DNA of 37,728 nucleotides. Origin: a virus. The notes beneath the pieces were generated by a model. That model was not told the origin of the DNA. It saw only the letters and a program-made list of their open reading frames with translations, and made no database searches. The stretch's first letter is position 1, and every line of letters starts with the position of its first letter. Shown one piece after another: positions 1-37,728 of the stretch. The position numbers were made by a program, and so were the translations under genes. The stretch lies in the IMG/VR virus record IMGVR_UViG_3300000268_000001, positions 1-37,728 of that record. The stretch is one strand, 5' to 3'.

Positions 1-99
1 CGGAAGATGTGCCGATGTTGACAATCGACAAATCAAAGGTGCTACCAACAGTAGCGTTAGGGACAGCAGCGTCGATTGCAGTGCCCAAAGGCAGCGTGT
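1..99. repeat. 99-bp terminal direct repeat, left copy
   Basis: These 99 bases are identical to the last 99 bases of the window. The 135-residue gene reads in frame through the join when the two copies are merged, which is what a circular contig with an assembler overlap looks like. A genuine short terminal repeat is possible but less likely, because the repeat sits in the middle of a gene. Confidence 0.95.
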
Positions 100-271
100 A
101 AGTTGCAGCAGATGTCGATGGGTTAGCCACCAACATTTGATTGCAAATTTGTGCTGCTGTCAGGGTTGCTGTAGCCGTAGCTGTCTGAGGGGCGGCCATT
201 GCGCCCATGATAGTTTCTGCGCGGTTGCCTGCACCAACTTGGTAACCGCCTGCGCCGTTAGGGAGAGCCAT
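1..271 (-). CDS. Putative virion/decoration-type protein (5' two thirds; continues at 37629-37493)
   Basis: The first 90 codons of a 135-residue protein that is cut by the window edge; merging the terminal repeat gives 408 bases in one open frame ending at 37493. The start is the ATG at 271, with AAGGAA about 8 bases upstream, directly after the hairpin that follows the coat gene. The protein is small, rich in Ala, Thr, Gly and Val with little charge, and ends in a beta-rich segment (TSQLFRFRKTGDGTYVVYRL). I do not recognise a named family. Its position right after the coat protein, with its own ribosome site and flanked by hairpins, suggests an abundant capsid accessory or decoration protein; that is inference from location only. 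Confidence 0.8.
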   Translation of the reverse strand, partial: MALPNGAGGYQVGAGNRAETIMGAMAAPQTATATATLTAAQICNQMLVANPSTSAATYTLPLGTAIDAAVPNATVGSTFDLSIVNIGTSS

Positions 272-306
272 GATAATTTCCTTAAAAAAGATTAAAACGA
301 ATGAAA

Positions 307-322
307 GGGGGCCGAAGCCCCC
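307..322 (-). terminator. UUCG-capped hairpin after coat gene
   Basis: Read on the minus strand this is GGGGGC-TTCG-GCCCCC, a six-pair GC stem closed by a UUCG tetraloop, followed by TTTCATT. It starts 8 bases past the coat protein stop. The T tract is short, so it may act as a partial terminator or as a 3' mRNA-stabilising hairpin. Confidence 0.7.
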
Positions 323-330
323 GTTTCAAT

Positions 331-1542
331 TTAGCCCCACATCCGGACGGCCATTTGTGGACGAATCGTGCTGTAGCCGTACAGAACGTCAATACGGCAA
401 GGCAGGCGGTCGTTGTTGATGTCGTACTGACGCACAACACGCAAGCTGATACCGTTGTGGACTGCGCGGGCAGCCATGTCAACACCTTGTGGCAACAGCA
501 AGTCAGCAGTTGCGAAGGTGATGGCATCTTTGTGGTACACCAAGTTCTGAGCGTACTGAGTAGATGCAGCGCCCACGAAAGTCACAGTTGCGCCAGTTGC
601 AGGCAGCACGTCCACAGTAGCCAACGCATTGTTAGCAGAGTACATAGGTGCAACAGTCACAGTCCAAGTGCCAGACGATGCGGTAGCGTCAGCCAAAGCA
701 ACGAACTGGAACAACGAACCAGTGGACTCACGGGTTTGTGGGTTGACAGCGTTACAAGCGCTGATTGTGAACACGTCACCAGCTTTGATGGTGGTAGACA
801 CAGAGCCTTGCTCCAACAAAATGGTAGTAGCACCTTCGGCAGTAACGCCTGGGGTCTTAACCAATGTTGACGCAGTTGCGCTACGTGAACCAGTGGTGTG
901 CTGTTTGATCGACTGAGACATGTTGATCTCGTCAAAGCCCAACACGCCAGTGCCCATCATGCCGTTCTTGAATTGCTTGCTGATGGTGTCGGTGGGGTTA
1001 AACAAACCTTTCATGCCTTCAACCAAGCCAGCGTTAGCAGCAGGGTTTACGGTAGCGTAACGTGGGGACATCACAGCAGCGTTCTCGTTCAGCTTCTGCT
1101 GGGCTTGCAACAGCACCAAAGAGGTGGAAGGAGTAGTGCCAGGAGTACCAACGGTGTTACCGATAGTTTTGTAGCAGTTAGCCACATCAGCGTCGATGGA
1201 CGATGCCAACTGGCTGATACGAGGCTTCAACACACGCTCTGCGAAGTCATCCAATTGCATGGTCAATTCAGCAGATGTGAAGTTGACACCGATGTGCTTT
1301 TGGTTGTTCACAGTCAAAGTGGTGAACTGTTCGTTGTCGTCCTGAACTTGCAGGGCAGCACCGTCAGTTACCAGAGCGCGGTCGGGCAAACGGATACGCA
1401 GTGTAGAGCCGATCTTTGCGCCTTCAACAGCGAAAGAATCGTCATACTGACGGTTCACGTTACGGGTGATCACCAGGTTGTTCTCGAGGATTTCGAGAGC
1501 TTTGCGGGTGATCATGTCAATGGTCAGAATACTGTTAGACAT
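331..1542 (-). CDS. Major capsid (coat) protein, P22 gp5 family
   Basis: A 403-residue protein, close to the 430 residues of P22 gp5. The N-terminus (ITRKALEILENNLVITRNVN near residues 11-30) and the C-terminal RIDVLYGYSTIRPQMAVRMW pattern are hallmarks of the P22 coat family, an HK97-fold shell protein with an inserted domain. The middle (about 210-330) is Thr/Ala-rich and beta-like, as expected for the insertion domain. AAAGGA lies 7 bases before the ATG. It follows the scaffold gene by 18 bases, the same order as P22 genes 8 and 5, and is closed by a UUCG hairpin. The family is clear; the T number and exact domain limits are not visible from sequence. Confidence 0.93.
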   Translation of the reverse strand: MSNSILTIDMITRKALEILENNLVITRNVNRQYDDSFAVEGAKIGSTLRIRLPDRALVTDGAALQVQDDNEQFTTLTVNNQKHIGVNFTSAELTMQLDDFAERVLKPRISQLASSIDADVANCYKTIGNTVGTPGTTPSTSLVLLQAQQKLNENAAVMSPRYATVNPAANAGLVEGMKGLFNPTDTISKQFKNGMMGTGVLGFDEINMSQSIKQHTTGSRSATASTLVKTPGVTAEGATTILLEQGSVSTTIKAGDVFTISACNAVNPQTRESTGSLFQFVALADATASSGTWTVTVAPMYSANNALATVDVLPATGATVTFVGAASTQYAQNLVYHKDAITFATADLLLPQGVDMAARAVHNGISLRVVRQYDINNDRLPCRIDVLYGYSTIRPQMAVRMWG

Positions 1543-1560
1543 GATAGTCCTTTCAAAAAA

Positions 1561-2340
1561 TTAGCGGTTGCGTTGCGCTTCGTACTTTTTCATCTGGCGT
1601 GCGCGTTCAGCTTCGATCCACTGCGAGGTTGTCATGGACTTGATTGACCTAGGGTCAGTCGTGTCATGGCTCGGTGAACCGCTTGAACGTGCTGTTACCG
1701 GACTAATCGGTGCTGGCGCGTTTGAAGTTTTTTTGACCGGAGGATCGGAGGCCAATCTGGCTTCAATCTTTCCAATCTCTTTTGCCTGCATGAAAGGCGA
1801 CAATTTGGAAATTCGAGTAGCTTCTTTGACGTTTGAGCCTAGGTAGTAAGCTACTTCGGGGCCAACGTCAGATTCGTAGATCGCTTCAGCCATGACCTCG
1901 GTGATGGGCACGTTAGGGTTACGGGCTACCTGATCGTAGTCGTCGTATTTGTCCCTGACCTTTTCCTCACTGTCGGCGTAAGCCTCCATGATCTCAGCTT
2001 GTTGCTTTGCGGCATCTCGTTGGGCGACAAGTTCTTGGGCCTTCTGAAGAGCTAATGCTTGCGCATATTCTTCAGGGTCGTTGAAGTTGTCTGCAACGGG
2101 TGGCGTAGACCGTAAGGTCTGCGTTTCAGCCTGCTTGGCAGCTTGATCTCTTTCCCATTTGCGCTGTTCTCTTGCGAGGCGCTTACCGATCATCGCGTCG
2201 ATTTCAGCTTGCGTATAAGTTTTTTCCGCTGGCTGTTCTGTCTGCTCTGTCGATACTTCCGGCGTATTAACTTCGGGTTCAGGGGCAGCCGTTGCTTCCT
2301 GTTCCGGCGCGGGTGCTTCCGCTAAGACTTCATTGTCCAT
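1561..2340 (-). CDS. Scaffolding protein (P22 gp8-like)
   Basis: A 259-residue, highly charged and mostly helical protein immediately upstream of the coat gene. Residues 1-40 are acidic and Pro/Glu-rich, 45-125 are Lys/Arg/Glu/Gln-rich with coiled-coil character (AEIDAMIGKRLAREQRKWER), and the tail (about 235-259) is a basic helix (QWIEAERARQMKKYEAQRN). In P22 a basic C-terminal helical hairpin of gp8 binds coat protein; the layout here is the same. Scaffolds diverge too fast for a firm family call, so the assignment rests on composition, size (P22 303 residues) and position between virion genes and coat. AGGAT precedes the ATG. Confidence 0.8.
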   Translation of the reverse strand: MDNEVLAEAPAPEQEATAAPEPEVNTPEVSTEQTEQPAEKTYTQAEIDAMIGKRLAREQRKWERDQAAKQAETQTLRSTPPVADNFNDPEEYAQALALQKAQELVAQRDAAKQQAEIMEAYADSEEKVRDKYDDYDQVARNPNVPITEVMAEAIYESDVGPEVAYYLGSNVKEATRISKLSPFMQAKEIGKIEARLASDPPVKKTSNAPAPISPVTARSSGSPSHDTTDPRSIKSMTTSQWIEAERARQMKKYEAQRNR

Positions 2341-2394
2341 TTTGAATCCTAAGATTCCCTGGTCATCTGGGCCAGTACAGTTTTGCGAAATATA

Positions 2395-2685
2395 TCACGG
2401 TTTTTCAGGCCATGCTTCAAAAAATCGGGCATCTGCCACATTTGCAGGCAGATCGCGCAATGTCTGGCGGTAAACGGCCCAGACTGCTTTGTCACCGGCA
2501 AAGTCGGGCAGTTGGGTGTAATCGCACCCAGACAGCAACAAATTGCGCTTGCCGCGCAAGGCATTCATAGCGCGTTGCTTGTTTGCCTCAATTTCTTCAG
2601 CCGTCAGATCAACCACGGCCAACTGAGTTGGGTCAGCGGAAAAGTCTACATATACGAGCTTCTGGGTCAGTGCATTATGTTCCAT
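2395..2685 (-). CDS. Tail-fibre assembly chaperone, Phage_tail_APC-like (copy 2)
   Basis: A 96-residue protein whose second half carries the conserved pattern of phage tail assembly chaperone proteins: KRNLLLSGCDYTQLPD (residues 46-61) followed by WAVYRQTLRDLPANV (69-83). The family assists folding or trimerisation of adhesins and is typically encoded directly after the fibre it serves. It follows a longer paralogue by only 3 bases, and that paralogue's final codons supply a GGAG ribosome site for this gene. Two chaperones in tandem after one adhesin is unusual. Confidence 0.7.
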   Translation of the reverse strand: MEHNALTQKLVYVDFSADPTQLAVVDLTAEEIEANKQRAMNALRGKRNLLLSGCDYTQLPDFAGDKAVWAVYRQTLRDLPANVADARFFEAWPEKP

Positions 2686-2688
2686 GTT

Positions 2689-3141
2689 TTACTCCGGTTG
2701 GGTTGGCCAAGTAACAGACCAAGGGAACCCAGGTTGGGCGGTGACATCACGCAGCGCTTGGCAATAGTCGATCCATTGCTGCGTGGGGGCCATGTCAGAC
2801 CGAAAGCGCCAGTCTGTCTTGGCCAGTTTACCGTTGCGGGAATCACGAACTTCAACTGCTTGTCGCTCGTCTTGCTCGGCAATTTCTTCTTGGCTTTTAG
2901 CAAGAACATCCCACAGCACAATCCACTCACCATTAACAAGTTCTGGCAAACCACGCTTGACAGCGTAGGAAAAACGATCTGTATCAGGCCGCGCATTTTC
3001 CAATACGGGATACACGCCAAATTCAGCAAGCAACTCATTGCTCAAAACCAGAGGGAATGAGGTGCTTGGGTTTTCTTGTCGCAAGTCTTGAATAGTATAT
3101 GGAAATCTTTGACCGCCATCGTTGCTGATTTTTATATACAT
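2689..3141 (-). CDS. Tail-fibre assembly chaperone, Phage_tail_APC-like (copy 1)
   Basis: A 150-residue protein. The N-terminal part (MYIKISNDGGQRFPYTIQDL, residues 1-20, then ENPSTSFP) is a typical opening domain of fibre-assembly proteins, and the C-terminal part (about 98-150) contains RNGKLAKTDWRF and WIDYCQALRDVTAQPGFPW, the APC signature, ending VTWPTQPE. It starts one base after the stop of the glycine-rich adhesin, so it most likely services that adhesin. The adhesin's own 3' end (GGAGTAAG) provides the ribosome site. Biochemical action on a specific fibre is inferred from position. Confidence 0.75.
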   Translation of the reverse strand: MYIKISNDGGQRFPYTIQDLRQENPSTSFPLVLSNELLAEFGVYPVLENARPDTDRFSYAVKRGLPELVNGEWIVLWDVLAKSQEEIAEQDERQAVEVRDSRNGKLAKTDWRFRSDMAPTQQWIDYCQALRDVTAQPGFPWSVTWPTQPE

Positions 3142-4638
3142 TTAACTTACTCCAATTGTAAAAGAAGCCATAGTTTGTACGGCAATCGACCGGGTATTGT
3201 CAACAAGTACATTTGCAGGCGGTGGTACATCGTATATTCTAAACCGCATAAACAATTGTCGGGAGGTGTCACCGTTTTCCCCGGTAAACACTGCCGAGGG
3301 TTCCGAAGCGCCCGCAACGGTAACGCCATCGTCAAACTCCATATCTCCGGATACTATTTGTGAAGAATCAGAGGCAAAAACACCAAAAACTATGGAGTTT
3401 GGTGTGGAAACAGTTTGAGTTTGGCTTGCTTGAGCAGTAGCCGAATATACAATAGTAGCGCCGCTTACACTCACAGACGACACAACACCAGATGACTTTC
3501 TAAATAAAATCATTTCTGCTGATTGTGCAGTTCCTGTGGTCATGGTAACGGTAGCCCCTGCGTCACCAGATTGAATAATTCTGTACCAGCAGGTTAATAC
3601 GGGCAAATTTGCCTGTTGGTTTACAATTCGCGTCCAGCCAGATGGATCGCTTTGTGTTCCCGTAGTTTCACTCATATTTGACAGCACCGCCAAATCGCCA
3701 ACTGCTGCTGAACCTGGAATTGTAATGGTATTGGCAGATGATTGAGTTTCAATAACTGTTGTTAAAACGCGGCTCATCCACACATCTGTAGACGGAAAAG
3801 AACGTGAACTCCCTGGCCAAACAATTCTGACAAAACCTGCGCCGCCGCGACTGCCTTCAGTAATGTTGTCAGCCCCGCCCCCTCCAGCCCCGTAATTGTT
3901 GGAAACACCGCCGGGATCAGCGCCGGTAACCGCATTCGGACCCAATGCGCCGTCTCCGTAACTTCCCCCGGTAGCGGAAGCACCATCAACTATATTCCCG
4001 TTTCCACCTACACCGTTTGGCCCAAGACCAAACGCGCTGACGCCCCCGCCGGAACCCGCCGCATCGCTGTCACCACCACCACCGCCCCCGCCGCCGCCAC
4101 CGCCAGCGCCGTTAGTGCCGCTAATGCTTGCTCCACTACCACCGTCCCCACCGTTTCCAGAATAACCACCTGCCCCACCGCCGCCGCCACACTCCGTTGC
4201 GGCGGGATTGGCGCATGTGCCACCGTCACCACCGCCAACAGACCCACCAATGGTTGTACTTGTGCCGTTTTTAGCGCCTGACCCAGATGTTGTGCCCCCA
4301 CCGCCGCCCGCAGCCTCAAGCAAAACCGTAGCGCCTCGCGCAATTCTAGTAAATGGTCCAGCAACTCCCGTTGAGCCAGGAAGGCCACCAAGCCCCGTAG
4401 TAATTGTTAAAGTCTCGCCGGGAGTTACAGCCAAGTTATTGTAGTAACGAAGATCACCCCCGCTACCACCCGAACCCCCACTGGCAGACTCTGACCCACC
4501 ACCACCCGCCCCGACACAAACAGCAGAAACAGAAGTTACACCGCTTGGTACAACCCAGCTACCACTAGCAGTAAAAACAACTTCTTGTTGGCCGGCGGTG
4601 CTGCTACCGCCAGCACCTTGAATGCTGTGGAATAACAT
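3142..4638 (-). CDS. Glycine-rich receptor-binding adhesin (poly-Gly domain plus C-terminal beta domain)
   Basis: A 498-residue protein in two parts. Residues about 18-275 form a glycine-rich domain that opens with VVFTASGSWVVPSGVTSVSA, contains many GGGG blocks and an 11-Gly run, and closes with GAGFVRIVWPG. This is the pattern of the glycine-rich domain seen in phage adhesins, where Gly runs pack as polyglycine-II helices (S16 gp38 is the structural reference). Residues about 285-498 are a Ser/Thr-rich beta domain. It starts on the last base of the upstream gene's stop (TAATG) and is followed by two assembly chaperones. It is likely the host-range determinant, or one of two along with the tailspike; attachment to the virion is inferred. 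Confidence 0.75.
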   Translation of the reverse strand: MLFHSIQGAGGSSTAGQQEVVFTASGSWVVPSGVTSVSAVCVGAGGGGSESASGGSGGSGGDLRYYNNLAVTPGETLTITTGLGGLPGSTGVAGPFTRIARGATVLLEAAGGGGGTTSGSGAKNGTSTTIGGSVGGGDGGTCANPAATECGGGGGAGGYSGNGGDGGSGASISGTNGAGGGGGGGGGGGDSDAAGSGGGVSAFGLGPNGVGGNGNIVDGASATGGSYGDGALGPNAVTGADPGGVSNNYGAGGGGADNITEGSRGGAGFVRIVWPGSSRSFPSTDVWMSRVLTTVIETQSSANTITIPGSAAVGDLAVLSNMSETTGTQSDPSGWTRIVNQQANLPVLTCWYRIIQSGDAGATVTMTTGTAQSAEMILFRKSSGVVSSVSVSGATIVYSATAQASQTQTVSTPNSIVFGVFASDSSQIVSGDMEFDDGVTVAGASEPSAVFTGENGDTSRQLFMRFRIYDVPPPANVLVDNTRSIAVQTMASFTIGVS

Positions 4639-5045
4639 TATGCGTTCCCGACAAGTGCGGCATATACAACGCTACCAACTTCCCAAACCGAAACCACGGT
4701 ATAGCCGGTGGTTGAAAGGGTGGGGGCAACACCGCCGTTGTTTACAAAGGTTGCGTTCCACGTTGTAATCGTGCCAGCAGTTCCATCATTAACCATCAAC
4801 GTAATTGCCTCGCCGTTTACCATGTTTGTAAAGGTCAGCGTTCTTCCTGTGGAGGTCAAAGTCAAAGTTTGGATTGATCCGTTGCCGGGGTCAATATCAA
4901 CCGTAGAACCATCAGTCAGAGCAAAAATGTCTTCTGTGATTGTTCCAATAATCACCGGGTCGGTTAATGTTTTGTTTGTGACCGTGTTTGTACTGGTTTC
5001 AGTCAGGACGTTGGTCGGGGTAATGATGTTGGATAGGATTGCCAT
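4638..5045 (-). CDS. Short fibre-like virion protein
   Basis: A 135-residue protein with no charged stretches and many Thr, Val and Asn residues. It has a TVTNKTLTDPVIIGTI segment near residues 20-35, then DIDPGNGSIQTLTLT and a GEAITLMVNDGTAGTITTW region near 77-95. The NKTLT block also occurs in the neighbouring 733-residue fibre (near its residue 525), so the two share a module. The family is common in phage fibre regions but has no established activity. GGAG lies ahead of the ATG, within a leftover chaperone-like 3' end. It probably forms part of the same fibre or adhesin complex as the gene it overlaps by one base. Confidence 0.65.
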   Translation of the reverse strand: MAILSNIITPTNVLTETSTNTVTNKTLTDPVIIGTITEDIFALTDGSTVDIDPGNGSIQTLTLTSTGRTLTFTNMVNGEAITLMVNDGTAGTITTWNATFVNNGGVAPTLSTTGYTVVSVWEVGSVVYAALVGNA

Positions 5046-5048
5046 GTG

Positions 5049-5087
5049 TTACTCCGATTGTGTGGGCCATGAAATAACTAATGAAAT
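5049..5087 (-). pseudogene. Remnant 3' end of a tail-assembly chaperone gene
   Basis: After the stop of the 733-residue fibre gene a different frame reads MISLVISWPTQSE-stop. This matches the C-terminus of the intact chaperone at 2689-3141, which ends SVTWPTQPE. The DNA agrees too: about 28 bases ending in the next gene's ATG-G differ at only 4 positions from those at the intact gene's end. No upstream chaperone sequence precedes it. It looks like the scar left when a chaperone gene was lost or swapped by recombination, retained because its GGAGTAA serves as the ribosome site for the next gene. Confidence 0.5.
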
Positions 5088-7288
5088 CATGCCCAAGTTC
5101 CTACGCTTGTGTTGCTGCCTGATGTGCTAATTGGGTAGATTGAAAAGTAAGAGCCTATTGCCGAGGTGTAAGCGCCGCCTGGAGCAGCACTAAGCTGGTA
5201 TTGCGGAATAAGTGTGCCGCCAGCGTTAATTGACACGGTTCCACGAATCACAGGATAAACAGCTTGGGCTGCTGTTGCAATGGCAGCAGTAAGTACAGTA
5301 GCGGATGCTTGCTGGACATATAAATGGTATGCGGCAGAAGTGGTCGGGTTACCACTAACTGCACCTGTTGTCGAGGATTGAGTGATTATAGAATCGTAGG
5401 CAATGTTGTTTAAAGTTGCAGTGCCACCAAAAAGCGCACTAACGGTATGCGATGTTGTTCCAGCAGATTTAGTCAAGCAAAAAACAAGCTCAAAAGCATA
5501 AACCGTACTGCTGGACAAAGTAACCCCAACGCCCAGTATGCTTTGCGCCCCGGTTGCGTTAGAACCTGCTAGTGTTGAATTCAATCTGTAATACTGCATC
5601 CCTGGCGTAACGCCTCGCTCCAAGCCCTGAGGAGTAAAGTAAGAAACTTTTCCATCGTATTCAAATGTGCCAGCAGTTGCAGTTGTCAAAGATGACGATG
5701 TAATCTTTGGAACAGTCAGCGTTTTGTTGGTCAGTGTTTGTACGCCATCCAACGTCACTGCTGTGCCGCCTTGACCGCCAACTTGGGCGTAGACTTCCCA
5801 TGTTGCCCCGTCATACACAAACTGGACACTGACGCCTGAGAGATCGCACACAAGGTCTTGGGCCAAACCACCAATGGTTGAGCCATTGCGGCCCACGGTC
5901 AAATTATTTGTACCCCAAAAACTGCCCGCATCGGCAATGATTACTTGATTGCCAACCGAGGGCGTAGCTGGCAGCGTTACAGTAAACGAGCCGCCTGAAG
6001 TGTCGGCCAATATGCCTTGGTTGTTGGTGGCGGTGACAGGGGTTGTTGTGTAACTGTAAACCAAGCCACCAGATGACGCAACAGAAGAAACCCAAGTCGT
6101 GCCGTTGGAAGTCAGCACGTTGCCGTTTGTGCCTGGGGCCACCACTTGAACAGCAGATGTGCCGTTGCCCAAGATAACGTTATTGGCAGTCAAGCTGGTT
6201 GCACCAGTACCGCCAGATGCCACACCGATTGCAGAAGAAGCTGTTACTGTAGTAAATGCGCCTGCGGCTGGCGTTGCGCCGCCAATAGCTGGAGGGGCAG
6301 ACAAATCAAGCGTGCCGCCAAGAGTTAAGTTTCCGGCGCTTGTAACCGTGCCCGACAAACTTATACCATTGACAGTTCCTGTACCGCTGACAGATGTTAC
6401 TGTTCCCGTGCCGCCCACCGAAATGTATTCTACATCTGTAGCGCCGGTATTAACCGCCAATACCTTGCCAGCATTGCCAGCATAGGATGGCAAAATGCTA
6501 GACCGAGCGCCGGCAGCGGTTGTGGCGGCTGTACCGCCGTTGGCAACCGGCAAAGCCGTGCCGCTGTACGCAATCGCCAGCGTACCAGATGTAGTGATTG
6601 GATTACCACTGATTGACAAGAACGATGGGACTGTTGCATCCACGGATGTCACTGTGCCGCCACCGCCGCCGCCCGACGAGTTGATCGTTTGGTTTGGCCA
6701 TGAACCTGTAATGGTGACGTTTGTGCCAGCAACCAAGGCTGGTGTGGCCGTACCAGTACCGCCGTTGGCGACAGGCAACAAGCCCGTCACGCCGGTGGTC
6801 AAAGGCAAGCCGGTCAGGTTGGTGGCCGTGCCGCTAGAAGGTGTGCCCAACGCGCCGCCGTTGGTCAGGTAAGACCCAGCAGGCTGCTTGGCGTTAAACG
6901 TGTTCCAGTCAGCAGATGTCAAATAGCCATCGGCGCTTGTGGTGGCCGCAGGCAGGCTGATGACCGGAGCCGCACCGCCAGAAGACACAACAGGCGAGGT
7001 CGCCGTAACGCCGGTAACAGTGCCGGAGCCTTTGCCGTTAAACGTGTTCCAGTCGGCAGATGTCAGATAGCCGTTAGTGCTGGTATTGGCCGCAGCCATG
7101 CTGATGGCGGGTGTTGTGCCGCCGCTAGACACCACTGGCGCGGTTCCGGTAACCGCAGACACAGCAGTGCCGCGCAGGTTAGAAACACTTACTTTTTTGG
7201 TAGTGCCGCTTTGAACCAAGGGGACTTCTTCAGTCCCTGCCAGCGGGGTGGTGGCTGCTGGCAGTTGGGAAATTTTGACGTCTGCCAT
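5087..7288 (-). CDS. Long repetitive fibre protein
   Basis: A 733-residue protein, Gly/Thr/Ser/Ala-rich with very few charges. It opens with MADVKISQLPAATTPLAGTE, a common phage fibre start. Residues about 40-135 contain a tandem 48-residue duplication, each copy ending YLTSADWNTFN. Further on are several LPVANGGTG/GVASGGTG blocks (near 172, 245 and 355), typical of elongated trimeric fibre shafts. The C-terminal 180 residues (about 550-733) are a less repetitive beta domain that could be the tip. AAGGAG sits ahead of the ATG. It lies in the fibre cassette between portal and scaffold; whether it decorates the head or the tail cannot be told from sequence. Confidence 0.75.
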   Translation of the reverse strand: MADVKISQLPAATTPLAGTEEVPLVQSGTTKKVSVSNLRGTAVSAVTGTAPVVSSGGTTPAISMAAANTSTNGYLTSADWNTFNGKGSGTVTGVTATSPVVSSGGAAPVISLPAATTSADGYLTSADWNTFNAKQPAGSYLTNGGALGTPSSGTATNLTGLPLTTGVTGLLPVANGGTGTATPALVAGTNVTITGSWPNQTINSSGGGGGGTVTSVDATVPSFLSISGNPITTSGTLAIAYSGTALPVANGGTAATTAAGARSSILPSYAGNAGKVLAVNTGATDVEYISVGGTGTVTSVSGTGTVNGISLSGTVTSAGNLTLGGTLDLSAPPAIGGATPAAGAFTTVTASSAIGVASGGTGATSLTANNVILGNGTSAVQVVAPGTNGNVLTSNGTTWVSSVASSGGLVYSYTTTPVTATNNQGILADTSGGSFTVTLPATPSVGNQVIIADAGSFWGTNNLTVGRNGSTIGGLAQDLVCDLSGVSVQFVYDGATWEVYAQVGGQGGTAVTLDGVQTLTNKTLTVPKITSSSLTTATAGTFEYDGKVSYFTPQGLERGVTPGMQYYRLNSTLAGSNATGAQSILGVGVTLSSSTVYAFELVFCLTKSAGTTSHTVSALFGGTATLNNIAYDSIITQSSTTGAVSGNPTTSAAYHLYVQQASATVLTAAIATAAQAVYPVIRGTVSINAGGTLIPQYQLSAAPGGAYTSAIGSYFSIYPISTSGSNTSVGTWA

Positions 7289-7305
7289 TGCAGCTCCTTA
7301 AATGA

Positions 7306-7539
7306 TTAAGCCCACACCCTGTACGGGGTGTTGACCTCTACCGTGTACTCTTGAAACGCTGCACTTTCAGGCCCACGCAAGTTTACATGCCAACCAGAGA
7401 TAGCCGTCATGGTTGGCTCGTCATCAGTGCCGCCGGTGCGCTCATAGATTGTGCCGATAACATCAACACTGCCTTCATAGCCTTCCAGCGCCGCAGCAGC
7501 CTGTTCTTCGCTTGTGAATTTCAGGTAATAGTCGGTCAT
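7306..7539 (-). CDS. Small acidic fibre-cassette protein
   Basis: A 77-residue protein beginning MTDYYLKFTSEEQAAAALEG and ending in a beta-like stretch (EYTVEVNTPYRVWA). Its ATG overlaps the stop of the upstream fibre gene by 4 bases, so it is translationally coupled to it. Small acidic proteins in this position often accompany fibres, perhaps as assembly helpers, but I recognise no characterised family and assign no activity. Confidence 0.65.
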   Translation of the reverse strand: MTDYYLKFTSEEQAAAALEGYEGSVDVIGTIYERTGGTDDEPTMTAISGWHVNLRGPESAAFQEYTVEVNTPYRVWA

Positions 7540-8840
7540 GCTGTGATCCCCCGAAGTTCGGCGTTGCTCAAACGGCGAGGGTAATACGCAATTCTCTTGA
7601 TAGTGCCGTTAAGGTACTCTGCGTTGCCTACACGCGATCCAATAAACATTGATACCAAACTAACAGGAACAACACCAGTTGTGTCGGTCAAAACACTTGC
7701 GCCATCTTTGGAAAAAGCAAAATCATTTACTTTGTACGCGCCAACAAATTTTGAAAACAAATTAGCTGCTACGCCCGTAGCCGCAAACAAAGATGCTTGG
7801 TTGACAGAACCTGCGGCAACGGAAAAACCGGGAAAGTTAGCCGTACCGTTGTTATAAACTTGAATGCGCATATTGTTGGCAGTGGTGTTATCGCACACAT
7901 ACGCAGTTTGATACGCCACGCCATTAACGCCGCCGGGCGTAGCTGATTCACCAAACAGCGTACCCTCAGTCGCGTTAAACCAACTGCTGAAGTTCGTCCC
8001 TGTCATGCTGGCGTTATCAGCGGTGCGGGTCACTTGGCTTGCCACTGTGGGGATGTAGCTGGTAGGGAAGGCTCCAACTTCTGCTTGAGCGCCATAAACC
8101 GCCATTGAGTTTGTGACTGTTGTATCATTACCTGAAAAAAGTTGGAAATTTAATCTGGTGTTTGTTGAATTGTTTGTTGCCAACAAGCTAACTTTAAACC
8201 AACCATTTCCAGCGTTTGTGATTGTGTAAACTGCACCAGCACTAGACGACACAAAAGCGCCAGTTTCAGCATTAAACGCAATGTTTGTGGCTACCGCAGT
8301 GCCGTTTGTTAAAGCGCAACGAAGTCTAAAATTGCTTGTTCCTGATACATATTTTACATACGCGGAAATGCAGTATGTAGTTGTATTAGCTGCAATTGTA
8401 AAAAATTGAGCCGCAAGAGGATTTTGAGATGCCGCGCTAATAACCGCAGCGTTTTGTGTTCCATCTGGGCTTACAACTGCGTTAGGTGTCAATGTTGCTG
8501 TGGTTACTGACCAAGTAGGGGATTGACTTAAATCGTTGGAATACACCAACAAGTTCGTCCGCTGTTCCTCAATCAACAAGCCCAGAGGGGCAAGTGTTGT
8601 GGGGCTGTAGTCAAACCGTGGTGCGTTGATGGCAGCCGATTGGACCAACCCGTTTGAGCCAGTAAACGTGGCTGTGGTGGATCGGGTGAACGTGATGCGA
8701 GGGTCAAGAGCGTCCGCGCCAGCAAATACCAAATCCAATGAAGGCCCAAGTCGATAACTTAGGGGTGTGTTGGTCAAAGATGGGACAGTGCCCAAACCAA
8801 GGCCAACACCGTTTCGCAGCGGAACACCAAAATAACTCAT
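7536..8840 (-). CDS. Spike/fibre protein with lectin-like beta domains
   Basis: A 434-residue protein. After a 45-residue start (MSYFGVPLRNGVGLGLGTVP) comes the signature DPRITFTRSTTATFTGSNG, an asparagine- and aspartate-marked block ending RFDYSP and then LGLLIEEQRTNLL (about residues 46-100). This block is widespread in phage and prophage virion-surface spikes, some annotated as head spike fibre proteins. Two jelly-roll-like, Ser/Thr/Asn-rich regions follow (about 100-265 and 280-420), and the end IKRIAYYPRRLSNAELRGIT is the usual close of concanavalin-A-like domains. It probably binds surface glycans; attachment site and ligand are unknown. Confidence 0.72.
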   Translation of the reverse strand: MSYFGVPLRNGVGLGLGTVPSLTNTPLSYRLGPSLDLVFAGADALDPRITFTRSTTATFTGSNGLVQSAAINAPRFDYSPTTLAPLGLLIEEQRTNLLVYSNDLSQSPTWSVTTATLTPNAVVSPDGTQNAAVISAASQNPLAAQFFTIAANTTTYCISAYVKYVSGTSNFRLRCALTNGTAVATNIAFNAETGAFVSSSAGAVYTITNAGNGWFKVSLLATNNSTNTRLNFQLFSGNDTTVTNSMAVYGAQAEVGAFPTSYIPTVASQVTRTADNASMTGTNFSSWFNATEGTLFGESATPGGVNGVAYQTAYVCDNTTANNMRIQVYNNGTANFPGFSVAAGSVNQASLFAATGVAANLFSKFVGAYKVNDFAFSKDGASVLTDTTGVVPVSLVSMFIGSRVGNAEYLNGTIKRIAYYPRRLSNAELRGITA

Positions 8841-8858
8841 GGCGGGCTTTTTGGTAAA

Positions 8859-9161
8859 TTACTGAATGTTGATTGGCTTGGCGTACACGTTGCCGCCAGA
8901 AGATATTTGAATTGCGCTCACACGCCAAGAACCGCCCGTGCCTTGGGGCACTTTGAAGGGAATCGGCGTAAACGGAGGGATGGGTGTGGCCGTGGTGGTA
9001 GCTGTGACGCCTTCGCCAACAATGACATAGCAGGCTTGATCAGCCCAGACCACTACACCTTGTGGACCAGCGGGCCACACGCCAGTGGAGCCAGCAGTGC
9101 CCGTAAAGGCCACTGTGCGGGCGGGAAAATTAGCGTCTGCCAGGGGGTTTAAGAGTTCCAT
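8859..9161 (-). CDS. Small hypothetical virion-region protein
   Basis: A 100-residue protein (MELLNPLADANFPARTVAFT...) with few charges and a Thr/Pro-rich middle (TTTATPIPPFTPIPF, about 56-70), probably all-beta. AAAGGA precedes the ATG. It lies between the DUF5856-like gene and the lectin-like spike. Small beta proteins in this place often form capsid decorations or fibre bases, but no family is recognised and the role is unknown. Confidence 0.7.
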   Translation of the reverse strand: MELLNPLADANFPARTVAFTGTAGSTGVWPAGPQGVVVWADQACYVIVGEGVTATTTATPIPPFTPIPFKVPQGTGGSWRVSAIQISSGGNVYAKPINIQ

Positions 9162-9179
9162 TTTAAATCCTTTGCGGCA

Positions 9180-9542
9180 TTATGCCAAAAATCGCAGTTT
9201 ATACAGGGTGGACAGATACAACTCAACGATGTTGTCAATGAGCTGCTGCAACGCAGAGTCTGACTTATCGCATATATCGTAACGGCCTTTTTCAATCTCA
9301 GCAAGTTGGCCTTGCAGAAACTCAATAATGTTGGTTGTCTTCTTGGCCGCCGGAATGCCAATTGGGCCAATCAAACCATGACGGCCTTGGTAGGCTTCAG
9401 CAAATGCGTCAGCACGGTCAATGATCTCATCATAAAACGTCTGCAAAGCCACATGTTTGCTGTAGCTGCGGGTGTTCAGATGCACTGAATGGGCCACATT
9501 ACGGCCCAAAAACAGCAAGCCCATCAATTGTGCGGCGTTCAT
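9180..9542 (-). CDS. DUF5856-like helical protein
   Basis: A 120-residue all-helical protein with the pattern LMGLLFLGRNVAHSVHLNT (6-24), then SKHVALQTFYDEIIDRADAF (28-47) and EAYQGRHG. This recalls the phage DUF5856 family and looks distantly like a four-helix ferritin/Dps bundle because of the spaced His, Asp and Glu residues, though I cannot show metal binding. The ATG overlaps the portal stop by 4 bases, so it is co-translated with the portal. In known phages such genes also sit near structural genes. Function unknown. Confidence 0.6.
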   Translation of the reverse strand: MNAAQLMGLLFLGRNVAHSVHLNTRSYSKHVALQTFYDEIIDRADAFAEAYQGRHGLIGPIGIPAAKKTTNIIEFLQGQLAEIEKGRYDICDKSDSALQQLIDNIVELYLSTLYKLRFLA

Positions 9543-11743
9543 TGTGGCATCTCCATTGGCGGCATGGGCTGCGGTGCTTCAGGCATACCCTCCATGCCAA
9601 CATCCATTTGTTGCTCCGGCATCTCAGGAATCCCGTTCAATTGACCGTTGGATTCCATCGCCGCAGCGACCACACCCATTGCGATGTCCTGAATCTGCTG
9701 CTCGTTCATCCCAGCCTGTGTGGCCGAGATGCGTTGTGTCTCGGCTTGGTATGCCTTGATCTCAGCCTCGTAGTCTTTGCGGCGCTGTTCTTGCGCCTCA
9801 ATCGACTTGCCCACGTTTTGCAGCATTTGGTGCATCTGCTCCATCTCTTGACCCATAGCCTGCATCTGCATTTCGGCAGCTTGCAGGGCAGGCGACTTGT
9901 CGCTGTCTTCCATGATCTTGGGATCAATGGTTTTGGCGAATCGCTTAGACATCTCTTGAGCGCCAGGCCAGTCCATGTTCTTAACAAACAAATCACCGGC
10001 CACAGTCCACAACTGTGGGTTGCCTTGCAACAGTTGGGCCATAGCTTCCAAGGCTTCTTGGCGCTTGGTTGCGTAACCTGGGCCAGTTGTGGCCACCACA
10101 TCGTACTTGCCAACGCCAGGGTTGTAAATCTTCTCAATCACAACATCAGGGTTCTGCATGTCACGAATTTCTTTGACCGGCTCTGGCTGCTCTGGGTTGA
10201 TCTTGACCATCTTGGTTTCGCCATCTTCACCAATGATGCGGGCGATACGCTGAGTGTCGTAAATCTTAGGGATCAGGTCCACCAACTGACGCGCAACGTG
10301 GCGCACAGCACGGGTCAGGTTGTCACCATAGTGGTATGTGCCCACATCACCCTCGCGCTGGCGTGCAAGGATCGCCTTACCGGAGCGTTCGTTGGACCCC
10401 ATGCCAAGTGATGCGTTGTACTGGCCTGTGGTGGATTTGATGTCCTCAGACGCGCCAGCCTTGGCTTGCAAAAGGCCGCTGGACGCCATTGGCGGCTGTG
10501 CCCTCTGGGGTAGTGGCAACACCGCGCCTTGGCCGTCTGTAACGTCTGGATTGACCTCCAGATACGGCCAGTTCTGGGTGTTGGCCGTCTTCCATTTTTC
10601 CTCGTAGCCCTCAAACTGGCCACCATAGCCAATAAACGGGGCTTTGGGGGCCAGCGCCAGCATCTCGGCTTCTTGGGACACCCAATAGTTGTACATGCGC
10701 TGGGCATCCTTGGCGTTACGCACCAAGCCAGAAATGTAGATACGGCCATCAACCTCAAACTCGTTGCCGACCACACGGATCACAGGAATCCATTTGCCGG
10801 CCCATTCTTTTTCTTCAAGAATCTCGTAGCCGTTGATCTTGCAGTACCGCACCTTGGGGTTGATCGACTCACGGCTGCGCTTGGGTTCGCCGTAAACCAT
10901 CTTCATCTGCGCGTCTTCAGGTGTGCCAGCAAACGCTGTCTGGTTACCTGGATACAAGTTCAGTTTGGCTTTTTCGTAGTCAATGTAGTAGTAGCCCGCA
11001 ATGCGTACCGTGTCCTCATTGAGCCAGTTGCTGATTGATTGGTCGCCCACTCCAAGAGACTGGAGCGTGGAGATGGGCGCGGCATCAGGATACTGGCGCT
11101 CGTACTCTGCCTTGGTCAAGTCTTCGGTGATGAAGCACCACTTGGCATCTGCGCCCGTTGGGTCTTGAATCATCGGGTCCATGTAGACCGAGAAACTGTT
11201 ACGAACTCGGCCAATTTTGATGTCTTGATCAAAATTGTTTGGGTCGCAATACTCGGTCATCAGGGTGATGTAACCCTCGCCATAAGCGACTTGGTTCTCG
11301 CACGCAGTGTCGTAGGCCACATCGGCATCACTGATGTACTCAATGTGCCTGATCATGCCGTTGAAAATCTCAGCAACCTGCACGTCAGCGTTGTCGTCTA
11401 CAGGGATGACTTTGGCCCCAGGGCGGTTTTGGCGCATGTCGTTTGTCACTTGACGCACATGCTGGGGCAGTTTGTTGATCGTCAGGCAAGGACGGGCGTT
11501 GATTGTCTGGCCCTGCACCGCACCACGGGTGGCCAGCACGTCAGATGGCCACTGCCAATGGTTGTCGGGCGACCCTGCGTAGAACCGCAGATCATCAATC
11601 TCGTCTTCACGGCTTTCGGCATAGCAAGAAACCGCCATATCCAACCGGGCACGGGCCACAGTCAAAATATCGGAATCAGATTTCAGCGGTTTGCCACCAG
11701 CAGCTACGTTAGCCGCTGCGACTATGCCAGTTGGGTCAGCCAT
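9539..11743 (-). CDS. Portal protein, P22 gp1 type
   Basis: A 734-residue protein, matching the 725 residues of P22 gp1. Early residues contain SREDEIDDLRFYAGSPDNHW and RPCLTINKLPQHVRQVTNDMR, characteristic of P22-type portals, and the middle has SFSVYMDPMIQDPTGADAKW and SGKAILARQREGDVGTYHY. Residues about 625-690 form a long Gln/Glu-rich coiled coil equivalent to the portal barrel helix, followed by a Met/Pro/Gln-rich tail. The dodecameric portal occupies one capsid vertex and conducts DNA. TAGGAG precedes the ATG. Its first 8 bases overlap the GroES-like gene. Confidence 0.92.
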   Translation of the reverse strand: MADPTGIVAAANVAAGGKPLKSDSDILTVARARLDMAVSCYAESREDEIDDLRFYAGSPDNHWQWPSDVLATRGAVQGQTINARPCLTINKLPQHVRQVTNDMRQNRPGAKVIPVDDNADVQVAEIFNGMIRHIEYISDADVAYDTACENQVAYGEGYITLMTEYCDPNNFDQDIKIGRVRNSFSVYMDPMIQDPTGADAKWCFITEDLTKAEYERQYPDAAPISTLQSLGVGDQSISNWLNEDTVRIAGYYYIDYEKAKLNLYPGNQTAFAGTPEDAQMKMVYGEPKRSRESINPKVRYCKINGYEILEEKEWAGKWIPVIRVVGNEFEVDGRIYISGLVRNAKDAQRMYNYWVSQEAEMLALAPKAPFIGYGGQFEGYEEKWKTANTQNWPYLEVNPDVTDGQGAVLPLPQRAQPPMASSGLLQAKAGASEDIKSTTGQYNASLGMGSNERSGKAILARQREGDVGTYHYGDNLTRAVRHVARQLVDLIPKIYDTQRIARIIGEDGETKMVKINPEQPEPVKEIRDMQNPDVVIEKIYNPGVGKYDVVATTGPGYATKRQEALEAMAQLLQGNPQLWTVAGDLFVKNMDWPGAQEMSKRFAKTIDPKIMEDSDKSPALQAAEMQMQAMGQEMEQMHQMLQNVGKSIEAQEQRRKDYEAEIKAYQAETQRISATQAGMNEQQIQDIAMGVVAAAMESNGQLNGIPEMPEQQMDVGMEGMPEAPQPMPPMEMPQ

Positions 11744-11978
11744 TCAGGACTCCTAATACATGAGGTTCGCGCATCACGACATATTCTTTGCCGCCATGCG
11801 TGAATTCTTGCCCTACGCCGAAGTATAAATGATCACCGACTTTTAACTCTTTGCAATCAGGGCCAGCGGACACGACTATACCCGTTTCTTGCTTTTCAGT
11901 CGAAAGTAGCTCCAAAAACTCGTGCTTTTCGACATCCACCTCAATAATTAGGCAGTTTTGCATGGCCTTTAAAGTCAT
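11736..11978 (-). CDS. GroES-like co-chaperonin
   Basis: An 80-residue protein with the Cpn10 layout: an N-terminal strand (NCLIIEVDV), a presumed mobile-loop segment (about 18-32), GIVVSAGPDCKELKVGDHLY (33-52), then EYVVMREPHVLGVL at the end, matching the GroES pattern of a glycine-valine strand, a K-VGD turn and a final (M)xExDILxxV strand. E. coli GroES is 97 residues; this one is shorter in the roof and loop. P22-type coat proteins rely on host GroEL/ES, so a phage-encoded lid immediately upstream of the portal would fit assistance with coat folding. The loop lacks an obvious GIVL GroEL-binding motif, so partner specificity is uncertain. Confidence 0.72.
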   Translation of the reverse strand: MTLKAMQNCLIIEVDVEKHEFLELLSTEKQETGIVVSAGPDCKELKVGDHLYFGVGQEFTHGGKEYVVMREPHVLGVLNG

Positions 11979-12112
11979 TTTTTCTTCTTTTCTGCTTCAC
12001 GTTTGACTGAATAAGCAATAGCAACAGCTTGCTTGACGGGTTTGCCTGCCTTGATTTCAGCTTTGACGTTTTCTTTGAACGCAGGCTTGCTAGGTGACTT
12101 TTTCAACGGCAT
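11975..12112 (-). CDS. Small basic protein (DUF6496-like)
   Basis: A 45-residue, Lys-rich protein: MPLKKSPSKPAFKENVKAEI, then AGKPVKQAVAIAYSVKREAE and a KKKK end. This AGKPxKQAVAIAYSV pattern is a recognisable small phage family (I believe DUF6496) found next to terminase or portal genes. It is too short for most gene finders. The stop overlaps the GroES-like ATG by 4 bases. It may bind DNA through its lysines; nothing else is known. Confidence 0.75.
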   Translation of the reverse strand: MPLKKSPSKPAFKENVKAEIKAGKPVKQAVAIAYSVKREAEKKKK

Positions 12113-12113
12113 A

Positions 12114-12278
12114 TCATTTACCTTTTTTGGCAGGTTTAGCCGTTTTAGCAGACTCTTTAAAGTCTTTGGCCGTGGGCGCTGCCTTGGAGCCAGGCTTGTT
12201 CATCTTTTCGCCAGAACCTGCCTTAATGCGGGCCTGTTTGGCGTGAATATTTGCGTAAAGTCCAGGTTTGGTAGCCAT
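12114..12278 (-). CDS. Small basic hypothetical protein
   Basis: A 54-residue, Lys/Ala-rich protein with MATKPGLYANIHAKQARIKA at the start, then GSGEKMNKPG, then APTAKDFKESAKTAKPAKK. The KPGLYANIHAKxxRIKAGSGE core is conserved in many phages beside terminase genes, with no assigned activity. Its ATG shares a base with the large terminase stop (TAATG), so the two are coupled. Its neighbour is a second small basic protein, and both could be packaging- or nucleoid-associated; this is a guess from charge. Confidence 0.75.
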   Translation of the reverse strand: MATKPGLYANIHAKQARIKAGSGEKMNKPGSKAAPTAKDFKESAKTAKPAKKGK

Positions 12279-13804
12279 TATGATCCCATCCAAGATGCTG
12301 ATGAGCCTCGATCAATGCTGATCGTGCGCGTTACATTGCGAGAATTGTACTCTCGGTGAGCCACAGGAAAAGCAAACGTGACACAAATAGCATCAGCAGC
12401 ATCAGGCGATGCTAAACCACGCGCCTTCATGTCCTTTTTGCTCTCCAAAAAGATCGTGCCCTTTGAATCAGGCTTGATCATAGGCGAAATCAAGTCAGTC
12501 TTCAAGAACCTGTCCTTCGGAATGCTTGCACTCCTTAACCAGTCCTTCATCTTGCCCCACATCTCCGCCCTCTTGTTGCCATACATGATTGGGTTGGCAG
12601 ACTTATTGCCAAAGTTGACACCCTTGATCTTGTAGCGTTGCTCTTTTAGCCGGTCAACAATGCCTGCTCCAAGGCCACCCTCGTCAATCACCACCAGTGC
12701 AGGCTTGAATTCCTCAATAGCCTCAATGATGTGGCCCACCACCGTCATGGTGTCATCCCCTCGATGCCGGTCAATGCGCACAATATCCCTGCCTTGGCGC
12801 ACAGCAATCACCGTGGCATCAGCGCCAAATCGTGCAGGGTCAACTCCAATGATGATCGGCGCAGTCTGGTCCTTGTACTTCTCCCTGTTCATGGCCTCAT
12901 CCACAATGTCAGCCGGAATAAACTGGTCATCACCCTCAGACGGGAACATGCCATAAACCTCAACGTGCGCCTGGCTCGATTCAGGACCATACTCATCAAT
13001 GATGTTCTGGTACACCTGCTTGTCCGTGCCCTCGACTGTACGGGCGTCCACCACCTTGTTGCTCCAAAAGTCGCGTTTGGAGTTAAAGCATTCGTAGAAG
13101 TAACCAGTATTGCGTCGAGGGTTGGAGAAAGCCAGCCAAAGTCGATTAGGTGTGTTTTCGGTAAAGAATCCAGCGGTAACAGACCAGATTGCATCATCAA
13201 TACCACTGGCCTCATCAAAAATCACCATCACACCATCGTAGTTGTGAACCCCAGCATACGCATCAGGGTTTTCGGCTGACCACAAACGGCCCTCAACAGC
13301 CCAATAGCGCGTGCCTTTTTTCAGGTCTTTTTCTACCAAGTCAGTTAACCAGTTGGCCGGTGAAATCTTTGTCGCTGCCACTTCAAACCAGTGGCTGTTA
13401 ATACTCATCGCCAACCACTTGGTGATCTCAGCCCATGTCACCGCACGAAGCTGGGCTTCGCTGTTGGCCGAGATGATCGTTGTCGAGCCTATGCGGGTAG
13501 ACAACATCCAGATGGTCAGCCAGGACACCAGCGCAGACTTGCCAATCCCTCGGCCAGAAGACACCGCATGGCGCAATGTCTCAAAATCTATGCGGCCCTG
13601 CTGGCGCTTGATGTGTTCGGCAATTTCTCTTAGGACTTCGCGTTGCCACTTGCGCGGCCCCTTGAAGTTCGCCAGCGGGGTGTTCTCCTTGCCCCACGGG
13701 AAAGCAAACAACACAAAAGCCTCAGGGTCATCAGCCAACTGCGGCGTCCACAAGGTCGCCATCAGCTCTTGTTCGTCTTCGGGTTTGTAGATGGTGGTTT
13801 GCAT
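12278..13804 (-). CDS. Terminase large subunit
   Basis: A 508-residue packaging ATPase/nuclease. Walker A is SSGRGIGKS (82-90), Walker B VMVIFDEASG (192-201), and the RNase H-fold nuclease shows D322 in GVDPARFGADAT, D374 in VIDEGGLGAG and D468/D471 in SPDAADA. It cuts concatemers and pumps DNA through the portal. I take the ATG at 13804; an in-frame TTG at 13831 would add 9 residues, and neither has a strong ribosome site. It is separated from the small subunit by an unusual 369-bp non-coding region rather than being directly adjacent. Confidence 0.93.
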   Translation of the reverse strand: MQTTIYKPEDEQELMATLWTPQLADDPEAFVLFAFPWGKENTPLANFKGPRKWQREVLREIAEHIKRQQGRIDFETLRHAVSSGRGIGKSALVSWLTIWMLSTRIGSTTIISANSEAQLRAVTWAEITKWLAMSINSHWFEVAATKISPANWLTDLVEKDLKKGTRYWAVEGRLWSAENPDAYAGVHNYDGVMVIFDEASGIDDAIWSVTAGFFTENTPNRLWLAFSNPRRNTGYFYECFNSKRDFWSNKVVDARTVEGTDKQVYQNIIDEYGPESSQAHVEVYGMFPSEGDDQFIPADIVDEAMNREKYKDQTAPIIIGVDPARFGADATVIAVRQGRDIVRIDRHRGDDTMTVVGHIIEAIEEFKPALVVIDEGGLGAGIVDRLKEQRYKIKGVNFGNKSANPIMYGNKRAEMWGKMKDWLRSASIPKDRFLKTDLISPMIKPDSKGTIFLESKKDMKARGLASPDAADAICVTFAFPVAHREYNSRNVTRTISIDRGSSASWMGS

Positions 13805-13877
13805 TGGGGGCAATCTTAAATCAAAAAACAAAAAATTAAAAATTGTTCGCGGGGCTACCGTAACTGCGGCCCTTTCG

Positions 13878-13899
13878 CCCCGGCCCTACCCCCTCCCCC
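13878..13899 (-). other. Potential G-quadruplex motif
   Basis: The minus strand carries five Gs, A, five Gs, TA, three Gs, CC, four Gs: four G runs with loops of one to two bases, which fits the canonical G3+N1-7 rule. It lies in the transcript leader of the large terminase, about 75 bases before its ATG. It could impede a polymerase, mark an origin or affect terL translation. Confidence 0.5.
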
Positions 13900-13926
13900 T
13901 CGGCTGGCGGCGGGACGGCCAGGCGC

Positions 13927-14015
13927 TTGTCCACAGGGTTTTATGGCCACTTGTCCACAATTACTTGTGGATAACTTTGTTTGTAATGCTACGGCACTCA
14001 TAAATCTGTGGATAA
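13927..14015. other. Cluster of four DnaA-box-like sequences
   Basis: TTGTCCACA occurs at 13927-13935 and 13951-13959, and TTATCCACA, the exact E. coli consensus, occurs on the opposite strand at 13966-13974 and 14007-14015. Opposite pairs face each other, and AT-rich DNA lies on the 14015-14060 side. Four boxes in 89 bp is far denser than chance and suggests that host DnaA is recruited here. Confidence 0.65.
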
Positions 14016-14068
14016 CTTGGCATTAACTTTACATAATGGGTGTTGTACGAAGTAGACTTGCGTTTTAG

Positions 14069-14084
14069 TCAGGGTTAACCCTGA
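14069..14084. promoter_or_regulatory. 16-bp perfect palindrome
   Basis: TCAGGGTTAACCCTGA reads the same on both strands. It sits between the DnaA boxes and the small terminase. A perfect dyad of this length is typical of an operator for a dimeric regulator, and could also be a terminase or initiator site. There is no T tract, and as a hairpin it would have no loop, so a terminator role is unlikely. Confidence 0.55.
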
Positions 14085-14173
14085 TGCGTAGCTGGTTGGG
14101 CGCGTGCGCGTAATTCGCAACAATTTCCGCTGTAGTCGCACAAACCCATCTTCAATTACCCTCATCCAAGTCA

Positions 14174-14689
14174 CTAATCGCTAGATTTAGCTTCAACATC
14201 CACGACATTGCTGTCATCTTTCAGAACACGCTGCTTGGCTTCTTTCAAGGCATCCATGACGCTAATGCGTGTATCTGTCACAGCGACATCAATGCGGTCG
14301 CCGTACATTTTGGGCTTGAGTTTGGATGCAATCCATTTGCGTGCATCAACTTGCATTCGTTTGCGTTGTACCCAGGCTGAAGCCATTGGGCCTTCCAGAT
14401 GTTCTGGCATTTCCTCATCAGCCAGTTCTAGAATCTCCTCGGCTAGTCGATCTGCTCGGTCCTCAATGGCGTTCTCGTACATCGTACGGAACTCTGGACT
14501 TTTCTTGATCATCAACATGACTGCGTAGTACGAAGGCATATTGTCTGCTTTCAATGCCGTGCTGAGACTTTTACCCATCGACATTTGCTCGGTCATGATT
14601 TGCCAGCAGGGATGATCAATCCCAAACACTGTTGGCCTACCACGGCCACGTTTCTCAACCACTTCGGTGGTCGCCAAGTTCTGAGTCAC
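14174..14689 (-). CDS. Terminase small subunit
   Basis: A 171-residue DNA-recognition subunit. Residues 12-60 hold a basic helix-turn-helix-like region (KRGRGRPTVFGIDHP, then STALKADNMPSYYAVMLMIK), followed by the conserved RADRLAEEILELADE (78-92) and QRKRMQVDARKWIASKLKPK (108-127), which is the pattern of small terminases of the Sf6/phage-small-subunit type. It starts with GTG at 14689, supported by AAGGAG seven bases upstream. It selects phage DNA for packaging with the large subunit, probably at a nearby pac or cos sequence. Confidence 0.88.
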   Translation of the reverse strand: MTQNLATTEVVEKRGRGRPTVFGIDHPCWQIMTEQMSMGKSLSTALKADNMPSYYAVMLMIKKSPEFRTMYENAIEDRADRLAEEILELADEEMPEHLEGPMASAWVQRKRMQVDARKWIASKLKPKMYGDRIDVAVTDTRISVMDALKEAKQRVLKDDSNVVDVEAKSSD

Positions 14690-14835
14690 TTGTAAGCTCC
14701 TTAAAAAATGAGAAGGCTTCGATTTGGGTTTCAGCGTGTTGCGGGAGAAAGCCAGAAAATCCGCAAGTCACCATCCTCGAGCGCTGGCTTAACAGCCTTC
14801 TGAAAAATGCGGCAACTGCATGATCCCGCACACCT

Positions 14836-15174
14836 TTATGCTATCACTTCAATCTCAACCCTGTAAGTCTTAACCCCATTGGATCGCTGCCGATATTGCC
14901 AGTCCAGCAATTGGCTCCCATCATCCACGCCAAGCCAATCAGCAACCCCATCCCTGACCGCCTTAAACCCCGACTGAAGATTATCCCCATCCAAAGCCCT
15001 AGGAGCCACCCTAGTCAACACAATCGTGCAAGGCAATGGTGGAGGTGCGGCAACACTCGCCAGCGCGTTAAACGCCTTCTGGCGCTGACTCTTAACCAGT
15101 TTTGCCTTAACCGCCCAATGCAACCTCATGTTGGCCATGCTGACCACCTTCATGTCCATTTCAACTTCAATCAT
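14836..15174 (-). CDS. RusA-like Holliday junction endonuclease
   Basis: A 112-residue protein starting at the ATG at 15174 (AAGGAA upstream; an upstream in-frame extension would enter the repeat array). Residues 61-86 read LDGDNLQSGFKAVRDGVADW then LGVDDG. D62, D64 and D84/D85 line up with the catalytic aspartates D70, D72 and D91 of RusA, with nearly the same spacing, and the flanking R/K residues fit a DNA binder. RusA dimers cut four-way junctions, useful for resolving recombination intermediates before packaging. It lies between the small terminase and the repeat array. Overall sequence is divergent, so the fold is inferred from these motifs. Confidence 0.7.
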   Translation of the reverse strand: MIEVEMDMKVVSMANMRLHWAVKAKLVKSQRQKAFNALASVAAPPPLPCTIVLTRVAPRALDGDNLQSGFKAVRDGVADWLGVDDGSQLLDWQYRQRSNGVKTYRVEIEVIA

Positions 15175-15207
15175 CTCTTGTTCCTTTCCCAAATCCCGCT
15201 GCCTTGA

Positions 15208-15465
15208 TGCACCGATGTTTTTTTGCGGGGGTCGGTGCACCGAACCGATAGGGTATGTATACCCCTATCGGTGCTTTCGGTGCATCCAACACGGCCCAAA
15301 ACGGCTTTTTTCGGTTCATTTATCGGTGCTTTCGGTGCATCGGTGCATACATCGGTGCAGTTTTTCGGTGCACCGATGCACCGATTTCGGTGCATTTCGG
15401 TTCGGTGCGGTGCATTTATCATGTAACTCCAGGCTACATTTCGGTTCACTTCGGTTCAAAACCGA
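15208..15465. repeat. TCGGTGCA iteron-like array
   Basis: Exact TCGGTGCA lies on the plus strand at 15232, 15277, 15332, 15340, 15352, 15365 and 15387, and on the minus strand at 15208, 15236, 15369 and 15377 (left ends), eleven in about 190 bp. Variants TCGGTGCT (15268, 15323) and TCGGTTCA (15311, 15441, 15451) fill the gaps. Two copies meet head to head as the perfect palindrome TCGGTGCACCGA (15232-15243, 15365-15376). The layout is like the iterons bound by replication initiators. The primase-helicase encoded two genes upstream is a natural partner, which would make this the phage replication origin. Confidence 0.75.
15245..15271. repeat. Inverted repeat inside the array
   Basis: CCGATAGGG and CCCTATCGG (9-bp arms) flank a 9-base centre TATGTATAC. 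The dyad stands apart from the octamers and could be a hairpin or an operator. It would present a single-stranded TATGTATAC loop if extruded, and may mark the functional centre of an origin. Confidence 0.55.
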
Positions 15466-15497
15466 TGTAACAAAGTTACAAGCAACATTGGTTTTGG

Positions 15498-16181
15498 TCA
15501 AAACATGGTTTCCTGTTTTGGGAAATCAGCCGCTGTAGTGCCGTTAAATCCGAACATATCAAACGTCCTTTGCGCATCCTTTATGCGCTTACAGGCAATC
15601 TCAAAGTACTTGGGTTCACGCTCAATGCCTATAAACTTGCGCCCCATCTGGACAGCAGCCACGCCTGTTGTGCCGCTTCCCATAAATGGATCGAGGATGG
15701 TGTTTGGCTTTCCAGCCACATCTATACACCAGCGCATTAGATTTAATGGCTTTTGCGTTGGATGAACTCGCTCGCCAGACTCATCTTTTGCGTTTGAACC
15801 AAGCCAAGGAAGTGTTAGCTTTTTAACAACACTATCTAAATTTGTCCAAGCAAGCTCACAATCGGCAAAGCTGTTTGCACCTGTACATTTGTCCCAAACT
15901 AGCCAACAGCGACTTGGTGGCACATTAAAATAATTGCCGCCCCAATAAATTTGTTTGTCAGCCAAATTAAATATTAAATTCATTAAATCATCTGATGGCG
16001 GCTTTGCATCCCAATCCATTTGACCTCGGTCTAGCTTTCTTTTGCCATTCCCAAGGGTCATTTTATTAGCCCCAATGCCATAAGGTGGATCTGTAATGAC
16101 AGCATCCACCTTGTCCAGCGTAGGCAAAATGTCCATGCAGTCGCCAAGGTACAGGGTGGCGTTCCCAATTTCTACTTTCAT
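15498..16181 (-). CDS. DNA methyltransferase (N6-adenine or N4-cytosine class)
   Basis: A 227-residue amino-methyltransferase. Motif IV DPPY is at 31-34 and motif I DPFMGSGTTG at 164-173, with IV before I, the beta-class order, and HPTQKP (140-145) in between. It uses S-adenosylmethionine to modify DNA; the target is not deducible from sequence. No restriction gene accompanies it, so it probably shields phage DNA from host restriction or regulates expression. Its ATG overlaps the primase stop by 4 bases. The downstream side is the TCGGTGCA array, so it may also methylate around the origin, though no obvious site is present there. Confidence 0.9.
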   Translation of the reverse strand: MKVEIGNATLYLGDCMDILPTLDKVDAVITDPPYGIGANKMTLGNGKRKLDRGQMDWDAKPPSDDLMNLIFNLADKQIYWGGNYFNVPPSRCWLVWDKCTGANSFADCELAWTNLDSVVKKLTLPWLGSNAKDESGERVHPTQKPLNLMRWCIDVAGKPNTILDPFMGSGTTGVAAVQMGRKFIGIEREPKYFEIACKRIKDAQRTFDMFGFNGTTAADFPKQETMF

Positions 16182-18226
16182 GCTGGCGCTCCATTCTCTA
16201 TTGGTGGTGGGGCCGTCCTGAACACCTCATTGCGCTCAATAACCATGTCTTTTTTGACCAATGCGGCAGATGCTTCTTTGAACCGGCGATAGTCTAGGCC
16301 GTGACTTTTGGCAGAATCCCGCCACTCGTCGTATGTGGCAGAGACATCCATACCATCCATTCCCTCGGTGCGTTTGTGCTGCTCAATGGCCACCAAGCAG
16401 TTCAGTGCAATGCGCTGATTGCCGGGTATGGTTTTCTTCTTCTGGATATTACTGACCAGCCCTGAGATGTCCACACTGGTGAGATACGCCCCCTTGACTG
16501 CGTTACCGTGCTTGTCAAAAATGGGCAGGTCCACTTGGGTGATTTGGAAATTCTTAGCCGCTGGCATTTCAGCGTCCTTCATCTTTTTGGACTCAAACTG
16601 GATGGTCTTTGTGCCCGAATCCAACTGGCACTTGTATTCCGCGTCTAGCGCACCCTTGAGTGCTGTGCTGCCCCTGCTTCTGTCCTTGTCCATTGCGCCA
16701 CTGTGGTGTACCACCAAAACGCAGCACTTGTAGTCTTGGCGCAGATAGGTGTCTAGGTGCTGGATAAAGCTGTTCATGTCTTGGGTGCTGTTCTCATCCC
16801 CGCCCATGTTGCGTGCCAAGGTGTCAATCACGATCATGGATGGGATATGGCCACACTCAGCAGACAAGGTTTTGATGGAGTCAGCCACCAGAGCAGCCTC
16901 TGTCGCGTCATACAACTGTGCTGCCCTGTGGCTTTTAAACAATGGCGCTCCATCCAGTGTTGCGCCGTTGCCCAACTCCCAACCCTTAAAGCGCCTGGCC
17001 AAACCATTGTGTCCCTCGCCAGCGATGTAAAAGACTGCCCCTTGCTGGACCTGATGGCCATGCCAGTCTTTGCCGGTGGCCACGCAGCAAGCCAAGTCGA
17101 TGCTAACAAAAGACTTGCCACCACCTGGATCACCAAAGACCTGCGCCAGTGAGTCAGATTCAATGTAGTCATCCACGACCCACTTGATCTCGGTCAGGGT
17201 CAGGCTGTCAGCCCGTGAGAACTCAAACGCCAACTTGTCCCGCACTGGCCCAGCTACGCGCTCAATTTGTTCTTTCACGGCATCCAGTCCTTGCAAACAA
17301 TGCAGGTCGTTCCAATCGGTTGGCTTGTTGTCCACCATGTCAGCATCACCAAATGATGGGTAAACAATCTCACCAAACACCAGAGCAGCCGCAGCACGGC
17401 CCTTGGTCACACCAGGGTTGCCCTCGGTGAACTGGTCATTGTCAGCGCCAATCACAATCTTGGAGCCTGGGAACATCTCTTTTGCGCTCTTGGCTACCTT
17501 GGCTAAGTTGCCACAATCAAACGCCACCATGACTGTGTATCCAGTTGCTTCATAGATTGATGCGCAAGTGGCAAACCCCTCACCCACGAACACGATCTTG
17601 CGATTGCCACGCAGTTCATAAAAGCCACCCTCAATCTTGCCACCCTTCAAGAACCGCTTATTACCTTCTGCGTCAATGGTTTGGTAGGACAGGATTTCAC
17701 CAGACTGGTTAACAACTGGCACAACCAACCGGCCGGCACGATCAATCTTGACCCCATGAGCCTGTATGTGCTTGCGAACCAGATAGGGATGGTCATTGCT
17801 TGCATCAGCATAAGTACCGACTTCATCTTCTGCTCTCTCAGCAGCCACCGCTTGGCTGGCTAATCTTTCTGCATCCTTCTTGGCCTTGAGGTCTGCTACC
17901 CATTTGTCATGTTCAAACCTTTCAGTGAACGACATAGAACGGCCAATGTCAGCCACCCATTTGGCCTCAAATGTAGGCTCTTTCCAGCATCCGGCAATGC
18001 CAACTGGCACTTTGCCACTGGTGTGCAAGATGTACCACCCATCAAGTGAGCCTTTTTTGGATGACACATGAGCCACCCGATGTATCTCGCCATCGGCAAT
18101 CAAGTCTTTGATCAGCAGCCCACTAGCCTCACAGTGAGTCCTAAACGCAGCCTCAGGGTTGATCAGGTCTTGGCTTTCTGTGGCTACCGCAAAGCCATTG
18201 GGGAAGATTGTTGAAAAGGATGTCAT
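16178..18226 (-). CDS. Primase-helicase (Toprim plus RepA-type AAA ATPase)
   Basis: A 682-residue two-domain replication enzyme. The N-terminal part is a primase-like region with a Toprim core: E215 in VFVGEGFAT and the acidic GADND at 260-264. The C-terminal part is a hexameric RepA/RecA-fold helicase with Walker A GDPGGGKS (365-372), Walker B IVIDTLARNMGGDEN (465-479), VVHHSG (505-510) and RGSTALKGALD. Such fusions unwind DNA and lay down primers. No zinc ribbon is visible at the N-terminus. It is coupled by a 4-base overlap to the Cro-like gene, so it is expressed early from the leftward side of the control region. The phage encodes no polymerase, so it must recruit the host one. Confidence 0.88.
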   Translation of the reverse strand: MTSFSTIFPNGFAVATESQDLINPEAAFRTHCEASGLLIKDLIADGEIHRVAHVSSKKGSLDGWYILHTSGKVPVGIAGCWKEPTFEAKWVADIGRSMSFTERFEHDKWVADLKAKKDAERLASQAVAAERAEDEVGTYADASNDHPYLVRKHIQAHGVKIDRAGRLVVPVVNQSGEILSYQTIDAEGNKRFLKGGKIEGGFYELRGNRKIVFVGEGFATCASIYEATGYTVMVAFDCGNLAKVAKSAKEMFPGSKIVIGADNDQFTEGNPGVTKGRAAAALVFGEIVYPSFGDADMVDNKPTDWNDLHCLQGLDAVKEQIERVAGPVRDKLAFEFSRADSLTLTEIKWVVDDYIESDSLAQVFGDPGGGKSFVSIDLACCVATGKDWHGHQVQQGAVFYIAGEGHNGLARRFKGWELGNGATLDGAPLFKSHRAAQLYDATEAALVADSIKTLSAECGHIPSMIVIDTLARNMGGDENSTQDMNSFIQHLDTYLRQDYKCCVLVVHHSGAMDKDRSRGSTALKGALDAEYKCQLDSGTKTIQFESKKMKDAEMPAAKNFQITQVDLPIFDKHGNAVKGAYLTSVDISGLVSNIQKKKTIPGNQRIALNCLVAIEQHKRTEGMDGMDVSATYDEWRDSAKSHGLDYRRFKEASAALVKKDMVIERNEVFRTAPPPIENGAPA

Positions 18227-18438
18227 GCCTGCTCCACCAGTTCAGGCCAAATGCCCTGCCAACTGTCCTGGCACAACATCTTGCGAGTCAAGCGCCCATC
18301 GCTGGCCATCTCTACACGCACAGCCTCACTGGCCGACATTTCACGCCTGCCTGTCAGGCACTGGTACAGGTACTGCTCATTGATGCCAACTTTTTCTGCC
18401 AGTTGTCGGCGCTCGTCTGGTGTGATTTGTGTGTTCAT
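18223..18438 (-). CDS. YdaS/Cro-like transcriptional regulator
   Basis: A 71-residue helix-turn-helix protein. DERRQLAEKVGINEQYLYQC (8-27), then LTGRREMSASEAVRVEMASD (28-47) and the tail LTRKML...WQGIWPELVEQA follow the YdaS-type Cro/antitoxin pattern (helix 2, turn KVGIN, recognition helix EQYLYQCLTG). It is the first leftward gene and faces the early operon across a 176-bp control region with dyad operators. By analogy it binds these as a dimer and represses itself and the divergent promoter. There is no CI repressor and no integrase, so a classical lysogeny switch is not encoded here. Confidence 0.78.
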   Translation of the reverse strand: MNTQITPDERRQLAEKVGINEQYLYQCLTGRREMSASEAVRVEMASDGRLTRKMLCQDSWQGIWPELVEQA

Positions 18439-18449
18439 AGGCTGGTGAG

Positions 18450-18466
18450 TCTAGCAGATTGCTTGA
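18450..18466 (+). promoter_or_regulatory. Operator O1 (TCTAGCAGATTGCTTGA)
   Basis: Matches O2 at 16 of 17 bases. Its core AGCAG-A-TTGCT is a near-perfect dyad. It ends 12 bases from the Cro-like ATG, well placed for autorepression. Confidence 0.65.
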
Positions 18467-18512
18467 ACAGCAGCGCATTAGGGAAAGTACCTACAATTTA
18501 TTTTTATTTATT

Positions 18513-18529
18513 TCTAGCAAATTGCTTGA
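18513..18529 (+). promoter_or_regulatory. Operator O2 (TCTAGCAAATTGCTTGA)
   Basis: Core AGCAA-A-TTGCT is a perfect dyad. It starts exactly 63 bases from O1, six turns of B-DNA, so proteins on both would face the same side. The last four bases overlap the rightward -35 hexamer, so binding should block that promoter. Confidence 0.7.
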
Positions 18530-18553
18530 CATGGTCTATCAACCTGCTAGAAT
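18526..18553 (+). promoter_or_regulatory. Rightward sigma70 promoter with extended -10
   Basis: -35 TTGACA (18526-18531) is perfect, the spacer is 16 bases, and -10 TAGAAT (18548-18553) is one base from consensus and preceded by TGC, an extended -10. It drives the early block starting at 18615. Operators overlap both hexamers: O2 the -35, O3 the -10. Confidence 0.75.
18540..18551 (-). promoter_or_regulatory. Half-matching third operator O3
   Basis: On the minus strand it reads TCTAGCAGGTTG, like the first 12 bases of O1/O2 with one to two changes, then diverges. It is inverted relative to O2 and lies across the -10, which would tighten repression. Confidence 0.5.
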
Positions 18554-18614
18554 TCATCACATGGCAGGGAAATAGTTCACTGACCATCACGCCGGAAGGC
18601 CAAAAGGAAACGAT

Positions 18615-18869
18615 ATGACATTTGAAAAAGCACTTAACGCATTGCCCGATGTTTGCGGCTTTGACCCGTTTAGCCACAAAACAATTGAAGACCTTTGCTA
18701 CCTTTGCCTGCATGAGCTTGACCTGCACGCTGAACAAGAATATTGGCATCCAGTTGCTGTTCGTAAAAAGCTGTTGTCATTCTGCAAAAAATATGGTTAT
18801 TACGCAATTGAAGCCAAGGCCATGTTTATTGCCGGTCAGGGTTTGAAAAAAGCCGACGCCTACATCTAA
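18615..18869 (+). CDS. Hypothetical early protein
   Basis: An 84-residue protein, first gene of the rightward block, 60 bases beyond the promoter -10. It is helical and aromatic-rich with a Cys/His-containing DLCYLCLHELDLHAEQEYWH stretch (26-45), reminiscent of a small metal- or partner-binding fold, then KKLLSFCKKYGYYAIEAKAM. AAAAGGAAA precedes the ATG. First genes of early operons often counter host functions, but I recognise no family. Confidence 0.7.
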   Translation: MTFEKALNALPDVCGFDPFSHKTIEDLCYLCLHELDLHAEQEYWHPVAVRKKLLSFCKKYGYYAIEAKAMFIAGQGLKKADAYI

Positions 18870-18875
18870 TCAAAC

Positions 18876-18891
18876 GGGGGCCACGGCCCCC
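18876..18891 (+). terminator. GC-rich hairpin between early genes
   Basis: GGGGGC-CACG-GCCCCC forms a six-pair stem seven bases past a stop codon. No T run follows (CCGAAAGC), so it is more likely an attenuator or RNA-stabilising element than a strong terminator; the downstream early genes must still be expressed. Confidence 0.4.
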
Positions 18892-18903
18892 CGAAAGCAA
18901 ACC

Positions 18904-19047
18904 ATGAAACACCACAAATACCACTACCACCCACAAGTCAAAGCTGCCAAGCTCAACGCCCGTGCAGAAGCAGCCCTTGGTTTTTTGTTGGCCATTGCCA
19001 TTGGCATTGGCTTGGCCGCTTGCCTGTTCTTTGGGTTGTCAGCATGA
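18904..19047 (+). CDS. Small membrane protein
   Basis: A 47-residue protein: a His/Tyr/Lys-rich start (MKHHKYHYHPQVKAAKLNAR) and one strong transmembrane segment (ALGFLLAIAIGIGLAACLFF, about 25-44). It is below the size many gene finders accept. Its stop overlaps the next ATG by 4 bases (ATGA), supporting real translation. No GGAG-type ribosome site is obvious. Role unknown. Confidence 0.6.
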   Translation: MKHHKYHYHPQVKAAKLNARAEAALGFLLAIAIGIGLAACLFFGLSA

Positions 19048-19418
19048 TGGATGACAGCACCATCATTAGGCTTGCCCAGCAAGCCGCACACGACGAACTG
19101 GCTGTTGCTGTGTTCACTGTCAACGAGTTAGGTCGCTTTGCTGATCTGGCTTTTGAAGAGCAAACCAAAACCCCGCACGCACCCCGTGGTGTGATGGAGT
19201 TTGTCTACACCATCAATGATGTGGAGTTGACCTGCCATTTGGATTACGAGGCAGAAGAGCGTGGCTCATTCACTGAGCCTGCTTACCCCGAAAGTGTGAC
19301 CCTTGACTGCGCCTACCACCTTGGTGAGAACATTGCTCACCTGTTGTGCGATAGCGTGGTTGAGGAAATTGAAAACGCCGCATTGGCACAAATACAGGAA
19401 GACCATGATGATTGCTGA
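19044..19418 (+). CDS. Hypothetical acidic early protein
   Basis: A 124-residue protein starting ATGATG (either ATG at 19044 or 19047), rich in Asp and Glu, with DSTIIRLAQQAAHDELAVAV near the start and HLGENIAHLLCDSVVEEIEN near residues 92-111. Low positive charge and helical character are typical of small phage regulators or DNA-mimic proteins, but no family is recognised. Its end overlaps the next gene by 14 bases. Confidence 0.65.
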   Translation: MMDDSTIIRLAQQAAHDELAVAVFTVNELGRFADLAFEEQTKTPHAPRGVMEFVYTINDVELTCHLDYEAEERGSFTEPAYPESVTLDCAYHLGENIAHLLCDSVVEEIENAALAQIQEDHDDC

Positions 19419-19776
19419 ACTGACCACAGCCCTTCGCAAAGCCAAGCTGGCTGAAGCCATTGCAAAAGCCGAGCGCCTGCGCTTAGAGGAATTGATTGAA
19501 AAGCAATTCACCAAGCCAGATGGCGGTGAAGGTAGCCACACTGACGAAGAAGTCAAGATCACCTGGAAGATTAACCGCACGGTTGACACAGCCAGTGTTG
19601 AACGGGCATGGGATCAATTGTCAACTAACGCCAAAAAAGCATTTCGCTGGAAGGCTGATGTTGACCTAACCAATCTCCGTGCCCTCAAAGATTTGGATTC
19701 AGCCGCCTTTGCACAAGCTGCTGCATTCATCACAAGCAAACCCGCAAAACCCACCATTGAACTTTTGAAAGACTAA
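19405..19776 (+). CDS. Hypothetical coiled-coil protein ahead of Sak4
   Basis: A 123-residue protein starting ATGATG (19405 or 19408). Residues 5-40 are a charged amphipathic helix (TALRKAKLAEAIAKAERLRL), followed by EEVKITWKINRTVDTASVE and WDQLSTNAKKAFRWKADVDL. It ends one base before the Sak4-like gene and is probably in the same operon. It may be an accessory of the recombination module; no family is recognised. Confidence 0.65.
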   Translation: MMIAELTTALRKAKLAEAIAKAERLRLEELIEKQFTKPDGGEGSHTDEEVKITWKINRTVDTASVERAWDQLSTNAKKAFRWKADVDLTNLRALKDLDSAAFAQAAAFITSKPAKPTIELLKD

Positions 19777-19777
19777 T

Positions 19778-20521
19778 ATGTTTGATTTGAAATCCATTTC
19801 CAAAACACGCCGTGTACGTGCTCCCAAAATTGTGATTGTTGGCCAAGGCAAGATTGGCAAGACCACCTTTGCCGCTATGGCGCCAAAAGCCATTGGCATC
19901 TTGACCGAAGACGGCGCTGACGCTGTGGATGCCAACGCATTCCCGTTGGCTACCAGCTTGGCTGATGTGTACTCTGCTGTGGCCACACTGATCAATCAGG
20001 ACCATGACTTTCAAACGCTGTTTATTGACTCGCTTGATTGGCTTGAGCCACTGGTGCAAGACCATGTGTGCAAGGCCAACAATTGGAAGAACATTGAGCA
20101 ACCAGGCTTTGGTAAGGGCTACATTGCTGCCGCCGAAGAATGGCGCAACTTGCTGTCTGGTTTGGAGGTGCTGAGAGCCGACAAAGGCATGGGCATCATC
20201 TTGATTGCACACGACAAGATCAAGCGCATTGAAGACCCATTGACCGAAGGCTTTGACAGCCATGTGCTGAAACTCCATGACCGCGCTGGTGCGTTGGTGC
20301 AAGAGTGGGCTGATGTCATTGGCTACGCAGGGTATCGCATTTTCACAAACAAGATTGACGCTGGCTTTGGCAACAAAGAAACTAAAGCTACCACCACTGG
20401 TGAGCGCATCTTGCACGTTGAACCCCATCCGGCTCATTGCGGTGGCAACCGCTTTGGCCTGTCCAATATGCCGCTTGACTGGACGGCATTTCAAGAGGCG
20501 CTGACCGCAGCGCAATCTTGA
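19778..20521 (+). CDS. Sak4-type RecA-fold ATPase (AAA_24)
   Basis: A 247-residue P-loop ATPase: Walker A GQGKIGKT (22-29), Walker B TLFIDSLDWLE (80-90), then VLRADKGMGIILIAHDKIKR, the usual layout of phage Sak4/AAA_24 recombinases. Sak4 proteins are short RecA-like single-strand annealing/strand-exchange enzymes that work with their own single-strand-binding protein, which is the very next gene here. Together they probably pair single strands during phage recombination or replication restart. The gene ends in an AATCTTGA stop, and the next starts 35 bases on. Confidence 0.85.
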   Translation: MFDLKSISKTRRVRAPKIVIVGQGKIGKTTFAAMAPKAIGILTEDGADAVDANAFPLATSLADVYSAVATLINQDHDFQTLFIDSLDWLEPLVQDHVCKANNWKNIEQPGFGKGYIAAAEEWRNLLSGLEVLRADKGMGIILIAHDKIKRIEDPLTEGFDSHVLKLHDRAGALVQEWADVIGYAGYRIFTNKIDAGFGNKETKATTTGERILHVEPHPAHCGGNRFGLSNMPLDWTAFQEALTAAQS

Positions 20522-20556
20522 TCCACAGTTCAAAACCTTAACTTTGAAAGAAAACA

Positions 20557-21039
20557 ATGGCTCACTTTAACTTTGACGCATCGCAAGTTGCACCACAAAC
20601 ATCTTCTGGTCCAGTGCCTGCTGGCACTTACTTGGCCCACATTACTGAGTCTGATGTTCAGCCCCTGAAGTCCGGCAAAGGCACTGGCCTGAAGCTGACC
20701 TTTGAGATCATTGACGGCCCCCAAAAAGGTCGCCGCATCTGGGACAACCTGAACATCCAGCATGAGAACGAGGAAACTCAGCGCATTGCTCAAAGCCAGT
20801 TGTCTGCACTGTGCCACGCTGTCAATGTGATCAAGCTGCAAGACACTGCCGCATTGCACTTGAAGCCCGTCACCATCAAGGTGGTGGTGCGTGAGGCGCA
20901 GGGCCAGTATCAGGCCAGCAACAACATCAAGGGCTACGAAGCAGCAGCCGGTGTGCGACAAGCAGCGCCAGCCTTTGTGGCGCAAGCAGAAGAAGCACCA
21001 GTTGCTAAATCCAACGCACCCGCCTGGGCGAAGAAGTAA
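20557..21039 (+). CDS. Single-stranded DNA-binding protein, DUF669 family
   Basis: A 160-residue protein with the DUF669 pattern PAGTYLAHITESDVQPLKSG (22-41), LKLTFEIIDGPQKGRRIWDN and LNIQHENEETQRIAQSQLSA, an OB-like fold. The C-terminal third is Ala/Pro/Gln-rich and disordered, ending in SNAPAWAKK rather than the acidic tip of host SSB. It is a recurrent partner of Sak4. It should coat single strands and load the recombinase. Confidence 0.85.
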   Translation: MAHFNFDASQVAPQTSSGPVPAGTYLAHITESDVQPLKSGKGTGLKLTFEIIDGPQKGRRIWDNLNIQHENEETQRIAQSQLSALCHAVNVIKLQDTAALHLKPVTIKVVVREAQGQYQASNNIKGYEAAAGVRQAAPAFVAQAEEAPVAKSNAPAWAKK

Positions 21040-21042
21040 AAC

Positions 21043-22125
21043 ATGGCCACACTTCCACAATCTGTTGTGGACCCTGTGGCCGATGCCATCTTTGCCAGTT
21101 ACAAGGCAAAGTATGGCTCCGAGCCACAGCGCCCCTACCTTGGTGCTAGTGCTATTGGCAAGCCCTGCTTGCGTCAGCACTGGTACAGCTTTCGGTGGTC
21201 AAAGCCTGCCGAGTTCTCTGGCCGCTTGTACCGAGTGTTTCAGTCTGGTCACCTGCAAGAGCCGCGCATCTACGCCGATCTGTCTGCGATTGGTTGCACG
21301 GTGTATGACATGGACCCAACAACTGGCAAGCAATGGTCGTTCACAGAACCAACCAGCGGCCATCACTTTAAGGGCAACGCCGATGGCATCGTGACTGGTT
21401 TGCCGCAAGCGCCAAAGTCGCCGCATGTGCTGGAGATTAAAACCGCATCTGCCAAGATGTTTGCAGATATGCAAAAGTCTGGAGTCAAGAAGGCCAAGCC
21501 CGAACACTACGCGCAGATGCAAATGTACATGAAGTGGAGCATTGACCTGTATGGTGAGAATGGTTGCGCCCGTGCCATTTACATTGTGGTCAACAAAGAC
21601 AACGATGACATCTACACTGAGCGCCTTGAGTTTGACAAGGAAGAAGCCAAAGCCATCATTGACAAAGCCGTAAAGGTGATCACGGCAACAGAGCCGCCAG
21701 TGGGGATCAGCCAAGACCCGTCATGGTATGAGTGCAAGTTTTGCGATTACCACAGCATTTGCCACGGCACTGATGTTCCAGCAACAACTTGCCGGTCATG
21801 CGCTCACGCAACGCCAGAGATGGACGGCGATGCACGCTGGTCCTGTGCGGTGCATCAAAATGATATACCCGTTGATGCCCAGCGCACTGGCTGCGACTCG
21901 CACCGATACATCCCAATCTTGTTGTCCAAGTTTGCCCAGCCGGTGGATATGGTAGGCGATGCTGTGGTGTACGAGATGGATGGCAAGCAGTTTGTCAATG
22001 GCACACCGGCAACCAACCCAAAGCATATTAGCAGTGCCGAGATTCACGCCTGCAACGACAAGACCGTGTTGGTTGATGACTTTGCACTTGACCTGCGTTT
22101 GCAGCATGCTGGGAAGTTTGTATGA
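21043..22125 (+). CDS. PD-(D/E)XK nuclease with Cas4/AddB-like Cys cluster
   Basis: A 360-residue nuclease. Catalytic residues are H70, D114 (GNADGIVTG), E131 and K133 (VLEIKT), with a Q158-x-Q-x-Y motif. C42 (KPCLRQHW) together with C231, C234 and C240 (YECKFCDYHSICHG) matches the four-cysteine iron-sulphur site of Cas4/AddB nucleases. A second set, C250, C253, C268 and C284, lies at the C-terminus. It is most likely an exonuclease that processes ends for the Sak4/SSB pair. Its stop overlaps the helicase ATG by 4 bases. Iron versus zinc in each site is unknown. Confidence 0.85.
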   Translation: MATLPQSVVDPVADAIFASYKAKYGSEPQRPYLGASAIGKPCLRQHWYSFRWSKPAEFSGRLYRVFQSGHLQEPRIYADLSAIGCTVYDMDPTTGKQWSFTEPTSGHHFKGNADGIVTGLPQAPKSPHVLEIKTASAKMFADMQKSGVKKAKPEHYAQMQMYMKWSIDLYGENGCARAIYIVVNKDNDDIYTERLEFDKEEAKAIIDKAVKVITATEPPVGISQDPSWYECKFCDYHSICHGTDVPATTCRSCAHATPEMDGDARWSCAVHQNDIPVDAQRTGCDSHRYIPILLSKFAQPVDMVGDAVVYEMDGKQFVNGTPATNPKHISSAEIHACNDKTVLVDDFALDLRLQHAGKFV

Positions 22126-23855
22126 TTTTGCGTGACTATCAATCGCGCTCAGTTGCCGATCTGTTTGCTTGGTGGACCAAGCACCAGGGCAACGCTGACA
22201 TTCCATTGCTAGTGCTTCCCACTGGCTCTGGCAAGTCGGTGATCTGCGCCGAGATCGTGCGCCAGATGTGGGAGCAATGGCCACAGTACCGGCCACGCAC
22301 TGTGGTGTTGGTTCCTAGCAAAGAACTGGCCAAGCAAAACGCTGCCAAGTTGCAATCGCTGTTGCCAGACAACATCCATGTTGGTTTTGTCAGCGCCAGT
22401 TTGGGCAAGAAGCAGCACAACGCCGATGTGATTGTGGCCACGATTGGTAGCATTCACAAGTCAGCGCACCTGTTGGGTGACATCAAGGTGGTGATCATTG
22501 ACGAGGCCCATCTGGTTAGCACCAAGGCGTCTGATGCAGGCATGTACCGCACGTTCCTGTCTAAGCTGGGAGAAATCTGCCAGTTCCGCACGGTGGGCAT
22601 GACAGCCACGCCGTTCAGGGGCAACCAGGTCTGGCTGACCGATGGTGACGAGCCGCTGTTTACTGGCATTGCTTCTAACGTCACCATGCGTGAGTTGCTT
22701 GACCAGCAGTTTTTGTCGCCGTTAGTGCCGCCTCCGGTGCACATGATGACCAAGATTGACGCAAGCAATGTTGGCATATCCAATGGTGACTACAAAATTG
22801 GTGAATTGTCTGATGTGGTGGACGGCTATTTGTTGCAAGTGGCCCAAGAAGCTGCGGTTTTTGCCCAGCATCGATGCAAATGGATTGCCTTTACACCGAG
22901 TGTGGCCAACGCTGAAAGCCTGTCAGACAGGCTAAACGAACGAAGCATTATCAGCGCCGTGGTTTGTGGCGAGACACCAGCGCAAGAACGAGAGCAACTG
23001 ATCAGCGACTTTAAGGCAAACCAGATTCGTTGCTTGGTAACTGTGCTGGCGCTGTCTACGGGCTTTGATGTGCCTGATGTTGACTGCATTGTTTGGTGCA
23101 GGCCCACCAAGTCGCCAGTGTTGTATGTGCAGGGCATGGGCCGAGGCACACGGATTGCACCAGGCAAAGAAGATTGTTTGGTGCTGGACTTTACTGACAC
23201 CGTAGAGCGCCTTGGGCCGGTGGACATCATCAAAGGCAAGAGCAAAACCAAACGCGCTGGTGACCAGTCTGCGCCGTTTTGCATCTGCCCAGAGTGTGGT
23301 GAGCGCAACGCACCGGCAGCGTTGGTGTGTGTTGTTTGTGGTGGCACGATCAAAGAGCCAGAAGCACCAAAGCCAATAGACGCCAAGCTGTCTTATGCAG
23401 CACTGCTGTCAGCGCAACAGCAAGCCGTTAGCACTTGGCACGATGTCACCAGAGTTGACTACAAGTTGCACCGCAAGCCTGGCAAGCCTGACAGTTTAAG
23501 GGTTGATTACTACGATGGCTTGCTGTGTGTGGCCAGTGAATGGGTGTGCATTGAACACACTGGTTATGCTAAACAGAAGGCAGTTAATTGGTTAAATAAA
23601 AGAGAAGCAAATCAACGCGCCCATAAATGGTGGGTTGATCACTCTAATGATTTGGTTGTTCATGCCACAGACACATTGAATAGTTGGTCTATGGATGTTA
23701 ATGGTGTTCTTGATTTTATTGACCACCACGGATTAAAAGAACCAACCCGCATCGCAACCCGCAAAAATGGAAAGTACACAGAGGTCAAAGAATATGAATT
23801 TGCAAGAACTGAACGCCATCAAGATGCACCTGAAGAAACAACTAAAGGTCATTGA
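22122..23855 (+). CDS. SF2 DNA helicase, RadD-like
   Basis: A 577-residue helicase: Walker A PTGSGKS (33-39), DEAH (127-130), TATP (161-164), SAT-like region and motif VI QGMGRGTR (337-344). A four-cysteine zinc finger follows (C389, C392, C403, C406), as in E. coli RadD (586 residues), then a 150-residue phage-type tail (YYDGLLCVASEWVCIEHTGY). It probably unwinds or remodels branched DNA with the upstream nuclease, Sak4 and SSB. Codon pattern and texture change little within the gene except the last 100 residues, which are more AT-rich. Confidence 0.86.
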   Translation: MILRDYQSRSVADLFAWWTKHQGNADIPLLVLPTGSGKSVICAEIVRQMWEQWPQYRPRTVVLVPSKELAKQNAAKLQSLLPDNIHVGFVSASLGKKQHNADVIVATIGSIHKSAHLLGDIKVVIIDEAHLVSTKASDAGMYRTFLSKLGEICQFRTVGMTATPFRGNQVWLTDGDEPLFTGIASNVTMRELLDQQFLSPLVPPPVHMMTKIDASNVGISNGDYKIGELSDVVDGYLLQVAQEAAVFAQHRCKWIAFTPSVANAESLSDRLNERSIISAVVCGETPAQEREQLISDFKANQIRCLVTVLALSTGFDVPDVDCIVWCRPTKSPVLYVQGMGRGTRIAPGKEDCLVLDFTDTVERLGPVDIIKGKSKTKRAGDQSAPFCICPECGERNAPAALVCVVCGGTIKEPEAPKPIDAKLSYAALLSAQQQAVSTWHDVTRVDYKLHRKPGKPDSLRVDYYDGLLCVASEWVCIEHTGYAKQKAVNWLNKREANQRAHKWWVDHSNDLVVHATDTLNSWSMDVNGVLDFIDHHGLKEPTRIATRKNGKYTEVKEYEFARTERHQDAPEETTKGH

Positions 23856-23997
23856 ATCTATCCAAATCACTTGCCTGCGCTGTGAGCATTTGAAATCTGG
23901 CAATAAATGCGAAAAGTTTGATGCCCAACCGCCTGCCGAATGGTTGCATGGCCCGGTTGATTGTGAGCATTGGGCATGGGACAACATTCCATTTTGA
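23794..23997 (+). CDS. Small Cys-rich protein
   Basis: A 67-residue protein inside the 3' end of the helicase gene by 62 bases. A helical start (MNLQELNAIKMHLKKQLKVI) is followed by C36, C39, C47 and C65-region CEHW: CLRCEHLKSGNKCEKF and VDCEHWAWD suggest a small zinc-binding fold. GAGG lies ahead of the chosen ATG; a longer start at 23767 is possible but has no better support. Role unknown. Confidence 0.6.
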   Translation: MNLQELNAIKMHLKKQLKVIESIQITCLRCEHLKSGNKCEKFDAQPPAEWLHGPVDCEHWAWDNIPF

Positions 23998-24005
23998 GGC
24001 ATGAC

Positions 24006-24164
24006 ATGACTGACTTTACAACATGGGAGCAACACACTTTGGCGCAGTTTGCCAAAGTAGCAAACGCCAAAATGTTAGAGCAACAAGAAGAAATTGAAAG
24101 GCTGCGCGATGATTTGCGAGTGGCAATTCAAGCATATCGACAACTTATTAAGGAGCAAAAATGA
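24006..24164 (+). CDS. Small coiled-coil protein
   Basis: A 52-residue helical protein, TWEQHTLAQFAKVANAKMLE then EQQEEIERLRDDLRVAIQ, with heptad spacing that suggests a coiled coil. It starts at the ATG preceded by GAGG and overlaps the next ATG by 4 bases. Function unknown. Confidence 0.6.
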   Translation: MTDFTTWEQHTLAQFAKVANAKMLEQQEEIERLRDDLRVAIQAYRQLIKEQK

Positions 24165-24358
24165 TCAACGAACTGAAGAAAATGTGGGCCACACCGAGTG
24201 CCGAGGTGCTGGCGCTGAAAGAGCTGGAGGAGAGCAAGCGCAGGCTGCTGGAGGCCCAGACAGCGCGTGAATACGCCGAGTCCATGTGCAAGTACCGCGA
24301 GGCCCAGATCAAGCGCCTGACGGCCTATCTGCATAACGCTACGGAGGCGCAGTCATGA
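24161..24358 (+). CDS. Small helical protein
   Basis: A 65-residue, Glu/Arg/Lys-rich helical protein (MINELKKMWATPSAEVLALK then ELEESKRRLLEAQTAREYAE). The type is common in phage early regions, with no assigned function. It is coupled to both neighbours by ATGA overlaps. Confidence 0.65.
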   Translation: MINELKKMWATPSAEVLALKELEESKRRLLEAQTAREYAESMCKYREAQIKRLTAYLHNATEAQS

Positions 24359-24567
24359 GAGACATTACATACAAAACCCTTGACTACATTTACGAAAATG
24401 ATTGGGTACGCAAGGTGTGGTTGGCGGTTGCATGGTTGGGGTTGTTGGTATGCACATATGAGCCTGACGGCTGGCGCTTTGGGACTGCGGTTATCTGCGG
24501 CCTTTTGCTTCATTGGCACGGTTTAATTGACGGGGCCAAAGCCGCTATAGAAGGGGTGACGAAATGA
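24355..24567 (+). CDS. Small membrane protein
   Basis: A 70-residue protein with two candidate transmembrane segments, VWLAVAWLGLLVCTY (21-35) and GTAVICGLLLHWHGLI (43-58), then a short basic end. It sits among early soluble genes, away from the lysis cassette, so a superinfection or membrane-targeting role is possible. It is coupled by ATGA overlaps on both sides. Confidence 0.6.
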   Translation: MRDITYKTLDYIYENDWVRKVWLAVAWLGLLVCTYEPDGWRFGTAVICGLLLHWHGLIDGAKAAIEGVTK

Positions 24568-24851
24568 GAGACACGATAGAACTTGCCCGACAAGTCGGCT
24601 ATCCGATACAACATGAGGAGTGGCAAAAAGCCACTGAGGAATTTGCCGCACTTGTTGCTCAAGAAGCCACCGAAGAAGCCAACCGCCGTGCAAACGCAAG
24701 CTGGGCGCTGATGTGCGAAAAGATGGTGGCTGCCGAGCGTGAGAAGGCCAAACACAACGAAGAGGTTCTGATGAACGCGCTTTTTAAAGCCTGTGGCGAT
24801 AACGCACAAGTAGTTCAAGAAACCATTGACTCGCAAGGAGAGTTGAAATGA
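24564..24851 (+). CDS. Hypothetical helical protein
   Basis: A 95-residue protein rich in Glu and Ala (EFAALVAQEATEEANRRANA). It is helical throughout and shows no motif I recognise. GAGTT lies at its end as a ribosome site for the next gene, and both junctions are ATGA overlaps. Confidence 0.6.
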   Translation: MRDTIELARQVGYPIQHEEWQKATEEFAALVAQEATEEANRRANASWALMCEKMVAAEREKAKHNEEVLMNALFKACGDNAQVVQETIDSQGELK

Positions 24852-25357
24852 AAGACGAAGCATTGAAGCTGGCGCTGGAGGCGTTGGGTGAAATAGAGTG
24901 GAGCAACAACAGTCAATGGCAGTCTGACAGAGCCAAGGTTGCCATCTTTGCCATCAAGCAAGCCTTTGCAGTACCTGTGCAGGAGAACGCAATGATCTAC
25001 AAAACCTTTGAACAATGGATGGATGGCAACTTTCTTGAAGTGAAAGAGCCGCGCAAGAAAGCGTATTCCAAGGACGAGCTTCTGCTGGTGGAGATGGGCT
25101 GGAACTATGGCTACGATGCTGGCCGCGCAGTGGAGCAGGCCCTCGACAAGAAGGCAGAGAACGTTAGAGAGTTGGGGCTGGACTATGAGCCTGTGCCGGA
25201 AAACTTCATAGACGCATTGAAGTTTGATGTGGCTATGCGTGAGTGGGTTGGGCTGACGGAAGACGAGGTGTTTGCGATTAGTAACACAATGCCCTACGCA
25301 GATCGTTTTGACTTTGCCGCCGCCATTGAAGCCAACCTCAAGGAAAAGAACACATGA
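24848..25357 (+). CDS. Hypothetical early protein
   Basis: A 169-residue protein beginning KDEALKLALEALGEIEWSNN, a start common among phage accessory proteins of unknown function. A middle region (MIYKTFEQWMDGNFLEVKEP, 48-67) looks like a separate short domain, with an internal ATG at 24992 that could be an alternative start. The acidic end (GLTEDEVFAISNTMPY) resembles a small helix-turn-helix-like recruitment motif. No catalytic motif is visible. Confidence 0.65.
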   Translation: MKDEALKLALEALGEIEWSNNSQWQSDRAKVAIFAIKQAFAVPVQENAMIYKTFEQWMDGNFLEVKEPRKKAYSKDELLLVEMGWNYGYDAGRAVEQALDKKAENVRELGLDYEPVPENFIDALKFDVAMREWVGLTEDEVFAISNTMPYADRFDFAAAIEANLKEKNT

Positions 25358-25650
25358 AATGCAACTGCCACCCATTGTCCCCGTTCTTGTGGGCAAGCAA
25401 CCCCCGCGACAGTATGTTTATGAAGGACCACACATTCCGCGCCAAGGGCGATTCGGGAATGACGACATCCCAAATTGCGTCTGTTGTTGTCCACGACCAG
25501 CGCAAGCTAGGTAAGATGACCGGCTCAATTGCAAACCTTGGCCGAGCAACCAAACAGAAAGAGCAAGCGCTGATTGCCTACAAGCAGTTTGGCATCTACA
25601 GCCGCGCTCACCCGAACATCAAACCCACCAAGAACAAGCATGAGATATGA
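25354..25650 (+). CDS. Hypothetical early protein
   Basis: A 98-residue basic protein (SPFLWASNPRDSMFMKDHTF then MTTSQIASVVVHDQRKLGKM). The N-terminus has two Cys and one His (MKCNCH). No known family. It is coupled to both neighbours by ATGA overlaps. Confidence 0.6.
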   Translation: MKCNCHPLSPFLWASNPRDSMFMKDHTFRAKGDSGMTTSQIASVVVHDQRKLGKMTGSIANLGRATKQKEQALIAYKQFGIYSRAHPNIKPTKNKHEI

Positions 25651-25820
25651 AGTGCCCGATTTGCACCAAATGGACTTCAGTCATAGATACCCGCACCCGC
25701 AAAACTGACGGAGTGGTGGTGCGCCGGTACGAATGCGCTAACACGCACCGCTTCTCAACTGAGGAGCGCGTGCGGTACGAGTTGCTTAAGCGAACAGACG
25801 AACCCCAGCCTTGTCAATGA
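25647..25820 (+). CDS. Zinc-ribbon mini-protein (NrdR-like N-domain)
   Basis: A 57-residue protein, last of the early block. MKCPICTKWTSVIDTRTRKT (1-20), then VRRYECANTHRFSTEERV, carries C3-x2-C6 and C30-x3-H34, the layout of the zinc ribbon that starts NrdR regulators (CPxC ... RRxxC). Only this ribbon is present; the ATP-cone of NrdR is absent. It could bind DNA as a small regulator. Its ATG overlaps the previous stop by 4 bases and its end runs 35 bases into the opposing endolysin gene. Confidence 0.65.
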   Translation: MKCPICTKWTSVIDTRTRKTDGVVVRRYECANTHRFSTEERVRYELLKRTDEPQPCQ

Positions 25821-26223
25821 TCAGCGCCTGCTTGCGCGGGGCTGTGTCAACACTGTTGGGCACACTGATGTGTGTCCAACGGTCAAACTCACGGATGACT
25901 TGATCAAAGCTGATGCCGCTGGCGACAATCTTGCGCACCACCTCGTCGGGGGTCATACCTGGCACACGCAGGTCAGCCGCGCACCCCAGACGATGCTGGC
26001 TGGTGTCTTTGCTGCCCACAGCATCGTTGACCTTTTTGGATCGGAAAGCGCTGTTGATCATGATGGGCTTGCCGCCCAGCACCACCTTGACCTGCTCCAG
26101 CATGTCGGCCAGTCGCTTGAGGTTTTCAAGCTCGGCGTCAGTAGGCGTGTTGTCCCATCCGTTGCGCTCGGCTGACTCACTGGCGGTCAACTCGTCCAAT
26201 GAAAAATGTGGTGTGAGGTTCAT
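25786..26223 (-). CDS. Endolysin, peptidase M15 type
   Basis: A 145-residue protein. HFSLDELTASESAERNGWDN (6-25), INSAFRSKKVNDAVG (56-70), SQHRLGCAADLR (75-86) and WTHIS (116-120) are the M15-3 pattern; zinc ligands are H77, D84 and H118, with E112 as the likely catalytic base. It should cut the peptidoglycan peptide. No signal peptide is visible, so it relies on the holin encoded just upstream, whose stop it overlaps by 4 bases. It is the last leftward gene and converges with the early block. Confidence 0.9.
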   Translation of the reverse strand: MNLTPHFSLDELTASESAERNGWDNTPTDAELENLKRLADMLEQVKVVLGGKPIMINSAFRSKKVNDAVGSKDTSQHRLGCAADLRVPGMTPDEVVRKIVASGISFDQVIREFDRWTHISVPNSVDTAPRKQALIIDKAGVRLFA

Positions 26224-26711
26224 TTTGTTGTCCTAGAAAGTAAATCAGTCTTGGCTTGCGATCCGGCAGACGAGCCAAAATAGTATGCAATGATGCCGGT
26301 CCAAGCCGTGCCCAAGCTGCCCAGCATCATCAAGATAGCAGGGTTGTTGCTGTCTACTTGTCCGATAAACATCATTACCATGATGCCGAAGAAACCGATG
26401 GTCACAGCGCCAGCAAGAATGGGAGGCATCAGGCTGCGGGTGGTGGCTTGCATCTCCCTGGCTGACTTGCGGTCCTCAACTTCCAGCTTCTCAAAGTTGA
26501 GGCCAAGTTCTTGCGCTTGCTTCTGCAACTCAATCTCAGCAATCTTGACTTGAGCAATTTGCTCTGCTGACAACTTATTGTTAGAAATGAGGTCGCCTAC
26601 CTTTGCCTCATCCACGCCAATAGCCTTGGAGATGGCCGACACAGCCATCCCCGCCAGTGGGCCGCCCATCGCTGTGGCAATGGTGGGTGCGATTTGTTTA
26701 AGCCAATCCAT
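26220..26711 (-). CDS. Holin, 3-TM (GTA_holin-like)
   Basis: A 163-residue protein. It has an N-terminal hydrophobic segment (IATAMGGPLAGMAVSAISKA, 11-30), a charged helix (about 48-92), then two strong membrane helices, SLMPPILAGAVTIGFFGIMV (93-112) and ILMMLGSLGTAWTGIIAYYF (126-145), matching the GTA_holin_3TM pattern. It permeabilises the inner membrane to release the adjacent M15 enzyme. Confidence 0.82.
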   Translation of the reverse strand: MDWLKQIAPTIATAMGGPLAGMAVSAISKAIGVDEAKVGDLISNNKLSAEQIAQVKIAEIELQKQAQELGLNFEKLEVEDRKSAREMQATTRSLMPPILAGAVTIGFFGIMVMMFIGQVDSNNPAILMMLGSLGTAWTGIIAYYFGSSAGSQAKTDLLSRTTK

Positions 26712-26712
26712 A

Positions 26713-27321
26713 TCAATTTCCCCTTTTGGTTAGCATTGCGCTGGCAATCTCCAGCATGAATTTTACTTGTGCAAGGTCTTGCGGCTGTTCTGCCCAACCC
26801 ACGGTGATCTGGCCAACAAAACGGTGAGAGTCTGGTGGCACGCTCACCCGGCAAGTAAACGTTACGCCCTTATCCAGATACCACAGCCCCACCTCTGACT
26901 GTGCGTAGCGGTACTCAGAGCAGGGAATCTCGTTGGTCATCAGCTTAATGATGTCGGCGTTGTTGGCCGAGTTTTGGCTAAACAGACCAACATCAATGTC
27001 TTCAATGCTTTTGTCGCGTCCGTCTTTGGTGTACGCCTTGTATAGCACCCGGCTACCAAAGAGTGGATTAACCTTGAAGACGGCCACCACGGTAGCGTTT
27101 GTCTTTTTAAACAGCATGGCGCTGGCATCATCAGCCCGTGTCGTATTGATCTCCGGCAGCTTCTTGGACTCCTTATAGGCATCCCTCATGAAGTCCTGAT
27201 TTTGCCAAAGGAAATAGCCAGCAAAGGCCACAAAGCCCATCAGCAAAACGGCGAACAACTTGAACGGGCTGTCCACATACGCCAGCACCTTGTCCACAAT
27301 GCTTTCGGGCTTGTCGCTCAT
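26713..27321 (-). CDS. Membrane-anchored hypothetical protein
   Basis: A 202-residue protein with one N-terminal membrane helix, FKLFAVLLMGFVAFAGYFLW (20-39), and a soluble domain of about 160 residues facing outward if the start is cytoplasmic. It includes DASAMLFKKTNATVVAVFKV and EVGLWYLDKGVTFTCRVSVP. It is conserved in lysis regions of other phages as far as I recall, with no assigned activity. Position between membrane proteins and holin suggests a lysis role, possibly spanin-like, but no lipobox or spanin features are visible. Confidence 0.65.
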   Translation of the reverse strand: MSDKPESIVDKVLAYVDSPFKLFAVLLMGFVAFAGYFLWQNQDFMRDAYKESKKLPEINTTRADDASAMLFKKTNATVVAVFKVNPLFGSRVLYKAYTKDGRDKSIEDIDVGLFSQNSANNADIIKLMTNEIPCSEYRYAQSEVGLWYLDKGVTFTCRVSVPPDSHRFVGQITVGWAEQPQDLAQVKFMLEIASAMLTKRGN

Positions 27322-27767
27322 TTCTTAATGTGGACCATGTAAATGAAGATGCCGTAGATCATAAGCGCGGCCAAGATTACAGTGGCGATACCCACTGCAA
27401 TATATTCAATCAACTGCTCCATCTTTGCCTTGCGCACGATCACGGCGCGGGCGGCGGCTTCCTTTTGCTCACGCCTGCGTCGAGCAGCTTGGGCTTGGAA
27501 CTTCACCCAGTCATCCCACATACCCGCACGGCCAGCGTAGACCATAGACTCGCGCAAATGTTCCTCTTGCTGCTTGAGTTGCTCTAGCGCTATGAATTCC
27601 TCCATGTCGGAGCCGCCACCTTTGCTGGTGGCCTTCTCTTGAATCTTGGCCTTGTTGTCGAAGTAATCGAATACCCGGCCCCCAAGCGCCGACAGCTCTT
27701 TGCCGTTTGCAAGAGCGCCTTTTATTACTGCAAAGGCCGCATTCGCAGCAGCAAGTTCAGCCAACAT
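27318..27767 (-). CDS. Membrane protein with coiled-coil region
   Basis: A 149-residue protein. Residues 1-60 are Ala/Gly-rich, 56-110 are a charged helix (MEEFIALEQLKQQEEHLRES, then RRRREQKEAAARAVIVRKAK), and 121-144 form a single membrane helix (AVGIATVILAALMIYGIFIY). The charged helix followed by a C-terminal anchor could bind a partner at the membrane. It lies in the lysis region; the role is unknown. Confidence 0.6.
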   Translation of the reverse strand: MLAELAAANAAFAVIKGALANGKELSALGGRVFDYFDNKAKIQEKATSKGGGSDMEEFIALEQLKQQEEHLRESMVYAGRAGMWDDWVKFQAQAARRRREQKEAAARAVIVRKAKMEQLIEYIAVGIATVILAALMIYGIFIYMVHIKK

Positions 27768-27864
27768 ACATCGCCCTAAACAACGGGATGAGAATACGAA
27801 CGCACCAAAGCACTAGCCCGATGAGAAGGACCGCAGCAATGAAGCTAACGGCCCAATCTTTCAT
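27757..27864 (-). CDS. 35-residue transmembrane mini-protein
   Basis: MKDWAVSFIAAVLLIGLVLW then CVRILIPLFRAMYVG is a single transmembrane helix with charged ends. It is too short for most gene finders, but its ATG overlaps the stop of the upstream gene by 4 bases and its last 11 bases overlap the next start, the signs of a coupled gene. It could modulate the holin; that is inference. Confidence 0.6.
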   Translation of the reverse strand: MKDWAVSFIAAVLLIGLVLWCVRILIPLFRAMYVG

Positions 27865-28067
27865 AATCCAAAAATCTTCTTGACCAGTTCAGCCGCAACG
27901 CCTGGGCCAAGCAAGACAGCAGCAATCACTGCGTAAAGCAGATACTCAATCTTGGCCATGCGCTTAGAACCTGACTCAAAACTTTTCTGAATGCCCTCGT
28001 ATCGGTGAGCGCACACTTGTTCGTGCGTAGTCAACCGGGCCTCCGTTGCGTCGATTTGCTCACTCAT
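27861..28067 (-). CDS. Small membrane protein, XhlA-like
   Basis: A 68-residue protein: a charged N-terminal helix (DATEARLTTHEQVCAHRYEG) and one C-terminal membrane helix (YLLYAVIAAVLLGPGVAAEL, about 44-63), the arrangement of XhlA-type lysis proteins. I take the ATG at 28067, since the GTG one codon earlier adds one residue. It is coupled to the ejection protein upstream (TGATG). Confidence 0.6.
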   Translation of the reverse strand: MSEQIDATEARLTTHEQVCAHRYEGIQKSFESGSKRMAKIEYLLYAVIAAVLLGPGVAAELVKKIFGL

Positions 28068-29905
28068 CACTTCACCAATGCGTTTTGGTTTTTAGATTTT
28101 GGCGCTAATTGATTAGGCTGTTGCAACGATTGTTCAAGTTTTTTGGTGACTTCTCTAGTTCTGGCCATACTAGCAGCCGTACTAGCGCCAGGGAAACGCA
28201 ATGCTTGCAAAGTTTCTAAGCCACGCAGCACAGCGCCAGATGTGTTGCTGTAGTTTACAGCGCCAGGCTGTTTAACTACCACATCTTTGATGGCGTCACG
28301 CAAGTCAAGAATCTGGTTACGGCCAGCTTTGCCAAACATATAGGCCAGTTTGTCTTCTGAATCCAATTGCGTGACCAATGTATTCAAGTTTTTGAAAGAC
28401 AGTTGATCACCCTTGGTGAGCATTTCTTTCATGTGTTGAATAGTTTGACCTTGCAATTCGGCGTAAGCCTGACGCCCTTCTGGCCCAGATTTTTTAAGCA
28501 ATGTTGTGACTGTTCGCATTTCCTCCAGCGATCCATCTAGCACCACATGCTTGAACACATCATCTAAGGCCACCCGGCGATCTGCGTACCCTTGTTTGGT
28601 GGTCAATAACTTGTCCACACGAGAAACATCCTCAAACTCTTTAGCCAATTGTTTGCGGGCTGACCGGGCTGCTTGATACAACTCACCCCCAGCACCCTCA
28701 CCCATTTGAGTAATTATTTGTTTTAACTCTTTGGCATTTGCGGAATTTTGAACTTTGCCAATTTGCTGGTAAATGTCTTCCAACGCACGCACAGTAATAG
28801 CGCCAGTTTTGCCGGGGTCGTTCATGGCCAATGACTCAGCCACCGAATCCAAGATAGGATCAAGTTTTTGTTTTTGCGTTGGCGTCTTGCTGTTAATAAA
28901 ATCCAGCAAGCCTTGATAAGAAACAGGCTGCAATGTCTCGCCTGCCGTGTCGGCCCTGTTGTACAACTCTTTGTATGTGTTGTACTTTTTGATGTACTCG
29001 TCGTTCAAAGCCTTGTCAACAATTTTGCCAACTTGACGCATTTGGGTGGGGTCAGCCACTTCTGCGCCGACTTCTGCTGTCATGCGTTCAAAGTTGTTAA
29101 CAATTTCTTTCTTTTGGTTTGCCTTAAAACCACTCATTCGTTCTGCCAGTTTGGTTTTGGTATCTTCTGGAATACCAGTCAAAACACCGCGCTGGGCTTC
29201 TGACTCAAACTGTTGCAAAGCCAAGTTCTTGGTTCTCTCTCCAGCCGTGGCTGGGATACCCAAACGAGCCAATCGTTCTTCACGCAATGCTTGATCTGCC
29301 GTGGTAGCAGCGCCCATGCCTTGCATCTGAGGCTGCTCACGGGTCATTACATTAGCCAAAGCATTGCGTGCTGGGGCAGTTGTTTGCCGAGCCATTGCGC
29401 CAGCTTGTTGCATAGCAGGGCCAGCCAAAGCGTTCAACGTAGCACCAGTTGCGCCAAAAGTTGGTGGCAAAGTTTCTAAAGCGCCGCCAACAGCCCGAAC
29501 ATATTCTGGTCCAGACTCTGTTCTTGGTTGGTAGAACTGATTTGCAACAGTTTTAGCCGCTTGTTCTCCAGCAGCTTTGCCTTGCGGGGTTCCATAACCG
29601 CCCATTGCTTCGCCGTACATGCGTGCCAATGGCGTGGTAATCATGCGGCCGAGACCACCAGCAATTATTGCAGGCGTTTCAACCAAACCCATCACTCGGT
29701 CTTGCATTGACACTTCTTGTCTTGGCAATGTGATGTTGCTTCCGCCACCAGGGATCATTGCAGCCGGACTCAAGCCAATGGTCTTATAAAAGTCCATTTT
29801 GGGAATCTGGCTATAAAACTTCTGGTGCAGCGAATCGGCCAACTTTACATCTGGCACGTTATCGTATTGCGGATACTGTGCGCGGAACTCTGCAAGTGTT
29901 GCCAT
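28067..29905 (-). CDS. Ejection (internal virion) protein, P22 gp16-like
   Basis: A 612-residue protein, nearly identical in length to P22 gp16 (609) and in the same place. The start LAEFRAQYPQYDNVPDVKLA recurs in internal virion proteins of podoviruses. The rest is Gln/Lys/Ala-rich and helical, with an Ala-rich amphipathic segment (about 140-180) that could insert into membranes. P22 gp16 is injected with DNA and helps it cross the inner membrane. The family call rests on size, position and the N-terminal motif. Confidence 0.7.
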   Translation of the reverse strand: MATLAEFRAQYPQYDNVPDVKLADSLHQKFYSQIPKMDFYKTIGLSPAAMIPGGGSNITLPRQEVSMQDRVMGLVETPAIIAGGLGRMITTPLARMYGEAMGGYGTPQGKAAGEQAAKTVANQFYQPRTESGPEYVRAVGGALETLPPTFGATGATLNALAGPAMQQAGAMARQTTAPARNALANVMTREQPQMQGMGAATTADQALREERLARLGIPATAGERTKNLALQQFESEAQRGVLTGIPEDTKTKLAERMSGFKANQKKEIVNNFERMTAEVGAEVADPTQMRQVGKIVDKALNDEYIKKYNTYKELYNRADTAGETLQPVSYQGLLDFINSKTPTQKQKLDPILDSVAESLAMNDPGKTGAITVRALEDIYQQIGKVQNSANAKELKQIITQMGEGAGGELYQAARSARKQLAKEFEDVSRVDKLLTTKQGYADRRVALDDVFKHVVLDGSLEEMRTVTTLLKKSGPEGRQAYAELQGQTIQHMKEMLTKGDQLSFKNLNTLVTQLDSEDKLAYMFGKAGRNQILDLRDAIKDVVVKQPGAVNYSNTSGAVLRGLETLQALRFPGASTAASMARTREVTKKLEQSLQQPNQLAPKSKNQNALVK

Positions 29906-29907
29906 GA

Positions 29908-31362
29908 TTAAAGTCCTGGTAAACCCAAAGGATTGTTTGCACTTGCGCCTGGCACGCCACCACCGCCACCCATTTGCTTTGCACCTGGGCCAGCTTGAAC
30001 TTGCATTGCCTTAATAGCCGTTTCACGGGCTTGTTGCTTTTGGGCGATTGTTTTAGCATCATCGCCAGGCTTTGGAAAGTAGTTTTTCTCAGCCGTTGCA
30101 AACTCACTAGCGCCAATTGCAGCACCGGATTCTTTACGCAACAAAGCAGTGATGAAGTTGATACGCGCTTGGGCAACTTGTTGCTGTTCAGGACTCAAGC
30201 CGCCCAAAACTGAAGGCAAGGCGTTAAACACAGAACCAGACATGTCTTCAAGTTTGTCACCAAGGAACGGGATAAGGCCAACAGTAGCGCCAACTGCGCC
30301 TTTAATAACTCCAGTATCTTTTTTGCCCAACTTTTCAAGGTCAGTCAAAATTTTGTTGGATTCCATCATCCGCATACCAAACGCTGTGGCGTTGCCTTGG
30401 CTTTCAGTCAAAGCTGTGCCTTTGCCTTTTAATGGCGTTGCGGTAACAGGCGTGGCCCCAGCAGGACCAGCGGCAGCAGGCGCATTAACATTAACTGGAA
30501 CTGCTTGCAACGTGCGCTTATTGACGCCGTAAAACGTGCCGTCTTCGCCTTCTTTGAGTTCGAAACCAGGGTTAGCTTGTTCAAACGCAACTTTTTGTCG
30601 TGCCAAGTTCAATTGGCCTTGCGACACGGCAAGATTCTTTTCAGCAGTTATGTCGCCAAATGTTTTGGTCTTGGCAATATCTGCGCCAGCAACTGGCAGA
30701 CCGTACCCAGGCAACGCAGGGTTGTCTTGAATGGTTTGAATCTTGCCGCCAATATCTTGACGCGCCACTTTAGGCAACATAAAGCCCAGCTTGTCCTTGG
30801 CTTCCAAAATGCCCATGATTTTTTGAACTCGGTACTGTTGGTACTGGTCAGGGGTCATAGATTGAAGTTGCTGAATGTCTTGCGTGACTGAGTTTATGTC
30901 AAACACGCCATCTTTAACGCCCTTGGTCAATTCAGCAATTGCTGCTTGGGGGGTTGGAGCCGAACCAACAGCGTTCCAAGCAAAATCCACTCTTTTCTTT
31001 TGCAACCCAAAATTACGCTCGTCTATCTGCGATTGCACGTTCTTGGCGCTCAACGCCGCAGTTGCAATTTCTTGGCGTGTTTTTTCAATTGCTGGGATTT
31101 GCGAACCGCCGCCACCTTTTGCTAAAAGGCCAGTCAACTTGTTGTAATTGATTGTGCCAGTGTCAGGGTCTATAGACTGACTGTAGGCATCAGACAATAC
31201 GTTTTGCGTAGCCTCTGCACGTTTTGCTGAACCAAGCTGGTACTGAGCCAAAGCGTTTTGATTTTGCGCGTTCTGAAGCTGCGCGATCTGGCCATACTGA
31301 GCAATTGGGTTTTGCAACTCAAGGCCACGGACCTGAAGGGCAATATTAGGATTGATGGGCAT
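29908..31362 (-). CDS. Ejection (internal virion) protein, P22 gp20-like
   Basis: A 484-residue protein in the place of P22 gp20 (471). It is Gln/Ala-rich and helical. Residues about 340-445 contain FGMRMMESNKILTDLEKLGK and FITALLRKESGAAIGASEFA then EKNYFPKPGDD, a block widely shared by internal virion proteins of podoviruses. Its end is a Gly-rich flexible stretch. It is probably ejected with the other two proteins to form a conduit. Confidence 0.7.
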   Translation of the reverse strand: MPINPNIALQVRGLELQNPIAQYGQIAQLQNAQNQNALAQYQLGSAKRAEATQNVLSDAYSQSIDPDTGTINYNKLTGLLAKGGGGSQIPAIEKTRQEIATAALSAKNVQSQIDERNFGLQKKRVDFAWNAVGSAPTPQAAIAELTKGVKDGVFDINSVTQDIQQLQSMTPDQYQQYRVQKIMGILEAKDKLGFMLPKVARQDIGGKIQTIQDNPALPGYGLPVAGADIAKTKTFGDITAEKNLAVSQGQLNLARQKVAFEQANPGFELKEGEDGTFYGVNKRTLQAVPVNVNAPAAAGPAGATPVTATPLKGKGTALTESQGNATAFGMRMMESNKILTDLEKLGKKDTGVIKGAVGATVGLIPFLGDKLEDMSGSVFNALPSVLGGLSPEQQQVAQARINFITALLRKESGAAIGASEFATAEKNYFPKPGDDAKTIAQKQQARETAIKAMQVQAGPGAKQMGGGGGVPGASANNPLGLPGL

Positions 31363-31371
31363 GTTTAGTCC

Positions 31372-32025
31372 TTAACCGAATTCTGACATACCAGAAAAAT
31401 TGTATGATGAATTTGGCATCATGCCAGCACCGCCACCACCGCCAGATTGAGGCATAAAGCGATTGAGCAAATTCTGATTCTGAGTGTAGTTCAGATAACT
31501 ATTCAACCCGCCTGTCAGCGCGTTAGCGCCGCCAACATAGCCAGAAGCGCGGGCCGCAGCGCCGCTGGTCATCAAATTGCCTGCGTTGGTTCCGTAAGTG
31601 CTTGCGGCGTTGCCCATTGCACCCGTGGCTGTTTGGCCAACGCCAGCCAGGCCAGCAAGGCGGTTGTAAGCATTGCCAAACTCGGTGGACGCAACATCTT
31701 GGCCATATCGCTGGGCGGCTTTTAAAGCGCCACCGCTGATCAGGCCACCACGAGCCGATGCCTGCCGGTCAAGCGCTTTTAGCCCCTCGTTAAGTCTAAA
31801 CTGGTACGATGGGTCTGCCGCGCTCATAATATCGCCGGACTGTATTCTGTTGAGCGCGTTCATGCCTGCCTGACGCCACGGCTCTTGCAACTCAACCTGC
31901 CGTTCAAACATCTCGCGCTGAAGCTCGGTTGCCCGGTCAGTGGCTCTTGATTGCGATCTACCTGCGCTGCTGGCCGATGCTGCACCAACTACGGCGCTGC
32001 CTAAGATTGCGGCTTCAATTCCCAT
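31372..32025 (-). CDS. Ejection (DNA transfer) protein, P22 gp7-like
   Basis: A 217-residue protein in the place of P22 gp7 (229). It opens with MGIEAAILGSAVVGAASASS, a hydrophobic Ala/Gly stretch, followed by AGRSQSRATDRATELQREMF and RGGLISGGALKAAQRYGQDV then STEFGNAYNRLAGLAG, a pattern shared by phage DNA-transfer proteins. AGGAG precedes the ATG. It belongs to the three-gene injection set. Confidence 0.75.
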   Translation of the reverse strand: MGIEAAILGSAVVGAASASSAGRSQSRATDRATELQREMFERQVELQEPWRQAGMNALNRIQSGDIMSAADPSYQFRLNEGLKALDRQASARGGLISGGALKAAQRYGQDVASTEFGNAYNRLAGLAGVGQTATGAMGNAASTYGTNAGNLMTSGAAARASGYVGGANALTGGLNSYLNYTQNQNLLNRFMPQSGGGGGAGMMPNSSYNFSGMSEFG

Positions 32026-32026
32026 A

Positions 32027-32386
32027 TCAATTCTCCTTAACTAGCAAATCGCTGTTAGTCTTTTTAAACCCTAGACGATCCAAAATGCCGTACATGTAGT
32101 CATGCCCCGGCGTCACTTTTGTAGTAACTCTAGGGCCAGAAAACAATTCGCGCAACAACCCTTTGGTTACCCACCGGCAACGCCATTCGGGCAAAACAGA
32201 CACATGAACTTCTTCGCCTTTGCGAAACGCAGCGCCAATGCACTTATTGTCTCTCACAATGGCTTTAATTATCCAGTCTTTTACTGCTGCGCGGTAGTCC
32301 TCAAACAAAATTGGTTCAGCCCAATCCGTAGCTTCGTAGCCAACGCGCAGCGCTGACTCACGATCGTCTACGAGTTGAGTTGCCAC
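32027..32386 (-). CDS. GNAT-like protein
   Basis: A 119-residue protein starting with GTG, with AAGGGG ahead. EEVHVSVLPEWRCRWVTKGL (58-77) followed by RVTTKV and a DYMYGILDRLGFKKT end recalls the beta-4/acetyl-CoA loop and C-terminal GF motif of GNAT acetyltransferases, a small phage group often seen near tail genes. It stands in the place occupied by gene 14 in P22. I cannot show that it binds acetyl-CoA. Confidence 0.5.
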   Translation of the reverse strand: MATQLVDDRESALRVGYEATDWAEPILFEDYRAAVKDWIIKAIVRDNKCIGAAFRKGEEVHVSVLPEWRCRWVTKGLLRELFSGPRVTTKVTPGHDYMYGILDRLGFKKTNSDLLVKEN

Positions 32387-32396
32387 AACACACCCC

Positions 32397-34187
32397 TTAA
32401 TTGATTGAGAAACTCACCGAGTTGAACGTCACTTTGTTGCCCGACACGGTGGCGTTCATCTTCACGTTACCCGACGAATCAATCTCAAACACCACTGCGC
32501 TTGGCACGCTGCTGATCTCGCCATACGAGCTAATCAGCAGCGTGGCCGTTGGGCGGTAGCCAGCAGGCAAATTGAAGATCGTAGCGGTTGAGTTAAGGGC
32601 GCGGATGGCCCCGCCCCGCAATCTAACAATGCCGTAATCGTCTTTGTAATAACCGCACAAAGGTGATGGAACGCCTGCATCGGCCCAACTGTTCTGGAAC
32701 GTCACGTTGTTCCAGCCTGGGAACACATAGCCAGCACCAGTCAATTGAATTTCGTTGGTGATTGTTGGCGCTTCGGTTGAAGACTCAAACGCGCACCCTG
32801 ACCAACCAACACTGCTAACGCCGCCTGACGTTGCAAGGGTGGTGATGTACTTGCGGGCAGCGTTGGGGACGTAAGTGTTAAGGCCTTTAAAGCCACAACC
32901 AGCCACGCTGACCGACTGCGTTATGCCTGCACCAGACGTTTCAACCAAAATGTTGTTTGTAACAAAGTTAGTAGAACTGATACGGGCAAACGAGCAGCCG
33001 CTGATGCTGGCCGCTGATACTTCTGCTGAGTTAGCAAGCCAGATGTCGGCAACGCCTTTGTTGTTTTCAAAGTAAACACCGCTAAAGTTGCCAGACACAG
33101 CACCTTGCACGCCTGAATTGTTAAGAAGCACGCCGTACTTTAGCGCCGCAGAGCCGGTCAAACCGTTGCTCTCAACCGTGCCCCCAAACATGTTGAAGTT
33201 TGTGCCGCCAGTAATGTAAACGCCTGTATCGTTGTTGTTGCCGATAATGCAACTCACCAAGGTAATAGCGTTGGGGTAGCTAAAGTTATTATATTCAGCC
33301 CGAAATCCAACGTCGGCAAATCGGAACACGCAGTTGTAAAACACACTTGACAAAACGTCAGTTGCGTAAAACGCATACTCGCCGCCCAAAACAGACACAT
33401 CCTCAAGCGACAAGAAAGCCAAGTTGTCGCCACTAATACATACACCGTTAGTGTCACCTTCTTTTTGGAAAAACAAGCCGCGAATGACTTGGTGGCTGTG
33501 AACGCCGCCACCAGTTGTGCCGCCAGTGATTGTCAGCATGTTATACGCACCAGGCGTACCATGAATGCGAACGCTGGCCGAACTGTCGCCGTACATGGAC
33601 GCCTTAAAGGTGTCTGCCGTGTCGCCGCTGTTGTTGATTGTCAGGCCGCTAGTAATTTTGTAGATGCCAGGGGGAAAGTAAACATCGCCGCCAATGGTGT
33701 TGGCGTAGTTGATTGCCAATTGGATGGCTGCGGTGTCATCAGTAATGTCGTTACCCACAGCGCCAAAGTCTTTGACGCTAATGGTCTCGCGCATTTTGGC
33801 TTGGGCGGTTGTGGCTACCGCGCCTGCGCCTGCTTGGATAAACCCGACCAAGGCAGAACCACCGCTAGCGGCAAAAGCCGCAATTGCCGCTTGCAGTTCA
33901 GCCATTGTGGCGTAACCACCAATGTTATCCACAGTCCAAATTTCAACATCGTTGCTGTCGGTCAGCTTTAGCTTGTAGAAGCTAGATGACAACCAAACGC
34001 CTGCTTCACCACGCGAATTCAAGATTACGGGGTTGGTGTTAGTCGTTGTCGCGGTGTTGTCGGTGTAAGTGGCCAGCGGCGTGGTTGTACCCGCAGCGTA
34101 GGAATACAGTTTGCCGCCCACCAACGGGTTGCCATTGGCGTCAAAAAACTGTAGTTTTGGTGCGGGTGAGAGCGTTGATGTAGGCAT
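32397..34187 (-). CDS. Tailspike with beta-helix (pectate-lyase-like)
   Basis: A 596-residue protein. Residues 1-90 form the head- or tail-binding domain (FDANGNPLVGGKLYSYAAGT then YKLKLTDSNDVEIWTVDN), followed by a helical linker and ISVKDFGAVGNDITDDTAAI (136-155) with YFPPGIYKIT, the Pectate_lyase_3 entry to a right-handed beta-helix (about 140-470). The end (about 500-596) is a beta cap. It likely degrades or binds surface polysaccharide. GAGG precedes the ATG. In P22 the spike is a separate distant gene; here it sits within the tail operon. Confidence 0.87.
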   Translation of the reverse strand: MPTSTLSPAPKLQFFDANGNPLVGGKLYSYAAGTTTPLATYTDNTATTTNTNPVILNSRGEAGVWLSSSFYKLKLTDSNDVEIWTVDNIGGYATMAELQAAIAAFAASGGSALVGFIQAGAGAVATTAQAKMRETISVKDFGAVGNDITDDTAAIQLAINYANTIGGDVYFPPGIYKITSGLTINNSGDTADTFKASMYGDSSASVRIHGTPGAYNMLTITGGTTGGGVHSHQVIRGLFFQKEGDTNGVCISGDNLAFLSLEDVSVLGGEYAFYATDVLSSVFYNCVFRFADVGFRAEYNNFSYPNAITLVSCIIGNNNDTGVYITGGTNFNMFGGTVESNGLTGSAALKYGVLLNNSGVQGAVSGNFSGVYFENNKGVADIWLANSAEVSAASISGCSFARISSTNFVTNNILVETSGAGITQSVSVAGCGFKGLNTYVPNAARKYITTLATSGGVSSVGWSGCAFESSTEAPTITNEIQLTGAGYVFPGWNNVTFQNSWADAGVPSPLCGYYKDDYGIVRLRGGAIRALNSTATIFNLPAGYRPTATLLISSYGEISSVPSAVVFEIDSSGNVKMNATVSGNKVTFNSVSFSIN

Positions 34188-34190
34188 TTG

Positions 34191-34577
34191 TTACCTCGGT
34201 ACAAGAGTCAAAGTAGGCGGCGTTTGGTAGGTTACCCGCAGCCGGTCAAAAGGTGAGAGTGTGAACATCCCATAAAAACTGCCGGTGCTGAAAAATGTAA
34301 CACCATCGCGCGAAAACTCCAAGAGAATCACGCCGCCGCCGCTGACGATTATATCTGCGGGGAACCCCGTGTCGTTGACATACACAAAAGGTGATGTGTC
34401 AGCTATAAGGGGACTCGGCTGTACTTTGTAGTTTGTAACCCCGCTTGAGCCACCGCCGGTTAACTCAAACATGTTTAAGAAAAACCGATACCACACCGGC
34501 GACATCAAATTCGGGTTGGGGTTTTTGGGGTCAGTTATCTCAACCCGCGCCGAAGGGATGTTTGTGACGTTAAGCAT
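34191..34577 (-). CDS. Hypothetical tail protein
   Basis: A 128-residue protein with a conserved-looking start, ITDPKNPNPNLMSPVWYRFF then LNMFELTGGGSS, common in podovirus tail operons, and a beta-rich second half (DIIVSGGGVILLEFSRDGVT). It overlaps the gp10-like stop by 8 bases. It occupies the position of P22 gp26 (tail needle) but is short and not coiled coil, so I do not call it a needle. Confidence 0.65.
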   Translation of the reverse strand: MLNVTNIPSARVEITDPKNPNPNLMSPVWYRFFLNMFELTGGGSSGVTNYKVQPSPLIADTSPFVYVNDTGFPADIIVSGGGVILLEFSRDGVTFFSTGSFYGMFTLSPFDRLRVTYQTPPTLTLVPR

Positions 34578-36099
34578 TGGTCGGACTTATCCCCAATTCA
34601 GCGCCCATGATGGCGATCTGGATTGGATCAGTGCCCGACAACTCATAAACCCGATCTCGCAGTTTAAGAGTCATGCCAAGCCTACGCCAGAAGATACGAG
34701 TGCCGTAAGCGCCTACAGCGCCGCCTTGCGCCCAATGTTCGTTTGACCATGTGTGGCCACCATCGTCCGACCAGCGCAGCATAAACTGAGGTGGCGGGTT
34801 GAATGACAACACGGTTTCGTCAACCAAGATGTCCTCAGACTCGGTGATTAGCCCAAACCCGTCTTCGGTAATCAATTGCACATACTCAGTTATAGGTGCA
34901 AGCAACGCGCCTGCTTGGGCGTCCAGTTGCAGACTGTGCTGGGTTGTGCGCTTAAGTTTGTTCTGCCCTGTGGGCAGCGCACGCCATGACCGCAGCCAGC
35001 GTTGAATCTGGCCGTTGTCAGCGTAGACGTCCAAGTCAAGTGTGTAGATGTTGCCGTTTTGAAAGTCGCCAACGATAGTGTTGCCGCCAAAGTTGCACTG
35101 GCAATTGGAACGATGGCGCATAAAGCTGCCGTTGCTCCAGCCTGCACGCTCATGCCAGGCTTGTGTGGCCGCATCGTAGACCCAAGTTGCGTTGGCGCTG
35201 GGGAACGTCAAGACGTAGAAACTGTGGCCGTCTTGCTGGTAGGTATAGGCAATGGCATCCGAGATGTTGCCGTACTGCTGAATCTGCCACTCAACGGCGT
35301 GGGTAGACACACGCTGGCCGGTGTAGCCGTTGGCTTTGTAGACAATGCCTTGACCACGGGCGTCAGTGCCAAGCCAAAACAAAGTGTTGTCCAGTTTGGC
35401 CACCGAGAAGGTCGCTACGCATCCGATCTCGTTAAACGCGCCTTGAATGCGCGTCAGGGGGAAGTCAGGAAGGCCAGCGTTGTACCAGACCTCAACCGAG
35501 TCTGAACCAAACAGCCAAGCCTCGCGGTGATCAATGTTGACGGCCACCAACCCATCCGGAGAGCCTTCAGCGCTTGCAAAATCCAGCGCGTCAATGTCAG
35601 TGCCGTCCAAAAGCGCCGTAACCCAGATTTTCTGGCTGTTAGGCTCGTTGAACACAAAATAGCCGTCCAAATAACCCACAGTTAAAGCGCCGGGGAAATC
35701 AGGGTCACTGATGGGGGCAAAGACGTTGGTGACTTCGTTGTAGATGTAGCTGGGGCCATTGCAGGCAAAAAAGATTTGCGTGCCGTTGTCTGCGATTGAA
35801 ACCGGACCCGTGCCGGAAACTTTGCCAAGCAAAAGTGGTGTGGATGTCAACCCGGTGAGCTTGTAGACCTCAACGCCAGAGACAACGTAAAAGTCTGTGC
35901 CGTTGGTCTGGTGCGCCCACAAACCCCGAATTGGGCCAGTGCCCACAGACTGCAAGAAGTTCAAACCTGGTGCGCGATTCAGAAAGCCAGGCTCCTTGCC
36001 ACCCTCAGGAATGACCTCAGGGAACAAGTTGACCATGCGGTTATCCGCAGCGTTGACACTGCGGGTAACGTAGCTGGAGCCAAGAATTGGCGTCTTCAT
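34570..36099 (-). CDS. Head-completion/tail-hub protein, P22 gp10-like
   Basis: A 509-residue protein, close to P22 gp10 (472). It starts MKTPILGSSYVTRSVNAADN then RMVNLFPE, the gp10 opening, has a beta-propeller-like middle (about 90-400) with repeated YxxN/W patterns, and ends with LRWSDDGGHTWS and WRRLGM, conserved in the DNA-stabilisation family. It forms the hexameric tail hub plugging the portal-gp4 channel. It shares one base with the gp4-like stop. Confidence 0.88.
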   Translation of the reverse strand: MKTPILGSSYVTRSVNAADNRMVNLFPEVIPEGGKEPGFLNRAPGLNFLQSVGTGPIRGLWAHQTNGTDFYVVSGVEVYKLTGLTSTPLLLGKVSGTGPVSIADNGTQIFFACNGPSYIYNEVTNVFAPISDPDFPGALTVGYLDGYFVFNEPNSQKIWVTALLDGTDIDALDFASAEGSPDGLVAVNIDHREAWLFGSDSVEVWYNAGLPDFPLTRIQGAFNEIGCVATFSVAKLDNTLFWLGTDARGQGIVYKANGYTGQRVSTHAVEWQIQQYGNISDAIAYTYQQDGHSFYVLTFPSANATWVYDAATQAWHERAGWSNGSFMRHRSNCQCNFGGNTIVGDFQNGNIYTLDLDVYADNGQIQRWLRSWRALPTGQNKLKRTTQHSLQLDAQAGALLAPITEYVQLITEDGFGLITESEDILVDETVLSFNPPPQFMLRWSDDGGHTWSNEHWAQGGAVGAYGTRIFWRRLGMTLKLRDRVYELSGTDPIQIAIMGAELGISPTNA

Positions 36100-36812
36100 C
36101 AGTAGTTACCGGCGTAGATGTTGAAGCGCTGACGATTGGCCACCATTGCGTATGGCAGGCTCATAATGTCATCTGGGTTGTTGATGCGCTTCAGATCGCG
36201 CTTAGATGTCATGGCAATGCGCTGCACTTGTGGGCTTGGCTCGACACCAAACTCTGGGGCAAACTCCATAGCCAAGTTGTATGTAAACGCCCGCAGATAA
36301 CCTGGCGGGTAGTGCATTGCAGTTGACAGCAATGCAGGCTGGTCAAGTTTCTGTACCGAGATGAAGTGCCATTGCAACGCCTGAGTCGGGCGAGGGTAAA
36401 TGAACATTTCAATGTCTGGATAAGTCATGTTCACAAACATAACTTGCGGAAATGTGGATGTCACAGTCTTGACCGCGATGCCGTTGTACTGCGCTTGGTT
36501 GATGAACTTGACGCCGTAGGACACGCCGTTGTTGGCCAAGTAGTATGTGGAATCGTCCAGCAAGATGGGGCGGTCGCCCACAAAGTCACCAGACGGCCCA
36601 AGGGTGCGGCTGATAAGGCCAGAGGGCCATGTAAAGACTTGATCTTGGGTGCTAAACACCGACAGACGCTCGGTGTTCCACGAATCAATCATTTGATTCA
36701 ACGCCATCAAAGCGTCTTGCGACATGGCAGCAGAAGGTGTCTCACCCTCGGCCAATATACCCAACAGGCGCAAAGCGCGGTTGATTTGATCGCCAGCGGT
36801 ATACGTTGCCAT
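36099..36812 (-). CDS. Head-to-tail adaptor, P22 gp4-like
   Basis: A 237-residue protein. TAGDQINRALRLLGILAEGE (5-24) and ALMALNQMIDSWNTERLSVF (33-52) are the gp4-type adaptor helices, followed by a beta domain and PPGYLRAFTYNLAMEFAPEF. P22 gp4 is shorter (166 residues), so about 70 residues in the middle are extra. It binds the portal ring and receives the gp10-like hub. AAGGAG precedes the ATG. Confidence 0.83.
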   Translation of the reverse strand: MATYTAGDQINRALRLLGILAEGETPSAAMSQDALMALNQMIDSWNTERLSVFSTQDQVFTWPSGLISRTLGPSGDFVGDRPILLDDSTYYLANNGVSYGVKFINQAQYNGIAVKTVTSTFPQVMFVNMTYPDIEMFIYPRPTQALQWHFISVQKLDQPALLSTAMHYPPGYLRAFTYNLAMEFAPEFGVEPSPQVQRIAMTSKRDLKRINNPDDIMSLPYAMVANRQRFNIYAGNY

Positions 36813-36814
36813 GT

Positions 36815-37003
36815 TTAAACTCCTTCGGATTCACCTTTGCGGGTGTATTTGCGCTTTACAACAAGCGTGTTGGCCGCTTCTTCAGGTTCCGAAAGCGTGT
36901 CTGGATTATAGCGAGTCCAGCCATTTTTTTCATCTGCTTCGGCCTCAAGTTCCATTGTGGCAACTTTAGCGCCGTGGACGGGATGTGATAGGTAGATGTT
37001 CAT
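36815..37003 (-). CDS. Small acidic hypothetical protein
   Basis: A 62-residue protein, MNIYLSHPVHGAKVATMELE then AEADEKNGWTRYNPDTLSEP, with a basic KRKYTRKGE end. The HPxHGxKVA and GWxRYxPDTLSE elements recur in small phage proteins between capsid and adaptor genes. No GGAG lies ahead of the ATG; the hairpin at 37010-37031 occupies that place, so translation may be restricted. Role unknown. Confidence 0.65.
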   Translation of the reverse strand: MNIYLSHPVHGAKVATMELEAEADEKNGWTRYNPDTLSEPEEAANTLVVKRKYTRKGESEGV

Positions 37004-37009
37004 GTTGGC

Positions 37010-37031
37010 AACGGGGTCCGAAGACCCCGTT
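37010..37031 (-). terminator. UUCG-capped hairpin
   Basis: Minus strand: AACGGGGTC-TTCG-GACCCCGTT, nine pairs with a UUCG loop, six bases before the 62-residue gene's ATG. No T run follows, so it may act as an attenuator or block the ribosome site. Confidence 0.6.
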
Positions 37032-37036
37032 TGGTT

Positions 37037-37450
37037 TTACAGGACGTGGATTACAGCGAAGTTGATCACAACGGCCTCAGACAACGCGCCGCCCGAAAGG
37101 TTGCGCAATGTGATTGTGCAGCTTCCAGTGGATTTGCCAGAAACCCAGCAGTTGTAAGCACCGGCAGTAGCGCCAGAAGACACGCTCAAAATTACAACGT
37201 CTTTTGCGCTAATGACGCTGTTGGTCAAAGTGAACGTAACGTTTGTGACGTTTGCCAATTCGGCATTGTTCATTGTGATCTGACCAGCAGACTTGTTCAA
37301 GGTCACGCCAGTCGATTTGCTTGTCAATTGAGTCACCGTGCCGCTTGCTTCTGCGGTGTAACCCAACTCACCACCAGACATCACAAAATTAGAACCAATA
37401 ATGTCTTGGTCTTCAAAAGCAACGCCAATTGATTTGGTATTAGATGTCAT
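37037..37450 (-). CDS. Putative virion protein
   Basis: A 137-residue protein starting at the ATG with AAAGGA ahead. It is beta-rich, Thr/Ser/Ala/Gly-heavy, with few charges: GVAFEDQDIIGSNFVMSGGE, then TLTNSVISAKDVVILSVSSG and CTITLRNLSGGALSEAVVIN. The last 60 residues resemble the end of small phage beta proteins that bind capsids or glycans. The pattern is widespread in environmental phages, without a known function. It is flanked on both sides by UUCG hairpins. Confidence 0.7.
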   Translation of the reverse strand: MTSNTKSIGVAFEDQDIIGSNFVMSGGELGYTAEASGTVTQLTSKSTGVTLNKSAGQITMNNAELANVTNVTFTLTNSVISAKDVVILSVSSGATAGAYNCWVSGKSTGSCTITLRNLSGGALSEAVVINFAVIHVL

Positions 37451-37463
37451 GATTGTTCCTTTA

Positions 37464-37489
37464 AAAATGGGGACCGAAGCCCCCATTTA
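37464..37489 (-). terminator. UUCG-capped hairpin with T run
   Basis: Minus strand: ATGGGGGC-TTCG-GTCCCCAT followed by TTTTT. Eight pairs including one G-T, a UUCG loop and a five-T tract make this the best intrinsic terminator of the three, just past the 135-residue gene's stop. Confidence 0.72.
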
Positions 37490-37492
37490 GGT

Positions 37493-37728
37493 TTAGCCAA
37501 GACGATACACAACGTAAGTGCCGTCACCGGTCTTACGGAAGCGGAACAACTGGCTAGTTGTCACAGCAATGGCAACCAAAGCGTTGCCGCCATCGGTCAC
37601 ACCAGTGTTAACAGCCAATGTCACAGCACCGGAAGATGTGCCGATGTTGACAATCGACAAATCAAAGGTGCTACCAACAGTAGCGTTAGGGACAGCAGCG
37701 TCGATTGCAGTGCCCAAAGGCAGCGTGT
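37493..37728 (-). CDS. Putative virion/decoration-type protein (3' part of gene at 1-271)
   Basis: The stop of the 135-residue gene is at 37493. Bases 37630-37728 duplicate 1-99, so this piece and the start-of-window piece are one gene. Counted once, 37493-37629 encodes its last 45 residues, including VTTSQLFRFRKTGDGTYVV. Only the window edge interrupts it; the frame is intact. Confidence 0.8.
   Translation of the reverse strand, partial: TLPLGTAIDAAVPNATVGSTFDLSIVNIGTSSGAVTLAVNTGVTDGGNALVAIAVTTSQLFRFRKTGDGTYVVYRLG
37630..37728. repeat. 99-bp terminal direct repeat, right copy
   Basis: Identical to bases 1-99; marks circular closure. Removing one copy leaves a 37,629-bp circle. Confidence 0.95.

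Follow-up and report, generated by a model that had tools for sequence, protein, structure and literature searches.

A dense octamer array near a primase-helicase gene as a candidate initiator-encoded iteron origin in a P22-like phage and its relatives

Genomic context of the octamer array

The stretch of DNA analysed here, referred to as the window, is a 37,728-nt virus record from IMG/VR (IMGVR_UViG_3300000268_000001, positions 1 to 37,728) that comes from a freshwater phage. Its P22-type portal and coat proteins identify it as a P22-like tailed phage; portal, coat and terminase are all phage-borne, and the phage is not a satellite. The features considered in this work are collected in Table 1. 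A dense octamer array occupies an intergenic region flanked on one side by a small ORF, the longer reading frame of which gave no Pfam or PHROG match, and on the other side by a DNA methyltransferase gene, beyond which lies the gene for a primase-helicase.

Table 1. Coordinates of the genes and sequence features discussed in the text
Feature	Position	Strand	Remarks
Four DnaA-box-like 9-mers	13927..14015		TTGTCCACA at 13927 and 13951; TTATCCACA at 13966 and 14007
Small conserved ORF, far side of array	14836..15174	-	Served as linkage control
Iteron array, both orientations	15208..15458		11 exact TCGGTGCA and 7 one-mismatch copies; proposed primase-helicase winged-helix sites and proposed origin
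Dyad CCGATAGGG-TATGTATA-CCCCTATCGG inside array	15245..15271		Inverted repeat separate from the 12-bp palindromes
Second small dyad, TGTAAC-AAA-GTTACA	15466..15480		Methyltransferase-proximal array edge
DNA methyltransferase (N6_N4_Mtase)	15498..16181	-	Optional insertion between primase gene and array
Primase-helicase, 682 aa	16178..18226	-	Toprim_3 TOPRIM, AAA_25/RSF1010-RepA-type ATPase and C-terminal winged helix; proposed initiator
Codons of C-terminal winged-helix domain (about residues 602-671)	16214..16423	-	From AlphaFold2 model, fold comparison and co-variation; proposed array-reading domain
Codons of residues 645-658, recognition-helix start and helix	16253..16294	-	Residue 645: D in the window (TCGGTGCA), N in relatives that have TTCGGTAC
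Small YdaS/Cro-like regulator, helix-turn-helix	18223..18438	-	Same operon as primase-helicase

The exact octamer was found 11 times in the window, on both strands and always between positions 15208 and 15394, which agrees with the count reported by an earlier reading made from the letters alone (the sequence-only reading). In 100 shuffled versions of the window the octamer appeared 1.64 times on average and never more than 6 times. That the octamer could be equally dense elsewhere, an outcome which that reading had held would speak against it, was not observed, as no exact copy lies outside the array. The one-mismatch copies, of which at least five had been announced, number seven in the array and extend it to position 15458, while 33 are scattered across the other 37.4 kb. 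The two 12-bp palindromes described there were also located (TCGGTGCACCGA, at 15232-15243 and 15365-15376), as was the separate inverted repeat. On the other hand, the GC skew, which that reading had proposed to examine for an inflection at the array, showed no local inflection there, the cumulative skew tracking the coding strand. The region had no match in Rfam, and a promoter and terminator scan of the array region rendered nothing above shuffles. A 26-bp segment with 65% AT at 15415-15440 is a candidate AT-rich spacer, clearer in Alteromonas phage PB15, and GTAAC/GTTAC dyads like the one at the methyltransferase-proximal edge of the array recur near that edge in several relatives.

Arrays in close relatives

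When viral contigs were scanned with the primase-helicase, 80 loci were obtained, 79 of which reach far enough for the presence of an array to be tested. All 79 have a dense array in the gap that follows the 3' end of the primase gene, beyond the methyltransferase or another insert where one is present, but the octamer differs by lineage, with at least six kinds (TCGGTGCA, TTCGGTAC(A), TCCGGACG, ATCCGGAT, TTCGGATG and GTTTCGGT) that have a CGG core in common. The sequence-only reading had proposed to search related phages for an array in the same gap with a different octamer, and this is what was found; the second outcome that it would have counted against itself, relatives with these replication genes and no array, was not seen among the 79. 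A search of all viral contigs with the 16-mer TCGGTGCATCGGTGCA returned 17 records; those with paired sites belong to the family of the window phage, the others being single matches.

The content of the surrounding positions is more changeable. Between the primase gene and the array a minority of relatives (L024, L031, L033-L036, L044, L045 and L048) carry a variable insert, which in the window is the methyltransferase gene, and in several relatives the place of the YdaS-like regulator, immediately upstream of the primase gene, is taken by an unrelated ORF. Phages DSL-LC05 (L296) and ctNMl277 (L297), with portals 78% and 69% identical to that of the window, have another replication gene (primase/polymerase or VirE-like), which indicates that the replication module is exchanged as a block.

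The sites of the relatives are mostly placed in 10-bp steps, about one helical turn, in both orientations and at fixed offsets from the dyad. When aligned on the dyad, their positions agree within a few bases across most octamer kinds, for example at -80, -70, -60, -50, -26, -16 and +15. The copies in the window follow a similar plan, but with extra overlapping sites and more overlap than in the relatives, so the irregular spacing described by the sequence-only reading was not upheld. A nearly fixed layout in which the letters change in concert is the pattern that would be expected of sites following a changing reader.

The palindromy of the internal dyad is also kept in the relatives, by means of compensatory changes, while the sequence itself varies. 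In six pairs, 94% of the cells are complementary and 20 double changes were counted (12 distinct sequences); the 12 sequences were picked by hand as palindromes, which biases the 94% upward and leaves the double changes as the informative part. None of 500 shuffles reached the observed pairing, which dropped to 17-63% in slid versions. The dyad may act as a hairpin in single strands or as a dyad in the duplex.

The primase-helicase and its C-terminal domain

The primase-helicase matches Toprim_3 (E 1.5e-9), with E216, D262 and D264 invariant, and AAA_25 (E 1.3e-36), as well as the structure of RSF1010 RepA (1g8y, E 5e-8); its ATPase is therefore AAA_25/RSF1010-RepA-like and not of the SF3/D5 helicase type. 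Conservation in the alignment amounts to 81-99% per 20-residue block up to about residue 600 and then drops, the C-terminal ~75 residues being the only hypervariable part of the protein. For residues 602-671 AlphaFold2 predicts a winged helix, in which residues 646-658 form the recognition helix and two strands the wing. The model of the domain comprises elements H20-38, H50-59, H64-76, E80-83 and E86-89, with pLDDT about 80-92 in the core, and the same winged-helix elements appear in the full-length model. Fold comparison matched the domain with winged helices including those of MCM and Cdc6/ORC (Z 8-9.5), which shows the fold and not the function; the P4 origin-binding structure is absent among the matches listed. 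At the sequence level the domain alone rendered no meaningful family in Pfam or among PDB sequences, and no match to the P4 origin-binding domain structure.

Co-variation of the C-terminal domain and the octamers

Octamer distances were compared with distances of the C-terminal domain in a set of 48 dereplicated proteins, the effect of the rest of the protein being removed. The two were found to track each other closely (partial Mantel r 0.83, p 0.0005), and the N-terminal/TOPRIM and helicase parts had no positive relation to octamer distance. The 40 most octamer-informative columns include 35 within the 72-residue domain, against 4.2 expected, and the best-tracking of the 682 columns, residue 645, lies where the recognition helix begins; this residue is D with TTCGGTGC, N with TTCGGTAC, A with CGGA words and K with CGGTT. 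R648 does not vary among the 32 aligned domains, nor does the CGG core among the words. Since the sequences are related, these statistics overstate independence, and more reliance can be placed on the controls and on the count of changes on trees. A tree of residues 1-590 requires nine or more changes of octamer class, against five on the tree of the domain, the fewest possible with six classes. Given that among the relatives the words change whenever the tail changes, the array is very probably read by the primase-helicase itself through its C-terminal winged helix, and the co-variation argues strongly for binding of the octamers by this domain.

Other explanations of the correspondence are much less satisfactory. 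The reader could be one of the neighbours of the primase-helicase in its operon, the YdaS/Cro-like regulator, which has a helix-turn-helix, or the methyltransferase. The sequence-only reading had named the primase-helicase and the Cro-like protein as candidate binders, and only the first of these is favoured by the co-variation: the helix-turn-helix of the regulator is almost identical across phages with four different octamers, hardly changing while the octamer does, and the regulator was rejected as the reader for this reason. The methyltransferase was rejected because most relatives have no room for its gene, the gap from the primase stop to the next conserved ORF being of 500 bp or less in 65 relatives with an array. 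Reading by either protein is thus extremely improbable. It could also be the case that the tail and the octamers match only because adjoining stretches of DNA recombine together, with no binding relation, given that the domain codons adjoin the array in most relatives and that the tree of the protein body implies several exchanges. Linkage was rejected with the ORF across the array, which is equally close and is uncorrelated with the octamer (r -0.17), and residues 520-590, just before the domain, are likewise uncorrelated (0.08). Moreover, the coupling persists where an insert parts the domain from the array (in the window and in L033-L036), the best column falls at the recognition helix, and the layout of the sites is kept while their sequences change in concert, so that we regard linkage as highly unlikely.

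Distribution among distant relatives

An array with a dyad directly follows the 3' end of the homologous gene in Alteromonas phage PB15 (GGTTCACA), Idiomarinaceae phage 1N2-2 (CGGTACA), Salicola phage CGphi29 (ATGTCCCC) and Roseobacter phage CRP-406 (GGCTGGAA), and no array was found 3' of the homologous gene in the environmental genome ct76p945. Among the relatives of PB15 and CGphi29, 47 of 58 dereplicated loci have at least four copies of one 7-mer within 280 bp after the gene, a density reached by 1.3% of other 280-bp stretches. Among these relatives the C-terminal domain predicts the words beyond what the body of the protein does (partial r 0.36), the signal of the body being 0.19. Most of the 11 loci without an array share an unusual C-terminus, often with GSRRNLIDGK (L137, L138, L147, L155, L158, L161, L164, L168 and L176), and two whole contigs of this clade (L175 and L165), searched for an array moved elsewhere, had none anywhere. 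The lack of a detectable array in a distant clade with a different C-terminus indicates that the enzyme does not strictly need an array to work.

In bacterial genomes, including those of Ralstonia, Lysobacter, Halomonas, Billgrantia and Pseudomonas, the homologues have arrays of words such as ACCGGAC, located at the 3' end of the gene or within it. ACCGGAC-like arrays in this position were seen in L213, L215, L218, L226, L239, L243, L248 and L265, and in L243 and L248 the array appears inside the coding tail of the protein.

Comparison with known replication systems

The alpha protein of P4 binds the origin repeats by a winged helix (PMC4234260). It resembles the protein of the window in combining a TOPRIM primase, a helicase and a winged helix in one polypeptide and in using short origin repeats, an origin role that is putative in the window; it differs in its P4-type helicase and in serving a satellite, whereas the window has an AAA_25/RSF1010-RepA-like ATPase in a P22-like tailed phage. 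In SaPI and PICI elements the iterons lie immediately 3' of rep, and SaPI Rep reads the origin via its C-terminal domain (PMC7581432; PMC6092414). The same position of the iterons relative to the initiator gene and, presumably, the same use of a C-terminal domain of the helicase as reader are found here, but Rep belongs to another helicase family, in contrast to a TOPRIM primase fused to a RepA-type ATPase; SaPI and PICI are satellites without a full capsid gene set, unlike the window phage with its own portal, coat and terminase. Their two iteron sets flank an AT-rich region, for which the 26-bp spacer is a candidate in the window. In its mode of action the protein of the window would resemble P4 alpha and SaPI Rep, yet it belongs to neither group, because its ATPase is of the RSF1010 RepA kind.

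RSF1010 itself, with RepA, RepB', RepC and oriV, shares with the window a RepA-family ATPase, iterons together with palindromes and the involvement of a primase. It has three separate proteins in place of one fused protein, with a separate RepC binding the iterons where a fused C-terminal domain would be the reader in the window, the iterons of which are octamers that occur in both orientations at distances of about 10 bp. In pRN1 the origin lies directly 3' of the gene for the primase-helicase ORF904, which has a C-terminal winged helix, and its stem-loop keeps the structure while the sequence varies (PMC4234260), as does the dyad described here; ORF904 differs in having an archaeo-eukaryotic primase with an SF3 helicase and in the absence of iterons. 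Classical iteron plasmids have direct repeats with a period of about 20-22 bp, whereas the octamers of the window and its relatives are mostly in 10-bp steps and in both orientations. Such plasmids also have DnaA boxes near the iterons; in the window a DnaA-box-like cluster lies 1.2 kb from the array, in the terminase gap. No description of these phage arrays was found in the open-access literature, and one may exist elsewhere.

Origin function of the array

We consider it likely that the array is the initiator-encoded iteron origin of the phage, its octamers being bound by the C-terminal winged helix of the primase-helicase. The analysis thus lends support to the candidate iteron origin of the sequence-only reading, origin function itself being what we infer from precedent and from the anatomy of the locus. 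The primase-helicase would bind many octamers by its own C-terminal domain, with protomers packing on sites about one helical turn apart, in opposed groups around the TATA-centred dyad. By analogy with P4 alpha and SaPI Rep, the packed protomers would load and activate helicase rings, opening the DNA, and the TOPRIM part would then prime. Against this stands that helicases of the RepA/SF4 type normally load on single strands, whereas the primase-helicase would have to melt duplex DNA. Between lineages, the domain and its sites would be swapped or change together, which would give each lineage its own origin word.

The main competitor of this assignment is the cluster of DnaA-box-like sequences some 1.2 kb away from the array, located where a gap separates the small terminase gene from the gene that follows. 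This cluster may be a second element of the origin, or it may compete with the array as the site of melting or start. Initiation could take place there, with the array, bound by the primase-helicase, as an accessory for helicase loading, copy control or origin handcuffing. Boxes of the form TTRTCCACA are present in the terminase gap of 60 of 60 testable close relatives, with four or five in 28 of the 60 and at least two within 200 bp in 55 of them, against 0.013 per kb elsewhere; the two main boxes are 41 bp apart in many loci, in spite of a drifting spacer sequence, and the cluster is missing around the terminase genes of two phages with a related portal and another replication module. However, PB15, 1N2-2, CGphi29 and CRP-406 have an array and no such cluster in the stretches examined, so that the array is the more widely shared element, and initiation at the cluster appears to us the less likely arrangement, if one to be taken seriously. 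An operator role, in which the primase-helicase or its tail would regulate downstream transcription with no part in initiation, is improbable. The array does lie ahead of a gene in the same orientation, beyond which come the terminase genes, and initiators can double as regulators, but no promoter-like site stands above chance in the array region, some 10-20 sites over 300 bp go far beyond the number that an operator usually has, and in distant phages it is the primase gene that the array accompanies, the following gene being different.

Implications

A broader proposal, which we make tentatively and hold as somewhat short of probable, is that the winged-helix tail and the array form an exchangeable origin-specificity cassette, the word of which has repeatedly been swapped as a unit, in a large unrecognised class of tailed phages with self-contained origins. 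If so, replicon types may prevent relatives or satellites that infect the same cell from exploiting one another's initiator. The reading residue and the base read appear to change together, which makes these phages a natural series of protein-DNA recognition; if residue 645 reads the octamer, a D645N domain would shift its preference towards TCGGTACA. The design of P4 and SaPI, an initiator with the origin at its own 3' end, is here extended to another family of helicases and to complete tailed phages. For most environmental phages no origin is known, and the array offers one that is concrete and testable for a large group that spans contigs from freshwater metagenomes, cultured marine phages and bacterial genomes.
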